From positions 124,001 to 188,000 of the forward strand of contig BJGZ01000001.1 of NCBI GenBank assembly GCA_014191195.1: DNA of 64,000 nt. The letters run 5' to 3'. Every line of letters starts with the position of its first letter. The stretch's first letter is position 1. Positions 1-64,000 of the stretch are shown one piece after another. This stretch comes from Chlorobiota bacterium (GTDB lineage Bacteria > Bacteroidota > Ignavibacteria > Kapaibacteriales > UBA961). Both the position numbers and the translations under genes were made by a program. Below the pieces are notes generated by a model. That model was given only the letters and a program-made list of their open reading frames with translations, was not told the origin of the DNA and made no database searches.

Positions 1-283
1 ATTGTGCTCGGGATTTCCATTTGTCTTGTCTAGTTACAAATACAACCATCTGCTGTGCTGTTTTAGCGGCTGATTGGCTTAGGCAAAGTGGTATAAATTC
101 TTCGATTGTATCTTTAGAAGAAATCCAATGGAATTCCCATAATTGCATATTGCTACTATTTGGCGACAAGATAGCATGTTCAAGTGCATTTTGAATAATT
201 TCATCAGATACTTTGATATTGGGATCGAAGGATCTGTTGGAGCGTCTAAACTGTACGATTTTATCAAATTCTATTGAAAACAT
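1..283 (-). CDS. nitroreductase family protein (N-terminal part, runs off the window)
   Basis: The minus strand is open from an ATG at 283 to the window edge, giving 94 residues. The start reads like the FMN-binding nitroreductase fold: an Arg-Arg-Ser-x-Arg motif at residues 13-17 (phosphate-binding arginines), then SPNSSNMQLWEF near residues 40-51, the usual SPxSxNxQPW-type FMN segment. The family reduces nitro groups, quinones or flavins with NAD(P)H; the substrate cannot be told from this half. The start lies 6 bp after the stop of the Fe-S oxidoreductase gene at 290, so the two are probably co-transcribed. The C-terminal half is outside the window. Confidence 0.8.
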   Translation of the reverse strand, partial: MFSIEFDKIVQFRRSNRSFDPNIKVSDEIIQNALEHAILSPNSSNMQLWEFHWISSKDTIEEFIPLCLSQSAAKTAQQMVVFVTRQDKWKSRAQ

Positions 284-289
284 ATCTTA

Positions 290-2419
290 TTAATGATGAT
301 TATTAGTGTGTATCGATTCTAATAAGATTTCAGATATATCGCGTACTCGAACACTATCAACCATATCGACTGCCTTAATGCCATCTGTAATCATTGTAGT
401 ACAAAATGGACAATTCACAGCAATTGTTTTTGCTCCAGTAGCTAGTAATTCATTGGTTCTTGTAATATTTACTCTATCACCAACGGTTTCTTCCATAAAC
501 ATTCTTCCGCCGCCCGCACCGCAACAAAATCCTTTATCTTGAGATTTCTCTACCTCTATTATCGTTAAACCTGGTACATTCTCTAATAGTGCTCTTGGGG
601 CTTCATATTCATTATTATAACGACCTAAATAACATGAATCATGATATGTTATAGCATCTAAACTTACTGTAGTTTTTTCTTTATCAATAGAAAGTTTACC
701 CGATTCGATTAGTTCTTTCACATATTGAGAATGATGCATCACATCGTAAACTCCTCCAAATTGAGGATAATCATTTTTTAATGTATTAAAGCAATGTGGA
801 CATGTTGTAACAATTGTTTTAACATGATAAGCATTCATTGTTTCTACATTCATTTTGGTTAGCATATCAGCAAGATATTCATTACCCGATCTTCTTGCTG
901 GGTCTCCAGTGCAGCGCTCTTCAGTACCAAGAATGCGAAAATTTATATTTGCAATCTGCATAAGTTCTGCAAATGCCGAAGTAGTTTTCTTAGCTCTTTC
1001 ATCGAAACTTCCTGCGCAACCAACCCAGAATAAAACATCCATTTCTGGGTCTTCTGCAGCGGTTTTAATTCCTTTTCCATCTGCCCAATTTGCTCTGTCT
1101 TGCTCGCTAAATCCTCCCCAAGGAACAGAATTTGTTTCCATATTTCCATAAATATCTGGAAGTAAGGCACTTTCCTCATTAAATGATGATTCCATCATTA
1201 CCATAGAGCGTCTCATTCCAACAATTGCTGGAACATGTTCAATATTAACTGGACATTCCTGCATACATGCAGCACAAGTTGTACAAGCCCACAATGCATC
1301 TGGATTTACATAATCTCCAACAAGCTTTTTATTCCAAATATTCTGTTCATCATCATTCAATAATAAAGTAAAAAGCTGTGATTCATCAGAATCAAATTCA
1401 TCTGATTTTTTTCCAGTTAATAATCCATCTGCAGCTTTTCGTACATCTTGTCTAGAAGCATTTTTCTTATAATCAGTTATTTTATCTAATAATGGAGCCT
1501 TATCCATTATTCTATCATAAATACCAACAATAATCATTCTTGGGTCTAAAACTTTTCCAGTTTGATTTGCAGGGCAAACGCTTGTACATCTTCCACAATG
1601 TGTACATGTATAGCTGTCTACATATGTTTTCCACGAAAAATCCTCTATATCTGTGATGCCAAATTTGATAGCATCTTCTTTCTCAAAATCAATTTTTTCT
1701 AGAGAATTAACTGGTCCTAAATTGCTCAAAAACACATTTGGAATAGAAGTTAAAACATGCAAATGTTTACTAAATGGCAAATAATTGGTAAAGCAAAAAA
1801 TTAAGATAATATGCATCCACCAAAATATTTCAAATGAGATATGGCCCAAAGGAAGAATAGATGCAATAATGTTTGATACAGGCCTTAAAGCCCAAGAAAA
1901 ATCTGTCCCCATAGCAACTCTGGCAGAGTTCTGAAGCAATAAAGAAGTAACGATACTAAAAATTATTAGTAAAATCATTCCAGCTTCAACTTTTTCATTC
2001 TCTACTTGTAATCGTTTTATTTTTAAAATATATCTGCGCCATAACGATAAAGCAGTACCAATAATAATAAGTAAACAAAAGAAATCGGTAAGAACAGTTA
2101 TCACCGAATAAAGAGGTCCTAGAACATTAAAAGATAAGGCTGGATTGATACCTTCTAACACCGCTTCAGCTGCAGAGAATAGAAGAATTAAAAATCCCCA
2201 AAATATACCTGCATGTATTGGCCCGGCTACTTTATCTCTTAATATTTTTGTTTGTGCAAATCCCACTAACAATGTCTGCTTAATTCTCGCAAAAAGTTTA
2301 TCAGTTCTATTGTCTGGCTTTCCATAGCGTAAATAGCCTATAAGTCTTTTTACATTATTCGCAAAAAAACCACCAGCAATAAGTAAAGTAATGATAAACA
2401 GAATACTCTTAGTATCCAT
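290..2419 (-). CDS. membrane-bound heterodisulfide reductase-like Fe-S oxidoreductase
   Basis: This is a 709-residue fusion. The first 240 residues hold about five hydrophobic segments resembling a heme/quinone membrane subunit. Two CxxCxxC...CP ferredoxin motifs follow at about 272-282 and 379-389. Two CCG (HdrD-type) domains follow at about 465-555 and 590-675, including the CCGAGGG signature. The family passes electrons between soluble carriers (electron-transfer flavoprotein, for example) and membrane quinone; this layout resembles FadF/EtfAB:quinone oxidoreductases, but the partner is inferred. An upstream TTG at 2476 would add 19 residues. The ATG at 2419 is preferred because it begins directly with the first membrane helix. 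It heads an apparent operon with the nitroreductase gene. Confidence 0.85.
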   Translation of the reverse strand: MDTKSILFIITLLIAGGFFANNVKRLIGYLRYGKPDNRTDKLFARIKQTLLVGFAQTKILRDKVAGPIHAGIFWGFLILLFSAAEAVLEGINPALSFNVLGPLYSVITVLTDFFCLLIIIGTALSLWRRYILKIKRLQVENEKVEAGMILLIIFSIVTSLLLQNSARVAMGTDFSWALRPVSNIIASILPLGHISFEIFWWMHIILIFCFTNYLPFSKHLHVLTSIPNVFLSNLGPVNSLEKIDFEKEDAIKFGITDIEDFSWKTYVDSYTCTHCGRCTSVCPANQTGKVLDPRMIIVGIYDRIMDKAPLLDKITDYKKNASRQDVRKAADGLLTGKKSDEFDSDESQLFTLLLNDDEQNIWNKKLVGDYVNPDALWACTTCAACMQECPVNIEHVPAIVGMRRSMVMMESSFNEESALLPDIYGNMETNSVPWGGFSEQDRANWADGKGIKTAAEDPEMDVLFWVGCAGSFDERAKKTTSAFAELMQIANINFRILGTEERCTGDPARRSGNEYLADMLTKMNVETMNAYHVKTIVTTCPHCFNTLKNDYPQFGGVYDVMHHSQYVKELIESGKLSIDKEKTTVSLDAITYHDSCYLGRYNNEYEAPRALLENVPGLTIIEVEKSQDKGFCCGAGGGRMFMEETVGDRVNITRTNELLATGAKTIAVNCPFCTTMITDGIKAVDMVDSVRVRDISEILLESIHTNNHH

Positions 2420-2656
2420 GAGTAGCCTTATATAAGAAGAAAATGATGATTCCGGTTTGCTTTCATGATGCTGCAATCACAAAGCATAATATTGATTTGC
2501 AAAAATAACATAAAAATGCTTTTTAGATAAGCTTATGTTTTTGAAAATTAAATGGCTTGCATAAAATTTGATCATTTTTATTTCATTTAACTTCTATTGA
2601 TTTTGTAGATTAGGCCTTTCTTTTTAACATGGCTCAGAAATTCCCCTGTTTTACGC

Positions 2657-5600
2657 ATGAAAATACATATCTATTTATCATTTCTATTGTCTGTTTTTAC
2701 ATTCAATACTATTCTTTCTCAATCACATGAGAAAATAGGGAAGGCGCCACTCTTAGAATTACAATCACCTGAATCTATTGGAATTACCTTTTTTAATAGG
2801 CTGATAGAAACAGAAGATTTTAATTATAGTAGACAGTTCTTTGTGTATATAGGTAATGGTGTTGCAGCTGGTGATATTAATAATGATGGATTGATAGATC
2901 TTTTCTTTACAGGTATGCAAGTACCTAATACATTATATCTCAATAAAGGAAATTGGAAATTTGAAGATATCTCAAAAAAAGCTGGAATTTCAGATTCTGC
3001 TTCTTTGAGTTTTGGTTCTACTTTTGTAGATATAGATGGTGATGGCGATCTAGACCTTTATATATGTAGATTTAATGATCCAAATTTATTGTATATCAAT
3101 AATGGTAATGGCATATTCACTGAAAAAGGTGCTGAATATGGTTTGAATTTTGAAGGTAAAAGTGTTCAAGCTGTATTTTTTGATTATGATCATGATGGGG
3201 ATTTAGATGCATATATTGGTCAAAATGGGTATACTGCCGGCGGCTATGCCCAAGTGCATGGCTATGCAGATAAGCTCATGATCAATAATAATGGTATATT
3301 TTCAGATATCTCAAAACAAGCTGGAATTGATGATGATAGATATTGTTTAAGTGTTGCTTTAGGGGATCTAAATAATGATGGGTGGACAGATATTTATGTA
3401 GCAAATGACTTTGAAGCCAGGGATTTGCTCTATATCAATAATAAGAATGGTACTTTTACTGATATCGCCCCGCAGAAACTTCGTCATACTTCTCATTTTT
3501 CTATGGGCTCTGATATTGGAGATATCAATAATGATGGATTGGCCGATATATTAACAGTTGATATGTTGCCTCCAGATCATGAAAGACGTTTAACACAAAT
3601 GACAACCCCTTCTACTTTTAATCCATATTTTGATTCCACTTCTTTAACCAGAAATTGCCTTCAATTAAACTGTGGAAATCTTAATTTTTGTGATATTGGT
3701 TATTTAGCCGGAATTGCAGAAACAGATTGGAGTTGGGCTAGCTTGTTTGCCGATATGGATAATGATGGCATGCAAGATATTTGTATCATGAATGGTATAA
3801 ATAGAGATGGACAAGACATGGATATTGCTAGTTATAGCGTTAAGAAAAAGACTGATAAGTTTATGTGGCTTATTAATTCTTTGCCTAAAACTAGATTAAG
3901 AAATTATGTTTTTAGAAATAAAGGGAATCTTCAATTTGAAGATATAAGTAATGAATGGGGTCTTACGCAAAAGTTAAGTACAAATGGTGCTATTTATGCC
4001 GATTTCGATAATGATGGTGATCTAGATATGGCATTGAATAATATAGATTCCAATGCTTTTCTTTATCGTAATATGGCGGTTGAACAAAAACGTGGCAATT
4101 TTTTGAGGATACAATTACGCGGAGCTGCAAAAAATAGCGCAGGTATTGGTGCAAAGATCGAAGTTCATTATACCGTAAAAGGCAAAGATTTTATTGCATA
4201 TAGAGAAGCCCATTCAGGTCGTGGATTTTTATCTTGTGTAGATCCAATCATTCATGTTGGATTGGCAGATGCTACTGAAATCAAAAAAGTAATTGTGTAT
4301 TGGCCAGGATCTTTAAAACAAATAGTGAATTCTGTGCCTATTAATAAATTGATAACGATTAAACAAGCAGATGAAAAATATGCGGCAATGATTGATTCCA
4401 AACCATTGCTATGTACAGAAGTATCTGCATCAGAAAGTATTGATTATAAGCATAAAGAAAATCTATTTGATGATTTTTATCAACAGCGTTTAATGCCTGG
4501 AAGGCTTTCAATAAATGGACCAGCCATTGCTGCTGCTGATATTAATGGCGACGCTATAGATGACTTAATAATTGGTGGTTCTCACGAAATCCCAGCGATG
4601 TGTTATATCGGAAATGCTTCAGGAAAATTTACAATACTCACTCAACCTGCATTCGAAGCTGATTTTCGATATGAAGATCAGGGAATTTTGCTGTTTGATG
4701 CAGATGGTGATGGAGACAATGACTGCTATATTAGTTCTGGTGGTAATGAACTTGCCCAAGAAGAAATGGACCTATTACAAGACAGACTGTATATAAATGA
4801 TGGAAAAGGCTTATTTGCTAAAGCTCAAGGAATAATGGAAATACCTGGTGAACAATCGGCTGCATCTTGTACAGTTGGCGCTGATTACGATAGTGATGGT
4901 GATATAGATATATTTATTGGTGCCAGAGCTATTCCCGGAAAATATCCCTTTATCCCAAAGTCTATACTTCTTAGAAAAGATATAAATGGCTGGAAAGATA
5001 TAACTGATTCTATAGCTCCAGGTTTAAGTTCTATAGGATTAGTAACTTCTGCATTGTGGAGCGATGTTGATAATGATAATGATATGGATTTATGGATAGT
5101 TGGCGAATGGATGTCTCCAACTTTATTTATAAACAATAAAGGAAAATTATCAATTTCTCATCCAATTAAAGATTCAATTTCTGGTGCTTATAATAGTATA
5201 ATTTCTGCAGATATCGATAATGATGGCGATATGGATTATGTGTGTGGAAATGTAGGAAAGAATACGCGATATAAACCAACCATAGAAAAACCTATAGAAT
5301 TATATGTCAAAGATTTTGATGAAAATGGTAGCAATGATGTGATTATGACATATTGGAATGGTGGAAAACGCTATCCAGTAAGAATGAGGGCTCCTTTATA
5401 TGCTCAAATACCTACCTTAAATAGAAGGTTTCCAAATTATCATAGTTATGGCCAAGCCAGTTTCGAAGATATCTTTGGTGCTTCAATTACTGATGCACTT
5501 CATTTTACTGCACATAATTATTCAACGATGTGGTTGGAAAATAAAGGTGCAGGACAGTTTATTGTGCATGAATTACCTATTGAGATGCAATTTTCTCCTA

Positions 5601-6049
5601 TATATGGCTTAATTGCCGAGGATTTTAATGCTGATGGTGCAATGGATATCATGGCTATTGGAAATTTTAATGGTCCCGACCCCGAAATGTTCCGTTATGA
5701 TAATGGTTTGGGATGTGTTCTATTAGGAAATGGGAAAGGTGATTTTACATATCTTCCTTCTTTACAAAGCGGTTTAATTGTACCTAAAGATGGTCGTAGT
5801 TTAATCATGATTCCTATAGGAAAACAAAATATACATATTATTGCTGGCATTAATTCTGGCAAAGCACAATCTTTTACTATCGATATCCCCAATAAAGGCT
5901 CTGTGCAAAAAAACAAAACAAGAAAATCTATAACTATAAAACTGAAAAATGGAAAAAGACAAAAAAGGGAATTTCCATTGGGGAGTGGTTATTATTCGCA
6001 AAGTCCAGCTTTTTATATTTTGCCTCAAGGCGCTACGGTAGAAAACTAA
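2657..6049 (+). CDS. secreted FG-GAP/VCBS repeat protein with ASPIC/UnbV domain
   Basis: The 1130-residue protein starts with a Sec signal peptide (hydrophobic segment ending near residue 22, LSQS). It carries many calcium-type repeats of the form D-x-D-x-D-G-D-x-D with the following hydrophobic strand, as in beta-propeller FG-GAP/VCBS proteins. Residues about 478-570 match an ASPIC/UnbV domain (NSAGIGAKI and GRGFLS segments). After that a second run of repeats follows. Such proteins are exported and often sit on the surface of Bacteroidota; their ligands are mostly unknown and none is inferred here. No C-terminal T9SS sorting domain is obvious. Its end overlaps the convergent DUF5683 gene by 4 bp. 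Confidence 0.85.
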   Translation: MKIHIYLSFLLSVFTFNTILSQSHEKIGKAPLLELQSPESIGITFFNRLIETEDFNYSRQFFVYIGNGVAAGDINNDGLIDLFFTGMQVPNTLYLNKGNWKFEDISKKAGISDSASLSFGSTFVDIDGDGDLDLYICRFNDPNLLYINNGNGIFTEKGAEYGLNFEGKSVQAVFFDYDHDGDLDAYIGQNGYTAGGYAQVHGYADKLMINNNGIFSDISKQAGIDDDRYCLSVALGDLNNDGWTDIYVANDFEARDLLYINNKNGTFTDIAPQKLRHTSHFSMGSDIGDINNDGLADILTVDMLPPDHERRLTQMTTPSTFNPYFDSTSLTRNCLQLNCGNLNFCDIGYLAGIAETDWSWASLFADMDNDGMQDICIMNGINRDGQDMDIASYSVKKKTDKFMWLINSLPKTRLRNYVFRNKGNLQFEDISNEWGLTQKLSTNGAIYADFDNDGDLDMALNNIDSNAFLYRNMAVEQKRGNFLRIQLRGAAKNSAGIGAKIEVHYTVKGKDFIAYREAHSGRGFLSCVDPIIHVGLADATEIKKVIVYWPGSLKQIVNSVPINKLITIKQADEKYAAMIDSKPLLCTEVSASESIDYKHKENLFDDFYQQRLMPGRLSINGPAIAAADINGDAIDDLIIGGSHEIPAMCYIGNASGKFTILTQPAFEADFRYEDQGILLFDADGDGDNDCYISSGGNELAQEEMDLLQDRLYINDGKGLFAKAQGIMEIPGEQSAASCTVGADYDSDGDIDIFIGARAIPGKYPFIPKSILLRKDINGWKDITDSIAPGLSSIGLVTSALWSDVDNDNDMDLWIVGEWMSPTLFINNKGKLSISHPIKDSISGAYNSIISADIDNDGDMDYVCGNVGKNTRYKPTIEKPIELYVKDFDENGSNDVIMTYWNGGKRYPVRMRAPLYAQIPTLNRRFPNYHSYGQASFEDIFGASITDALHFTAHNYSTMWLENKGAGQFIVHELPIEMQFSPIYGLIAEDFNADGAMDIMAIGNFNGPDPEMFRYDNGLGCVLLGNGKGDFTYLPSLQSGLIVPKDGRSLIMIPIGKQNIHIIAGINSGKAQSFTIDIPNKGSVQKNKTRKSITIKLKNGKRQKREFPLGSGYYSQSPAFYILPQGATVEN

Positions 6050-6588
6050 AAAGTAATTCTAGCAGAGAAAACTCCGCCATTATTGATTGGATGTGGAAGA
6101 ATAGTCATAGACAAATCATCACTGATGTCAAAATCAAAAAGATGGGCACCTACATAAGCATCAACGGCAGCAATTCCATAAACAGCTAATAGATATAATC
6201 CATTTATATCTCTATTATTATTATAAAATTCTCTTTTTCTTTGTAGTAAATCAATTTCAGGTAATAATGGTGATTGTCCATTTGCAATTGCTTGATTATA
6301 AGCATCTGCATTTTGAGTATAAAGGGAGTGATTATGGAGTATCTGATAGATAAAAAAACCTGCAGCACCCGCTGCTAAAGGGGCTTTCCAATAAGACTCT
6401 ACATATAGTTGGCCACTACCTGGAAATATAAAAGAATAGAGAACAGCATTAAATGGAGATTTACTTTGCTTTAATACAATGCTATTAGAATCTTTTATAA
6501 TTGGGATAATAGAACTATCCTGGGCAAGTGCAGAGGAATATATCAGGCAACAAATCGCTGCCAGATAGATATATCTTATTTTATTCAC
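6046..6588 (-). CDS. DUF5683-type exported membrane protein
   Basis: From a GTG start at 6588 the protein has 180 residues. It has a clear signal peptide (MNKIRYIYLAAICC...SALAQ), then a PGSGQLY segment followed by two hydrophobic stretches, as in the DUF5683 family of Bacteroidota. The function of that family is unknown. The GTG is chosen because it overlaps the stop of the upstream tatA/B-like gene in the string GTGAATAA, the geometry of translational coupling, and because the signal peptide begins there. A longer in-frame version from an ATG at 6663 would bury the signal peptide behind 25 residues. Last gene of the purS-purQ-tat operon. Confidence 0.6.
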   Translation of the reverse strand: MNKIRYIYLAAICCLIYSSALAQDSSIIPIIKDSNSIVLKQSKSPFNAVLYSFIFPGSGQLYVESYWKAPLAAGAAGFFIYQILHNHSLYTQNADAYNQAIANGQSPLLPEIDLLQRKREFYNNNRDINGLYLLAVYGIAAVDAYVGAHLFDFDISDDLSMTILPHPINNGGVFSARITF

Positions 6589-6964
6589 CTTGTTCAAGAG
6601 TTTTTTGCGGATTGGGGTCTGAAATATGTGTAGAATCTTCTTGTATTTCATCGATATGCACATTTCTTGCTAAAGACCCTTCAGCTGGCCTAATAGAGAT
6701 TGTTTGTGTTTCTGATTCTACAATTGTTGTATCTATCTGAATCTGAGATGAAGATTCATTTATAACTGTATTTGTGATATTTGTTTGTTTTTCTACCTCT
6801 GTAGAGATATCACGAATCTGAGATTTTAAATCTTCTTGTGCTTTCCTAAAATAGCGTATTCCTTTCCCTATCGAATGCATTACTTCCGGGATTTTCTTTG
6901 GCCCAAACAATAATAAAATTGCTAAGCCAATCATAAGAAATTCTGCTCCGCCAATATCAAACAT
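6581..6964 (-). CDS. TatA/TatB family twin-arginine translocase subunit
   Basis: The 127-residue protein opens with a short periplasmic stub and one membrane helix (about residues 8-21). The FGPKKIPEVM hinge and an amphipathic helix follow, then a long polar tail of about 70 residues. This is the TatA/B/E fold; the long tail is more TatB-like, while the GPKKIP hinge suits either. Together with the shorter TatA at 7010-7192 and TatC at 45640-46386 it would make up a Tat system exporting folded proteins. It follows tatA by 45 bp and overlaps the next gene by 8 bp. Confidence 0.8.
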   Translation of the reverse strand: MFDIGGAEFLMIGLAILLLFGPKKIPEVMHSIGKGIRYFRKAQEDLKSQIRDISTEVEKQTNITNTVINESSSQIQIDTTIVESETQTISIRPAEGSLARNVHIDEIQEDSTHISDPNPQKTLEQGE

Positions 6965-7009
6965 GGAGTTTCTTTATTGATAGTAAAAACAATACAAAAA
7001 GCTAAAGCC

Positions 7010-7192
7010 TTATTCTGTGTCTTTCTTTTCTGATGTTGAATCTTTTATGTCTTCACCATTGGAAGCTTTTTTAAATTCACGAATACCACTTCCCAATCCG
7101 CGCATCAATTCTGGAATTTTTTTTGCACCAAAAAAGATAATAATGAATAGCAATATAAGTAGCCATTCCGATCCGCCGGGGAGAAAACCCAT
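7010..7192 (-). CDS. tatA: TatA twin-arginine translocase subunit
   Basis: This 60-residue protein has the minimal TatA layout: a short N-terminus (MGFLPGGSEW), one membrane helix at about residues 10-21, the FGAKKIPELMRGLG hinge and an amphipathic helix, and a short charged tail. TatA oligomers form the protein-conducting part of the twin-arginine translocase in the inner membrane. It lies between purQ (45 bp upstream) and the second TatA/B-like gene. The pairing of a short TatA with a longer TatA/B-like protein suggests a division of labour, which is inference. Confidence 0.9.
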   Translation of the reverse strand: MGFLPGGSEWLLILLFIIIFFGAKKIPELMRGLGSGIREFKKASNGEDIKDSTSEKKDTE

Positions 7193-7237
7193 AAAAACCT
7201 CATAATGTGAAAATGATCAAGTACATAGTCAAAATAT

Positions 7238-7939
7238 TTATATAAGTACTTCAGCTGCAGAAATCAATGATTGAAATACTGCCAATCCATCTGCATTACC
7301 AATCTGTACATCGCAACAACGCTCTGGATGAGGCATCATACCAAGAATATTTCCTTGTTCATTGAGGATGCCTGCTATATTCCTTGCCGAACCATTTGGA
7401 TTAGAATCAAGATTTGTATTGCCATTCACATCGCAATATTTAAATGCAACTCTGCCTTGTTGTTCAAGCATGTTTAAGGTGTCTTCATCAGCAAAATAAT
7501 TACCTTCTCCATGAGCAATAGGCACTCGCAAAATTTGTCCCTGTTCTAATCTATTTGTAAATGGTGAGACACTATTTTCAGCTCTTACATATATATCCTT
7601 GCAGATAAAATTAAGTGATGAATTGCGTAATAATGCACCAGGTAATAGACCTGATTCTGTTAAAATCTGAAAGCCATTACATATTCCCAATACATATCCA
7701 CCACGTTTAGCATGCTGGGTAACAGCTGTCATAATTGGAGATACACGAGCAATTGCACCACATCTCAAATAATCGCCATAAGAAAAACCACCAGGTAAGA
7801 TTATACAATCTGTTCCTTTTGGTATCGAAGTATCTTTATGCCACAACATAATTGATTCGCTTTCAGCATTATGCCTAGTTGCATAAAATGCATCATGATC
7901 ACAATTTGAACCCGGAAATACCACTATTCCAAATCTCAT
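7238..7939 (-). CDS. purQ: phosphoribosylformylglycinamidine synthase, glutaminase subunit PurQ
   Basis: PurQ is the glutamine amidotransferase subunit of FGAM synthase in de novo purine synthesis and supplies ammonia to PurL. The 233 residues have the class I amidotransferase triad: the nucleophile Cys87 in GICNGFQ, with His204 and Glu206 in MMPHPER. The N-terminal FPGSNCDHD motif is typical. It starts 2 bp after the purS stop, so the two are tightly coupled; purL is not in the window. The length is normal for small PurQ proteins. Confidence 0.97.
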   Translation of the reverse strand: MRFGIVVFPGSNCDHDAFYATRHNAESESIMLWHKDTSIPKGTDCIILPGGFSYGDYLRCGAIARVSPIMTAVTQHAKRGGYVLGICNGFQILTESGLLPGALLRNSSLNFICKDIYVRAENSVSPFTNRLEQGQILRVPIAHGEGNYFADEDTLNMLEQQGRVAFKYCDVNGNTNLDSNPNGSARNIAGILNEQGNILGMMPHPERCCDVQIGNADGLAVFQSLISAAEVLI

Positions 7940-7941
7940 GA

Positions 7942-8202
7942 TTATGCCTCCATTTCATGAAGTTCAATATGGTAATCTTCCATAATTGGATTTGAAATGA
8001 TTGTTTTACATGCATCAGAAAGCATTTCATAAGCTTTTTCTGCATTTTCTGCATCTATTTCCAATTCGACATGTTTGCCAATTCTTGTATTCTTAATCAT
8101 TGGGAAATTTGTGGAATGTAAGGCATGTTCTACTGTTTTACCTTGAACATCTAAAATGCTCTTTCGCAAAGAAACTGTTATCGATGCTTTGAAGTGTTTC
8201 AT
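7942..8202 (-). CDS. purS: phosphoribosylformylglycinamidine synthase subunit PurS
   Basis: PurS is a small protein that bridges PurQ and PurL in the FGAM synthase complex of organisms with the split enzyme. The 86-residue product has the family pattern: a beta strand, LDVQGKTVEHAL, then the conserved R-x-G-K near residues 40-45, and a C-terminal strand. It is the first gene of the operon purS-purQ-tatA-tatA/B-DUF5683. A possible -7 element (TATTTTTG on the minus strand) lies at 8237-8244, without a clear -33 partner. Confidence 0.95.
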   Translation of the reverse strand: MKHFKASITVSLRKSILDVQGKTVEHALHSTNFPMIKNTRIGKHVELEIDAENAEKAYEMLSDACKTIISNPIMEDYHIELHEMEA

Positions 8203-8374
8203 GAGAAAATATATTGTGATAAAGGATTACTATGAGCAAAAATACAAAAACTGATTCGTTATTTTGACAATGATTACAATCAATTTTTTATTGGATCTAA
8301 GGTTTATTGAATTGAATTCAATGAAAAATCATTGATATATGATTCGTGTAAATTTCTTTCATATATTTTCATAA

Positions 8375-8390
8375 TAAGAACATGTTCTTA
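8375..8390. promoter_or_regulatory. 16-bp perfect palindrome, possible operator
   Basis: TAAGAACATGTTCTTA is a perfect 16-bp palindrome centred about 37 bp upstream of the methyltransferase start at 8420. The core GAACATGTTC has the half-sites of LexA-like or other homodimeric repressor sites, but its 2-bp spacer differs from the Gram-positive SOS box. A smaller palindrome, ATTGAATTCAAT, lies at 8311-8322 in the same 217-bp gap. Operator function is inference. Confidence 0.35.
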
Positions 8391-8419
8391 AAAACCTATA
8401 TTTTGTAAAAAAATATTTG

Positions 8420-9727
8420 ATGTTTTACAATGCTGATAAATACAATTCTATGCTTCAATCTGGAATACATACCGTAAAAGAGTTCTTCATTTCTAGTGAA
8501 CATTCAGACATGTTGGCGTCTGATATTATTCTTACATTTTCGGATTGCAGAGTTAAAGAGTCTATTACTATTGAACCAGATAATCAATCGTATCTTTATT
8601 GTAAAAAAATGACGGTAATGATTAGCTCTCAACAAGATTCGCAGATCTCAATTCAAAGAGAAATTCTTACTCAGAAGCAGTCTTTTACGTATAATTTTAG
8701 TCTAAATAATATTAAAGAATTGTTTCAGATTATTGATTCATATCTACATGTACCTTTTGGACAATTACATATTCAAATGAGCCATAAGGACCTCTATATA
8801 AGGTCTCAAGGAAAATATAACAGCATATCTAGTCCTTCTTTATTATACAAATATACTGCTCCATCAAAAAAGAATTGGGTTAACAAATCCTTTAATGATC
8901 TTGAAAAAGATATGCTTGTAAATCCTTACAATGCAGAAATCTTACTTAAAGCATTAGGGATTTGCGATCAGAAAGGTGTCATTATACCTTCTATGAGAGA
9001 TAAATACAAGCAAATCAATCACTTCATCAATCTCTATAAACAACAATCTTCACATATTGATAATAAGAAAATTAGAATTATAGATAGCGGATGCGGAAAA
9101 GCATATTTAAGTTTTTCATTATTGTGGTGGATGATTTATAGCTGTCATCTCGAAGCAGAATTATATGGTTTAGAATATAACCCAGTACTTGTAGATTTTT
9201 GTAATACTTCTTCTAAAAATCTTGGATTGGAACACCTTGCACATTTTGAGTGTACACCTATTGTTGATTGGAATGGACCTAAAATCGACGAATTCGCTGA
9301 AGTCCATATTGCTTTGCATGCATGTGATACTGCAACAGATGATGCTTTGTTTTTAGCATTACATAGAAAAGCAGCAATTATTTTGGCTGCTCCATGTTGT
9401 CACCATTATGTGCAACAACAAATGAATATTAAAAATATGCCAGAGAATATATCTTTATTGCTAAAAGATGGAATAGCTAAAGAACGTTTAGGAGACTTAA
9501 TTACTGATTCAATGCGTAAAGACATTTTATGTAGTCAAAGCTATAGTGCAGATTTAATAGAATTTACTCCATTAGAACATACTGCTAAAAATATCATGAT
9601 TAGGGCTGTATATATACACAATATGCCACATAAACATAAGCAAGAAGCCCTGGAAAGATGGCAAAATGCAAGCAAAGAATTTAATGTAAAACCCAAATTG
9701 GCGGAATATATTCTCAATCAAAATTGA
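8420..9727 (+). CDS. SAM-dependent methyltransferase (METTL25/Methyltransf_32 type)
   Basis: The product has 435 residues. The N-terminal 170 residues are not recognised. A class I methyltransferase core follows, with the SAM-binding motif DSGCGKAYLSFSL near residue 222, an acidic LEYNP after the second strand, then IALHACDTATDDAL and the APCCHHY signature. The ALHACDTATD plus PCCH pair is characteristic of the METTL25/GSTCD-like family. The substrate is unknown; rRNA or protein methylation is possible. An overlapping TTG at 8417 is an alternative start; the ATG is preferred. A 16-bp palindrome sits just upstream. The last 10 bp overlap the convergent gene. Confidence 0.8.
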   Translation: MFYNADKYNSMLQSGIHTVKEFFISSEHSDMLASDIILTFSDCRVKESITIEPDNQSYLYCKKMTVMISSQQDSQISIQREILTQKQSFTYNFSLNNIKELFQIIDSYLHVPFGQLHIQMSHKDLYIRSQGKYNSISSPSLLYKYTAPSKKNWVNKSFNDLEKDMLVNPYNAEILLKALGICDQKGVIIPSMRDKYKQINHFINLYKQQSSHIDNKKIRIIDSGCGKAYLSFSLLWWMIYSCHLEAELYGLEYNPVLVDFCNTSSKNLGLEHLAHFECTPIVDWNGPKIDEFAEVHIALHACDTATDDALFLALHRKAAIILAAPCCHHYVQQQMNIKNMPENISLLLKDGIAKERLGDLITDSMRKDILCSQSYSADLIEFTPLEHTAKNIMIRAVYIHNMPHKHKQEALERWQNASKEFNVKPKLAEYILNQN

Positions 9728-11664
9728 ATATCGGCCTGAATTCCATAAGTATACTTGCTAGACCCAGAAATTGCGTCTAATCCACTACCTAATTCTTTTT
9801 GCATGGGTTTATAAATTCCCGATATATTAGTAGAAATACTTACTCTATTATGTATCAAGTATTTTGCAGAAATTATTGTTTGTACTCCTTTCCCATATAA
9901 TGGATTAAAGAAGATTTGCCCTGGCAAACCCGATTCTGGGAACCAAATTGAAGCCATATAATCAGATACAGAAAACACTGTTTGTTTAATATGTATATGA
10001 AGATTTTCTATATATGGTACTGTGCCACTTAAGAGTAATGATCCCGCTAATCCATATTCACTCCTACCTGATTCTTTATATTTTTTTGACGTATATGCTA
10101 CTTTATATTGAATATTTATAGTACTATGAGAAGAAGAACATCCAGCTTGAAATCTTTTGGTTTGCATCGAAGAATATACTCTGTGTTGTGGTATAAGTAA
10201 TTCAGTCTCAGAACTTACTTCATCTGAAAATTGCAAAAGATAATACGTTTTTAAAGAAGTATGTACTTTACATTGAATTGAAGTAATCATACCTGTTTTA
10301 GGAAAATCATCTCCAAATCTTGGTTGTTTTGATGAATAGAATGATGCATAACCAGAAAAATATAGATTATGTGAAGCTTTGTATTCTAAAGCAGCATACA
10401 TACTTGATTGATTAGTTGGCTTTATGAATCTTCCAATTGTTTGGCCAAATGGAGATAATATATCAATTGGCCAATGAGATATTCCTATGCCAATATTATA
10501 GATGTCTTTATCAAATACAAAAGCACTTTGAAAGCCATAAGCAAAATTCTTGTCTAATAAGAATTCAGATTGAAGATTAATATTGTTTATTCTATATTTT
10601 CCTGCAATAGACATTGTAATATTATGAGCTTGTTGAAAAGAAGCTTCTGAATTACTATGAATAGGCTTATCATAATTGCACATCAAGAGGGCTAAAGTAA
10701 CTTTATACAGTGAATCACTTATTTCTGAAAATGCTCCATATTTTCTCTCTTTGGCATTATTTATTGCATGCTGCTCTGTGGATGTTCTATATAATCCATT
10801 AATTGGAAAACCAGTAATTGCTCCATTTACATCAAGATTAGCACTTCTATTTCGGTCAGAAAAAAAGAGCGCTGAGTGTACAGTAAGATGATTGAAAGTT
10901 TTCACATGTTCAACAGAAATTCCACGGAAATAGATGTGTTCCATCGAAGATGTCCAAGGCTTAATGGATGTTTTCCAAGAATTTAATGAAGAAATTGGAT
11001 ATAATCCTCCTGAAAATCTTAATCCTGAAGATAATAAAGACCCCATAGATACATGTGGAATATAATCGCCTAACAATACGGTAAGTGAGTCCTTAGTATA
11101 TGAAGCATAATAACTTAAAAATGAAAAAATATATGGTTCATCCGAATCTTTACAGAAAGTAAAACCGCTTTGAAAATCACCTAAAGTCATCTGAGTTCGA
11201 CTATACAATTCGTGAGCAGAGCCAGTAAAATTACTATTAATTTGTCCTTTGGATGCACCAGACTTTTGCAGATATCTGATCCTTTGTTTTACATGTAATT
11301 GCAAAGAACTAGAATCAATATGAGATAAAGATTCACCAATATATGTACAATATTGAAGTACTTGCTGTTGATATATTGATAAATGTAATGCAGTGTCTTG
11401 TATAATGTTTTGTACACTTAGGGTTGAATCTAAGAGCATTCTCTTAATTTTTTTAGCAGTAATAAGTGAAATCCCTGGTAAAAGAGCAATGTCATTATAG
11501 GTTGATTGTGATAAGTTTATCTTATTAGAAACATAATATTCATACATATCAGATTCAAATAATGCTGCTTCATTCAGTGATGGATCGAGAATCACATCGC
11601 TATCATCTTGTGAAAAACACTGTATATGTGTTCCCAATAACACTAAGATCATTAAGTGTTTCAT
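9718..11664 (-). CDS. exported helix-hairpin-helix domain envelope protein
   Basis: The 648-residue protein has a signal peptide (MKHLMILVLLGTHIQCFSQ) and then a helix-hairpin-helix motif around residues 46-75 (INLSQ...LLPGISLITAKKIKRML), as in ComEA-like proteins. The remaining 500 or so residues are rich in alternating aromatic/polar strands and look like an outer-membrane beta barrel. Proteins with this layout recur in Bacteroidota; their role is not known to me. ATGs at 11670 and 11664 are both possible; the second has the better spacing to an upstream AGGGGA. It follows the MATE gene by about 27 bp and probably shares its transcript. Confidence 0.7.
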   Translation of the reverse strand: MKHLMILVLLGTHIQCFSQDDSDVILDPSLNEAALFESDMYEYYVSNKINLSQSTYNDIALLPGISLITAKKIKRMLLDSTLSVQNIIQDTALHLSIYQQQVLQYCTYIGESLSHIDSSSLQLHVKQRIRYLQKSGASKGQINSNFTGSAHELYSRTQMTLGDFQSGFTFCKDSDEPYIFSFLSYYASYTKDSLTVLLGDYIPHVSMGSLLSSGLRFSGGLYPISSLNSWKTSIKPWTSSMEHIYFRGISVEHVKTFNHLTVHSALFFSDRNRSANLDVNGAITGFPINGLYRTSTEQHAINNAKERKYGAFSEISDSLYKVTLALLMCNYDKPIHSNSEASFQQAHNITMSIAGKYRINNINLQSEFLLDKNFAYGFQSAFVFDKDIYNIGIGISHWPIDILSPFGQTIGRFIKPTNQSSMYAALEYKASHNLYFSGYASFYSSKQPRFGDDFPKTGMITSIQCKVHTSLKTYYLLQFSDEVSSETELLIPQHRVYSSMQTKRFQAGCSSSHSTINIQYKVAYTSKKYKESGRSEYGLAGSLLLSGTVPYIENLHIHIKQTVFSVSDYMASIWFPESGLPGQIFFNPLYGKGVQTIISAKYLIHNRVSISTNISGIYKPMQKELGSGLDAISGSSKYTYGIQADIQF

Positions 11665-11691
11665 AATCATTCCCCTGATTATTCTATTATT

Positions 11692-13101
11692 TTAGATGGC
11701 AGTTTTAAGCCAAGATTTCGCTTTAAGTTGTTGATATCCAACTATAGTTAAAGCAATATAACTTATCACAACACCTATCCAAATACCTGTTTCTCTTAAA
11801 GGAGTAAAATGAGATAATGCATAAGCAGTTGGAACTTGAACACCGATAAGTGTTGAAGCTACAATAATCATACTTCTCATTGTTGCTCCTGCACCACTAA
11901 TTACCCGGATATTCACAAATCCAAAAGCAAAAAAGATATAGCCAAAACATGCTATATGAAGATATTTTACGGTAGCATCAATAATTGCTGGGTCTTTGGT
12001 AAAAATAAGAGCGAATTGTTCGCCAACAAGAAATGCTATAATAGCTAAGATGCTTAACAGAATAGTTAATTGTTTAACAGCTGATTTATGGAATGCAAAT
12101 ATTCTATTATAATTTTTTGCCCCTAGATTTTGTCCTGTTGCAGTTTCTACTGCTATTCCGACGGCGAATACAGACATAAAAGCAAAGAGATCAACTTTTA
12201 ATCCTAATGTATATGCTGCAACAATTATTTTTGGGTCGAATATAGCAGCAATTTTGAATAATGAAATTCGACTAACACTTACAGCAAACATTTGCAATGA
12301 GGACCAAATACCTTGTTTGACAATGCGAATAATAAGAGGAAAGTCGAATCGAAATTTATCAAAAACCAAATGTAATCCAGATTTTCCTGTAAGAATAAGG
12401 CTTAAGGAAATTACCCCACCAATTAACTGAGCTGCAGCGGTTGCAATTCCTGCGCCCATCATGCCCATTGCAGAAATTGGCCCATATCCAAATATTAAGA
12501 TTGGAGCTAGAATTGCATTGATAACAGTGGTTAATAGTAAAATTATCATTGGGTATATTGAATTACCACTAGATCTAACTATCGCATTTATTTGAAATGT
12601 TACAAAGTTTCCTGGAACACCAAAAAGTAAAGCGAATAAATAGACCTTTGTTAAATTATATACTTCTGGATCTTTATCTAAACCTAATAATTGTAATGTA
12701 TGAGGTAAGAAAATCCCTAAAGTAATTGCTAGTAAACTAGAGAAAACCAGCATTGTAACAATGCCTTGAGTGGCAGTATAATTAGCTTCTTGTTTATTTC
12801 CTTCGCCAATTCTTCTGGCAACTATAATTCCAGTGCCTATAGCAAATCCGCTTCCAAAATTAAAAATTAAGAATCCTAATTGTTCACTTACTCCAATTGC
12901 AGCAATTGCAGCAGAACCAATTCTGCTAACAAAATAAGTATCAATCCATGAATAAAGCATATTCACTAAAAAACTGAATGCCATTGGGATTGCAAATGTT
13001 CTTAGTGTAGAATCTATAGGACCATGTAGTAAATCAACTCCCATTTTGCTAATGGTACTTGTTGATATTTTTGATTGTTTGGTTTGTTCGGTGTGTTCCA
13101 T
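11692..13101 (-). CDS. MATE family efflux transporter
   Basis: The 469-residue protein has about 12 membrane segments in two related halves. It shows the MATE hallmarks: a Gly/Pro-rich start (IPMAFSFLVNMLYSWIDTYFVSRIGSAAIAAIG) and repeated small-residue motifs in the second half. MATE carriers export drugs or metabolites in exchange for Na+ or H+ across the inner membrane. The substrate cannot be read from the sequence. A TTG directly before the ATG extends the frame by one codon. It sits just downstream of a terminator for the tatD gene, so it probably has its own promoter. Confidence 0.95.
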   Translation of the reverse strand: MEHTEQTKQSKISTSTISKMGVDLLHGPIDSTLRTFAIPMAFSFLVNMLYSWIDTYFVSRIGSAAIAAIGVSEQLGFLIFNFGSGFAIGTGIIVARRIGEGNKQEANYTATQGIVTMLVFSSLLAITLGIFLPHTLQLLGLDKDPEVYNLTKVYLFALLFGVPGNFVTFQINAIVRSSGNSIYPMIILLLTTVINAILAPILIFGYGPISAMGMMGAGIATAAAQLIGGVISLSLILTGKSGLHLVFDKFRFDFPLIIRIVKQGIWSSLQMFAVSVSRISLFKIAAIFDPKIIVAAYTLGLKVDLFAFMSVFAVGIAVETATGQNLGAKNYNRIFAFHKSAVKQLTILLSILAIIAFLVGEQFALIFTKDPAIIDATVKYLHIACFGYIFFAFGFVNIRVISGAGATMRSMIIVASTLIGVQVPTAYALSHFTPLRETGIWIGVVISYIALTIVGYQQLKAKSWLKTAI

Positions 13102-13131
13102 CAAGGAAAAAAACAGAAAAGAAAAAAAAAG

Positions 13132-13148
13132 AGGGCTTTAAAAGCCCT
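13132..13148 (-). terminator. intrinsic terminator after the tatD fusion gene
   Basis: AGGGCTT and AAGCCCT form a 7-bp stem with a 3-nt loop. On the minus strand it is followed by a run of at least nine T, 6 bp beyond the stop of the tatD fusion gene. Confidence 0.75.
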
Positions 13149-13153
13149 TTGAA

Positions 13154-13867
13154 TTAAAATTTTGGATACCAGAATATCGTCAGCTTCGGTAAAGAATAAA
13201 ATGAATTTATGGTAACAGGACCCCAACCTTTGAATTTTCTATCGATATCTTCCTTACCTGTTCTAAATTCTTTACCTTCAAAATCTAAGCGCCATTCTGC
13301 AGTTGGTACAAAAATGCCATAATCTGTTGGAATTTGCACCATAAAGCCAGCACCGGCATTAAAACCAATTACATTCCTAATCTCGCCCAAAATCGTATTT
13401 GAGATATAGGATAATCCTCCAATGGCAAAGAAAGCTACTTTACTTCTAGGATTTGCAATTGCACGCATACTTATATTAAAAATCTCATAAGTATTCGGAA
13501 GGGTTGAATACCCTAATTCGATTGGTTTATTATTTCGTGTATAAAGATATCCTGCTTCTATCATAATTGGGTCTATGATAGTATATCCTAAAGAAAAACC
13601 TAATGCTGCATTTCCATCATAAGATCGAGTAGAACGAGAATTAGTTCTTTGTTCAAACGTCAATTGCTCGATGGCGGTATTGGTGGCTACAAATATGCCA
13701 ATACCAAAAGTTCGAGAATATGGATTTTGAGGAATGATCTCTTCTTCATATTCTGTAGAATCATCAGAAATCTGAGCATATATGGATTGAGAGAAACCAG
13801 TAATAGCACTAAAAAGTACAATTAACATCGATAGTCTGAATAATTTTTTTGCTGTGTTAGAAGTCAT
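13154..13867 (-). other. possible nested start: exported envelope protein inside the tatD frame
   Basis: ATG at 13867 (TatD residue 244) would give MTSNTAKKLFRLS as a positively charged n-region, then a hydrophobic core and a cleavage site near IYA-Q. That is a complete Sec signal peptide, followed by the barrel-like domain. ATG at 13828 gives a shorter version with no basic n-region. If used, the last 13 codons of TatD double as signal-peptide codons in the same frame. Use of either start is inference. Confidence 0.4.
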
Positions 13868-14596
13868 AGTACATACCTGCTCAAATTGTAAATCATGTAT
13901 TTCGGCGATTTTTTCGGCAATATATTTAACAAAAGAGGGTTCATTTCTTTTACCTCTATGTGGCACTGGTGTCATAAATGGAGAATCAGTTTCAACCATT
14001 ATTCTATCTAAAGGAACTGCTTTTACGATATCAGAAAGAGTACTTTTTTTATAGGTAATATTACCTGTAAAAGATATATGCATATTGATATCAAGTGCTT
14101 GGTATAAGGTATCTAAATCAGATGAAAAACAATGTAACACGCCGTTTAATGTTCCGTCTTGCTCTTCTTTCAGTATTGAAAGTAGATCTTTATCTGACTC
14201 TCTATTATGAATGATAACAGGCAAATCCAGCTGTTTTGCTAGGATTAACTGTTTCCTAAACATCTCTTTTTGAATTTCTTTAGGAGCAAAATCATAATAA
14301 TAATCTAAACCAATTTCACCAATGGCAATTACTTTTTTGTGATCAGCATATTGTTTTACTAATTCAATATCAAGATCTGTAGCATTGGCAACATTATGGG
14401 GATGAATGCCCATTCCGCAATAAATTTGAGGATAATTATCACATAAGTGAATAATCTTATCATAATTTTTGCTTTCAATTGCTGGAATAATAATCGCTTC
14501 TAGGCCATTATCAAAAGCCCTTTGAATCATATCATGTCTATCTTCATCAAAAGAATCACCATCAATATGTGCATGAGTATCAATCAAGCCAATCAT
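13154..14596 (-). CDS. TatD-family metallohydrolase fused in frame to an envelope beta-barrel-like protein
   Basis: Residues 1-256 form a complete TatD hydrolase with all expected metal ligands: His8 and His10, Glu94, His130, His155 and Asp204. They end at NTAKKLFRLS, where TatD proteins normally stop. The same frame then continues through a typical Sec signal peptide (MLIVLFSAITGFSQSIYAQ) into about 205 residues of beta-rich, outer-membrane-like sequence ending in an aromatic residue (Phe). A cytoplasmic nuclease and a secreted barrel in one chain make no simple topological sense. Either it is a recent stop-codon loss, or the second part is translated separately from ATG 13867 or 13828. The ATG overlaps the tsaE stop (ATGA). 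It ends just before a terminator. Confidence 0.85.
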   Translation of the reverse strand: MIGLIDTHAHIDGDSFDEDRHDMIQRAFDNGLEAIIIPAIESKNYDKIIHLCDNYPQIYCGMGIHPHNVANATDLDIELVKQYADHKKVIAIGEIGLDYYYDFAPKEIQKEMFRKQLILAKQLDLPVIIHNRESDKDLLSILKEEQDGTLNGVLHCFSSDLDTLYQALDINMHISFTGNITYKKSTLSDIVKAVPLDRIMVETDSPFMTPVPHRGKRNEPSFVKYIAEKIAEIHDLQFEQVCTMTSNTAKKLFRLSMLIVLFSAITGFSQSIYAQISDDSTEYEEEIIPQNPYSRTFGIGIFVATNTAIEQLTFEQRTNSRSTRSYDGNAALGFSLGYTIIDPIMIEAGYLYTRNNKPIELGYSTLPNTYEIFNISMRAIANPRSKVAFFAIGGLSYISNTILGEIRNVIGFNAGAGFMVQIPTDYGIFVPTAEWRLDFEGKEFRTGKEDIDRKFKGWGPVTINSFYSLPKLTIFWYPKF

Positions 14597-15057
14597 GCTT
14601 GAATTTCTCCTTTAAACATCATTGTGATTGTTCTTTGTAGTTCATGTTCTTCATCTACACCTACATCAACTTGCCAGTGAATTGGCGGCATAAAAGTATC
14701 TGCTTTTTCAGGCCATTCTACAAATTTAATAGCTTTAGAATCAGCCATACATTCCGAAAAACCTATTTCTTCTAATTCCTTTGGATCATTGATTCTATAT
14801 AAATCTATATGATAGATGGTAAATTCTTCACCATTAGGAGAATTACCAAAATACTGATTCATAATAGTAAATGTTGGGCTAGATACAATTTCATTTACAG
14901 AAAAATAGGAACATATTCCACGAACAAATTCTGTTTTTCCTGCTCCTAAATCACCAAGTAATGTGATAATATCTCCATGAGATAATTTTTCTGCAAAACT
15001 TTTGCCTATTGTACGGGTATCTTCTTCAGAATATGACAAGTAGCTTTCCGATTCCAT
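14593..15057 (-). CDS. tsaE: tRNA threonylcarbamoyladenosine biosynthesis ATPase TsaE
   Basis: TsaE works with TsaB, TsaC and TsaD to make t6A37 in ANN-decoding tRNAs. The 154-residue protein has the P-loop GDLGAGKT at residues 35-42, then the family motifs SPTFTI and IYHIDLYR. The ATG at 15057 gives a normal length. An upstream in-frame ATG at 15129 would overlap porX and add 24 residues unlike any TsaE, so it is rejected. The gene lies between porX and tatD, with a 4-bp ATGA overlap to tatD. Confidence 0.95.
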   Translation of the reverse strand: MESESYLSYSEEDTRTIGKSFAEKLSHGDIITLLGDLGAGKTEFVRGICSYFSVNEIVSSPTFTIMNQYFGNSPNGEEFTIYHIDLYRINDPKELEEIGFSECMADSKAIKFVEWPEKADTFMPPIHWQVDVGVDEEHELQRTITMMFKGEIQA

Positions 15058-15115
15058 AAGCAATGCTCTAATGTGACACAAATAGTAGATAGTAAAACCA
15101 AAGGTAGAACTATGA

Positions 15116-16690
15116 TTAACGAGGTTCAAGAATAATGACAGGTAATATCATTTCTTCTAAAGAAATTCCGCCATGCTGAAAACTATCGCGATATCTTTGC
15201 GCATAATGATTAAAATCTGTTGGATACACAAAATATGTATCCTCTTTAGCAACAATATAATTAGTATTCATTCCATGGCTGGGAAGTTTATATGCTTCAG
15301 GGTTTTTAATCATCATGGCATTTCTTGCCTCGGTTTTAACATTTTTTCCATACTTGAATCGAAGGCATGTAGAAGTGTCTCTGTCACCCATGGCCTTTAC
15401 TGGATGCATGCATCGAACAGAACCGTGATCTGTAGTAATCACGATATTTATATCTTTGATTTGAGATAAGGTTTTGAGCATTCCTAGAAAACTAGAATGT
15501 TGAAACCAAGACTTTGTTAATGATCTATATGCTGATTCATCAGGTGCAATTTCTTTTAAAATGGGATAATCCGAACGCGAGTGGGCTATCATATCTACAG
15601 CATTTATTACAATTGCTGTAAGATGATTCCTGGCATATCTAAGAATATCATTTTCAATCTTTTTGCCATAATCTGTGTCTATGATTTTTACATAAGACAA
15701 TTCATTTTTTAGAGTAATGCGTTTACGTTTGATCAGTGCATCTAATAATTGCTTTTCATGTGCATTTTGGCTGTGTTCACTAACACCCAATGCATCGCCC
15801 GACCACCATTGTGGATAATGCTTTTGAATTTCAGAAGGGAATAAACCTGCAAAAATTGCATTTCTTGCATATGGAGTTGATGTAGGAACAATAGAACAAT
15901 AATAGTCTTTCTGCACTGTAAAATATGGCCGAATTAACTCTTCCATCATTAGCCATTGATCTAGACGCATGCAATCAATAACGAAAAAGAATGTGGGACG
16001 TCCATTTTGAAGCTTTGGCAAAAGGAATTTATCTGCTATCTGTGGAGATAATTTAGGAGCTGAAGGATCATCGCCTCTTAACCAAGATTCATAATTATTT
16101 TCAAAAAACTTTCCGAATTCGGCATTACATTCACGCCATTGATCTTTTAATGTTTGATGAAATCCTAATTCTGGATGTTTATCTAATTCTATGCTCCAAT
16201 TCACAAGTTTTATATAAATATCTAACCAATCAGACCAATCCTGAAAGCCATATAATCTTCTAGAAATTTCGGTAAATCCTTGTAGATAATCTTGCGTGAT
16301 TTTTTGTTCTGTTATTCTTCTTGTTTCAAGGAATTTTTTACAAGCTGCTAGGATTTGTGCTGGATTTACTGGTTTAGTTAGATAATCATTGATCTTGCGT
16401 CCAATCGCTTCTTCCATTAAATCTTCAGCTTCATTTTTGGTAACCATAACAACTGGCGTTGAGGGGTCTATGTCTTTTAAAAATCCTAATGTTTCCAAGC
16501 CAGACATCCCCATCATGGACTCATCAAGAAATATAAGGTCGAATTGTTCAACAGATGCTAATTCAATTGCATCTTCCCCATTAGTTGCTGTTGTAACGTC
16601 ATATCCTCTTTGATTTAGCAGGATAATATGTGGTCTTAATAAATCAATTTCATCATCAATCCACAAAATGCGCTTTTTAGAAGGCTCCAT
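15116..16690 (-). CDS. porX: PorX-type response regulator with PglZ/alkaline phosphatase domain
   Basis: The 524-residue protein begins with a CheY-like receiver: acidic pocket Asp12/Asp13, phosphorylated Asp56 in FLDESM, Thr84 and Lys106 (LTKP). A linker follows, then a PglZ/alkaline-phosphatase-superfamily domain with Asp239 and Asp244, Thr272 in PTSTPYARNAIF, and Asp421-His422 in TTDHGS. This matches PorX, which in Porphyromonas and Flavobacterium controls type IX secretion genes with PorY and SigP, and acts as a Zn phosphodiesterase on nucleotide signals. That role fits the probable T9SS cargo at 52-59 kb. The partner kinase is not in the window. It leads the operon with tsaE and tatD. 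Confidence 0.93.
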   Translation of the reverse strand: MEPSKKRILWIDDEIDLLRPHIILLNQRGYDVTTATNGEDAIELASVEQFDLIFLDESMMGMSGLETLGFLKDIDPSTPVVMVTKNEAEDLMEEAIGRKINDYLTKPVNPAQILAACKKFLETRRITEQKITQDYLQGFTEISRRLYGFQDWSDWLDIYIKLVNWSIELDKHPELGFHQTLKDQWRECNAEFGKFFENNYESWLRGDDPSAPKLSPQIADKFLLPKLQNGRPTFFFVIDCMRLDQWLMMEELIRPYFTVQKDYYCSIVPTSTPYARNAIFAGLFPSEIQKHYPQWWSGDALGVSEHSQNAHEKQLLDALIKRKRITLKNELSYVKIIDTDYGKKIENDILRYARNHLTAIVINAVDMIAHSRSDYPILKEIAPDESAYRSLTKSWFQHSSFLGMLKTLSQIKDINIVITTDHGSVRCMHPVKAMGDRDTSTCLRFKYGKNVKTEARNAMMIKNPEAYKLPSHGMNTNYIVAKEDTYFVYPTDFNHYAQRYRDSFQHGGISLEEMILPVIILEPR

Positions 16691-16733
16691 AATTAACTAC
16701 TCCGAATTTCTTACGAATAGTGAAAGCAATACT

Positions 16734-16745
16734 CCGCTTAAGCGG
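16734..16745. promoter_or_regulatory. 12-bp perfect palindrome upstream of porX
   Basis: CCGCTTAAGCGG is a perfect palindrome 44 bp upstream of the porX start codon, inside the 268-bp porX-dxr gap. It is GC-richer than its surroundings. It could be an operator or a small hairpin in the leader; nothing else in the gap was recognised. Confidence 0.3.
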
Positions 16746-16958
16746 TGCACATCAAACAAGCTCATAACAACTTATTAATAGCTGAAATGTAACTGAATAA
16801 AGGGCTCAAGGGGTATGATTTCCTCGTTAATTATAAGAGAAATACTAAAAGTGATAATACAAATATCGTGCTATGATATTCAATAGCCAAAATATGATCA
16901 TTGAAAAGTACTGTGCTAAGACATATCATGATAATATTTATTGCAAGTATATGATTAT

Positions 16959-18116
16959 CTAAGATGCTATATAATGAAGAAATTCTGCTGCAATTTTTCT
17001 GGCTTCGGTATCTGCATGACTGATATCACTAATAGATGGTTGATGTATTATTGGCATTTTATGTAATGTATATTCTATTGATTGTGGTATTTGATTGAAA
17101 GATATGTGTTTTTTTAAGAAAGCCTGAACTGCTATTTCATTGGCAGCATTTATTGTTGCTGGTGCTATTCCACCAATAGATAAGGCTTGATATGCTAGTG
17201 CAAGACAAGGAAATTTATGAATATCTGGTTTTTGAAAAGATAAATTGCCCATTGAGATTAAATCAAGTCTGGGTAAATCAGCTGGCTTATGTTCTGGATA
17301 AAACAAAGCATACATTATAGGAATTCTCATATCTGGTGTTCCTAATTGTGCTTTTATAGAACCATCAGTAAATTGAATCATTGAATGTATGATACTTTGC
17401 GGATGAATGATAACTTCAATATGTTCAATAGAAATATCAAATAAATAATGTGCTTCAATTACTTCAAAACCTTTATTCATCAATGTTGATGAATCGATTG
17501 TGATTTTACTTCCCATTACCCAATTTGGATGTTTTAATGCCTTTTCTACTGTAATAGAACTAAACTCATCATGAGACAATGTTCTAAATGGTCCGCCAGA
17601 TGCAGTTAATATTAATTTTTCTATAGAATTATGGGCTTCGCCACTTAAGCATTGCAGGATTGCACTATGTTCGCTATCGACGGCGAGTATTGGAACATTT
17701 TTATCTTGTGCAGCTTTCATAACAATGCTTCCAGCACTTACTAATGTTTCTTTATTAGCCAAAGCAATCGATGTTCCTGCTTGTATTGCAGCAAGTGTAG
17801 GCATTACCCCGCTAAAGCCCACTAATGCTTGCATAACGATATCATTAGAAGCATCTGCAGCCGCAGCAATTATTCCTTCTTCACCACAAAGGATTTCACC
17901 AGTAAATTTTGTGTTTTTTTTAAATTCTTTCCAGCAAGCTTCATTACTTATAGCAACACCTTTAGGTTGATATCGTAAAGCTTGGGCTTCTAAATCTGCT
18001 ATTCTGGTATGTGCAGTGAGGAAATTAAGCTGAAATTCTTCAGGAAATCTATCTAAAATATCTAATGTTTGAGTTCCAATAGAGCCAGTTGAGCCTAAAA
18101 TCGTAAGAGTTCTCAC
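16959..18116 (-). CDS. dxr: 1-deoxy-D-xylulose 5-phosphate reductoisomerase
   Basis: Dxr makes 2-C-methyl-D-erythritol 4-phosphate, the first committed step of the MEP isoprenoid pathway, using NADPH and a divalent metal. The 385-residue product begins TLTILGSTGSIGTQ (the NADPH loop) and has the substrate-site segments ASGGPFR and HPNWVMGSKITIDSSTLMNKG. The GTG at 18116 is chosen: AAGGA lies 6 bp before it and the NADPH loop then begins at the usual place. An ATG at 18143 would overlap the upstream gene by 16 bp. The polyprenyl synthase at 44.6 kb uses the products of this pathway. Confidence 0.95.
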   Translation of the reverse strand: MRTLTILGSTGSIGTQTLDILDRFPEEFQLNFLTAHTRIADLEAQALRYQPKGVAISNEACWKEFKKNTKFTGEILCGEEGIIAAAADASNDIVMQALVGFSGVMPTLAAIQAGTSIALANKETLVSAGSIVMKAAQDKNVPILAVDSEHSAILQCLSGEAHNSIEKLILTASGGPFRTLSHDEFSSITVEKALKHPNWVMGSKITIDSSTLMNKGFEVIEAHYLFDISIEHIEVIIHPQSIIHSMIQFTDGSIKAQLGTPDMRIPIMYALFYPEHKPADLPRLDLISMGNLSFQKPDIHKFPCLALAYQALSIGGIAPATINAANEIAVQAFLKKHISFNQIPQSIEYTLHKMPIIHQPSISDISHADTEARKIAAEFLHYIAS

Positions 18117-18127
18117 AAAGTATCCTT

Positions 18128-19069
18128 TTAAAATGGCATCCATTTAAATGAACATGCCGGAATAATAAATGGAGCAGAAAAAAGGGAAAGTCCAAAATCT
18201 GCTGCATAGACAGAACTATGCAAACGAATACCAATAAATGCGGCAGAGTTACGGGGTTTTAAAAGATCTAAACACCATAATTCTGCAATTGCTCTTGTTT
18301 CATGTCTGTCCGATAATCTAGTATCGAAACCTATGCCGAAACCTAGTGTCCCATTTGGCATAGAAATGAGTGTAGACCCAAATGAAGATGCCTTTGCTTC
18401 ATATATATCAGAAACTCCAACTTTATAGAATGCTGTAGTGGTTAATGTTGTTCTTTCCATTGTAAAGGATCCAACTGCATATATATGTTGAATTGCATTA
18501 TTACTATTTGCAAAACCAAGATTAATACCTGTTGCAAATGCATATCTACCTGGCATATCAACATTGTTTTCTTGATAAAGAGTTGCTTTTACATTAAGTA
18601 ATTTAACTTGTTCCTGCCATGTAATACCTGGAATTAATGATGCGCCTGCTATCACAGAAAATCTGTCCCAACCTATATGTGCTTGTGCAAAACAAAGTTC
18701 AGTGATTTGCAAAGAATGATTCAATTTAATTGGATTAGCTGTTGGCATCAAAAATAATTGAGAGTCAAAACGATAAGCATCTTCCAAAAATGAAATTTCA
18801 GCTATATCATCAGCATATATTGTATCTATATTACTTAATGTTTTTATCACAATAGATTCTTCAATGCTACCATTTTCTCGTAAAGCATCTATTCCTTTTC
18901 CTAAAGATATGCCTGTACTTATATCACCATTGATAAGCCTAAGCCTATATGCCTTATTTTCAAGTGGCTTTACAGTTTGAAAAACTGCATTATTCCAGGT
19001 GTCCTTAGCCAAAATATAAGGAGAAATACATAATAGAATTAAGATGATATATGGCCTATATCTCTTCAT
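18128..19069 (-). CDS. exported protein of unknown function
   Basis: I do not recognise this 313-residue protein. It has a signal peptide (RYRPYIILILLCISPYILAK) and then a short module with ITTIY-like ADDIAEI strands, resembling small domains that process an input into membrane-linked outputs. The C-terminal 200 residues have repeated Gly/aromatic beta strands like a barrel. Its start overlaps the rlmN stop by 4 bp (ATGA) and dxr follows within 11 bp, so rlmN, this gene and dxr form one operon. It may be an outer-membrane protein. Confidence 0.6.
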   Translation of the reverse strand: MKRYRPYIILILLCISPYILAKDTWNNAVFQTVKPLENKAYRLRLINGDISTGISLGKGIDALRENGSIEESIVIKTLSNIDTIYADDIAEISFLEDAYRFDSQLFLMPTANPIKLNHSLQITELCFAQAHIGWDRFSVIAGASLIPGITWQEQVKLLNVKATLYQENNVDMPGRYAFATGINLGFANSNNAIQHIYAVGSFTMERTTLTTTAFYKVGVSDIYEAKASSFGSTLISMPNGTLGFGIGFDTRLSDRHETRAIAELWCLDLLKPRNSAAFIGIRLHSSVYAADFGLSLFSAPFIIPACSFKWMPF

Positions 19070-20232
19070 TCTAAGGCCTGAGATGGCATTGAGTCTGTAT
19101 GTTCAAAAAAAGACATCGGGGGATTATTATTAGAAAAAGCTAATTGACCACAAGCGGCATCTATATCTAAGCCACTTGAAGATCTAATCATTACCATTAC
19201 ACCTTTTGCTTTAAGTGATTGTATAAATGCAAGAAATGTTTGTTCAGGAGCCGGTTTTAACGTGGCAGAAATGCCTGTAGGGGAAGTAAATTCTATTTCG
19301 TGAAATGGAATAACATTTACTTTAGAAGGAATTCTTCTTGTGATTTTTGCTAGCCTTTTAGCATCTGCTTCAGAATCATTTACACCTTGAAATAATATAT
19401 ATTCATATGTAACAGGATTTTTTGTTTTGCGATAATAATATTCTAAAGCATCTCCTAATTCTCTTAATGAATATTTTTTTGCAATCGGCATTATAGATAT
19501 TCTTTGTGCATCTGTTGTTGCATGTAAAGACAAAGCCAATTTAATACTGGATTGTTGATCTGCCATTTTTATTATGCCAGGTATTACACCTGCTGTAGAC
19601 AGGGTAATATGCTTGCTATTCATCAAGCCATGTTCTTTATCAGTAAGTATTTCAACAGCTTTCATAACATTGTCATAATTAAGTAAGGGCTCACCCATTC
19701 CCATAAATACGATATTTGTTATCTGAGTATCACAGATTTCTCTAGCAGCCATAAATTGATCTACAATTTCAGATACAGCTAAATTCCTTCTTAATTTTAA
19801 TGTTGCAGTTGCACAAAATGCACATCCCAAAGCGCATCCAGCTTGTGTAGAAATGCATAATGTTTTTCTTTTTGGTTCACCCTCTGCATTTACCAATTCA
19901 CTTGGGATCAGAACAGTTTCTATTGCAGTATCATCTAATAATGAAAAAAGCATTTTGCATGTTCCATCTTTAGATACTTGCTTGTTTTTTAGTATTACAG
20001 ATCTAAAATGTGGTCCAAAATCCTCTGATAATTGTTCTCTTATATATTTGGGTATTACTGTTAACTCATCAAATGAATGAAGAGCAATATTTTTTTTATC
20101 ATATAAGGATGTAAAGATTTGTTTAGACCTATAGTTATGCTCACCTATACTTTTAATATACGTTTCAATATCTGCAAGTGAGAAATTGCTTATACATGCC
20201 ATTGCAGGATGAGAACTATTAAGTTGTTGCAT
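19066..20232 (-). CDS. rlmN: 23S rRNA (adenine2503-C2)/tRNA methyltransferase RlmN
   Basis: RlmN is a radical-SAM enzyme that methylates C2 of A2503 in 23S rRNA and A37 in some tRNAs. The 388 residues contain the CxxxCxxC cluster motif at Cys133, Cys137 and Cys140 (GCALGCAFC). The family segments FMGMGEPLLN and ISIMP follow, and a Cys in the C-terminal LDIDAACGQL segment is the likely methyl-carrying residue. The start is the first ATG after the ompA terminator. It heads the operon that includes dxr. Confidence 0.96.
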   Translation of the reverse strand: MQQLNSSHPAMACISNFSLADIETYIKSIGEHNYRSKQIFTSLYDKKNIALHSFDELTVIPKYIREQLSEDFGPHFRSVILKNKQVSKDGTCKMLFSLLDDTAIETVLIPSELVNAEGEPKRKTLCISTQAGCALGCAFCATATLKLRRNLAVSEIVDQFMAAREICDTQITNIVFMGMGEPLLNYDNVMKAVEILTDKEHGLMNSKHITLSTAGVIPGIIKMADQQSSIKLALSLHATTDAQRISIMPIAKKYSLRELGDALEYYYRKTKNPVTYEYILFQGVNDSEADAKRLAKITRRIPSKVNVIPFHEIEFTSPTGISATLKPAPEQTFLAFIQSLKAKGVMVMIRSSSGLDIDAACGQLAFSNNNPPMSFFEHTDSMPSQALE

Positions 20233-20259
20233 ATAATCCGTTTGATATCAAGAAATAAA

Positions 20260-20288
20260 GCCGACGAAAGGAAAAACCTCTCGCCGGC
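20260..20288 (-). terminator. intrinsic terminator after the OmpA-family gene
   Basis: A 12-bp stem (arms 20260-20271 and 20277-20288, three G-U pairs in the minus-strand RNA) encloses a 5-nt loop and is followed by a T-rich tail. It lies 28 bp beyond the OmpA-family stop and directly before rlmN. Confidence 0.85.
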
Positions 20289-20315
20289 AATAATACAATT
20301 AAAGGCTAATATTAA

Positions 20316-22286
20316 TTAGCGTGGAGTTTCTACATAAATCTGCACAGTTCTAGAAAGTAGACGTCCTGTAGCAATATCATTATCAAAAATTGGAACGTCT
20401 TCACCTCTACCAAATGCTTCATACATTGCATCAGGGATTTGTGTTTGAAGTATATCTCTTACTGCATTTGCTCTGTCGGTAGACAATGTCTTATTGTAAA
20501 GATCCGGACCAATTTTATCTGTATATCCAAAAATTTTAACTTTTGAATTCCCTTTAATAGCCGGAGTAACAAATTTCTTTAAGATTGCAATATTCTCCTC
20601 TGGAATATCTGATTTATCAAAATCAAATAAAATCAATGAGAATTTTGAAACTGTCATATCTGCTCTGGTTTCTACAGAATTCATTAGGCTGGCCCTATAT
20701 TCTACAGGGATTGATCCACTAGTATCAGCTTTGCCACCTGCGGTATTTATAGCAGTTAATGTATAATCAATTGGCACTTGTGAATTTGATAATTCATTAG
20801 GACGTATTACCCAACGTTGAGCAGTTGGCGATCCTATGCCTACATATTCACGTAAAGTACGGCCTGCTTGAGATATGGACAATGTCCAAGAAGATATAGT
20901 AGAATCTGGAACTTCAATTGGACGAAATTCTAGCATTTCTGGCTTTGCAATTCTGGTTCCATCGCCTTTTATCATAATAGGTTGTAGAATTTCGCTTGAA
21001 TTAGATTTAAAATCTACTCTACGATTTTCTACCATTCCATCTTCTATATTTAATGCAGAAGGATTTTCTGGGACATTTCTATTTTCTGCGCCGATTCGGT
21101 CTGCTGCAATACCAAAATTACTGGTTAAATATGTCTTGGCATATTGTGCTCTGCGTAATCCTAATCCTTTGTTTTTAGCTTCAGTTTTTCCATCGGTAGT
21201 GCCAATACACACAAGTGTTGCTTCGGGATTATCTATCAATCTTGTTCCAATTACATCTAAAGTTCTTTTATTGATTTCAATTGCATCTTGAGGTAATGCC
21301 TCTAAAGTAAATTTACCTCTTGCATCTCCAGCATTCATATACTGCATTGTTTCATCTGGTTTATCACTATTTGCTTTGAAAAATATATATGGAATAAAAG
21401 GAAATAACTCTGTGTATTGAATATCTTCAACTCTGATTCCATTAATATCAAGTTTTTTATAAGCACCACCATCCTCATAAGAACCTATGCTTTCTATACC
21501 AATTTTTGGTGCTAGGATTATTTCAGGTTCTGTTTCATTTGGCCCAAGCTTAATTGCAAATCCAATACGAATTTGATCTACATTCCATGTTGATAATACA
21601 GAGCTTATATTATTTATGATACTTTTACGATAACTGATTTCTGGTGTAAGTTGATATCCATAAAAATCAAGCGGAATTCCAGCACCAATAATAATTCCAT
21701 ATCTAGCTGATGCCTCTGGAATATTTATATCGGTTGCATACACTTTATTAGAAAAAGAAGCATTCTGAATATCTGCTGCTTCACTATGCTGATATGTAGC
21801 AGATATTGGAAATCCTAACTCAATACCTGTAAGAAGATAAGCTTGGCTATTTTCAAAAAGATTATTGATTTTAACAGTAGGAGAAATTTCTAAAGTAGCA
21901 ATTGAAGATGCAAAAGTATGAGTAGTTGCAATAGTCCCAACACCCGCAGATGTGTCTGGCTTTGTATCCTTTGCCGATAAATCCGCACCTAAGCCCTGTA
22001 TTCCAATGCGTCCTGATAAAGTAAATCGAGGTGAAAGGTCATAATTAAATATAAATCCACCATGAAAACTTAAAGAAGTATTATTGGTATTGAATATTAT
22101 GTCTTTACTTAATGGTGCAGCATTCCCTGTGCCGCTATCAATTGGAAAATTAGGGGTGTGAAAATTATAATTAATACCACCATAAAGACCAAAATCAAAA
22201 CCAGAATTTTTGGATGATTTAGTTTGTGCTGTTACATTAATTACTAAACATAAAACTGAAACTATTGCTAAAATTATGGACTTCAT
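20316..22286 (-). CDS. OmpA-family outer membrane protein with two OmpA-like domains
   Basis: The 656-residue protein has a signal peptide (MKSIILAIVSVLCLVINVTAQ). An N-terminal barrel-like region follows to about residue 260. Next come an OmpA/MotB-like module at about 330-430 (FTLEALPQ... ENRRVDF) and a second at about 547-655 (ILFDFDKSDIPE... GYTDKIG... LSTDRANAV... SRTVQI). Between them is a strand-rich linker. OmpA-like domains bind peptidoglycan diaminopimelate, so the protein probably ties the outer membrane to the wall. Two such modules in one chain are unusual; the second is the better match to the consensus. Single-gene unit with its own terminator. Confidence 0.85.
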   Translation of the reverse strand: MKSIILAIVSVLCLVINVTAQTKSSKNSGFDFGLYGGINYNFHTPNFPIDSGTGNAAPLSKDIIFNTNNTSLSFHGGFIFNYDLSPRFTLSGRIGIQGLGADLSAKDTKPDTSAGVGTIATTHTFASSIATLEISPTVKINNLFENSQAYLLTGIELGFPISATYQHSEAADIQNASFSNKVYATDINIPEASARYGIIIGAGIPLDFYGYQLTPEISYRKSIINNISSVLSTWNVDQIRIGFAIKLGPNETEPEIILAPKIGIESIGSYEDGGAYKKLDINGIRVEDIQYTELFPFIPYIFFKANSDKPDETMQYMNAGDARGKFTLEALPQDAIEINKRTLDVIGTRLIDNPEATLVCIGTTDGKTEAKNKGLGLRRAQYAKTYLTSNFGIAADRIGAENRNVPENPSALNIEDGMVENRRVDFKSNSSEILQPIMIKGDGTRIAKPEMLEFRPIEVPDSTISSWTLSISQAGRTLREYVGIGSPTAQRWVIRPNELSNSQVPIDYTLTAINTAGGKADTSGSIPVEYRASLMNSVETRADMTVSKFSLILFDFDKSDIPEENIAILKKFVTPAIKGNSKVKIFGYTDKIGPDLYNKTLSTDRANAVRDILQTQIPDAMYEAFGRGEDVPIFDNDIATGRLLSRTVQIYVETPR

Positions 22287-22485
22287 AGAGTTTCCACTAT
22301 TTAAAATGTGTAAGGATTTATTATCAAACGAATTACGAGGATTACTAATCTAGCACAAAAATGCTGATTTGTTTTAGAATATGCAATTTGTTGCTATAAA
22401 TGACATAAGCATAAAAGCAGAATCACTTATAATGTACTTGTGCTGATATGTTTTTTTGGAGGAAAAGGACAAAGCCTTTAGGATG

Positions 22486-22563
22486 CTATTTTTTTGAAGG
22501 TATTACTTTGATATCAGTACCTAATTTTTGAAGATATGATATCAAGGCAATGATTTCTTTGTC
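22486..22563 (-). pseudogene. ccoO/fixO-like C-terminal remnant
   Basis: On the minus strand a 26-codon segment, in the frame +1 to tag, reads a peptide containing ALISYLQKLGTDI and ends at a TAG. That string resembles the C-terminus of the cytochrome c subunit (CcoO/FixO) of cbb3 oxidases. It has no start or upstream coding sequence in this frame and overlaps the last 22 bp of tag. It looks like the end of a lost ccoO gene left beside tag. The match is short and from memory, so chance is not excluded. Confidence 0.45.
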
Positions 22564-23105
22564 CAGGCAGGTTGATATTGAAGAATAATATCATACATCG
22601 GACATCCCTGATGATGTGCCCCGGGTAAATAACCTGTGCTCATTAAGAATTCATTAACAATCTCGCCCCCGGTAAATCTAAAATTCTGTTTAAATAGCAA
22701 TGTCCACTCTTTTCTTGTTTTTAGATGATGTATATCTAACCAAGATTTAAAAGATCCCCATTCATTTTGTATTTCCCTGATTCTTTGAGCATTATAAATA
22801 GCAGCTTTGATTTTTAACTGATTTCTGATGATTCCAGAATTTTGTAAAAGCCTTTCAATATCTGATTCATTATACTGAGACACTGTATAAATATCAAAAT
22901 GATCATATGCTTCTATAAAATGTTGTTTTTTCTTTAGTATTGTTAACCAAGACAAACCAGCTTGATTGATTTCAAGTATCAATCGACCAAATAATTCATT
23001 ATCTGCTTCTAATGGAAAACCATATTCACTATTATGATAATGAGTATGAAGATGGGATATTCCAGCTTGTTGAATATAATTGCAATATGTTTTGTTATGT
23101 TCCAT
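22542..23105 (-). CDS. tag: DNA-3-methyladenine glycosylase I
   Basis: Tag removes 3-methyladenine from alkylated DNA, starting base-excision repair. The 187-residue protein keeps the zinc ligands of Escherichia coli Tag: Cys8, His24 and the His-x3-Cys pair in GAHHQGC near the C-terminus. It also has NQAGLSWLTILKK and GIIRNQLKIKA. The start codon is only 10 bp beyond a terminator hairpin, whose T-run covers the place for a ribosome-binding site. Its final codons overlap a ccoO-like remnant. Both edges suggest that the gene arrived or was reshuffled here. Expression may depend on read-through of that terminator. Confidence 0.92.
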   Translation of the reverse strand: MEHNKTYCNYIQQAGISHLHTHYHNSEYGFPLEADNELFGRLILEINQAGLSWLTILKKKQHFIEAYDHFDIYTVSQYNESDIERLLQNSGIIRNQLKIKAAIYNAQRIREIQNEWGSFKSWLDIHHLKTRKEWTLLFKQNFRFTGGEIVNEFLMSTGYLPGAHHQGCPMYDIILQYQPAWTKKSLP

Positions 23106-23115
23106 ATAAAAAAAA

Positions 23116-23136
23116 GACCATCTAAATTAGATGGTC
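23116..23136 (-). terminator. intrinsic terminator after the CAT tRNA
   Basis: GACCATCTA and TAGATGGTC form a perfect 9-bp stem with a 3-nt loop. On the minus strand a run of seven T follows at once. It lies 4 bp beyond the tRNA 3' end and 10 bp before the tag start codon. Confidence 0.85.
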
Positions 23137-23140
23137 AATG

Positions 23141-23213
23141 TGGGCCCAGAGGGATTTGAACCCCCAACCAACGGATTATGAGTCCGTTGCTCTAACCGTT
23201 GAGCTATAGGCCC
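23141..23213 (-). tRNA. tRNA with CAT anticodon (probably Ile2, possibly elongator Met)
   Basis: A 73-nt cloverleaf. The acceptor stem is GGGCCTA with TGGGCCC (one wobble pair), the anticodon stem ACGGA/TCCGT encloses a CTCATAA loop, and the T arm is GGGGGTTCAAATCCCTC-like. The discriminator is A and CCA is not encoded. A CAT anticodon with this body can be Met or lysidine-modified Ile2; the acceptor stem resembles Ile2, but I cannot settle it by eye. It begins 9 bp after the stop of the gene at 23223, so it may be co-transcribed with it. Confidence 0.93.
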
Positions 23214-23222
23214 TAAATATGA

Positions 23223-24032
23223 TTAATTAAATAATCCTATCATTATTCCAGCTTGTATGCCAAGACCGGATGCTGAAAAAGTGTCTGGTTGATTGGTGAT
23301 AACAGAAATTCCGTTTTCTTTCCATTCACCCATAAAACTTAATGTATATCCTGCATGTAATCGTAATGAAACAACTCTTGGCTTATCATTTCCTAAAATA
23401 GGAGGAGCAAATTCCAAGGCGATTCCAGGCTGAAGCAAAACATAATTATTTTCAATTCTTTTAGCATAAATATTGGGATCAGTTAAAGATCCACCAATTG
23501 TCCCATTTGAAACAGTTGATCCAACTTTACATTGAGCTGTTTCAACTGATAAGTTTCCCCAACCTCCAGATATTCCAGGCAAAATATTCAATGAACGAGC
23601 TAATTGGAAAGCATAATCAATTCCAAAGCCAGTATATGCTAAAGAATAAAAAACCTTCCGATTATAGTTGTCATTATTAATAATAAAGGATTTTTCGGAA
23701 ACCGTACTGGAACCTCCAAGATTAACAATATTTATCCTTGTATTTGGAATAATACCAATCGTTGCTACACCTAAAGCTCCGGTCATCGTAATGGGAGTAG
23801 ATACATTATCCATTCCATTACTATTTAACTGAGAATTAATATCGTCAATATTAGGAGAAAAAACCGAAACCATAAAACCACCACCAACACCGAAATATGG
23901 TATTTTTTCTTCCTGAATAATCGTCTCTTCAAATGTAAGAGCATCTAACTTGTCGTCTTGCGCAAAAAGTGGGGTGTTAAACCCAATTAAAAGCAAAAGT
24001 GTACCTAAGTAAAGCTTTGACGATGCAATCAT
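23223..24032 (-). CDS. outer-membrane beta-barrel-like exported protein
   Basis: I do not recognise this 269-residue protein. It has a signal peptide (MIASSKLYLGTLLLLIGFNTPLFAQ) and a short acidic stretch. After that come alternating hydrophobic/polar strands with many Gly and aromatic residues and a final strand ending GIMIGLFN, which suggests a small barrel. The ATG at 24032 is preferred over a TTG at 24044 because the signal peptide starts there. A -7-like TATTTTTG lies 43 bp upstream. A tRNA gene follows within 10 bp in the same direction. Confidence 0.6.
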   Translation of the reverse strand: MIASSKLYLGTLLLLIGFNTPLFAQDDKLDALTFEETIIQEEKIPYFGVGGGFMVSVFSPNIDDINSQLNSNGMDNVSTPITMTGALGVATIGIIPNTRINIVNLGGSSTVSEKSFIINNDNYNRKVFYSLAYTGFGIDYAFQLARSLNILPGISGGWGNLSVETAQCKVGSTVSNGTIGGSLTDPNIYAKRIENNYVLLQPGIALEFAPPILGNDKPRVVSLRLHAGYTLSFMGEWKENGISVITNQPDTFSASGLGIQAGIMIGLFN

Positions 24033-24074
24033 AATTTTGCTCAATAAAAGTGTACGATTAAAGTACTAAGAATA

Positions 24075-24082
24075 CAAAAATA
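24075..24082 (-). promoter_or_regulatory. Bacteroidota-type -7 element
   Basis: The minus strand reads TATTTTTG, matching TANNTTTG. Nineteen bases upstream it reads TTTA, one mismatch from the TTTG -33 element. It would start transcription about 35 bp before the exported-protein gene at 24032. Confidence 0.4.
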
Positions 24083-24125
24083 GAGAATTTATTATATATC
24101 TAAAATGCCTGGTTAAATAAATGAC

Positions 24126-24908
24126 TCAATTTCCTGTGAAATTAGCTGCTCTTTTTTCTAAAAAAGCTAAAGTTCCTTCTTTGAAATCGGAAGTTCCGCA
24201 AGTTTCTGCAAAAGATTTCGCTTCAAATTCCATACCATCTGACGCATTAAGTTCTATAGATGCTCTAATGCTTTTTAGTGAAGCAGTTATTGCCAAAGGT
24301 GCTTTAGATGCAATTATTTCTGCGCAATCTATTGCATAAGGCATTAACTCTTCTGGTGAATGTACTGAGTTAACTAATCCGATTGAAAGTGCTTGTTCTG
24401 CAGTAATGATAGCACCTGTAAGTATTAATTCTGCAGATTTTGCAGGGCCTACTAGCAATGTTAATCTCTGGGTGCCACCATATCCAGGAATGATACCTAA
24501 ATTAACTTCTGGCTGTCCAAATTTTGCTGTAGAAGATGCAAATCTTATATGGCAAGCCATTGCTAATTCGCAACCACCACCTAAAGCAAATCCATTTACA
24601 GCAGCAATTACAGGTTTATTGCATTGCTCTATAGCAGTAAAAACATCTTGTCCCTCACGAGCGAATATATACCCAGATTCTTTGTTTTGTTGATGTAATT
24701 GTGCAATATCTGCGCCAGCAGCAAAAGCTTTTATGCCAGTTCCAGTAATAATGATTGCTTTACATTCTTTAGAATCCTGACATATCATAATAGCCTTATG
24801 CAATTCTTGTAATAAAGTAGCATTAAGGGCATTTAATTTATCTGGACGATGTAATGAAATGATAGAGTAATGGGCTCTTTCTTCTAACTGTATCGTTGTA
24901 TAACTCAT
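24126..24908 (-). CDS. enoyl-CoA hydratase/isomerase family protein
   Basis: This 260-residue crotonase has both catalytic glutamates of true hydratases, Glu114 in GGGCELAMAC and Glu134 in GQPEVNLGIIPGYGGTQ, spaced as in mammalian ECHS1. The oxyanion-hole segment AFAAGADI is at about residues 61-68. It hydrates enoyl-CoA in fatty-acid or amino-acid breakdown in the cytoplasm. No other beta-oxidation gene is adjacent, although the Fe-S oxidoreductase at 290-2419 could take electrons from acyl-CoA oxidation via an electron-transfer flavoprotein; that link is inference. Confidence 0.93.
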   Translation of the reverse strand: MSYTTIQLEERAHYSIISLHRPDKLNALNATLLQELHKAIMICQDSKECKAIIITGTGIKAFAAGADIAQLHQQNKESGYIFAREGQDVFTAIEQCNKPVIAAVNGFALGGGCELAMACHIRFASSTAKFGQPEVNLGIIPGYGGTQRLTLLVGPAKSAELILTGAIITAEQALSIGLVNSVHSPEELMPYAIDCAEIIASKAPLAITASLKSIRASIELNASDGMEFEAKSFAETCGTSDFKEGTLAFLEKRAANFTGN

Positions 24909-24960
24909 AGTGTAAGCAGAATGATGTGTAAACTGTAGCGATATAAAGAGTGTAAATTAG

Positions 24961-24968
24961 TAAATTTG
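24961..24968 (+). promoter_or_regulatory. possible -7 element before the phosphodiester glycosidase gene
   Basis: TAAATTTG matches TANNTTTG on the plus strand, 39 bp before the GTG start at 25007. No TTTG element is found about 19 bp upstream, so support is weak. Confidence 0.3.
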
Positions 24969-25006
24969 CCTGAGTACATACTACCAATTAACTATTGGAA
25001 TTTAAA

Positions 25007-26518
25007 GTGAGACATCCTTTTTTAAGCATTCTTTTGATCCTAGTATTATGTTTTCCTCTTTCATGGGGGCATCATGATGTATATGCTTCAATGAAGAAAA
25101 AGGGAAAATCTGCTTCTTCTAGCAAATCATCATATAAGAAAAAGTCCAATAAAAAAGACAAAGCACATAGTAAAATCAGAAGTTCTAAGAGTAAGAAAGG
25201 TAAGAAAGGTAAGAAAGGAAAAAGAAAGTCGGTTGATAATATGTCTATCAAAGCATATTATGATTCCTATCAAGTATTTTTGATAGACACTACGCTTACA
25301 CCTGGATTACGTTATATGCATTTTCTATATGGTCCATTAAAACATCCTGTTTATGTTGTAGAAATGAATGTATTAGATCCATCATTAAAAGTTGGGGTGA
25401 TTAAAGGATTGAATAAAAATGATGGTCTTGAACGTATAGGTGATATGTTCACAAGAATAGATTCAACAGTAAGAGATAGTTTGTTAACAGCAGTAAATGC
25501 AAATTTTTGGCGTGCATATAGGAATACTGCTATCGGGCCATTAGTAACTAATGGCGAAGTTGTTCAGATGAGTAATTTTAAAAATTGGACAAGTGCTTTT
25601 TTTGACAATAAAAATAGAATGTATATCGATAGATTCGATTTATCTGGTACTATCAGAAATGAAAATGGAACTAAGTGGGAAGTTTCATATGTAAATGAAC
25701 GTTTAGATTCTAATGGTATATCTGTATATAATACTTATGCTGGTTCAGAGATTCCTTTTGTTCCAAATATGGCAATTGACAAAGCAGCTCAAGATTTTTT
25801 AGACAATAAACCAGCTAATCAAGATGATTCAACAGAAGAAGAGTTGGATATTGAACAATTAAAAGCAGAATTAACAGAAGCAAAAAGACAGTCTAATATT
25901 GAGTATCCACGAGTTAAGGTTCAGATTCGTTATTTAAGAACTCCTGCAGTAAATAAAGAAGTGCCCTGCTTGGTAAATGCTGTTGATACCGGAACTGTAG
26001 GTATGCCTTTAAGGGGTGCGGTTATTTCTTTTGGTAAGAATTATCATCCAGATAGTATTCCTGCTGCTGGCGACACATTATTTATAAAATTCTCTACTGG
26101 TTTAAAAGATACTGTGCCATATATGCAAGCAGTTTGTGGTACACCTAGATTGGTTGCAAATGGCTTACCTAAGCATGAAGCAGAGTACGAGGGTTCAAGA
26201 AATGTAAGATTTGTTAGCCATAATTTGCCAAGAACAGCGATTGGGACAAATTTTAAAAGAACTAAAAATTATATTGTTATGGTAGATCCATCAGGGAAGG
26301 GCCGAGGAGCAAATCTTGCTCAGATGGCAGCTATTATGAAAAAACTTGGCGCCCATGATGCTATGAATCTTGATGGTGGAGGTTCATCTATGATGGTTGT
26401 TTGTGGAGAGAATGTATGTAATAATAGTAGGGTCCCAAGTGGTAGAAGAATATCTGCTGCTTTGGCAGTATTTAGAAAACAAATGATTTTAAGAGATAAA
26501 AACGCTAATACTGAATAA
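25007..26518 (+). CDS. exported phosphodiester glycosidase (NAGPA-like) family protein
   Basis: The 503-residue protein has a signal peptide ([20 protein letters not shown]) and then a 50-residue Lys/Ser/Gly low-complexity stretch. The body belongs to the phosphodiester glycosidase (NAGPA/DUF2233) family. The N-terminal segment has NANFWR and [11 protein letters not shown]; the C-terminal segment has [14 protein letters not shown] and the hallmark [10 protein letters not shown]. Characterised members uncover GlcNAc-1-phosphodiesters; in bacteria they are thought to act on wall or exopolysaccharide phosphodiesters. The GTG at 25007 gives the cleaner signal peptide; a TTG at 24995 adds four residues. 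Confidence 0.8.
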
Positions 26519-26538
26519 ATGTAAATGCATAAAAAAAA

Positions 26539-26562
26539 GCGAATCAAGAGTATTTGATTCGC
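26539..26562. terminator. bidirectional terminator
   Basis: GCGAATCAA and TTGATTCGC form a perfect 9-bp stem with a 6-nt loop. A runs and T runs flank it on both sides, so it can stop the gene ending at 26518 (plus) and the one ending at 26581 (minus). Confidence 0.9.
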
Positions 26563-26580
26563 TTTTTTTATTGATTTCAA

Positions 26581-27555
26581 TTAATAGGAATAACTTTTTG
26601 CATTTCCAGTAGCTAATTGAGCTATGTCTCTGTTTTCGATTCTTCTAACACCAATAAGACGAGCATCATAATAAGTGCTTTCTAAAGAAGAAACGGTAAC
26701 ACCATAACGTGAACTTGCATGGGCAAAAAGATTGTCACCAAGATATATACCTACATGAGATACATATACTTCTTTACGAGTATGGAAAAACACCAAATCG
26801 CCAAATTTCATTTCTGATCTATTGCGAATTGGACGTCCTATATTCCATTGCGTAGCTGCTGTACGTGGTAAAGTAAAATTACCTGCACCTGCATAAACTG
26901 CGCGTGTAAATGCTGAACAATCAATTCCTGAACGAGAAGTGCCACCAAATACATAGGTAGTGCCAACCCAATTCATAATTTCATTCATTATAAATTTTCT
27001 GGCAATACCACAATCTGTAATCTCTTTAGAGCTGTGGTCACTGGGATCGTCATCTATGTATGTAAGCCAAAGTGATTTAAAAGCATCGATATCAACCTGA
27101 ACATCATCTTCTTGTTCTAGCTCAGAAATTTCTTCGCCTTCTTCAATAGATTCTTGTTCTGCTAGTGCGGTTTGATTCTCTGATTGTTCGTCAACATTAG
27201 GATCATTATCTGATAATTGCTGAGAGGAAGCCTCGGCAATAGAGCCAGTATTCGTGGCCATGTCTGTTGTCGGGGTTAGTTCTGTATCCGGTTTTAAACC
27301 GGCTAATCTTGATAAATCACCTGAATTGTTGAGCATTTCAAAGGCTAAACGTTTGCCAGCGATACGATCACAATGCGTGATGGATTTGATAAGTTTGAAT
27401 CTGTGCTTTTTTAATTTAAAAGAAGCACGTTTAATAGTATGGCGCTTAGACGAATGTTTACGGGCAGCAAATGTGCTGGAGTTTGGCAAAGCTAAAGCAA
27501 TCACGAAGAGAACCAAGCAGAGCCAGTAAGGTAAGAGGGGTATGTTCTTTTGCAT
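26581..27555 (-). CDS. NlpC/P60 (C40) cell-wall endopeptidase
   Basis: The 324-residue protein has a signal peptide, then a long acidic and Ser/Gln-rich linker (about 85-175), then an NlpC/P60 domain. The catalytic Cys213 is in SGIDCSAF, His267 is in VSHVGIYLG, and His279 is the likely third residue (FAHASS). Such enzymes cut the D-Glu to diaminopimelate bond of wall peptides. The ATG at 27555 follows a strong GAGGTG ribosome-binding site, so the GTG at 27561 is not the start. Its leader of about 100 bases is GC-rich and holds a hairpin repeat and a 25-codon open frame (27570-27647). Confidence 0.92.
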   Translation of the reverse strand: MQKNIPLLPYWLCLVLFVIALALPNSSTFAARKHSSKRHTIKRASFKLKKHRFKLIKSITHCDRIAGKRLAFEMLNNSGDLSRLAGLKPDTELTPTTDMATNTGSIAEASSQQLSDNDPNVDEQSENQTALAEQESIEEGEEISELEQEDDVQVDIDAFKSLWLTYIDDDPSDHSSKEITDCGIARKFIMNEIMNWVGTTYVFGGTSRSGIDCSAFTRAVYAGAGNFTLPRTAATQWNIGRPIRNRSEMKFGDLVFFHTRKEVYVSHVGIYLGDNLFAHASSRYGVTVSSLESTYYDARLIGVRRIENRDIAQLATGNAKSYSY

Positions 27556-27628
27556 AATCACCTCGATTGTTAATAAAAAACCTTATCTGGTATTGTGTGG
27601 TGCCAGTCCTGTGAGTCGGTCTGACGTT

Positions 27629-27664
27629 CTTCCGGGCGGCGAGTCATAGAGCCGATAGCGGAAG
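27629..27664. repeat. GC-rich hairpin repeat, copy 1 (leader of the NlpC/P60 gene)
   Basis: The plus strand reads CTTCCG...CGGAAG over 36 bp, with an inner GGCGGC/GCCG stem. The same outer arms and the same internal CGG/CCG layout recur 52 bp away at 27717-27743 with a shorter loop. Both copies are far richer in GC than the surrounding sequence. Confidence 0.55.
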
Positions 27665-27666
27665 CT

Positions 27667-29424
27667 TCAATTAGCGCGTTTGATCCGAACATTCTCAAAG
27701 AGAAGTCTACCAAACACTTCCGGGCGGAGTCCGATAACGGAAGGTTGTGCTAATCGGTAATTAACGGTATAATATAAAAACACCCAAGGAGCTTCCTCAA
27801 TAACGATTCGCTCCATTTCATTATACATCGCATATCTTTTTGGAACTGAATATCCAGGCCATAAAGCTTGTTCGTATAATGAATCCATAATCCTAGAATG
27901 AATTCTAGTATCATTAAGGCCTTTGGGAGAGGCCAGTGGAGAATAAAAAAGTGCAAGTACATTTTCAGGATCAGGATAATCTGTTATCCAATTGCCACGC
28001 CAAAAACCCAATTTGCCGCCATGCATCATCGAAGAATGCTCTGCGAAATTAACTTGTCTTAAAGATACCTTTATTCCAAGTTTTTGCCATTGCTGTTGCA
28101 AGGCTTCTGCGGTTTGAATAGTTGTTGCATTATTACCTGATTGCATAATTATAGTTGGTAAATTCTTACCATCTGGATAACCTGCTTCAGCTAATAATAC
28201 GCGCGCTTTTTGAGGATTATATGTATATCCCTTCACTTCTCTGGAGAATCCCGGCATAGATGGAGACAATGGTCCATGTTCTGCAGGAACTCCTTTGCCC
28301 TTTAATATATATTTACAAATCGCTTTGCGATCTATAGCATAATTTAAAGCTTGACGCAACAATTTACTTTTCCATAAAGGATAAGCACTTGTTTCAGAAT
28401 TAGCTGCGCTATCTAACATTATTCCACAATACACAATATCTTCAGATTCTTCTCGAATCAGATGATGGTCTGCATATGTTGGCAATAAAGAATCATTTTC
28501 ACCTATAACTTTTGACATAAAAACGGGGTCTAAAGATAATACAATATCAAGTTTACCTTGTTCGTATTCCAAAAACTCAGTTTTTGTGTCTTTTATAAAT
28601 CGTATAATAATACTATCCAGATATGGAAGCCTATTACCGTTTTTGTCAAATCGAAAATAATCCGGATTGCGAGCTAATACTAATTGTTGGTCTGATTTCC
28701 ATGACTTAACCATGAAAGGTCCTGTACCAATTGGATGAATTCCAAATGATTGGCCATAATACTCTATAGCTTCTTTAGGAACAATTTGGCAATAAGACAT
28801 GGTAAGCAAAGAGAGAAATGGAGCAAAGGGTTTGTTAAGTATTATCTTAACCATAGAATCATTAAGAACAATGATGCCCTTAATTCCATCTTTAGGATAT
28901 ATACCTGCTTTGGTAGCTTCGTTAAATTCATCCGCACCTAAAAGACGATTTCTGAAAATCCAAAAACCAGATGTCTTTACACGTGCATCACAAATCCTCT
29001 CAAAACTATATTTCACATCTTGCGCCTTTACAAAACGCTTGATTGAAGTGTTTCCAAAACATGTATCTCTATGAAAACAAATATTAGGTTTTAGTGTAAA
29101 TATCCACTCTTTTCCACTAGAATCAACCTGCCAGCTTTTAGCTAAACATGGCTGAATCACATGATCGGAGTCTAAATCCAATAAGCCACTAAAAATTTGC
29201 CCACCAATTTGTATAGGAGCAGATACTCCTGCCAAACCGGGATCTAGAGTACTTAAACCCTGAGACTCATTATAAGTCAATGTATTGCTTGGTTCATTCC
29301 TTTGATTATTACCACATGAAATAAGTAATAATGAAAAGAAGAACAGAAAACATGCAAGTTCAGTTTTCAAAGTACGAAACCAGATATCTGTAAAAAATAT
29401 CTTTTGTTTTAAAAAACCTGACAT
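27667..29424 (-). CDS. peptide/oligopeptide-type ABC transporter substrate-binding lipoprotein
   Basis: This is a family 5 (SBP_bac_5) solute-binding protein of about 585 residues. Typical segments are STLDPGLAGV near the start, GTGPFMVKSWKSDQQLVLARNPDYFR, and AEAGYPDG. A lipobox LLIS-C shows attachment to a membrane as a lipoprotein. The start is uncertain: ATG 29424 is used here, ATG 29514 would lengthen the n-region further, and a TTG at 29370 would give a compact lipoprotein signal. No permease or ATPase gene is adjacent. The second copy of a GC-rich hairpin repeat lies inside the last 26 codons, at 27717-27743. Confidence 0.85.
   Translation of the reverse strand: MSGFLKQKIFFTDIWFRTLKTELACFLFFFSLLLISCGNNQRNEPSNTLTYNESQGLSTLDPGLAGVSAPIQIGGQIFSGLLDLDSDHVIQPCLAKSWQVDSSGKEWIFTLKPNICFHRDTCFGNTSIKRFVKAQDVKYSFERICDARVKTSGFWIFRNRLLGADEFNEATKAGIYPKDGIKGIIVLNDSMVKIILNKPFAPFLSLLTMSYCQIVPKEAIEYYGQSFGIHPIGTGPFMVKSWKSDQQLVLARNPDYFRFDKNGNRLPYLDSIIIRFIKDTKTEFLEYEQGKLDIVLSLDPVFMSKVIGENDSLLPTYADHHLIREESEDIVYCGIMLDSAANSETSAYPLWKSKLLRQALNYAIDRKAICKYILKGKGVPAEHGPLSPSMPGFSREVKGYTYNPQKARVLLAEAGYPDGKNLPTIIMQSGNNATTIQTAEALQQQWQKLGIKVSLRQVNFAEHSSMMHGGKLGFWRGNWITDYPDPENVLALFYSPLASPKGLNDTRIHSRIMDSLYEQALWPGYSVPKRYAMYNEMERIVIEEAPWVFLYYTVNYRLAQPSVIGLRPEVFGRLLFENVRIKRAN
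27717..27743. repeat. GC-rich hairpin repeat, copy 2 (inside the substrate-binding protein gene)
   Basis: CTTCCG and CGGAAG arms enclose CGGAGTCCG-type inner pairing over 27 bp. It encodes part of SVIGLRPEV in the gene, and copy 1 would read SAIGSMTRRPEE in the matching frame. Copy 1 therefore looks like a duplicate with a 9-bp insertion. Confidence 0.55.
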
Positions 29425-29672
29425 AGGCTTTTTACATTTCACAATAAAAGCAAAAAATTCCATATAGCCAAGCTTTTCAAATACTTGCAAGAAATAAGAT
29501 ATGAATATGTTCATTGTAGTTGTAATATTATTAAATCATGTAAATCTATATTAATCATATAGATAAAGCTGAATATATATATATTGTGTATAGTAAAGTT
29601 TAGTGTTGATACAAATGTAAAAATGTGGAAAAAAACTGAGACTTAATCGTTAAAAAAGTTTGAGAAATTGTA

Positions 29673-29680
29673 TAACTTTG
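29673..29680 (+). promoter_or_regulatory. Bacteroidota-type -7 element
   Basis: TAACTTTG matches TANNTTTG and lies 7 bp before the start codon at 29688, so the transcript would be nearly leaderless. The -33 region reads TTAA, a poor match. Confidence 0.35.
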
Positions 29681-29687
29681 AGATACT

Positions 29688-30212
29688 ATGAAAAACAACA
29701 ATGTCCAAAAAGCCGTATTGGCTATCTTCTTTTTTGCAGTATCTATGTGGTTCGGTGGGGGAATTATAAGGAATGCAATTGCATTTGATTTATTTATTCC
29801 AGGCACACTCGAGTTAAAGCCTTTTTTGAATATTCAGCAAATTAATTATTCTATTCGTTTAATGGGTATAACTTCCTATTATACTATCATTGGTTACATC
29901 ATATCGTTTATATGTGCTTTAGGAATAATGTTTTTACAAAGGGCACAGCTAAAGAAATCTGGTTGGCTATTTATGGCTTTGATATTATTCTTTTTGTGTA
30001 GCCCTATAGAATTTTATCAAATCTATCTAGACACCAAGCTTGTATATTTAACCAATACAATAGATTTTGTTAGTTTATTGCAAGCTGATAAATTATTGAT
30101 AGTATTTCGTGAGCGATTTGATCCAAGATTAACAGCAGCAGGTTTCTTGTCATTTCTCTCATATATTACAGCTTTACTTTTTTTAGCCTGGCAGCCACTA
30201 AAAGCCAAGTAA
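29688..30212 (+). CDS. four-helix integral membrane protein of unknown function
   Basis: The 174-residue protein has four hydrophobic helices, at about 9-30, 58-82, 92-110 and 148-168, with short loops and no catalytic motif that I recognise. It starts 7 bp after a TAACTTTG element. It is followed 33 bp later by the small gene at 30246, so the two are likely co-transcribed. Confidence 0.6.
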   Translation: MKNNNVQKAVLAIFFFAVSMWFGGGIIRNAIAFDLFIPGTLELKPFLNIQQINYSIRLMGITSYYTIIGYIISFICALGIMFLQRAQLKKSGWLFMALILFFLCSPIEFYQIYLDTKLVYLTNTIDFVSLLQADKLLIVFRERFDPRLTAAGFLSFLSYITALLFLAWQPLKAK

Positions 30213-30245
30213 TCATCAACACATTTATATATTAACTGTATCAAA

Positions 30246-30533
30246 GTGAAACTTCAAAGTATTTTAGAGGAATTGCTATCCATTGCTTCTTTGTTGAATT
30301 ATACAGTTCGCAGGGAGAAGGGTAATTTTAGAAGTGGTGATTGCCGCATGAAACAGGACAACTATATTGTTCTTAATTCTTTAGTTCCTTTAGAATCAAG
30401 AATTTCTGTACTGGCAAAAGTAATCTCTATGCATAATTTAGAATTACTTACTATAAAGCCAGCAGTTAGATTGATTATTGAGCAGGAAAAAAATAGGAAG
30501 CCCCAAGAAACAACTATACCGCTTGATTTTTAA
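30246..30533 (+). CDS. small conserved cytoplasmic protein of unknown function
   Basis: This 95-residue product starts at GTG. Its pattern is an N-terminal helix (ILEELLSIASLLNYTVRREKGNF), a Gly-x-Cys segment (SGDCRMKQDNYIVLNSLVPLESR) and a second helix. I recall similar short proteins annotated as hypothetical in Bacteroidota and Chlorobiota, but no function. It ends 6 bp before a terminator. Confidence 0.6.
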   Translation: MKLQSILEELLSIASLLNYTVRREKGNFRSGDCRMKQDNYIVLNSLVPLESRISVLAKVISMHNLELLTIKPAVRLIIEQEKNRKPQETTIPLDF

Positions 30534-30538
30534 AAAAA

Positions 30539-30562
30539 GGCTAAGAAATTTAATTCTTAGCC
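30539..30562. terminator. bidirectional terminator between the small gene and dnaN
   Basis: GGCTAAGAA and TTCTTAGCC form a perfect 9-bp stem with a 6-nt loop, flanked by A and T runs. It can serve the plus gene ending at 30533 and dnaN ending at 30574. Confidence 0.9.
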
Positions 30563-30573
30563 TTTTTTCTTTT

Positions 30574-31683
30574 TTAATTCAATCGCACAGGCATAACAAG
30601 GATTAATAATTCATTATTACCAGGTTCTGGTTCTATCAATGTAGCCTTATTTGCTGAAGAAAATGAAAATCGAATCATCGTATTTCCATCTATAGCTAAT
30701 TGCTGTAATGCTTCTTCAAGATATTTATGGTTAAAACCTATTTCAAAATGTTCTGCACCATAAAATTCGCAAGCAATAGATTCATCAGCAATACTTCCAG
30801 ATTCATCATCTTCTCCGTGAACATGGAGAATGTTGGGCTCTAATGAAATTTTAATTTGGCGACTTGAAGAAGAAGTAAATAAAGCTACTCTTCTAATAAC
30901 ATTTACTAATTCCCTTTGATTAACAATTGCAGTTTTATCATTGTCAGCAGGGATTACATTTTCATATGGAGGAAAACGTTCATCGATGATTCTAGTGATA
31001 ATTGTAGTATTGTTCAAAGAAAATCTTGCATGTGTTCTTGTAACACTCATCAATACATCAGAATCAACTTTTCTCAGAATTTCCATAGCTCTAGATGGAA
31101 TAATCACATCTAAATCTTCAGGCAAATTAGAAGCATTAATTGTAACGCGGGCTAATCTATAACTATCTGTAGCAACACCTAAGACACGATTTCCTCTAAA
31201 TTGAAAAAGCACACCTGTCATAGCTGGACGATATTCATCGTCTGAAACAGCAAACATTGCTTTGTTAGCAATTTTCATGATGTCTGTTGAAGAAAAGAGT
31301 GCTGTTTCTCCTTCCGGGAAAACAGGTTGCATTGGATAGTCTACACTATTCATGCCTTTCATTGTAAACTTACCTGCTGCTGTAGTAAAGGTTAAATCAA
31401 GATTTGGGGATATGTCAATCTCTACAGTACCTTCAGATCCTAAAGACTTAATCAACTCATTAAGTTTTCTAGCTGGTATAAGTACCGAACCTTCAGATTC
31501 TACATGGCATTCAAAAGAAGTTGATATTGTCATTTCTTGATCTGATGCAATCATTGACAATGAATTATTAATCAATGTACAATGAATATGCTCTAATACA
31601 GGCAATGTTGATTTTGGTGGTATTGCTGGTAAAACACGAAATATTGCCTTTTGAAAATCGCCCAATGAGACTGAAAATTTCAT
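30574..31683 (-). CDS. dnaN: DNA polymerase III beta subunit (sliding clamp)
   Basis: The 369-residue protein has the three-domain clamp length and the typical ends: MKFSVSLGDFQKAIFRVLPAIPPKSTLPVLEHI at the start and LLILVMPVRLN at the C-terminus. The clamp encircles DNA and tethers polymerase III. dnaA is 16 kb away at 47.2 kb, so the classic dnaA-dnaN arrangement is broken, as is common in this group. The HPr gene lies 45 bp upstream in the same direction. Confidence 0.97.
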   Translation of the reverse strand: MKFSVSLGDFQKAIFRVLPAIPPKSTLPVLEHIHCTLINNSLSMIASDQEMTISTSFECHVESEGSVLIPARKLNELIKSLGSEGTVEIDISPNLDLTFTTAAGKFTMKGMNSVDYPMQPVFPEGETALFSSTDIMKIANKAMFAVSDDEYRPAMTGVLFQFRGNRVLGVATDSYRLARVTINASNLPEDLDVIIPSRAMEILRKVDSDVLMSVTRTHARFSLNNTTIITRIIDERFPPYENVIPADNDKTAIVNQRELVNVIRRVALFTSSSSRQIKISLEPNILHVHGEDDESGSIADESIACEFYGAEHFEIGFNHKYLEEALQQLAIDGNTMIRFSFSSANKATLIEPEPGNNELLILVMPVRLN

Positions 31684-31728
31684 TATAATTCTATGAAATA
31701 GTGTAAAAGATTAATAAGAAAAATCTGA

Positions 31729-31995
31729 TTATAATTCGCCAAAACCAGAGTTGAAGAAAACGACAATTTCTTCGATTGCCTTGGTTTCATCTGGCCCATC
31801 ACAAGTAATTTCCAATTTGCAACCAAGCTCTGCTGCTAATGTCATAACTCCAATAATACTTTTAGCATTTATTGAAAAGCCATCTCTGTCAAGAAATATT
31901 TCTGATTTATATTTTGCAGCAAGCTTTACAAGTACTGCTGCTGGCCTTGTATGTAGCCCAGCTCTGTTTTTTACTGTTACTGTTGATTTTAACAT
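31729..31995 (-). CDS. ptsH: HPr family phosphocarrier protein
   Basis: The product has 88 residues. With the ATG at 31995, the phosphorylated histidine falls at His15 (AGLHTRPA) and the regulatory serine at Ser46 (AKSIIGVM), exactly the canonical HPr numbering. A TTG at 32004 would add three residues and is rejected. HPr passes phosphate in PTS transport; in Bacteroidota-type genomes with few PTS genes it may be mainly regulatory through Ser46. No enzyme I or permease is in the window. Confidence 0.93.
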   Translation of the reverse strand: MLKSTVTVKNRAGLHTRPAAVLVKLAAKYKSEIFLDRDGFSINAKSIIGVMTLAAELGCKLEITCDGPDETKAIEEIVVFFNSGFGEL

Positions 31996-32115
31996 GCTTA
32001 TCAAATAATCTGATTTTTACTTATATATTTTTTTAATTTACACAATCTGCATAGTCACTTCAAAAGATTTTATCATCTAACAAGATTTATTTGATTTTGC
32101 AGTGGAATGCTGATA

Positions 32116-32144
32116 TTGAATACTTAACAGATATCGTATTTTTG
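32116..32144 (+). promoter_or_regulatory. probable promoter of gmhA
   Basis: TTG (32116-32118), an 18-bp spacer and TATTTTTG (32137-32144) match the TTTG-N19-TANNTTTG promoter closely. The transcript would start about 47 bp before gmhA. Confidence 0.45.
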
Positions 32145-32197
32145 TTGATATTATTGTATTCAAATCTTCTTTCATATGTAACTAAAGAGATTATTAT

Positions 32198-32791
32198 ATG
32201 CATTTTTCAAGTTTAATTGAACAAGTAGTAAAAGATTCTATTGCTACAAAAGAATTATTATTGGAGCGTCAAAAGCAAGAAATAGAGCGAATTGGACTAC
32301 TTTTGGCCGATAGATGTAAGAATGGGGGCAAAATTCTTTTTTGTGGAAATGGTGGAAGTGCAGCAGATTCTCAACATTTAGCCGCAGAGCTTGTTATAAG
32401 GTTAAGAGGTCACATCAATAGGGCAGCTATTCCTGCAATGGCATTAACTGTAGACCCCTCTATTATGACTGCTGGAGGTAATGATATCGGATTTGAAAAT
32501 ATTTTTGCAAGATGCGTCGAAGCTTATGGACGACCTGGTGATGTATTAATAGGAATTTCTACAAGTGGAAATTCTGAAAATGTAAAAAGGGCTATTATTC
32601 AAGCAAAAAAACAAGGTGTATATACTATTGGTTTACTAGGTGGAACTGGTGGTACCTTAATTGATGATTGCGAAGATGCAGTACTTGTTCCTAGTTCTGT
32701 TACAGCACGCATTCAAGAATCACATATTATGATTGGTCATATTTGGTGCGAAATCATCGAAGAAGTGTTATTTCCTGAATTATTTCAATAG
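32198..32791 (+). CDS. gmhA: phosphoheptose (sedoheptulose 7-phosphate) isomerase
   Basis: GmhA converts sedoheptulose 7-phosphate to D-glycero-D-manno-heptose 7-phosphate, the first step in LPS-core or S-layer heptose synthesis. The 197-residue SIS-domain protein has the FCGNGGSAADSQHLAAELV segment (His and Glu metal ligands), ISTSGNSENV (phosphate-binding serines) and QESHIMIGH near the end. It is a single gene whose end overlaps convergent comEC by 7 bp. It supports a Gram-negative envelope. Confidence 0.94.
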   Translation: MHFSSLIEQVVKDSIATKELLLERQKQEIERIGLLLADRCKNGGKILFCGNGGSAADSQHLAAELVIRLRGHINRAAIPAMALTVDPSIMTAGGNDIGFENIFARCVEAYGRPGDVLIGISTSGNSENVKRAIIQAKKQGVYTIGLLGGTGGTLIDDCEDAVLVPSSVTARIQESHIMIGHIWCEIIEEVLFPELFQ

Positions 32792-34710
32792 TCAGGAATA
32801 TCAATAATCTGAACAAAGTGTTTTGCTTTGTATGCCTTTTTTGTCAGTAAGCCTATATAATTATAAAATAATGTAGGCTTTACTTCTTTATAAACTAAAG
32901 ATGAATTCTGCTTGCTTTTTTGTATTGATTTAGCCGTTATCACAGAGCATTTTCCAGCAACATATAGTGAAATTTTTTGTGGACTATTTTTGTGTATAAA
33001 GTTTAGGATAGTTTTATCTACCGAAGAATACTGTTGTGCTTTTCTGTCAAATAGCAGAAATGTGATGTGCTGATCCGGAACTGATTGAGTAAACAATCCA
33101 ATGATCGTTTTTCCTGCATATAATGAAATTGTATGAGAAATATACTTCTTATCCTGAATTTCTTGTATTTGTATATATGAGTGGATTCCACAAAAAACAA
33201 TAATTGAACTTATAACTCTTAAGAAAAAAACTGTTCTATTCTTACAGTTAACAATATACATGCTTATTGAACATATTACTAGTCCATATATCCAGGCATA
33301 GTGAGATCGAAATTCAATCCATGAACATTCAGAAATCCATAGATGAACAGAATTGATAGAATTCAGTACATAATGTGATGGTAATACATATAGTATAGAA
33401 ATACCTTGATTTATGGGGTACAATAGAATCGCAAAAATACTCCAAATCATAGCCAAACTTATTGCAGGTAATAAAAGGATATTTGCGATAGGACTAATTA
33501 TTGAAATCGATTCAAAATAATAGCCAATGATTGGTGCCATTATTATTGATGCAGAAAAAGAGACAGAAATTGCATCTATCATCCATGGAGGTAGAAATTT
33601 TTGTAAGCCAAGTTCTATGATCTGTTTTTTTATACTAGGCGAAAAAATTAATAAGCCAATCATTGCACAAATCGACATAAAAAAGCCTGCCGAGTGCAAT
33701 AAAGAGGGGTCTAATATTAACATTACTATAATTACAGCACATAGCGTATTGATAGAATATTGTTTTCTTCCTGATAATTGAATTGACATTGACATAAAAG
33801 ACATGATGCCAGCTCTAATTGCGGGTGGATCCATTCCTGTAATCAATAAAAATATTGAAACACATACAGTAAAGACTATAAATCGTATCCATCCTTTATT
33901 GATAAATCCTAAAACTAAGGTTAATCCAAAAGCAATGATGCCTGCATGAAAGCCACTAACTGATAATATATGGGCAGTTCCTGCCATTGTATATGCTTTT
34001 TTTAACTCTTTGCTTATACCTTTGGTTTCACCTAATAATAAGCCTATAACTATGTTTTCTGTTGATTGTGGATATAATGAAACAATTATTGATTGTATAT
34101 ATTGTGAACTATAGTAAGCATAAGAATACAAGGTATTCTTTCTCTCTATAATGGCCGTGTTTCTTGATTGTGCAGAAGCACAAAATTGAATATCAAGTGC
34201 TTTGCAATAAGAAGCTTGGTTAAATAGACCAGGTAATTGAATGTGTTCTGGCAAAGAAACTTTGGCAGTACTCCATATAATCGATCCAATAGAAAAGTTT
34301 TTTGCTTGTTTTGCTTCCCCAATTGTTAAAAGAATTCTACATGATTCTATCCTTGGTAATTGCTTGGTATCTATCCATCCTTTTATAATATAGATAGCAT
34401 AGACACTATCTTTTTGGACAATAGAGACAATTTCACCCTTGATCGTGGCATCCATCCTTGGAATAATTCTTTTTTGAGAATGGATTTCAATTTCATTGGA
34501 TCTCTGGCCAATCCACATCCCCAAAAATATTGCGGCTATCCAATAACTGTAATTTCTTGATACCTTAGAAATTCCACTTAGTATCAAAATGAAACTAAAG
34601 ATCAAAAAAGTATAAGAGTGAAGGCTATAGTTTCCAGCAATACACATTGCAATACCAAAGATAATGGCAAGCATTAGCTTTGTTGCTGGATATATAGTAA
34701 TTGTTTTCAT
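32785..34710 (-). CDS. ComEC/Rec2-family DNA-uptake channel protein
   Basis: The 641-residue protein has an N-terminal membrane part with an OB-like DUF4131 domain (IKGEIVSIVQKDSVYAIYI), then the Competence domain of about ten helices. The marker segments are LLGETKGISKELKKAYTMAGTAHILSVSG and GMDPPAIRAGIMS. The metallo-beta-lactamase domain of Bacillus ComEC is absent, as in many Bacteroidota. It would move single-stranded DNA through the inner membrane in natural transformation; competence itself is inferred. It starts after a terminator for the amidohydrolase gene. Confidence 0.85.
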   Translation of the reverse strand: MKTITIYPATKLMLAIIFGIAMCIAGNYSLHSYTFLIFSFILILSGISKVSRNYSYWIAAIFLGMWIGQRSNEIEIHSQKRIIPRMDATIKGEIVSIVQKDSVYAIYIIKGWIDTKQLPRIESCRILLTIGEAKQAKNFSIGSIIWSTAKVSLPEHIQLPGLFNQASYCKALDIQFCASAQSRNTAIIERKNTLYSYAYYSSQYIQSIIVSLYPQSTENIVIGLLLGETKGISKELKKAYTMAGTAHILSVSGFHAGIIAFGLTLVLGFINKGWIRFIVFTVCVSIFLLITGMDPPAIRAGIMSFMSMSIQLSGRKQYSINTLCAVIIVMLILDPSLLHSAGFFMSICAMIGLLIFSPSIKKQIIELGLQKFLPPWMIDAISVSFSASIIMAPIIGYYFESISIISPIANILLLPAISLAMIWSIFAILLYPINQGISILYVLPSHYVLNSINSVHLWISECSWIEFRSHYAWIYGLVICSISMYIVNCKNRTVFFLRVISSIIVFCGIHSYIQIQEIQDKKYISHTISLYAGKTIIGLFTQSVPDQHITFLLFDRKAQQYSSVDKTILNFIHKNSPQKISLYVAGKCSVITAKSIQKSKQNSSLVYKEVKPTLFYNYIGLLTKKAYKAKHFVQIIDIPDY

Positions 34711-34742
34711 AATGTTCCCCTGAAACTGTCGCTAAAATAAAA

Positions 34743-34774
34743 AAACCGTTCGAATACTAGATTCAGAACGGTTT
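34743..34774 (-). terminator. intrinsic terminator after the amidohydrolase gene
   Basis: AAACCGTTC and GAACGGTTT form a 9-bp stem, extended by an inner GAAT/ATTC. On the minus strand a T run follows. It lies between the amidohydrolase stop (34794) and comEC. Confidence 0.85.
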
Positions 34775-34793
34775 CTCAATTATCTCATTTGTT

Positions 34794-37700
34794 TTATTCT
34801 TCAGAACCAGCAATCTCGTCAAAAATATCTTCGCAATCATAAAGGTGTTTTTTAGAACCGGTTTTAATCCGAGTAGTTTCACCATTATTTGCAAATTCAA
34901 TTGCTTTTTGTTCAAGGGCAGCTCTTATTGCAGCATCTCTTTTTCTTAAGAGTTCATCTGTTTTTCTATCGAAATAACATTTACCATCAATATATGTTTG
35001 TTCTGGCTTAGAAAAATTAGACAAAGGATTTGCGCTCCACACAACTAAATCGGCATCTTTACCAATTTCTAGTGAGCCAATAGAATTATCAACTTTAAGA
35101 AGCTTTGCCGGATTTATCGTCACAAATTTAATAGCTTCTTCTTCTGAAACATTTCCATACTTAACAGATTTTCCAGCTTCTTGATTTAATCTTCTGGCCA
35201 TTTCTGCATCATCAGAATTGATTGCTACAGTAACACCTTGTTCATGCATAATTCCTGAATTTTGAGGAATAGCATCAAAAACTTCAAATTTATAAGCCCA
35301 CCAATCGGAAAAGCTAGAACCTCCAACTCCATGTTCAGACATTTCCTTTGCTACTTTATACCCTTCTAAAATATGTGTAAAGGTATTTATTTTAAATTTG
35401 AATTCCTCTGCTAATCTGATGAGCATAAGAATTTCACTTTGAACATAGGAATGGCAATGAATAAAACGTTTAGAGCGAATGATTTCTAGCAAAATTTCTA
35501 ATTGTATGTCTTTTCTAGGGGCAATTTTTATCCCAGGATTTGCATTAAAATCACCCCATGATTTTTCATATTCCAGGGCTGCTCTAAAGCCATCACGCAT
35601 AATTTCTTCTACACCCATACGGGTTTGAGGGTAACGAGAAGAGAATTTATCTCCCCAATTAGCTTGTTTAACATTTTCACCCAATGCAAATTTAATAGTG
35701 CCAGGAAAATTCATTTTTAAATTATCTGCGTCTTCTCCCCAACGTAATTTTATCAATTGAAGTTGTCCACCAATCGGATTTGCAGAACCATGTAATAGAT
35801 GGCTTGCGGTAACCCCACCGGCTAATTGACGATATATATTGATATCATCAGGTTGTAAAACATCTCCGATATGAACTTCTGCGGTAATTGCATGAGTGCC
35901 TTCGTTTACACCTGATTCAATGGCAATATGAGAATGTTCATCTATGATACCAGGAGAAATATGCTTATCTGTAGCATCAATAATTGTATCTGCTTTTTGT
36001 GGTAAATCTTTACCTATGCTAACAATTTTTCCTTCGCTTATCAAGATATCACTATTCTTTAAAATTCCATCTTTTGCAGCAGTCCATATAGTAGCATTTC
36101 TAAATAATACTGTTTTTTGTTGGGGTTTTACTAAAAAACCAAATGGTTCATCTGGACTCATAATTGGAAAAGACGGCTTTAATAATGCATCGTCTTTATC
36201 TTCTGATTTTTTTTCTACATAAGAACTATCCCTAACTGCTGTCCAACCTATTTCTCTACCTGTAGGTAATAATGCAGTCCCACGTGCATTTAAGGAATCC
36301 ATAATGCCACTAAAACGTATAAGCCCAAGAATATATAGTGAATCACCATTAAAACTAAACTGAACATTTTTACCAGAATTAGAGAATTTGACAGGTATCT
36401 TTAGAGAATCTTTATTTGCAGAGCATTCTGGAGATTCAGCTTTTCCGTTTATTGTAAACTTAATTACAGGCATGGATTCTGCGATAAGCCTCCAATAACC
36501 TCGTATATCATTTTCGATAAAAGGACTAATAATATCTTCGTCGCCGGCTGTATATACAGAGCGAATTGTCCCTTTTTCAAAAATATTATCATCGGCAATA
36601 ATAAGATTAGCCATTTTCCCCGGACTTATTGTACCTGCAATGTCCTGAATTCCCCAAAGTTTTGCTGGGACAGTTGTTAGAGCTGCTAGAGCAGACTCAC
36701 TTTTCAAGCCATATTTAATAGCCTTTCGGATATTCTTTAAAAAGGCTGATTTATCTTTTAAGCCATATGCAGTTAAACAAAATGGAATAGACACTGAATC
36801 TAATAATGCGGGATTTGCTGGTGCAGCATCCCAAGCTTTTAAATCAGACAAAGAAACAGCCGCTGCATTTTGCAAAGTGCTAACATCTGGAACTGCGGGA
36901 AAATTTATTGGTAAAATAATAGTTGGTTTTACTGATTGAATTGAGCTTAGCCTACGATATTCTTTACCGCTTCCATAATAAATACATTGCAATCCAAATT
37001 CATTTGCAATCTTTGATGCTCTCAACATTCCATGTTCATTACCGGCTTCAAATACAATAGGTGTTTTTTTGCTAAGAACATTTGCTAAAGATTCTAATGT
37101 AAGATTGATTTCGATGCCTTGTTTTTTTGTTTGGCCATACCATTGAGCATCGTAAAAGGCTTGTCTAATTAATGCGATACTTCCCATCAAAGAACTGGGA
37201 TAAGCATTTCTAGAATTACCTTTTCTAAACGATAACCATTGGCTAATATCAGATTTCACGGTAATATCTGATGCGGCGCCACTTTTAGCCAGTACTATCG
37301 CTGAGCTTCCACGCATAATGCCATCCATAGAATTTACATGAGCCATTGTAAATCCATTTTTATGCATTTCTGTTGCAGTTTTATCATCTATGCCAACAAA
37401 TGAAGCTGCCCTGAACTCTGGTTTTATAGCTTCATTCCAATAAAAAGCACCTCGATTTAATGCTCCTGGTTTTTCTAATTCATCTTCGTCTTCAGTATTT
37501 CTTTTAGATGGAGCTGCATTCATTCCTACATTAGAATAGGATTCGATAAATCCAGGGTATATCCATGCACCCTTCATATTCTTGATAGTTGCTCCGCTAG
37601 GAATTGGAATTCCGATGCCAACAGACTCTATTTTTCTATTATGAATAATAATAGTTGCATTCTGAAGAATCTTACCAGGTTCAGTTATAACAGTACACTG

Positions 37701-37856
37701 ATGTAAAGCTATATACTGTATGTCTTTATTTCTTAAACCATCAATTTTTCGGCTTTGTTCAAATGGTTGAGCATATAAAAGAAATGAACTATAAGCAAAA
37801 AAGAATACTGATATTAGTAATAGTCTTTTGCCTGATACGATAAAAGGTACAATCAT
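34794..37856 (-). CDS. exported double amidohydrolase-superfamily protein (N-terminal half degenerate)
   Basis: The 1020-residue protein has a signal peptide (to about residue 29) and two amidohydrolase-like units. The C-terminal unit (about 580-960) keeps the metal motif His641-x-His643 in GIIDEHSHIA and later His and Asp residues (IHCHSYVQSE, INSDDAEM), so it is probably active on a cyclic amide or dipeptide. The N-terminal unit (about 45-440) has the same framing (GAWIYPGFIES), but the HxH position reads Glu-Ser-Tyr-Ser, so it is likely non-catalytic. Similar two-unit exported proteins occur in Bacteroidota. Single gene with its own terminator. Confidence 0.85.
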   Translation of the reverse strand: MIVPFIVSGKRLLLISVFFFAYSSFLLYAQPFEQSRKIDGLRNKDIQYIALHQCTVITEPGKILQNATIIIHNRKIESVGIGIPIPSGATIKNMKGAWIYPGFIESYSNVGMNAAPSKRNTEDEDELEKPGALNRGAFYWNEAIKPEFRAASFVGIDDKTATEMHKNGFTMAHVNSMDGIMRGSSAIVLAKSGAASDITVKSDISQWLSFRKGNSRNAYPSSLMGSIALIRQAFYDAQWYGQTKKQGIEINLTLESLANVLSKKTPIVFEAGNEHGMLRASKIANEFGLQCIYYGSGKEYRRLSSIQSVKPTIILPINFPAVPDVSTLQNAAAVSLSDLKAWDAAPANPALLDSVSIPFCLTAYGLKDKSAFLKNIRKAIKYGLKSESALAALTTVPAKLWGIQDIAGTISPGKMANLIIADDNIFEKGTIRSVYTAGDEDIISPFIENDIRGYWRLIAESMPVIKFTINGKAESPECSANKDSLKIPVKFSNSGKNVQFSFNGDSLYILGLIRFSGIMDSLNARGTALLPTGREIGWTAVRDSSYVEKKSEDKDDALLKPSFPIMSPDEPFGFLVKPQQKTVLFRNATIWTAAKDGILKNSDILISEGKIVSIGKDLPQKADTIIDATDKHISPGIIDEHSHIAIESGVNEGTHAITAEVHIGDVLQPDDINIYRQLAGGVTASHLLHGSANPIGGQLQLIKLRWGEDADNLKMNFPGTIKFALGENVKQANWGDKFSSRYPQTRMGVEEIMRDGFRAALEYEKSWGDFNANPGIKIAPRKDIQLEILLEIIRSKRFIHCHSYVQSEILMLIRLAEEFKFKINTFTHILEGYKVAKEMSEHGVGGSSFSDWWAYKFEVFDAIPQNSGIMHEQGVTVAINSDDAEMARRLNQEAGKSVKYGNVSEEEAIKFVTINPAKLLKVDNSIGSLEIGKDADLVVWSANPLSNFSKPEQTYIDGKCYFDRKTDELLRKRDAAIRAALEQKAIEFANNGETTRIKTGSKKHLYDCEDIFDEIAGSEE

Positions 37857-37994
37857 TATCTATCCATATGAAAAAGTTTCTTTAAATATATGTGCACAAA
37901 TTAATAAAATCAATCAAATGGGTATGCACAAACGAAGTAATTGTCTAAAATTAGTCTATGAAGTAATTCAAATCATAATGTATCGTACATAAAA

Positions 37995-38025
37995 AAACCT
38001 GCATCTTTTAGAAAGAAGCAGGTTT
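37995..38025 (-). terminator. intrinsic terminator after the tRNA-Ala/tRNA-Asp unit
   Basis: AAACCTGC and GCAGGTTT form an 8-bp stem with a 15-nt loop. On the minus strand a T run follows. It lies 5 bp beyond the tRNA-Asp 3' end. Confidence 0.8.
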
Positions 38026-38030
38026 GATTG

Positions 38031-38104
38031 CGGGACCGACGAGACTTGAACTCGCGACCTCTGCCTTGACAGGGCAGCGCTCTAACCAGCTGAGCTACGA
38101 TCCC
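38031..38104 (-). tRNA. tRNA-Asp (GTC anticodon)
   Basis: A 74-nt cloverleaf with acceptor arms GGGATCG/CGGTCCC, anticodon stem CTGCC/GGCAG around loop CTGTCAA (anticodon GTC) and discriminator G73. G73 and the GTC anticodon are the aspartate identity elements. CCA is not encoded. It is the second of two tRNAs, with 26 bp between it and tRNA-Ala. Confidence 0.97.
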
Positions 38105-38130
38105 GGACAAAAATTATGTGCAATTTAGTG

Positions 38131-38203
<73 letters not shown>

Positions 38204-38220
38204 GCTCAAAAAGCGGAATC

Positions 38221-38251
38221 CAAAACTATGGTAATTTTATGAAAATCCAAA
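38221..38251 (-). promoter_or_regulatory. consensus promoter of the tRNA-Ala/tRNA-Asp unit
   Basis: On the minus strand TTTG (38251-38248), a spacer of exactly 19 bp and TAGTTTTG (38228-38221) match the Bacteroidota housekeeping promoter TTTG-N19-TANNTTTG without a mismatch. The predicted start is about 10 bp before the tRNA-Ala 5' end. Confidence 0.75.
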
Positions 38252-38439
38252 TTTAATTTATAAAAATTTGAAATTAAGTATTGAATGTACAATTAACAAA
38301 GAAAGTAAAAGAAGTGGATTACTTTTTGATTAGATTTGCTTTAGAGTAACATAGATAGTGTTTTACTAAAATATTATTCACAATTGGAACTGATTGGAAT
38401 AAATGAAGAATACTTCGTTATTTCATAGGTTTAAACTAT

Positions 38440-39534
38440 ATGCTATTATCAATAGCAATTCTAATTTTTTTATTCGTTTTTATAACGATAAATGCATTAA
38501 TAAGGTCATCATTATCCGAATTATCACCTGCTTTTTTAGATGCATATGAAGCTATTAAGCCAGAAAGGGCAAAATATTTAATTTCTTTAAGGTCTACAAA
38601 GGCTGCAACTGTTAGGATGACTTTGCTTATAACAGATGCTTTTTTATTATTGGGGATAGGTTCATTGATTTTTGTGATTACAAGCAAAACATCAATTCCA
38701 TTTCTTTCCGAAATTTCTTCTTTGTTTTTTGCTTTGATGTTTGTTGTTCTTTTAAAGACAATTGGTTCTGCTATAGGAGAAAGATCAGCCGAAAAGCTTA
38801 CTGGCTTTACTTTTTATATTGTTAAATTTTCAAGTGCTTTATTATTTCCAATTACTTTACTGTTAGTAAGATTTGCTGAAATTCTTAATCCGCCACCTTC
38901 TGGTTCAGAGCAAAGAGAAGAATTTGATGCATTGGTAGATACTGCCCGTGAAGAAGGAACATTAGATGATGGTGAATATCGGATTTTTAAAAGCATCATG
39001 AATTTCAGTGAAATTCGGGTAGCAGATATAATGACACCAAGATCTGTAGTTTTTAGCTGCACATCAGATAAAACTGTTGCAGAAGTTGCTATGATGCCTG
39101 AATTGTTAATGTATTCTAGATTTCCAGTGTGGGAAGGTGATTCTATAGATGGTGTTATTGGATATGCTTTAACAAAAGATGTTTTAAGGGCTGCTTTAGA
39201 TGGCCGCAGAAGTAGAACATTAGATAAATTAGTTCGCGAAGTATATTATATTCCTGATAATGCTTCTTTAGAAAAAACATTAGAACAATTTTTACAACGT
39301 AGGCAACATCTTTTTGTAGTGGTTGATGAATATGGGGGAATAGAGGGATTGATTACTATGGAAGATGTTCTAGAAACTATGTTAGGTACAGAAATTGTTG
39401 ATGAAGCTGATAGAGTTGTAGATTTAAGGGCTTTGGCAAAGTCTAGACGTGATAAACGTGTTTCTGAATATCAATCTCATGGACAATATCACAAGCAAGA
39501 ACAAGAATCTGAAGATACTAATGTAGAAGAATAA
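38440..39534 (+). CDS. CNNM/CorC-family hemolysin-like membrane protein with CBS pair
   Basis: The 364-residue protein has a DUF21/CNNM transmembrane domain of three or four helices (to about residue 155). A linker REEFDALVDTAREEGTLDDGEY and IMTPRSVVFS lead into a CBS pair (about 195-325; VVDEYGGIEGLITMEDVLE). It stops soon after the CBS pair and lacks the C-terminal CorC/HlyC domain seen in many relatives. The family handles Mg2+ or Co2+ efflux or metal sensing. It ends 2 bp before the Cys-rich gene at 39537. Confidence 0.9.
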   Translation: MLLSIAILIFLFVFITINALIRSSLSELSPAFLDAYEAIKPERAKYLISLRSTKAATVRMTLLITDAFLLLGIGSLIFVITSKTSIPFLSEISSLFFALMFVVLLKTIGSAIGERSAEKLTGFTFYIVKFSSALLFPITLLLVRFAEILNPPPSGSEQREEFDALVDTAREEGTLDDGEYRIFKSIMNFSEIRVADIMTPRSVVFSCTSDKTVAEVAMMPELLMYSRFPVWEGDSIDGVIGYALTKDVLRAALDGRRSRTLDKLVREVYYIPDNASLEKTLEQFLQRRQHLFVVVDEYGGIEGLITMEDVLETMLGTEIVDEADRVVDLRALAKSRRDKRVSEYQSHGQYHKQEQESEDTNVEE

Positions 39535-39536
39535 TT

Positions 39537-39941
39537 GTGCTAAAAAAACTACTTATATTAAATCTATTATTTTGTGTGCTTGCTGGAATCAGTCAGGTAC
39601 ACATAGTAATTCATTTTTGTTGCGGCGAACCTGAATCTTATTCTTTGTTTAATAGTTTTGCTGAATCTTGCTGTGATGATCATTCAGAGTCCCAATTATC
39701 TATTTCTACTATAGATTGCTGTTCCAACCTTACATTATTTCTGAAATCTGATCAAGTTACTGTTCTAACACATACATCAGATTTACTAAGGGAAATCACT
39801 ACTTATTGCGCATTATCTTATTCTTCTTTGTCTACATATTCGAATATAAACTCAAAATACTTATTTGATTTTCATCATTTACGGAAAACTCCACCTCCGC
39901 TTTTACGAACACAATCATTATTGTGCGTGCTGCTCATTTAA
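39537..39941 (+). CDS. Cys-rich HYC_CC_PP-family exported protein
   Basis: The 134-residue product (GTG start) has a signal peptide and then the pattern His-Phe-Cys-Cys, Cys-Cys, Cys-Cys and, near the end, Pro-Pro-Pro. This matches the HYC_CC_PP family, small exported proteins usually encoded next to TonB-dependent receptors linked to metals. The Cys pairs (near residues 28, 46 and 60) could bind a metal; copper is often suggested but is not shown. It lies 2 bp after the CNNM gene and about 80 bp before the TonB receptor. Confidence 0.6.
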   Translation: MLKKLLILNLLFCVLAGISQVHIVIHFCCGEPESYSLFNSFAESCCDDHSESQLSISTIDCCSNLTLFLKSDQVTVLTHTSDLLREITTYCALSYSSLSTYSNINSKYLFDFHHLRKTPPPLLRTQSLLCVLLI

Positions 39942-40021
39942 CTTCAATTCATCTTTTCGAATTGGGATAGTCTTATCTGCCATGTAGTGCAGATTTTTCT
40001 TCACATATAAGGATGAATTAC

Positions 40022-42241
40022 ATGAAAAGTATTTGTAATAATCGCATATATAGAATGATTATATGTATAGTTTTAGGAACTATACTTCATTGTATTCATG
40101 TGCATGCACAAACATTAGTTATATATGTTTTTGATATAGATAATGGACAAAAACCTTTGCAGAATGCTTCGGCTTATTGGATTGGTTCTAGTAAAGGTAT
40201 GATTAGTGATAAAAATGGAATGATTAGTCTTAAAAAGAGAGAAAATGATTCATTGCTCATCGTATCATTAATTGGATATAAAAAAGACACAGTTCTCATC
40301 ACTAAAGATTCTGATACTATTCAAGTATTATTAAAACAAGATTTAGTGCTTGAGAATATAATAGTTGAGGATAAATCATTATCAACAATTACCAAAGCAG
40401 AAATTAGAACCGAAAGAATTTCATCGTCAAAATTAAGGGAATCTGCTTGCTGTTCTTTAGCGGAATCTTTCGAAAGAAGCCCTTCTGTAGAAGTATCGTA
40501 TAGTGATGCAGCTACAGGTTCTAAATATATTCAATTATTGGGTTTACGCGGTATGTATACCCAACAATTACAAGAAGCAGTACCAGGTTTTAGAGGCCTA
40601 GCTTTGCCTTTTGCTATGGATTATGTGCCAGGTGCATTTTTGGAGTCAATCAGTATTTCTAAAGGCGCTGCATCTGTATTAAATGGATATGAGGGTATAG
40701 CAGGGCAAATAAATATTGAATATATCAAGCCTTTTAATAGCCCTTCTTTATTTGTAAATGCTTATATAAATCAAATGCAACGCTATGAAGTTAATATTGC
40801 TTCTGCTTCAGAAATTGCAAAAGGATGGGATTTTCTATTAATGACTCATGGTAGAATATTTAATCATGATATAGATGGAAATCAAGATGGTTATATTGAT
40901 ATGCCACTATTTAAGCAGGGTAATATTGCTTTTAAAATTGAACATAGTACTGCAAATACAGAATTTCAGCTTTTTGTTAAGGGATTATTAGATAATTATA
41001 AAGGTGGCATGACAGGGCAACATTCTCATGCTATTCATAATTCAGATACTTTGTTTATGTCTGAAACTTCTACACAAAGAGGTGAGTTTTTTACTAAGCT
41101 TGGATTTATGGAATTAGATTTTTCATTTGCAAAGTCTATTGCTTTTCAAATTTCTGGGTCTGTTCATTCTATGCTATCTACAATTGGACAAAAAAAATAC
41201 AATGGAGACGAACAAAGCTTTATACTGAAAGGAATAGCTGTCCAAGATTTTGATGATCATACCTTGCGTTATGGTATCAGCTTTTTATATGATAATTATA
41301 CCGAACAATTTATGAATTCAGATAGATTGAGAACAGAATATGTGCCGGGTATATTTGCAGAAAATACATTTAGCCCTCATTCATCATTTAGTTTGGTTAC
41401 AGGATTAAGAGCAGATTTTCATAATCTTTATGGAATGATTATTACTCCTCGTATCCATGCAAAATATAGTATTGACGAACAGCTACAATTGCGTGCTTCT
41501 GCTGGCTCAGGCATGCGAGTTTCTAATCCAATTACAGATAATCTTTCCGCTTTTGTAAGTAATAGAATAGTTGCAATTGATTCTGTATTACATCCAGAGA
41601 AAGCTTGGAATTATGGTGGTTCTATTACATATACTACATCCTTTTTTACAATGCCTATTACACTTGATGCAGAAGTATATAGAACTCAATTTTCAAATCA
41701 AGTAATAACAGATTTTGACAGAAGTGCAAGAATTATTGCTGTGGTAAATGATAGTACGTCTTATGCACAAAGTGCTATGCTTCAAATTGAATGTAGCCCT
41801 TGGCAAAATTCATCGTTAACATTGGCTTGGCGATATAATGATGTTTGGTTAACAACAAATGCTAAACAACAAAGAAAAGCAATGCTTAGTCCGCATAGAG
41901 TATTATCTACACTTTCACAAAATTTCTTTGATAATGCTTTTCAAGTTGATTTTACCGCAGTTTGGAATAGTTCAGGACGTATTTCATCAACAAAAGATAA
42001 TCCAGATTATCTAAGATTTTCAGATTCTTATCCAGATTTCAGTAGATTTTCTATTCAGTGTACCTATAAATCATCCACATTTGATGTGTATGCAGGAATT
42101 GAAAATATCACAAATACTTTGCAATCTAAGGTTGTTATAGATGGTATGAATCCCCAAAGTGAATATTTTGATGCATCACTTGTGTGGGGTCCTTTAGATA
42201 ATAGAACTATTTATTGTGGTATAAGAATGCAAATTCCTTAA
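40022..42241 (+). CDS. TonB-dependent outer-membrane receptor with carboxypeptidase-like regulatory domain
   Basis: The 739-residue protein has a signal peptide and a CarboxypepD-like domain (about 25-115; ENALLIVSLIGYKKDT-like). A plug domain (about 140-230; SYSDAATGSKYIQLLGLRGMYTQQLQE) and a 22-strand-type barrel ending in an aromatic/hydrophobic strand (YCGIRMQIP) follow. It takes up a ligand with TonB energy; the neighbouring Cys-rich protein suggests a metal or metal chelate. The second ATG (40022) is chosen because AAGG lies 9 bp before it; the first ATG at 40013 adds three residues. Confidence 0.9.
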   Translation: MKSICNNRIYRMIICIVLGTILHCIHVHAQTLVIYVFDIDNGQKPLQNASAYWIGSSKGMISDKNGMISLKKRENDSLLIVSLIGYKKDTVLITKDSDTIQVLLKQDLVLENIIVEDKSLSTITKAEIRTERISSSKLRESACCSLAESFERSPSVEVSYSDAATGSKYIQLLGLRGMYTQQLQEAVPGFRGLALPFAMDYVPGAFLESISISKGAASVLNGYEGIAGQINIEYIKPFNSPSLFVNAYINQMQRYEVNIASASEIAKGWDFLLMTHGRIFNHDIDGNQDGYIDMPLFKQGNIAFKIEHSTANTEFQLFVKGLLDNYKGGMTGQHSHAIHNSDTLFMSETSTQRGEFFTKLGFMELDFSFAKSIAFQISGSVHSMLSTIGQKKYNGDEQSFILKGIAVQDFDDHTLRYGISFLYDNYTEQFMNSDRLRTEYVPGIFAENTFSPHSSFSLVTGLRADFHNLYGMIITPRIHAKYSIDEQLQLRASAGSGMRVSNPITDNLSAFVSNRIVAIDSVLHPEKAWNYGGSITYTTSFFTMPITLDAEVYRTQFSNQVITDFDRSARIIAVVNDSTSYAQSAMLQIECSPWQNSSLTLAWRYNDVWLTTNAKQQRKAMLSPHRVLSTLSQNFFDNAFQVDFTAVWNSSGRISSTKDNPDYLRFSDSYPDFSRFSIQCTYKSSTFDVYAGIENITNTLQSKVVIDGMNPQSEYFDASLVWGPLDNRTIYCGIRMQIP

Positions 42242-42330
42242 CTAAAATTCGACAGCTGAATGTTAGCATTTGAAAGGTAAAAGTTAGATTTTTACAGTAA
42301 AGCATTTAATAATTAAAGAAGATTATATCT

Positions 42331-42981
42331 ATGTTTACAGGCCTTATCGAAGAAACAGGTACAATTATTAGTACTGAGATACGAGGCACTTCACGTCGTA
42401 TAAGAATAAAAGCTCAAAAAGTTCTTCAAGATATTTCTGTTGATGATTCAATTTCTGTAAATGGTGCATGCCAAACTGTTGTAAAATGTACTTCTCATGA
42501 TTTTGAAGTTGATAGTGTTCAAGAAACATTATTAAAAACAACATTGGGTTCCTTAAAGGCAGGTGATAGTATAAATCTTGAAAGGGCTATGAAAGTAGGT
42601 GGAAGATTAGGCGGACATATCGTACAAGGACATGTAGATTGTATTGCCAAAGTTGCAAATGTCTCAATTGTTGATGGTGGTGGTTGGCAATTATGGATAG
42701 AATTTCCAGCCCAATATCAAAAGTATATTGTTCCAGTAGGTTCGGTATGTATCAATGGAGTTAGTTTAACTGTAGCAAGAGTTCACCATAATAGTTTTAT
42801 GTCTGCGATTATTCCTCACACGCTTTCTAATACTACAATTGGATTATTGAAAGTTCAGATGACAGTAAATATAGAGTTTGATATTCTTGCCAAATATATA
42901 GAGAATATGATGCATTTTTCTCATAATGATAAAGCTGAGAAGCCTTCAACTCTTAATCAATATTTAGATCAGCCATTGTAA
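42331..42981 (+). CDS. ribE: riboflavin synthase alpha subunit
   Basis: RibE joins two lumazine molecules to give riboflavin. The 216-residue protein has the family start MFTGLIEETG and two lumazine-binding repeats (about 1-95 and 96-200), with SVNGACQTV and GHIVQGHVD in the first and SVCINGVSLTV in the second. Normal length. bshC starts 11 bp later and is likely co-transcribed. Confidence 0.96.
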   Translation: MFTGLIEETGTIISTEIRGTSRRIRIKAQKVLQDISVDDSISVNGACQTVVKCTSHDFEVDSVQETLLKTTLGSLKAGDSINLERAMKVGGRLGGHIVQGHVDCIAKVANVSIVDGGGWQLWIEFPAQYQKYIVPVGSVCINGVSLTVARVHHNSFMSAIIPHTLSNTTIGLLKVQMTVNIEFDILAKYIENMMHFSHNDKAEKPSTLNQYLDQPL

Positions 42982-42992
42982 TTAGGTTTTTT

Positions 42993-44633
42993 ATGCTTTC
43001 ATATTCTGATATTCCTGGTTTTAGTAAAATCTTTTCTGAATTATGCTCTGATTCTGATATTGCTTCTCAAGTGTTTTCATCTAATAAAAAGCTAGAAGAT
43101 ATTAACTGGAGGAATGCAATTATTAATAAACAACAATATGCCGACTATACGGTAGAAATTATTCGTAAAACAATGCATCATGTTGAGTTAACAGAACTTC
43201 AGCAGCATAATTTGTTATTATTAGAACAGAAAAAAGCAGGGATCATCATTACCGGACAACAAGTCGGCTTTTTGGGTGGGCCTTTATATTCAATTCTTAA
43301 AGCATGTTCTGCAATCTCTGCGGCTACTCAGTATTCTAAAGATGCATGCAAGATTATTCCTATGTTTTGGATTGAAGATAATGATCATGATGCTCTGGAG
43401 GCTGGATCTATAAGCATTTTACAAGCAGATCATAATATTCAAGATGTATCAATATCATCACATCATATATTGTCTAATAATCATCAAGCAGTAGCAGATT
43501 TGCACATTGATGCTAGTGTCGATGAAATTTTTGACCAGATATCCCAAACATTACCTGATTCATTATATAAAGATGACTTAATGCAGGATTTGCGATCTAT
43601 ATATACATGCGGTATAGATTGGACGTCTGCATTTGTTTCTTTTATGCATAATCGATTAGGACATTATGGAATATTGTTTTTTTCTGCTTCTGAAGCTAGA
43701 AAAACCGGGATTTTTGCTGATATTATTTCTCATGAATGTAAGCATCCTGGACATCTAAAAACAATAGTAGAACATCAAAATGCTGTTTTAAAAGAATATG
43801 GAATTGATCCACAAGCAAATGCTTCTGAGATAAATGTATTTTTCCATAAAGATAATAATCGCATGAAGATTCATATGCCAAATCAATCGAAAAATGAAGT
43901 TGATATTGGCGATGTGTGTTTAACTATAGATGAATTGCATAACTATCTGTTTGTTCATAAAGATTCATGTTCTCCTTCTGTACTATTAAGGCCAATTGTA
44001 CAAGATGCAATTCTACCAGTTATAGCAACTATTGTTGGCCCAGGAGAGGCGGGTTATATGGCCCAATTAGATCCAGTATATAAGGAATTTGGAATAGAAC
44101 GATCTGCAATTTTGCCACGTCATAGTGTATATTGTATTACTCCTTCACTAGAACGATTTTTTGAAAAAAATTCTCTCAATTCTTCATTTTTTATGAAATC
44201 ATGGAATGATATAGAACATGCACTTATGACAAGATTTTTTACGGATGATCAAGAATCTTTATTGTTTGATTCTATACATAGTAGTATTGCAGAACATATC
44301 GAAAGGCTTAATCAATATGTTGAAGGAATTGATAAGAATCTGATTGGTAGTGTAGCAGCTGCTGAACATGCTATCGAAAAACAAATTGATATTATGAGAA
44401 AAAAGGTAGTCTCTTCTAAAAAGAAGCAAAATGAATTGCTATTTCAAAAAGGGAAAGAAGCTATGAATTGGATGTACCCAAAAGGTAAACATCAGGAAAG
44501 AGTAATAAGTAGTATAAGTTTTGAGAATAAAATAGGAAGTAAAGCATTTATTTCTGCTATTATGGATATAGCTTCTCAAAAACCATATCAACAGTATAAA
44601 GTAGCGTTAAAACTCAATGATGTTAATGTCTAA
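42993..44633 (+). CDS. bshC: bacillithiol biosynthesis cysteine-adding enzyme BshC
   Basis: BshC adds cysteine to GlcN-malate, the last step of bacillithiol synthesis. The 546 residues have the family core GIIITGQQVGFLGGPLYSILKACSAI and IIPMFWIEDNDHD, then a C-terminal coiled coil around residues 420-480. bshA and bshB are not in the window. Bacillithiol is the low-molecular-weight thiol of Bacteroidota, Deinococcus and Bacilli. The stop overlaps the convergent polyprenyl synthase gene by 4 bp. Confidence 0.95.
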   Translation: MLSYSDIPGFSKIFSELCSDSDIASQVFSSNKKLEDINWRNAIINKQQYADYTVEIIRKTMHHVELTELQQHNLLLLEQKKAGIIITGQQVGFLGGPLYSILKACSAISAATQYSKDACKIIPMFWIEDNDHDALEAGSISILQADHNIQDVSISSHHILSNNHQAVADLHIDASVDEIFDQISQTLPDSLYKDDLMQDLRSIYTCGIDWTSAFVSFMHNRLGHYGILFFSASEARKTGIFADIISHECKHPGHLKTIVEHQNAVLKEYGIDPQANASEINVFFHKDNNRMKIHMPNQSKNEVDIGDVCLTIDELHNYLFVHKDSCSPSVLLRPIVQDAILPVIATIVGPGEAGYMAQLDPVYKEFGIERSAILPRHSVYCITPSLERFFEKNSLNSSFFMKSWNDIEHALMTRFFTDDQESLLFDSIHSSIAEHIERLNQYVEGIDKNLIGSVAAAEHAIEKQIDIMRKKVVSSKKKQNELLFQKGKEAMNWMYPKGKHQERVISSISFENKIGSKAFISAIMDIASQKPYQQYKVALKLNDVNV

Positions 44634-45604
44634 GATTTACGTTCTATTACAAAATGGGCAAATGTTTTAAGAGCTTGCTTATACGGAGAGTCTGCAAATT
44701 GATCTAAGAGTAATAAAGCCTCTGCGACTAATTCTTCAGATTTTAATTGAGCATATTCTATACCATTATGGTTTCTTACAAATTCCATGATGGATACGAT
44801 ATCTTTATTCTCCAACTTACCCCTTTTTATCAGTGAAATAATCTCTTTAGAAGCTTTTTTATCAGCATTATTAAGTGCATGAATAAGTGGCAAAGTGATT
44901 TTTCTTTCTTTTAAATCATTGCCATAAGGTTTCCCAATTAGATTAGTTCGGCTAACATAATCAAGTAAATCATCTCGAATCTGAAATGCAAGGCCCATTA
45001 ACTCACCAAATCGAGCCATAGAAGTACATATTTCTTCATTATTACTTGCACTTCTTGCGCCAATTTCGCAACAAGTTGATAAAAGTGATGCTGTTTTATC
45101 ACTAATTATTTTGAAATAAGTAGCTTCATCAATATTAAGCTGACGACTTTTTTGCATTTGCAATAATTCGCCTTCACTCATTCTTTTTACAGCAATACTA
45201 GTAGATTTTAAGAAACTAAATTCATCTCTTTCTACAGCAATTAAAAGTCCTTTCGATAAAAGAAAATCACCAACCAATACCGATGCCTTGTTTTTCCAAA
45301 TTGCATTAACAGATGGAAATCCTCTTCGAGTATTTGCTTCATCTACAACATCATCATGAACCAGGGTTGCAGTATGTAAAAGCTCCACCATAGCGGCCCC
45401 TGTAAAAGTTCTAGGGTTTACACCACCACTTATTTCTGCAGCTAAAAAAACCAATGTTGGACGAACTTTCTTACCCCTTTGGCGAAGTATATATCGGATA
45501 ACTAAATCCAAAAGCGGTACTTTGCTACGCATTTGCTCCCTAAAATATGGGTTAAATGCATCTAAATGATGTTGTATCGGTTTGCTAATTTCGCTTAAAG
45601 ACAT
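44630..45604 (-). CDS. trans-polyprenyl diphosphate synthase
   Basis: The 324-residue prenyltransferase has the two aspartate-rich motifs: HDDVVDEANTRRG at residues 83-95 and IRDDLLDYVS at 209-218. It extends farnesyl diphosphate to the long chain used for menaquinone or ubiquinone (IspB type). Chain length cannot be read here. It has a normal start, and tatC begins 36 bp upstream in the same direction. It draws on the MEP pathway to which dxr belongs. Confidence 0.93.
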   Translation of the reverse strand: MSLSEISKPIQHHLDAFNPYFREQMRSKVPLLDLVIRYILRQRGKKVRPTLVFLAAEISGGVNPRTFTGAAMVELLHTATLVHDDVVDEANTRRGFPSVNAIWKNKASVLVGDFLLSKGLLIAVERDEFSFLKSTSIAVKRMSEGELLQMQKSRQLNIDEATYFKIISDKTASLLSTCCEIGARSASNNEEICTSMARFGELMGLAFQIRDDLLDYVSRTNLIGKPYGNDLKERKITLPLIHALNNADKKASKEIISLIKRGKLENKDIVSIMEFVRNHNGIEYAQLKSEELVAEALLLLDQFADSPYKQALKTFAHFVIERKS

Positions 45605-45639
45605 AGTATATGTGTATAGGATTCAAAAAGTATGAAACT

Positions 45640-46386
45640 TTAGATGCCGTTTTTTTTAGGCTTTCTTGCAAAAACAGTTACCAAAATACTTATTTCATAA
45701 AGTATATAAAGTGGGCCTGCAAATACCAATTGGCTTATTGGATCTGTACTTGGTGTTAAAGCTGCTGCTATAACAAGAATTGCTATAATAGAGTGCCTTC
45801 GATACTTTCTTAATATCTGAGGAGATAAAATACCAATGCTGGAGAGGATATATGCGATCATTGGCAATTCAAAAATAAGTCCCGCAGATAATAATGTTGT
45901 CGTAATAAAACTGAAATACTCTGTAACATCAATGCTGTTTTTTATAAATTGAGACCCAAAACTAGCTGAAAAAGACAGCATGACAGGTATCATAATAAAA
46001 TAAGAGAATACTACGCCAGATAAAAAGCAAATTGAAGTGAAAAAAGTGATTTTCCCTGCCCAAGATCTTTCTTTTTCATATAAACCAGGCTCAATAAATT
46101 TCCATAATTGATATAAAGAAAATGGCATTGATACAATAATGCCAGCCATTATTATTACTTTGAAGAATAAAAATGCTTGTCCAAATGGACGTAAATTTTG
46201 CAATTCCATATTAACAGTAGCTGCTGGCCTTAGTAAAATCCAATCCATCAACTCATTAACATAAATACCACAAATGATACAGCCAATAATTAATCCAATT
46301 ACTGCCCAAAACATTCTTTTTCTTAATTCATCTAAATGATCAAAAAAACTCATTTCGACCTGATTTTCGGTCGTATCACTATTCAT
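45640..46386 (-). CDS. tatC: Sec-independent protein translocase TatC
   Basis: TatC binds the twin-arginine signal peptide. The 248-residue protein has six membrane helices and the conserved MSFFDHLDELRKRMFWAVIGL start, plus FMIPVMLSFSASFG and LSPQILRKYRRHSI. The ATG at 46386 gives the normal N-terminus; an ATG at 46428 would add 14 unrelated residues. It is separate from the tatA genes at 6.6-7.2 kb. Likely co-transcribed with the polyprenyl synthase. Confidence 0.93.
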   Translation of the reverse strand: MNSDTTENQVEMSFFDHLDELRKRMFWAVIGLIIGCIICGIYVNELMDWILLRPAATVNMELQNLRPFGQAFLFFKVIIMAGIIVSMPFSLYQLWKFIEPGLYEKERSWAGKITFFTSICFLSGVVFSYFIMIPVMLSFSASFGSQFIKNSIDVTEYFSFITTTLLSAGLIFELPMIAYILSSIGILSPQILRKYRRHSIIAILVIAAALTPSTDPISQLVFAGPLYILYEISILVTVFARKPKKNGI

Positions 46387-47162
46387 AAAAACAATGGATA
46401 GATAATAAAAGAAGTCATACTCATTCAATTACATTCATCAAATTTGTTTGATAAATCTATCATTCAAATCAAGGATATTTTTGAATATTCTAAACCATAA
46501 TAAAACACAGAACAAAGTTAACATAATCCCAAGTGAATGCCAACGAAAGTACATTCTTATACTATTGCAATATGAATGCTAAATTTCGGGGTGTCCTTTT
46601 GTCATATTCTCCAAATACCGCATAAAACCTTGATTTCTAAGCATAAAATATAAGTAATAAAAAATAAGTTTGAGTGTTTATGCGGTTAGTAAGACAAGTC
46701 ATTTTGTAGAAACCGCTTAATATCATGCAATTACAAAGTATGCCAGAAAAACAAGGAATTTATTTAAAAAAAATAAAAAATTCTTCTTGCATTCTTAGTG
46801 TAAAATTCTTCATTTTTGCATCCCGGTTTTGCAGGGCTTAAGAAATATAGTTCATATGAAATTCTTTATATTTTCAATGTTGAACGTTTATCTTTTATTA
46901 TACTGATTCCCCTCAGTTTTTTGCAATATTCAGGTAGTAGATATGGCAATTCCCAATGCCTATCTTTGATGTATCCAAGCATTATTCATAATGTTTAAAT
47001 CAGGTTTGAGAATAATCAAATCTTCTATTAATTAAGACTCAATACGCAATATTTGCAGGATTCTTTGTGTGCCTAATTTGATACTAACAGTATAAAATTT
47101 GAATTTGAAGCATATAGTACACTATAGATGAATGTTATGCCATTTTGGAAAGGAGTATCCTC
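46387..47162. other. 776-bp gap between tatC and dnaA: no gene recognised
   Basis: The gap is AT-rich with no convincing coding frame. It holds ACCGCATAAA (46617-46626), TTTATGCGGTT (46677-46687) and AACCGC (46711-46716): three arms in which the middle one can pair with either neighbour. I see no TTATCCACA-type DnaA boxes, so an origin is not supported. Confidence 0.4.
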
Positions 47163-48707
47163 TTGGCAAGAAAACGAGATACCATAGTACTTTTTCCGTC
47201 TGCATCTTCTGATACTTCTGATCAACGATCGGTAATTGAAAAAAATGCTGAGCAACAATTACATTTATCACATCCACAGAATATAGACATAGATATATCT
47301 TCTGGGGACGCATTATATCTTTGGAATCAGATTTGCACTATCATTAAAGATAATGTGTCTTCGCAGGTTTATAGAACGTGGTTTGAACTGATTAAACCTT
47401 TGTCTTGGTCTAATCTATTATTAACCGTAGAAGTTCCTAGCCAATTTTTTGTAGAATGGTTAGAGGAGCACTATAATGATTTACTTAGAAAATCACTCAA
47501 TCATGTAGCTGGCGAAAACTCACAATTGCAATATGAGGTAGTAGTACGCAAGGGTGATTCTTCATTAGAAGACAGAACTATTCGTTTACCAGCCTTTAAG
47601 AACACTCCGGCTTCGGCAAGTCAACCTGCTTTACCATTTAGTGGAAATACTCATGCAGTAATTTCTGATTCACATGAATTTTTATCTTCCTTGAATCAGC
47701 GATATGTTTTTGAGAATTTTATTCGTGGTGAAAGCAATCAATTAGCTGCATCTGCAGCATATGCAGTTGCAGAGAATCCTGGCAAAACAAGATTTAACCC
47801 ACTGTTTATTTATGGTGGTACAGGTTTAGGGAAAACTCATATTGCCCAAGCAATAGGCAATCACTTATTACAAAAGAATCCATCTGCAAAGGTTTTATAT
47901 ACAAATAGTGAACGATTTACAATAGAGTATGTACAAGCAATTCAGAATAATAAAGTAAATGAGTTTACCAATTTTTATCGTAGTATCGATGTATTAATTA
48001 TCGATGATATTCAATTCTTAGGTGGTAAGGAAAAGACGCAAGATCATTTTTTCCATACTTTTAATGCTTTACATCAAGCTGGTAAACAACTTGTTTTAAC
48101 AAGCGATAAACCACCAAAAGATTTGCTTGATTTAGATGCAAGATTAATATCTAGATTTCAATGGGGGCTGACAGCAGATATACAAGCACCTGATTTTGAA
48201 ATGCGTATGGCAATTATTCAAAAGAAGTCACAGGATGAAGGATTTGAAATTCCAAGTGATGTTGCAGAGTATATAGCAAGAAATATAACTGGTAATGTAC
48301 GTGAATTAGAAGGTGCACTTATTAAGTTAATGGCTAAAATTTCTTTGGATAGCAGAGAAATAGGATTGGATTTAGCTAAAGAAGTAGTAAGAGGAATAGC
48401 AGGAATATCTAAGCAGCAATTATCAATTCATGAAATAGCATTAGAAGTAGCGTCCTATTATCAGGTACCAGTAGAATTACTGTCTGGAAAAACCAGAAAG
48501 CATGAAATTGTGATTGCCCGCCAGATGTCAATGTATTTGGCAAAAAGTCTCATTGGAACATCGTTAAAGGGAATAGGAATCCATTTTGGTGGAAGAGATC
48601 ATACAACTGTATTGCATTCTTGCCAAACAATTGATAATTATCTTTGTCATGATGTAAAAGTACGGGCTGCTTTAGATGTTTTAAAGAAGACATTAACTCA
48701 TCGATAA
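47163..48707 (+). CDS. dnaA: chromosomal replication initiator protein DnaA
   Basis: The 514-residue DnaA has domain I from about residue 50 (LYLWNQICTIIKDNVSSQVYRTWF) and an AAA+ domain with Walker A GGTGLGKT at 218-225 and Walker B LIIDDIQF at 278-285. The DnaA signature GRDHTTVLHSCQTI is at 477-490. About 45 residues precede domain I, a longer N-terminus than in E. coli. The start is TTG at 47163, because an AAAGGAG site lies 7 bp before it; the longer frame from 47145 would put that site inside the gene. It is a single gene with its own terminator. Confidence 0.96.
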   Translation: MARKRDTIVLFPSASSDTSDQRSVIEKNAEQQLHLSHPQNIDIDISSGDALYLWNQICTIIKDNVSSQVYRTWFELIKPLSWSNLLLTVEVPSQFFVEWLEEHYNDLLRKSLNHVAGENSQLQYEVVVRKGDSSLEDRTIRLPAFKNTPASASQPALPFSGNTHAVISDSHEFLSSLNQRYVFENFIRGESNQLAASAAYAVAENPGKTRFNPLFIYGGTGLGKTHIAQAIGNHLLQKNPSAKVLYTNSERFTIEYVQAIQNNKVNEFTNFYRSIDVLIIDDIQFLGGKEKTQDHFFHTFNALHQAGKQLVLTSDKPPKDLLDLDARLISRFQWGLTADIQAPDFEMRMAIIQKKSQDEGFEIPSDVAEYIARNITGNVRELEGALIKLMAKISLDSREIGLDLAKEVVRGIAGISKQQLSIHEIALEVASYYQVPVELLSGKTRKHEIVIARQMSMYLAKSLIGTSLKGIGIHFGGRDHTTVLHSCQTIDNYLCHDVKVRAALDVLKKTLTHR

Positions 48708-48731
48708 ATTGATAACAGTTAATAAACTATT

Positions 48732-48763
48732 AAAGGCTGATCATATTTCTATGATCAGCCTTT
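48732..48763. terminator. strong bidirectional terminator between dnaA and smpB
   Basis: A perfect 14-bp stem (arms 48732-48745 and 48750-48763, core GGCTGATCAT) with a 4-nt loop, flanked by A and T runs. It can end dnaA (plus) and smpB (minus). Confidence 0.93.
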
Positions 48764-48764
48764 T

Positions 48765-49235
48765 TTATTCATCTCCGCGACGTATTTCTCTTTCTATATC
48801 TTTTCTTTTACTGTCTTCTCTTTTATCGTGTAATTTTTTACCTCTTACAACTGCTAATTCAACTTTAACATAGGGTCCTAAAAAATATAGTGATAATGCA
48901 ACTATCGTTAAGCCTTTTTCATGAACTGCTTGTTTTAAGCGTTCTAATTCTTTTTTATGCAATAATAATTTTCTTGTTCTTCTGGGTTCATGATTTTCTC
49001 TATTGCCAAAATCATATGGGCTAATATGTGCACCAAGAAGATAGAGAGTATCATCATGTTTAGAAGGAAAGGCAGCATAACTATCTTGAAGATTGCATTG
49101 ATTTTGTCTTAATGCCTTTACTTCAGTTCCAGTAAGCATAATACCAGCTTCTACGGTATAAATTACTTCGTAATCATGTCTAGCTTTTTTATTTTGAGCT
49201 ATAATTTTTTTTGTTCTTTGTCGTGATTCTTCCAT
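48765..49235 (-). CDS. smpB: SsrA-binding protein SmpB
   Basis: SmpB brings tmRNA to stalled ribosomes. The 156 residues show IIAQNKKARHDYEVIYTVEAGIMLTGTEVKALR, the DSYAAF segment and a C-terminal basic tail (VRGKKLHDKREDSKRKD) that enters the decoding centre. Normal length. tmRNA itself was not found in the window. The SpoU methyltransferase gene ends 27 bp upstream. Confidence 0.96.
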   Translation of the reverse strand: MEESRQRTKKIIAQNKKARHDYEVIYTVEAGIMLTGTEVKALRQNQCNLQDSYAAFPSKHDDTLYLLGAHISPYDFGNRENHEPRRTRKLLLHKKELERLKQAVHEKGLTIVALSLYFLGPYVKVELAVVRGKKLHDKREDSKRKDIEREIRRGDE

Positions 49236-49262
49236 AACAGTATTTTATATTTAAACGATACT

Positions 49263-50048
49263 TCATTGTGAAGTTAATAAAGAAAAATGATAGAGAGCTA
49301 TTCCAGATGCGATACCTACATTTAGAGATTCTGCAAGTCCATGTCCTGGAATATGAATCTTTGTAGTAATACAAGATTGAACTTCTTCAGAAATACCATG
49401 TGCTTCGCTTCCAACGATAAGACCCCATTGATGTGCAGAATGTGTAATTGAAGATAGGGAATGAGCTTCCTCTAAAGTCATGCCATATAATTCTAATGAA
49501 TTATTTTTTTCTTTTAAAGCATCAAGATATACTTCTAAGTGCGAAGTAATTATAAAATTAGAGCGAAAAACTGAACCCATAGATGCTCTTAATACTTTGG
49601 GATTATATGGATCTGCAGTAGTTCCACCAAGAACAAATGTATGAATACCAAACCAATCAGCAGTACGAATAATGGTGCCTAAATTTCCTGGGTCTGCAAT
49701 AGAGTCAAATGCAAGGAAGCTTTCAGTTGGTGTTTGACTATTTGTTTCAACTTTATTGATAATACATAAAATTCCTTGAGGATTTTGTGTGTTTGATATA
49801 CGTTCAAACACTGCATCACCAACTGTATACACATTTACACCGTGATGATATAAAGTTGCAGCTACAGCTAATACTTCTTCATTAGGATTCTGAACCATTA
49901 CAGCATATTCAATGTCCATAGAATTATGTAATGCTTCTAAACATAATTTCTTTCCTTCGGCAATAAATCTACCTTGAATTTCCCTTTCTTTTTTTTCTGC
50001 TAAAGCTTTAATTAAAGCAATTTCAGATTTTGGTAAAAACTCTGTCAT
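49263..50048 (-). CDS. SpoU/TrmH-family RNA 2'-O-methyltransferase
   Basis: The 261-residue protein has an N-terminal substrate-binding domain and a SPOUT knot domain. The three knot motifs are DPGNLGTIIRTA (motif 1), GLIVGSEAHGIS (motif 2) and IPGHGLAESLNVGIASGIALY (motif 3). Such enzymes methylate ribose in rRNA or tRNA; the exact target is not readable. The ATG at 50048 is preferred, since the frame from 50117 would begin upstream of the predicted transcript start. A perfect promoter lies 40 bp before it. Confidence 0.92.
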   Translation of the reverse strand: MTEFLPKSEIALIKALAEKKEREIQGRFIAEGKKLCLEALHNSMDIEYAVMVQNPNEEVLAVAATLYHHGVNVYTVGDAVFERISNTQNPQGILCIINKVETNSQTPTESFLAFDSIADPGNLGTIIRTADWFGIHTFVLGGTTADPYNPKVLRASMGSVFRSNFIITSHLEVYLDALKEKNNSLELYGMTLEEAHSLSSITHSAHQWGLIVGSEAHGISEEVQSCITTKIHIPGHGLAESLNVGIASGIALYHFSLLTSQ

Positions 50049-50087
50049 GATAACCCAAATAATGTAAAAAAGGTATATAGATATCAG

Positions 50088-50118
50088 CAAATTTACGTGG
50101 ACATCGGTCACATTCAAA
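50088..50118 (-). promoter_or_regulatory. consensus promoter of the SpoU methyltransferase gene
   Basis: On the minus strand TTTG (50118-50115), exactly 19 bp and TAAATTTG (50095-50088) match TTTG-N19-TANNTTTG. The predicted transcript starts near 50081, which supports the ATG at 50048 as the start codon. Confidence 0.75.
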
Positions 50119-50264
50119 ATTTAGTTCATAATTAGCATGAATATTGGTTTTTTACTAAAAAAACCTTGACATTTTATTGTTTACTAAGTATTGATTTACG
50201 AATTTGCATTAGCCTATCTTATTGGTTTATTAACTATGCCATTTCATATCATTTATTGTGTTGT

Positions 50265-51326
50265 ATGTCAATCAATTATTCATTCAGAAAGCATAATGAT
50301 CGTGAGCTAACAGACAGAGAAAAGTTTATTCTTAGGTCTATCGTTCAGGCATATATTCTTACGGCTTCACCGGTTGGATCTAGATTTCTGTCTAAATATG
50401 TTGAAGAATGTAAACTTAGTCCAGCAACGATAAGAAATGTAATGGCTGATTTAGAAGAGATGGAGTTTATTAGTCATCCACATACATCTGCAGGCAGAGT
50501 TCCCACTGATAAAGGGTATAGATTATATGTAGATTCTTTGATGAATATAGAGCATATCTCTGAATCCGAGCAAATTGTAGTGGATACACATTTACTAGCA
50601 CATCCATATGAAGGAGCCTTAAAGGATGCTTCAAGAATATTGGGTTCTTTGTCACATTATTTAGCAATTGTAGAATTACCTAATCTTGCTGATATCATAG
50701 TAAGGCAAATTCAATTAATGCCATTATCTTCGCAAAGATTATTGGTTGTAGTAGAACTAGAGTCGAAATTAGTAAGAACAGTTACATTAGAAACTGACAT
50801 AGACATTCAATCAGCACCTTTGGACATAGTTTCTACATTTATTAATAGTAAAATTAGTGGTAAAAGTTTACGCTATATTCGATTGAATTTTGTTTCCATT
50901 TTACAAGAACACAGTAATTTTTTACATAGCTCATTATTCCGTCTTTTTGTAGAATCTGTTGATGTTTTATTTAAGCCCCATCAAGCTAATAAAGAAAAAG
51001 TTCATATAGCAGGCGCACAGAATTTGCTTAAGCATCCAGAGTTTGATAATCCTGAGCATGTGAGAGGTATTATTGAATTAGTTGAAAGTGAAGATATCAT
51101 TATACATTTATTAGATAGAAAAGATGGAATATCTGATACTGGAATAAAGGTAATTATTGGCGATGAACTTGGAGAGGAAAAGCTTAAAAATTATAGTCTT
51201 GTTTCTGGTTCATATTCAATTTCTGGTGCTAATGGATCTATTGGATTAATTGGTCCAAAGCGAATGAATTATTCTAAAATGATATCTTTAGTTGAATATG
51301 TAGCAGGTGCACTTTCGAATCAGTAA
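50265..51326 (+). CDS. hrcA: heat-inducible transcription repressor HrcA
   Basis: HrcA represses chaperone genes by binding CIRCE. The 353-residue protein has the winged-helix start RELTDREKFILRSIVQAYILTASPVGSRFLSKY with LSPATIRNVMADLEEMEFISHPHTSAGRVPTDKGYRLYVDSL, then the GAF-like middle and a C-terminal tail. The ATG at 50265 is used because the longer frame from 50166 adds a hydrophobic stretch unlike HrcA. No CIRCE site was found near it, and it is not followed by grpE-dnaK-dnaJ; nuoJ comes next. Confidence 0.96.
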   Translation: MSINYSFRKHNDRELTDREKFILRSIVQAYILTASPVGSRFLSKYVEECKLSPATIRNVMADLEEMEFISHPHTSAGRVPTDKGYRLYVDSLMNIEHISESEQIVVDTHLLAHPYEGALKDASRILGSLSHYLAIVELPNLADIIVRQIQLMPLSSQRLLVVVELESKLVRTVTLETDIDIQSAPLDIVSTFINSKISGKSLRYIRLNFVSILQEHSNFLHSSLFRLFVESVDVLFKPHQANKEKVHIAGAQNLLKHPEFDNPEHVRGIIELVESEDIIIHLLDRKDGISDTGIKVIIGDELGEEKLKNYSLVSGSYSISGANGSIGLIGPKRMNYSKMISLVEYVAGALSNQ

Positions 51327-51389
51327 GAATTTTTCGAGTTCATTTATTATCAGTTCATATTTGAAGTTTTACACTGCAGAAAATTTCAC

Positions 51390-51397
51390 TATTTTTG
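51390..51397 (+). promoter_or_regulatory. possible -7 element before nuoJ
   Basis: TATTTTTG matches TANNTTTG. A transcript from here would start near 51404, after a TTG at 51395 that would otherwise extend nuoJ; this favours the GTG at 51434. The -33 element is weak. Confidence 0.4.
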
Positions 51398-51433
51398 CCT
51401 TCCGATTTTTGTAATCTATTACAAGAGGCTCTC

Positions 51434-51946
51434 GTGAGCTTACACGTTATCATGTTTTCATTATTAGCTATTCTTGCAATAGCTACAGGCGTTCTGCTAG
51501 TAACCAGGCGTAATCCAGTTTCTGCTGCTGTTTCGCTTATTCTTCATTTTTTTGCTTTATCAGGTTTATACTTAACATTGAATGCTCAGTTTCTTGCTGC
51601 CGTTCAAATTTTAGTGTATGCTGGTGCCATTATGGTATTAGTAGTGTTTGTTATCATGCTATTAAATCTTGGTAAAGAGCAGAATATGAGAGAAAATTTT
51701 AATCCAAGAACTGCTATTACTATTGCTATGTCTGCTGCATTAATTATGCAATTAGTATTAACATTTACTGGTAATCCAACTGGTAAAAATCAGTTATCTG
51801 CTGCTTCAGAAAAAATTGGTTCGCCCGCTGAAATAGGAAATATTCTATATTCAACGTATATTTTTCCTTTTGAAGCGATCTCTTTATTATTATTAGTTGC
51901 TGTTGTTGGCTCTATTATTCTTGCTAAAAGAACTGTCGACAAATAA
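51434..51946 (+). CDS. nuoJ: NADH-quinone oxidoreductase subunit J
   Basis: NuoJ is a membrane subunit of respiratory complex I near the quinone-coupling site. The 170-residue protein has five helices and the typical VTRRNPVSAAVSLILHFFALSGLYLTLNAQFLAAVQILVYAGAIMVLVVFVIMLLNLG run. The GTG at 51434 follows AGAGG by 6 bp and lies after the predicted transcript start. The remaining complex I genes, apart from nuoK, are not here. Confidence 0.95.
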   Translation: MSLHVIMFSLLAILAIATGVLLVTRRNPVSAAVSLILHFFALSGLYLTLNAQFLAAVQILVYAGAIMVLVVFVIMLLNLGKEQNMRENFNPRTAITIAMSAALIMQLVLTFTGNPTGKNQLSAASEKIGSPAEIGNILYSTYIFPFEAISLLLLVAVVGSIILAKRTVDK

Positions 51947-51976
51947 TCAAGAATACTACATTATTTAGGATACTTT

Positions 51977-52288
51977 ATGCCTCAGAATATACCTTTAGAA
52001 TATTATCTAGCCTTATCTGCAATTATGTTTGTCATTGGGGCAGCTGGTGTAGTCACCCGAAGAAATGCTATTATTATCTTTATGTGCATAGAAATGATGC
52101 TTAATGCAGTAAATCTAACTTTGGTGTCTTTTTCTAGTTATTTAGGTGATGCTTCAGGACAAATGTTCGTGTTTTTTGTGATGGCAGTTGCTGCCGCTGA
52201 AGCTGCTGTTGGTTTGGCTATTGTACTTTCTTTATTTAGATCTAGCCAAACTGTATATGTGGATGAGGTTAACTTAATGAAGTGGTAA
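51977..52288 (+). CDS. nuoK: NADH-quinone oxidoreductase subunit K
   Basis: NuoK is a small antiporter-like complex I subunit. The 103-residue protein has three helices and conserved glutamates near residues 36 and 70 ([10 protein letters not shown] and AAAEAAVG) that belong to the proton path. It follows nuoJ by 30 bp and ends before a strong terminator, so nuoJK is a two-gene unit here. Confidence 0.95.
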
Positions 52289-52312
52289 TATATATTACTA
52301 CTCATATCTGTA

Positions 52313-52345
52313 AAAAGGGATGGATTCATATAATCCATCCCTTTT
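52313..52345. terminator. bidirectional terminator after nuoK
   Basis: A 14-bp perfect stem (arms 52313-52326 and 52332-52345, core GGGATGGATT) with a 5-nt loop and flanking A and T runs. It separates nuoK from the convergent secreted-protein gene at 52364. Confidence 0.93.
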
Positions 52346-52363
52346 TTTATACAGATTCTTCTA

Positions 52364-54757
52364 CTATTCTTTATTGATATATGGAATTGTTAATGTTCCA
52401 TTTTCTGTGATTATCATAAGATAAAATGCCCCTTTTTGATGATCACCTGTTTTAAATTCGATTGTATGTTCTCCCATTAGATAATCTATTGGGCCTTTAC
52501 TCATTATTGTTCTACCAGTTTCATCGTAGATTTTACATGTTATTCTCTGTGACTTATGGACAGTAAGTGCCAGATGTATTATATCTGTTGTATAATTATT
52601 AGCTGTAGTTAATGTTGCAGTAATATCCTTATCTAAATCCCCATACATGATAGGTTGTTTAAATACAACTCTTATGGGTTTAATTGAAGTGTATCGCATC
52701 ATTCTTGCATTATTACCAAATTCGATGCTGCCTGAAATACTAGTTTCACCTCTTCTACCAAATAAAAATATACCGTCTATCATACAAAAATCACCTGCAT
52801 TCATATACCCATTTATACATTCGCCGTTTATAGACAAAGTGCCTGGTGAAACTATAGTCCAATCTGTTATTACTAAATTGGGGGAAATATTCTTACCATT
52901 AGATTCATCACTTTTTGACACCTGTAATGGCCTAAAATAAGCGGGATCATACTGTATAGTTGCATGAAATTTGCTGCCTCCAATATCTTGAGGATTACTT
53001 GTACTTGTAAGAACTATTCTTGAAGTATCAAATAAATGTACTTGTAAAGAATCTTGAGTAAATGGAGAAATGCTTCTTCTAAAACCTAGTGAACCCGATG
53101 ATCTTCTCGGTATAGATTCATCGCTATTGTCACAAAAGCTAGATGGTCCTGGATCACACATCATTAAATTCCATGGGCCTTCATCTGCCTTAATTCCAAA
53201 TTCATATATAGTATGAACTTTATCAGACATCAATGGAGATTTACCAAAACCAAATTTTCCTCCTTTTACTAATAGAGTATCACTAGAAACATCTTTTCCA
53301 TTAAGAAATACTTTTATTCCTTTTTTCACGCTATGATACACATATATTCCCCAATGTTGTTTGCCATTTCCTGTAAATAATTCAAAAAGGTTATAGCAAT
53401 TTTGCATATCAGGTTCTTCTATTCCTAATATCCAATCATTCAATATGTATAATGTCCCATTACAATAATCTGCATACAAATTAGACCATCTGCCAATTGC
53501 TGGTTTGGATTTAGACCACTCATGCTCTGGCTTTGGATAATTTGTAAAGCTGCCATCAATAGTATGTGGCGCGGCTATACAAGAAATTGTTTCCGAAGGA
53601 GATCCAATCATTCTAAATGTTGATTGGGCACCCAATGTTCCGCCAAATGTATTCGGCTCTGTAGCAAGCCCTGCAACCCCAGCTCTTGAGATATATCTTC
53701 CATCTTCTTTTAGAACCATTCCTCCCTTATATAAATCCCCATGAAAATAAGATGGATCTCCAATCAAACCATAGGTTGAGGTATCATTACATACAGTACT
53801 TACTCCATTTGGCCTAACTGGATCACATAATTCAGGGAAGAAAAATCTGCCTGGCTTTACTTTAATCCCAAATTCATAAATGGTATGCGGAAGTTTGTGA
53901 AGTGGAGATGAATGAAAGCCTGCTTTTCCACCGATAACATAATTAGTGTCTTTTGTTACATTTACATTATTCCTAAAGACAATTGTCCCTTTATATGTAC
54001 TGTGATAAACCCTGATATTCCAAGTTTCTTCTCCATTTGCTGTATAAAATGTAAAGAGATTATAGCATGTTGTGTCTGGATTTTCAGTAGCTAAATACCA
54101 ATCATTTAATAAATAAAGGATTCCTTTTTCATCACAATAATCCATATATAATTCTGAAAAACGTCCGTTTAAATGCATGATTCCAGACCATTCTTTTCTA
54201 TCACCAGAAACTGAATCTGTAAACTTCCCATCAATTTTATGAAGTAAACTACATTCTATTTTGGGCTCATTCCCATAACCTCCTGATGGATTATTTACTT
54301 CGCTACCCCTTTCTTTTCCTTTTGGGTTTTTCCCAGCTTCTACAGAATCTCCATATTGCTTTTTTGGGTCTGGTTCATTGCCATCTGCATATGAATCTGT
54401 ATCTGTGTTTTCTTTAACAATAATTTTTGTTGAGCCTGAATCTCCATCATTGATGCGAAAAGAAATGATATGCTCACCTGGTTTGGTGTTTTCTGGTACC
54501 TTGCATGTTATTAGACAATGCGTTGCTGTTATGATATCTATTGTTTGATTGTCAAATTTTATTGAATATTTACTTTTAAAATCAAAGTTTTTAAAATCTG
54601 CTAAGAAGCACCCTGAGTTTTTGGTAATCGATATAATTGTTCCCGGTACAGCCTCTTTAGGAAAGGCTTGAATTGATATTAACTTTTGTGCTGTAATTAT
54701 AGTAGGCAAAAAGTAGCATATACATATCAAGCAATACAGTACATATTTAGATTTCAT
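52364..54757 (-). CDS. secreted protein with a tandem 139-residue domain duplication and probable T9SS sorting end
   Basis: The 797-residue protein has a signal peptide. A small Ig-like domain (about 25-115) and a Pro/Gly/Lys-rich linker follow. Two copies of a domain lie at about 174-312 and 398-536; each has IDG-x-F, ADYC or MDYC, LNDW, ENPD/EEPD, CYNLF and HTIYEFGIK in the same order. The last 70 residues have the Y-D-E-x-G-R and G-A-F-Y pattern of type A T9SS C-terminal domains. I do not recognise the duplicated domain. Last of three co-oriented secreted-protein genes. Confidence 0.7.
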   Translation of the reverse strand: MKSKYVLYCLICICYFLPTIITAQKLISIQAFPKEAVPGTIISITKNSGCFLADFKNFDFKSKYSIKFDNQTIDIITATHCLITCKVPENTKPGEHIISFRINDGDSGSTKIIVKENTDTDSYADGNEPDPKKQYGDSVEAGKNPKGKERGSEVNNPSGGYGNEPKIECSLLHKIDGKFTDSVSGDRKEWSGIMHLNGRFSELYMDYCDEKGILYLLNDWYLATENPDTTCYNLFTFYTANGEETWNIRVYHSTYKGTIVFRNNVNVTKDTNYVIGGKAGFHSSPLHKLPHTIYEFGIKVKPGRFFFPELCDPVRPNGVSTVCNDTSTYGLIGDPSYFHGDLYKGGMVLKEDGRYISRAGVAGLATEPNTFGGTLGAQSTFRMIGSPSETISCIAAPHTIDGSFTNYPKPEHEWSKSKPAIGRWSNLYADYCNGTLYILNDWILGIEEPDMQNCYNLFELFTGNGKQHWGIYVYHSVKKGIKVFLNGKDVSSDTLLVKGGKFGFGKSPLMSDKVHTIYEFGIKADEGPWNLMMCDPGPSSFCDNSDESIPRRSSGSLGFRRSISPFTQDSLQVHLFDTSRIVLTSTSNPQDIGGSKFHATIQYDPAYFRPLQVSKSDESNGKNISPNLVITDWTIVSPGTLSINGECINGYMNAGDFCMIDGIFLFGRRGETSISGSIEFGNNARMMRYTSIKPIRVVFKQPIMYGDLDKDITATLTTANNYTTDIIHLALTVHKSQRITCKIYDETGRTIMSKGPIDYLMGEHTIEFKTGDHQKGAFYLMIITENGTLTIPYINKE

Positions 54758-54786
54758 TTTTTATTCACCCTTAAAAAAGAAAAAAA

Positions 54787-54811
54787 AGGCCATGATGATG
54801 ATTCATGGCCT
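54787..54811 (-). terminator. intrinsic terminator after the first von Willebrand A protein gene
   Basis: AGGCCATGA and TCATGGCCT form a 9-bp stem with a 7-nt loop and a T run on the minus strand. It lies between the gene ending at 54818 and the gene starting at 54757. Confidence 0.85.
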
Positions 54812-54817
54812 ATATAT

Positions 54818-56683
54818 TTATTTAGCTATCACCATTTTTTTGCTGACATTCATTCCATTTATAGAAATAACAGCATGATAAATTCCCTGCGCCAAAGATC
54901 TAGTATCAATATTTAATGAATATGTACCAAATTCTTTCATACCCTGTGATACCGTCATGATTGTTCTACCCATATTATCATTTACTGTAATCAATACATT
55001 GGAATAATAAGGTACTTGATATTCTAATGAAGAATTTCCATTGCTTGGATTTGGATATGGATCTGATACTGCAAAAGCATCTTCGGTGTCTTTAGTATCA
55101 TTTTTGTCGAAATCAATGCCAACTGAAACTGGTCTGCAACCCAAAGAATCTACTGGGTATTCTATGGTTTTGGCTAATAATTTCCCATTAAATGGATAAT
55201 AAATAGTGATTTTACGCATTGTGCCAGGTTTATCATTTATATCGCAAGGAGGTGCATTATAATAAATAGTACAGCATTCATCTTTTGTAATTTCTGATGT
55301 CAAAGATCTATAAATAGAATCTAATTTTCCAGCAAAATCAACTTTGAATAATTTACCATTTGTTCTAAATGCTATACCTTTTAGATAGTTTAAGCCATCT
55401 ATACTTTCTTGCGATGAATCTAAACCTAATGCAATAATATAGACAGGGATATTATATGTTTTAACTGCATCTAAAGCAGCAAAAACAGAGAAGCTATCTG
55501 GAGGACGATTATTAACGCCATCGGTTAAAATGACAATTGCTTTTTTAGCATTATTAATATTTTTAACAGCATCAATACCTGTAATTAAAGCAGCATTAAA
55601 TGCAGTCCAACCTTCGGGATTTAATTGATTAATAGCAGTTCTCATTAAACTAGTATTCGTTGTCCAATTAAGATCTGTGCTTACAGTATCAGAAAATGAA
55701 ATAATTGTTGCAGAATCACCCTGTTTAAATTGATCAACAAATAAATTACCCGCTCTTTTAGCAGCATCTATTCTAAATGTTAAGTCATTTTCTGAAATAG
55801 GATAGGCCATACTTCCGGATCTATCGAAAATCATTGCAACTGCAATATTGCTTCTTTTTAATCCTGTTTTGCATACTACAGAATCTGGACAATAAAACAT
55901 CCCTTTGTCATATACAGCAAGGCGATTATCATTCGTAACCATATCGTTTTTGACACCATTTGCAGAATTTGTGTCTTCAATTAATATAGAAGTGTTAACT
56001 CCAATTTGTATAGTTCTTTTGATAGTATCAATCATGGTCATTTCTATACTATCGCAAATATTAAATCCAGGCTTTATTTCTTCAACAAGTACTGTTAATT
56101 CCCCTTCATTGTCTGAATTAACACTTACTTTTTTTTCTAATACATAAATATATATTGAGTCAACAATTTTAAATGAGAACTTATTCCCATTACCTTTCAC
56201 ATCGTTAACCTGATATCTATGTGAGATATCATCTACAGATTTGACAAGAGGTTGTCCTTCAAATCTAAATCCACAATCATGAAAAGGAATGACTTTAACA
56301 AAAGATTTATCAAACATTTTATTGTCCCAATAAATATCTTGTTTGAAAAAATATATTTGCTTAGGCATGCTTTCTACAGTTTGACCTTTGGAATTTACAA
56401 TGTCTTTACCTGGCCAAAATTTTGAACCATATACTGTATTTGGTATATCATATATACAGACAGCATCTGCATTATTTGTTAACTGGTCTGACCACATTCG
56501 ATATGTTCCAGTAACTGTAATTCTATAAAATTTCTTTGGATCAGTTACTGAAGTTGTTTGATACGTTTTGTCGTTCTTTGAACTAACTTTTATTGTTTCT
56601 GGAAACTGGGCATAATTTGTAATTGCTGTTAAGCATATTAAAAAAACTAAACCCAATAATTTTGTACATCTATGATAAAACAT
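54818..56683 (-). CDS. secreted von Willebrand A-domain protein with T9SS sorting domain (paralogue A)
   Basis: The 621-residue protein has a signal peptide and an N-terminal module containing YRITVTGTYRMW. A von Willebrand A domain follows from about 278, with the MIDAS motif Asp287-x-Ser289-x-Ser291, a Thr in GWTAFNAAL and Asp in ILTDG. The C-terminal type A sorting domain starts at PYPNPSNGNSSLEY and ends SKKMVIAK. Von Willebrand domains bind ligands through a metal ion, so a surface or matrix role is likely. A paralogue with the same layout starts 39 bp beyond the far end of this gene. Confidence 0.85.
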   Translation of the reverse strand: MFYHRCTKLLGLVFLICLTAITNYAQFPETIKVSSKNDKTYQTTSVTDPKKFYRITVTGTYRMWSDQLTNNADAVCIYDIPNTVYGSKFWPGKDIVNSKGQTVESMPKQIYFFKQDIYWDNKMFDKSFVKVIPFHDCGFRFEGQPLVKSVDDISHRYQVNDVKGNGNKFSFKIVDSIYIYVLEKKVSVNSDNEGELTVLVEEIKPGFNICDSIEMTMIDTIKRTIQIGVNTSILIEDTNSANGVKNDMVTNDNRLAVYDKGMFYCPDSVVCKTGLKRSNIAVAMIFDRSGSMAYPISENDLTFRIDAAKRAGNLFVDQFKQGDSATIISFSDTVSTDLNWTTNTSLMRTAINQLNPEGWTAFNAALITGIDAVKNINNAKKAIVILTDGVNNRPPDSFSVFAALDAVKTYNIPVYIIALGLDSSQESIDGLNYLKGIAFRTNGKLFKVDFAGKLDSIYRSLTSEITKDECCTIYYNAPPCDINDKPGTMRKITIYYPFNGKLLAKTIEYPVDSLGCRPVSVGIDFDKNDTKDTEDAFAVSDPYPNPSNGNSSLEYQVPYYSNVLITVNDNMGRTIMTVSQGMKEFGTYSLNIDTRSLAQGIYHAVISINGMNVSKKMVIAK

Positions 56684-56721
56684 ATTATTACCCTATGTCT
56701 AAGTATTGTTAATGATTATTA

Positions 56722-58659
56722 TTATTTCTTTTTGAAAATTTTCTTTCTGAAGATATTTCCATTTGCTTCGATGGCTATATCATACACACCAGGCTTTAAT
56801 CCTTTTAACTCGATATTTGAACTATATATACCTGGTATTTGATTAAATTCCTGAGTATTCATTACCTTTTTTCCTGAAGCATCTAATACATATAGTTTGA
56901 TAAAGGCGGAATGTTTTAGTTCATAAGAAATAGAGGCAATATCATAACCAGACACAAAAATTGGTTTTTGGATAATGATTGGAGAAGTAGAATTCATCAA
57001 GCCCTTTTCTGTATCTTTTTTATCTATTTCCAGACGTTTAACAATAATCACTTTTGTTAAAATTGAATCACCCAATGGATAGAAAATTGTTATTGTATCT
57101 TCAGTTGTTTTAGAGGAATCTTGTTGAAAATCAACTTTGATAGTGCAACATTCATCATCTGAAATTTCTATTTTTATTTCATTATATATACTATCAATGG
57201 CTTTAGCATTGTTTGCATCATAATATTTTCCAAAAGATATTAATGAAACCATTCTCAATGAATCTTTTTGACGAATTTCTAATCGTTCTAATTCTGTCAA
57301 ACTTGGATCTGTGATCACCTTTTTATTGCTTAAACCTAATCCAATCGTATAAATTTTAAGCCTTCCATAAGTAGGAGAAGAAATAATATCATGAAGTTTT
57401 TTATAATCAGAGCCATCTTTATATAGATTATTATACCCATCTGTTAATACAATGATTGCTTTATTTTGTTTGTTAATTTCTTTCATTTTGTCAATTGCTT
57501 TAATAACTGCTTCGCAAAAAGCTGTTTGCCCCTTTAACACTTTACTTTTATCATAAATAGCATTTACAGCATTTTTCAGTTGAGTGGTATCGCCTGTCCA
57601 ATTTCTATCAATTGTTACATCATCCGAAAATGTCATTAAAAACGCTGTGTCACCCTTTGTCATTTTACCGATAAATGAATTGCAAGCAATTTGTGCAGAT
57701 TCAATTCTATTTTTCGTTAACCCTTCTTTTGTGCTATCAAGAATTGCCCCCATACTGCCAGATCGATCTATGATTAAGCCTACCCCAAAATTTTTCCCTG
57801 GTGCTGTACAATCTATTTTATAAGGACAATAAAATCGTCCATTCACATTAATCCCCAATGGTCCTTTATGTTCATCAGATTTTGTTGCATCAAAATCTTT
57901 TAAAAGGTTCTTCTTAATTGTCCCATTATTTTGATTAATTTCTAATAAAGCTGCCCCAAACTTAAAGCCAATAATTTTTTTAGTAATTGAATCTATTAAT
58001 GTTATTGGATTTCCACATACATCAATAGTTGTACTAGATAATTCCTCTACTGTAACTTTTATTTGCCCTGAATTATTCGAATAATATGCTCTTGGCCCCT
58101 TATCCTGATTTAAATAATCTATCAAAGAATCAATAATCTCTAAAGCTAGTGGTTTGTCTGCACCTTCAATATTTAAAGTATAGCTATGTGATGAATTATA
58201 ACCAGAATTCGGAAGAGGATTTCCATCGATTCTAAAGCCTGTCCACTTATTAAAATTATATGAACAAATTAATGGCTGTAAAAACTCAAATTGTTTTTGA
58301 AGATAATTTGTTGTGTCACCAACCCATTTAGGCAAAACACATACATCATATGTATTTGAATTAAATGTAATCCTCTCTGGTGGCCATCGTAATTTTTCAA
58401 GTTCATCTTGTGGTGCTTTATAAATATATGCTCCATCAATCCCCGTACTATCCACTGTGTTCCACATTGAATAAGTTCCCTGAACAATAACTCGATACCT
58501 TTTTCCCTTTATTAAGGTATCTGTAATAACTTTATTCCCAAAAGTATTTGCCCTTACAATGTAATCCTTCTTTGCCTGAGCAAAGATATTGCTTGTGCTA
58601 CAAAAAGCACTGCAACAAATAAGTGCGACCAAGAAATATCGCAGTAAAGCATAATGCAT
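56722..58659 (-). CDS. secreted von Willebrand A-domain protein (paralogue B)
   Basis: The 645-residue protein mirrors paralogue A: signal peptide, YRVIVQGTYSMW module, von Willebrand A domain with MIDAS Asp298-x-Ser300-x-Ser302 and VLTDG, and a C-terminal domain ending GIYSSNIELKGLKPGVYDIAI. This end resembles a T9SS sorting domain but is more divergent. The ATG at 58659 follows an in-frame TTG at 58665. It probably shares a transcript with paralogue A, 38 bp downstream. The pair looks like a tandem duplication. Confidence 0.85.
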   Translation of the reverse strand: MHYALLRYFLVALICCSAFCSTSNIFAQAKKDYIVRANTFGNKVITDTLIKGKRYRVIVQGTYSMWNTVDSTGIDGAYIYKAPQDELEKLRWPPERITFNSNTYDVCVLPKWVGDTTNYLQKQFEFLQPLICSYNFNKWTGFRIDGNPLPNSGYNSSHSYTLNIEGADKPLALEIIDSLIDYLNQDKGPRAYYSNNSGQIKVTVEELSSTTIDVCGNPITLIDSITKKIIGFKFGAALLEINQNNGTIKKNLLKDFDATKSDEHKGPLGINVNGRFYCPYKIDCTAPGKNFGVGLIIDRSGSMGAILDSTKEGLTKNRIESAQIACNSFIGKMTKGDTAFLMTFSDDVTIDRNWTGDTTQLKNAVNAIYDKSKVLKGQTAFCEAVIKAIDKMKEINKQNKAIIVLTDGYNNLYKDGSDYKKLHDIISSPTYGRLKIYTIGLGLSNKKVITDPSLTELERLEIRQKDSLRMVSLISFGKYYDANNAKAIDSIYNEIKIEISDDECCTIKVDFQQDSSKTTEDTITIFYPLGDSILTKVIIVKRLEIDKKDTEKGLMNSTSPIIIQKPIFVSGYDIASISYELKHSAFIKLYVLDASGKKVMNTQEFNQIPGIYSSNIELKGLKPGVYDIAIEANGNIFRKKIFKKK

Positions 58660-59413
58660 AATCAACCCATTATTATATATAAAAATATGTTACTAGTATT
58701 TGCTAATTCAAGCTTGTTATTATATCAGCAAACAGCTGTTCCACTATAAGTGTTCTGTAAAAAATTAAATGTCAAAGTAAAACCCTGTACCACCAACCGT
58801 ATGTTTTTTTATCTGTTATTTACACTACAAACATATAATGTGCCAAAACAAATAATACTAGGTAACAAAACATTTAATAAAAACAAGAATATTATCTAAT
58901 ATATTGATATATAATGACTTAAGCTTTTTAGTTAAATTTCTTAGTATTAGAAGTGTTTAAGTATTGATTAAGTGATTGCTACGATATTGATCTATAATTT
59001 TACCTAAAAATGAGGCTACGTAGTGTATTGAAAATTCCACACTTTACACATTGTTTACAGGGTGAATACATTCATATTTACAGATCAAGAAGAAGTAAAA
59101 AATAAAAAAGGTATTAATGTAAAAAAATTGTGCAATTATTCTTTATGTGGATACGTCATAGGCACAACAGTTCATGAAAAGTGATCGATTTTTAAAACTG
59201 CATGCTTTTTTGGTGGATTATTATTGAAGATGTAAGGAACAGCGCATTGATTTGTCTGTGCATATAGATGAAGTATACACCAATACAGATTCATTATTGA
59301 TAATTGAATTGCTCCCGCTTCCCACCTTTTCACCATCACGAAGCAAAAGAATGTTGAATCACCACACTTCATTCATGTAGAGTTTCAATTATTATCTTCT
59401 GATAAGATATACA
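58660..59413. other. long AT-rich gap; only a doubtful broken frame
   Basis: The stretch is AT-rich and holds no gene I can support. On the plus strand a frame from ATG 59174 runs 17 codons to a TGA and then stays open for about 50 codons, to a TAG near 59378; on the minus strand a 66-codon frame covers part of it. Neither shows a domain. It probably contains the upstream region of paralogue B. Confidence 0.3.
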
Positions 59414-59458
59414 AAATACCCTCATATATATGGCAAAAGCCAATATATGAGGGTATTT
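59414..59458. terminator. long hairpin terminator beyond the cytochrome c gene
   Basis: A perfect 16-bp stem (arms 59414-59429 and 59443-59458, core TACCCTCATATAT) encloses a smaller TGGC/GCCA hairpin. It lies 19 bp beyond the cytochrome c stop and has T-rich flanks on both sides. Confidence 0.85.
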
Positions 59459-59477
59459 ATTTTTATGTAGATGAGGA

Positions 59478-59912
59478 TTATTTTTTTGCAATTTTTCTAA
59501 TCTTTTTCACATCTGCTTCAGAAACAATTCCGCCATTATTTCCCCAGCTATTAAGTACATAAGTAATAACAGAGGCAGCATCTGCATCTGTGTATTTAGC
59601 AGGCAATGACGTCATAACATTATTAAACTTTTTGCCATTTACAGTGATTGCACCTTTTAAACCATTTGATACATTGTCAATAATGGTTTTAACACCTTTT
59701 GTTTTGATATAATCAGAACCTGCCAAAGGAGGATAGACAGTTGATAGACCTTGCCCGGTAGCCTGATGACATGTTTTGCAGTATTCATTGTAAACAGCGC
59801 CACCACGTTTCATCAGAGCGGCTTTATCTGGTGCTGCAGCTTTTACTACAAACAGAGAACAAAAGATTGCAATAAGGGCAATCGGAGTAATTTTTGAATA
59901 ATTTCCGAACAT
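59478..59912 (-). CDS. exported monoheme cytochrome c
   Basis: The 144-residue protein has a signal peptide and one heme motif, Cys-Lys-Thr-Cys-His, at about residues 46-50. It also has class I features downstream (YPPLAGSDYI and an axial-Met candidate in the VMTSLPAKYTD segment). It would carry electrons in the periplasm. It lies just downstream of decayed cbb3-oxidase genes, so it may once have belonged to that cluster; it is itself intact. Confidence 0.9.
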   Translation of the reverse strand: MFGNYSKITPIALIAIFCSLFVVKAAAPDKAALMKRGGAVYNEYCKTCHQATGQGLSTVYPPLAGSDYIKTKGVKTIIDNVSNGLKGAITVNGKKFNNVMTSLPAKYTDADAASVITYVLNSWGNNGGIVSEADVKKIRKIAKK

Positions 59913-59945
59913 CGGAAGTCTCCATTAAGTGAATATGAAAAAATA

Positions 59946-60122
59946 CTATTTTGAATTTCTAGAATTATCTGGTACACAGCAAGAATGATGCTTGTTTGTT
60001 TGTAAACTATTTTGACTTGTATAATTTTTTGTCATATTGATAGTAGAAGGTAGAATTGGGCTTATATCTGGTATGCCCAAAGCCAAACCTCTTGTGATAA
60101 ACAAGATTGCGATAGTAATAGT
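59946..60122 (-). pseudogene. 3' fragment of a SafE/TauE-type membrane protein gene
   Basis: A 58-codon frame on the minus strand reads a peptide with ILFITRGLALGIPDISP and a late HHSCC, ending at TAG. The ILFI-x-RGL-x-LGIP-x-x-SP string closely resembles the last helix and C-terminus of the SafE/TauE-like proteins that follow ccoG-ccoH in Bacteroidota cbb3 clusters. The first three-quarters of the gene is missing. It joins the ccoG fragment at 60125 out of frame (+2). Confidence 0.6.
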
Positions 60123-60124
60123 TG

Positions 60125-60223
60125 CCTAGCATAAATCCATTTTCTACTACCATCAATAGCTATGCTTGTAAGTTCATTTTGATATTTTTCTATATCATGT
60201 TCTGGTAAGTTTATAATCGACAT
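60125..60223 (-). pseudogene. 5' fragment of ccoG (cbb3 oxidase assembly ferredoxin)
   Basis: An ATG at 60223 sits 7 bp after a strong GGAGGGA site. The first 33 codons read a peptide containing NLPEHD, LTSI and GSRKWIYAR, in the order found at the N-terminus of CcoG/FixG in Bacteroidota. The match then stops, and the next bases read as the SafE-type fragment in another frame. Translation in the ccoG frame would end after 53 codons. No ferredoxin motifs remain. It looks like a deletion scar. Confidence 0.6.
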
Positions 60224-60371
60224 AGTGTAATCCCTCCATGAATTACATAATGTGATACATTTAAAAAACTAAGACATTACAAAAATCTTTGGTTTTCCCG
60301 CTGTTAACAATGATTTTTGTCATATTGCATTGCAATGTTATTACTATACCATCAATTTGTTGGAAAAATAC

Positions 60372-61634
60372 ATGAATAAAGCTCCTTTCACTTTATTACT
60401 TGCTGAATCTTTAGGGATTGATGCACGATTATATCCTTTCACGATTACACATTCATCGTGGGAGCTTTTTGCTGGATGTAAAAGAATATTTGAAATATAT
60501 AAAGATGGGATGTCTGGATTTTCTTTATGCTATGCCGGTAGACTATTACAAAAACAGTCTTTTTTTGAGCAGGAGCACATCATACAAAATATGATGGATA
60601 CTTTTCAAAACCCTGTTTTAGTATTAAGAGCAGAGATACTTCCTGAACAAACATTGATGCTAAATTTGCGCAGAATGGCCATTGATGGCTCTCAATCTTT
60701 TCATATTACTGATACCAATAATAACACTATTGGTATATATCTGGTGAATACATCTGAGATTAATGAAATAGATCAATTTGCTCCTAGCTTTGAAGAAATA
60801 ATTGCACATGTACAACTTGATAGGCTTCCTGTATGCTCATTATCTGTTAAAAGAATAGATTATGTATGGCAAATAATTCCTGAATTACAACAGATGATAG
60901 AAGAGACATCTTTTTCTTTTAAAAAACCAGAATTACAAGATATCCCTGATCATATTTTTTGTTTACATAAACATAATATTATACTTGGTGAGCAAGTGAA
61001 ATTGATGCCAGGAACTGTATTGGATGCTTCTGAAGGACCTATTATCATGTGTGATAATGTTCAAATAATGCCTCATTCATTTATACAAGGCCCCTGCTTT
61101 ATTGGAAAAAACAGCATTATAAAAGCAGGCTCTCAGATTTATGGAAAAACTGTTATTGGCCCTTTTTGTAAGATTGGTGGCGAAATTGAAAATTCAGTTT
61201 TTCATGGTTATAGCAATAAACAACATAGTGGTTTTATTGGGCATTCTTATATTGGAGAATGGGTGAATTTGGGTGCTTTGACAACAACTTCAGATTTGAA
61301 AAATACATATGGAAATATAGAAGTATCTGTGCTGGGCAGAAAGATCAATACTAATATGAAGTTCTTGGGTCTTATTTGTGGAGACCATACCAAAACAGCA
61401 ATTGGCACATTGTTTTCAACAGGAACGATTATAGGTGTTTGTTCTTCGATACATAAACCTAATGTTCAACCATCAAAAGAAATTCCATCTTTTTCATGGG
61501 GTGAAAAAGGGATTCAATATATGTTTGAAAAGGCTATTCAAGTAGCAGAAATAGTGATGGCTAGAAGAGGGAAGGCATTGACAGAAGCGCATATCTCTAT
61601 ATTGCAATCAGAATATAAAAAAAGCTCATATTAA
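60372..61634 (+). CDS. GlmU-like putative sugar nucleotidyltransferase
   Basis: The 420-residue protein starts with FTLLLAESLGIDARLYPFT (a degenerate nucleotidyltransferase domain) and runs to about residue 190. A left-handed beta-helix of hexapeptide repeats follows (about 215-370; I-x-G-x-x and GPC-F-I-G-K-N-S-I). This is the GlmU-like family common in Bacteroidota, lacking part of the classic nucleotidyltransferase motifs. It probably transfers acyl or nucleotidyl groups to sugars for envelope synthesis. The ATG at 60372 is preferred; one at 60330 adds 14 residues. It is divergent from the ccoG remnant. Confidence 0.85.
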   Translation: MNKAPFTLLLAESLGIDARLYPFTITHSSWELFAGCKRIFEIYKDGMSGFSLCYAGRLLQKQSFFEQEHIIQNMMDTFQNPVLVLRAEILPEQTLMLNLRRMAIDGSQSFHITDTNNNTIGIYLVNTSEINEIDQFAPSFEEIIAHVQLDRLPVCSLSVKRIDYVWQIIPELQQMIEETSFSFKKPELQDIPDHIFCLHKHNIILGEQVKLMPGTVLDASEGPIIMCDNVQIMPHSFIQGPCFIGKNSIIKAGSQIYGKTVIGPFCKIGGEIENSVFHGYSNKQHSGFIGHSYIGEWVNLGALTTTSDLKNTYGNIEVSVLGRKINTNMKFLGLICGDHTKTAIGTLFSTGTIIGVCSSIHKPNVQPSKEIPSFSWGEKGIQYMFEKAIQVAEIVMARRGKALTEAHISILQSEYKKSSY

Positions 61635-61740
61635 TTACAATCAGATTTAATCAATTATTGGCATAATCATTGCAGGCTTAAGCTTAGGGTTGGGATTGTT
61701 ATTAATCACATGTTCCAGCCAAATTAAAGTTATACAGATA

Positions 61741-61883
61741 TATACAGAAATATTTTCCCTTAGGTCTGATGCTTCCCATCCAATGCTGCAAAACCTGAAT
61801 GGTTTACTTGCATCAGATCCTTCTTCCCCAAGAAGGCACAGTCCCCGCGAACACTTCCCTAGTTCGCGGAGGATTTGTGTATA
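61741..61883. ncRNA. candidate structured RNA element (multi-branch fold), family unknown
   Basis: A closing stem pairs TATACAGAAAT (61741-61751) with ATTTGTGTATA (61873-61883), one G-G mismatch. Inside are TCTGATGC/GCATCAGA (61765-61772 with 61810-61817), AAACC/GGTTT (61791-61805), CCTTCTT/AAGAAGG (61819-61836) and CCGCGAAC/GTTCGCGG (61845-61869). The inner stems are perfect. The element lies in the 307-bp convergent gap between the GlmU-like gene and atpC. Strand is unknown. No known riboswitch consensus was fully matched. Confidence 0.5.
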
Positions 61884-61891
61884 AAAAAGAA

Positions 61892-61925
61892 AAAGGCCGT
61901 CAATATGATACTATTGGCGGCCTTT
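61892..61925 (-). terminator. intrinsic terminator after atpC
   Basis: AAAGGCCG and CGGCCTTT arms, extended by CAATA/TATTG-type pairing with one wobble, form a 13-15-bp stem. On the minus strand it is followed by a T-rich tail. It lies 17 bp beyond the atpC stop. Confidence 0.85.
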
Positions 61926-61941
61926 TACTATATACTCAATT

Positions 61942-62358
61942 CTAATCTTGTTTTTTTGATACTCTAATTCTATTTTCTTGTATAGCAATTAATCTTTTTA
62001 ATTCTTCTCTTTGGCCAATGGCTTGGGTATTTTCAAGTTGTGTTTTAAGAGATGAAACAATTGACAAAGCAGATTCGGCATCAATTATAGAAGACGCCTC
62101 GGCTGTTTCTACTACTACAGATACTTTGTTACGTAATACTTCGGCAAAACCACCTTCTGTAGCATAATATATCTGAGTATTATCATTATTAATGATTTTT
62201 ATTGCGCCGATGTCTAAAGCAGAAACAATAGCAGCATGATTATATAGCACTTGAAATGGAGATTGAGCACCCGGTAAAGAAACAGCAGAGCATGTTCCAC
62301 TAAAAATAATTTTTTGCGGTGTTACTATATCGATTTCAAGAAGACGTTCAGAAGACAT
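61942..62358 (-). CDS. atpC: F-type ATP synthase epsilon subunit
   Basis: The 138-residue protein has an N-terminal beta sandwich (LEIDIVTPQKIIFSGTCSAVSLPGAQSPFQVLYNHAAIVSALDIG) and a C-terminal two-helix part (about 90-135). Epsilon couples the rotor to F1 and can inhibit ATP hydrolysis. It follows atpD by 45 bp. Normal length, ending before a terminator. Confidence 0.95.
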   Translation of the reverse strand: MSSERLLEIDIVTPQKIIFSGTCSAVSLPGAQSPFQVLYNHAAIVSALDIGAIKIINNDNTQIYYATEGGFAEVLRNKVSVVVETAEASSIIDAESALSIVSSLKTQLENTQAIGQREELKRLIAIQENRIRVSKKQD

Positions 62359-62403
62359 ATGGATATTTAATTATAAGGTACAAGAATTTACTAATCTATA
62401 ATG

Positions 62404-63837
<1,434 letters not shown>

Positions 63838-63867
63838 TTAAAGCGTAATATTCAATTAATAATCTGG

Positions 63868-63898
63868 CAAAATTACGAAAGTTGTTTCACAGAGCAAA
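63868..63898 (-). promoter_or_regulatory. consensus promoter of atpDC
   Basis: On the minus strand TTTG (63898-63895), exactly 19 bp and TAATTTTG (63875-63868) match TTTG-N19-TANNTTTG without a mismatch. The leader before atpD would be about 50 bases. Confidence 0.75.
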
Positions 63899-64000
63899 GG
63901 ATTAGAACATATCTCTTTATTAATTAGTGAAAAATGATGTATTATGTAAATATATTTTTATACACTTCTAAATTTATAAGCAAAAACCTTATTATTTTTG

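Follow-up and report, generated by a model that had tools for sequence, protein, structure and literature searches.

Why does the start of ccoG run directly into the end of safE? The window, by which we mean the whole stretch of 64,000 nucleotides analyzed here, carries such a stub at 59946-60223 on the minus strand. An initial annotation read the stub as the scar of one deletion, recording either the loss of a high-affinity oxidase or a relic beside a working copy elsewhere. We conclude that it is almost certainly a real deletion scar and part of a genome-wide removal of the cbb3 oxidase (CcoNO and CcoP, with the helpers CcoG, CcoH, CcoI, and SafE) from four loci dispersed over the genome. 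At least three scars mark the recent loss of the whole cbb3 oxidase in a small-genome bacterium that kept one other oxidase.

The ccoG-safE junction and its neighbors

The locus contains the following features, identified with the help of related genomes (G002, G003, and G005) in which it is intact.

59478-59912, minus strand: small cytochrome c gene, intact, just downstream of the stub (PF00034, 4e-10)
59946-60125, minus strand: safE remnant, last ~54 codons plus stop, in a frame different from that of the ccoG remnant (tblastn with G003 SafE)
60122-60223, minus strand: ccoG remnant, opening 34 codons, with conserved start and ribosome-binding site (tblastn with G003 CcoG)
60231-60237, minus strand: GGAGGGA, ribosome-binding site of the lost ccoG, which precedes intact ccoG in G002, G003, and G005 too
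60305-60323, minus strand: conserved 19-base element ATGACAAAAATCATTGTTA between glmU and ccoG, exact once in the window
60372-61634, plus strand: glmU-like gene, the divergent neighbor that anchors the locus (TIGR03991, 7e-98)

The ATG at 60223-60221, seven bases beyond GGAGGGA, opens 34 CcoG-like codons that read MSIINLPEHDIEKYQNELTSIAIDGSRKWIYARQ; the frame then shifts into ATITIAILFITRGLALGIPDISPILP... and continues to a stop at 59946. When searched against the whole window by tblastn, CcoG of G003, a member of the same genus, had its sole match at 60223-60122 (67.6% over 34 amino acids, E 1.5e-9), and SafE of G003 matched 60125-59964 (44% over 54, E 9e-8). Neither protein had any match at E<=1 in the reversed window, which served as a decoy. 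Identification of the fragments required same-genus relatives, because Pfam and NCBIfam searches of the bare fragments recognized nothing; the intact SafE of the relatives matches PF13386 at about 1e-46. Thus, the translated comparison bore out both the CcoG-like start with its ribosome-binding site and the SafE/TauE-type C terminus first proposed from the letters alone, with one correction: clear CcoG sequence extends through codon 34, not 33. The reading frame is discontinuous across the junction, and the stub joins a 5' gene fragment to a 3' fragment of a different gene, as in a deletion-derived pseudogene.

The parent arrangement is preserved in the relatives. G002, G003, and G005 carry an intact ccoG-ccoH-safE-cytochrome c block beside glmU, flanked by the same neighbors as the scar (ccoG about 472 amino acids, ccoH 146, and safE 245-246), and the window is collinear with G003 across nearly the whole stretch compared. 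Because the intact block lies between the same neighbors in all three genomes, a deletion from within ccoG to within safE is the simplest account, and the initial proposal that most of ccoG, ccoH, and most of safE were removed, leaving a stub beside an intact cytochrome c gene, is supported. The two points joined in the window are separated by 2346 bases in G003. A deletion of ~2.3 kb would have taken the 3'-terminal ~93% of ccoG, the whole of ccoH, and the 5'-terminal ~80% of safE. One event probably made the junction; the single step and the exact breakpoints are judged from relatives more distant than the sister genome, G004, whose contig begins inside glmU and so stops short of the ccoG-safE place.

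The fused stub might instead be retained for function, either as a small peptide or as a leader for the cytochrome c gene. Indeed, neither the start codon nor the ribosome-binding site has been damaged, both frames remain open, and the cytochrome c gene comes directly next on the same strand. A recent deletion, however, would also leave open frames. Moreover, G001 and G006, also of this genus, have the cytochrome c gene without a stub, and the fusion is found in no relative examined (G004 is unassembled at that place). We consider a retained function highly unlikely and favor a deletion scar. The cytochrome c gene itself persists in members of the genus with and without cbb3 and is not evidence for cbb3, because G001 and G006, where no cbb3 gene was found, retain it too.

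Two other features of the neighborhood deserve mention. A 12-base core of the 19-base element lies at the same place in the window's genome (G000), G001, G002, G003, G005, and G006, and the element survives even where ccoG is wholly lost. We rejected it as a cbb3 regulatory site: among the loci compared, the core occurs only beside glmU and not at ccoNO, ccoP, or ccoI, and thus the element cannot be tied to cbb3. It is probably a promoter of glmU and/or downstream genes. Separately, the window has three large secreted-type genes between nuoK and the cytochrome c gene (52364-58665), two of which contain a von Willebrand-like stretch (DRSGSM). The loci of G001, G002, G003, G005, and G006 are without these genes at that place.

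Oxidase inventory and the other scars

Does a working cbb3 oxidase exist elsewhere in the genome? G000 comprises 2.41 Mb in 29 contigs and is estimated to be 100% complete, and genome-wide absence rests on family searches. These searches of G000 gave no match to CcoG (Fer4_18), FixO, FixP, FixH, or SafE (DsbD_2) and found no intact ccoNOPGH cluster elsewhere; a search for cytochrome bd oxidase also found none. The single COX1 grouped with the CtaD-type oxidase of relatives, making it caa3-type and the only heme-copper oxidase. CcoN/CcoO, CcoP, CcoG, CcoH, and full-length CcoI, which a functional cbb3 oxidase would be expected to include, are all missing. FixO, CcoG, and FixH all occur in an identical set of 11 among 21 genomes, and absence calls are weaker for the incomplete G004 (85%) and G002 (86%) than for G000, G003, and G006. 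That cbb3 genes are scattered over several loci in this genus would suit a relic beside a working oxidase, but with five families absent from a genome estimated complete and a lone COX1 of caa3 type, we regard a working copy as extremely unlikely. Of the two outcomes foreseen in the initial annotation, loss of a high-affinity oxidase is the one that holds.

The second scar lies at the ccoNO site, also within the window.

20316-22286, minus strand: ompA-like gene, other flank of the ccoNO site (52% to its G003 counterpart next to intact ccoNO)
22486-22563, minus strand: ccoNO remnant, final ~24 codons through to the stop, in a frame other than that of tag (syntenic place; DKEIIALISYLQKLGTDIKVI compared with the CcoNO C terminus)
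22542-23105, minus strand: tag (3-methyladenine DNA glycosylase-like), terminal codons from out-of-frame ccoNO (60% to G003 Tag until the junction)

In G003, ccoNO is positioned between ompA and tag. The remnant matches the CcoNO C terminus at 71% over 21 amino acids (E 7e-4 in the whole window), and Tag in the window ends in TKKSLP, derived from the out-of-frame ccoNO sequence.

The third scar, at ccoI on contig 9 of G000, could be compared with the sister genome. Exactly 2183 bp are missing relative to the intact 813-amino-acid gene of G004, the flanks of the two genomes are 94% identical on both sides, and a 4-base repeat, TTCT, is common to both ends of the deletion. The first ~84 codons are left, and two cysteines near the N terminus are lost. 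The remnant has a dN/dS of 0.40, compared to 0.05-0.16 in three neighbors, a small sample with 16 differences in the fragment.

Finally, ccoP adjoins porV in G003, G004, and G005 but is absent beside porV in G000, where homology with G004 begins just upstream of porV. There, contig 18 (1-1379) carries unrelated sequence encoding a thioredoxin-like secreted protein in the place where the sister has ccoP. Because unrelated sequence occupies its place, ccoP may have been replaced rather than simply deleted. We also note that G003 encodes a 133-amino-acid protein with cysteines and histidines just before a receptor-like gene (contig C3, 56261-56662). It has no match in the window, the gene being either lost or diverged in G000, and any connection with copper is conjectural.

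As G000 is a multi-contig assembly, each junction could in principle be a chimeric join at which the assembler dropped real genes. The dropped genes, however, are on no other contig, the ccoI join carries a 4-base repeat such as a biological deletion would be expected to leave, and separate scars at three loci plus the loss of ccoP all concern one functional set. An assembly artifact is therefore exceedingly improbable, and we return to genuine deletion. The deletions may have arisen by illegitimate recombination at short repeats, of which the direct sign is at ccoI. The cbb3 system was removed piecemeal, locus by locus, and because its genes and helpers went as a set though not in one operon, the losses are better attributed to an end of selection on the function than to one chance event. 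Selection to keep the cbb3 genes would have ended if, for example, oxygen was rarely scarce in the habitat or the genome was under reduction.

Timing and probable parallel loss in the genus

When the losses occurred can be judged from the sister genome. G004 retains intact ccoP and full-length ccoI in stretches syntenic with G000, and therefore both losses postdate the split of the two. At the ccoNO site, the last 14 bases of the G004 contig are still in the CcoO frame, past the position at which the G000 sequence passes into tag. We rejected a shared loss there: the end of the contig stays in the CcoO frame and diverges from G000 at the junction, so an unassembled stretch of G004 probably still holds ccoNO.

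G001 and G006 lack the cbb3 genes as well, and no remnant of them was seen at the places examined. A tree of eleven concatenated genes resolved the three groups of the genus, as a tree of CtaD alone did not. It placed G001 and G006 with the cbb3-bearing G002, G003, and G005 and not with G000 and G004 (bootstrap 93-100), and a single clade of cbb3 losers was rejected (AU p 0.019). Independently of the tree, the loss of ccoP and ccoI in G000 is separate from that in G001 and G006, because G004 has both genes.

The initial annotation expected the cluster order ccoNO-ccoP-ccoG-ccoH-safE. Other genera of the family indeed keep ccoNO-P-G-H together, but this genus holds ccoGH-safE at a locus of its own, one of four over which the cbb3 genes are dispersed; thus, the cluster broke up before the losses. 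We think it likely that in one genus of the Kapaibacterium group, a four-locus cbb3 system disappeared entirely on at least two parallel occasions and that the window's genome shows the state shortly after one of them, when three scars are still readable and the sister keeps intact ccoP and ccoI. If so, the order and speed of dismantling of a multilocus complex could be read directly from close relatives.

Comparison with known systems

How the cbb3 genes are arranged varies among bacteria: many have them in a cluster, whereas Campylobacter jejuni, among others, has them dispersed (PMC8267372). CcoI and CcoG supply copper for cbb3 assembly, and in C. jejuni, deletion of ccoI nearly abolishes and deletion of ccoG reduces cbb3 activity (PMC8267372). 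Relative to the C-type set ccoNO(Q)P-ccoGHIS, the intact relatives are alike in encoding fused CcoNO, CcoP, CcoG, CcoH, CcoI, and SafE, whereas in the window's genome, every such gene is missing or fragmentary. Both the copper-dependent, high-affinity oxidase and the proteins that assist its assembly were lost as a set. Our literature searches found no report of this cbb3 loss.

The reduced-genome CHUG roseobacters offer a parallel, as close reduced-genome lineages differ in cbb3 beside a low-affinity oxidase, aa3 in CHUG, and experiment showed that aa3 alone and aa3 plus cbb3 differed in oxygen affinity (PMC9426536). There, however, ccoGHNOPQ is present or absent as an operon, whereas the window's genome lost four loci separately, with scars. 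By analogy, high-affinity respiration should be gone from the window's organism, and we predict that it respires poorly when oxygen is very low, unlike G003-like relatives, which would respire well under these conditions.

The scars also resemble pseudogenes made by deletion at short direct repeats, with truncated ends joined out of frame and a 4-base repeat at ccoI; they differ in that the ccoG-safE repeat, about GGCAAC, is a guess. Ultimately, gene loss by deletion is commonplace, but the documentation is unusually good here: within one functional set, independent scars can be read together with the parent arrangement and with a close sister in which several genes are intact.
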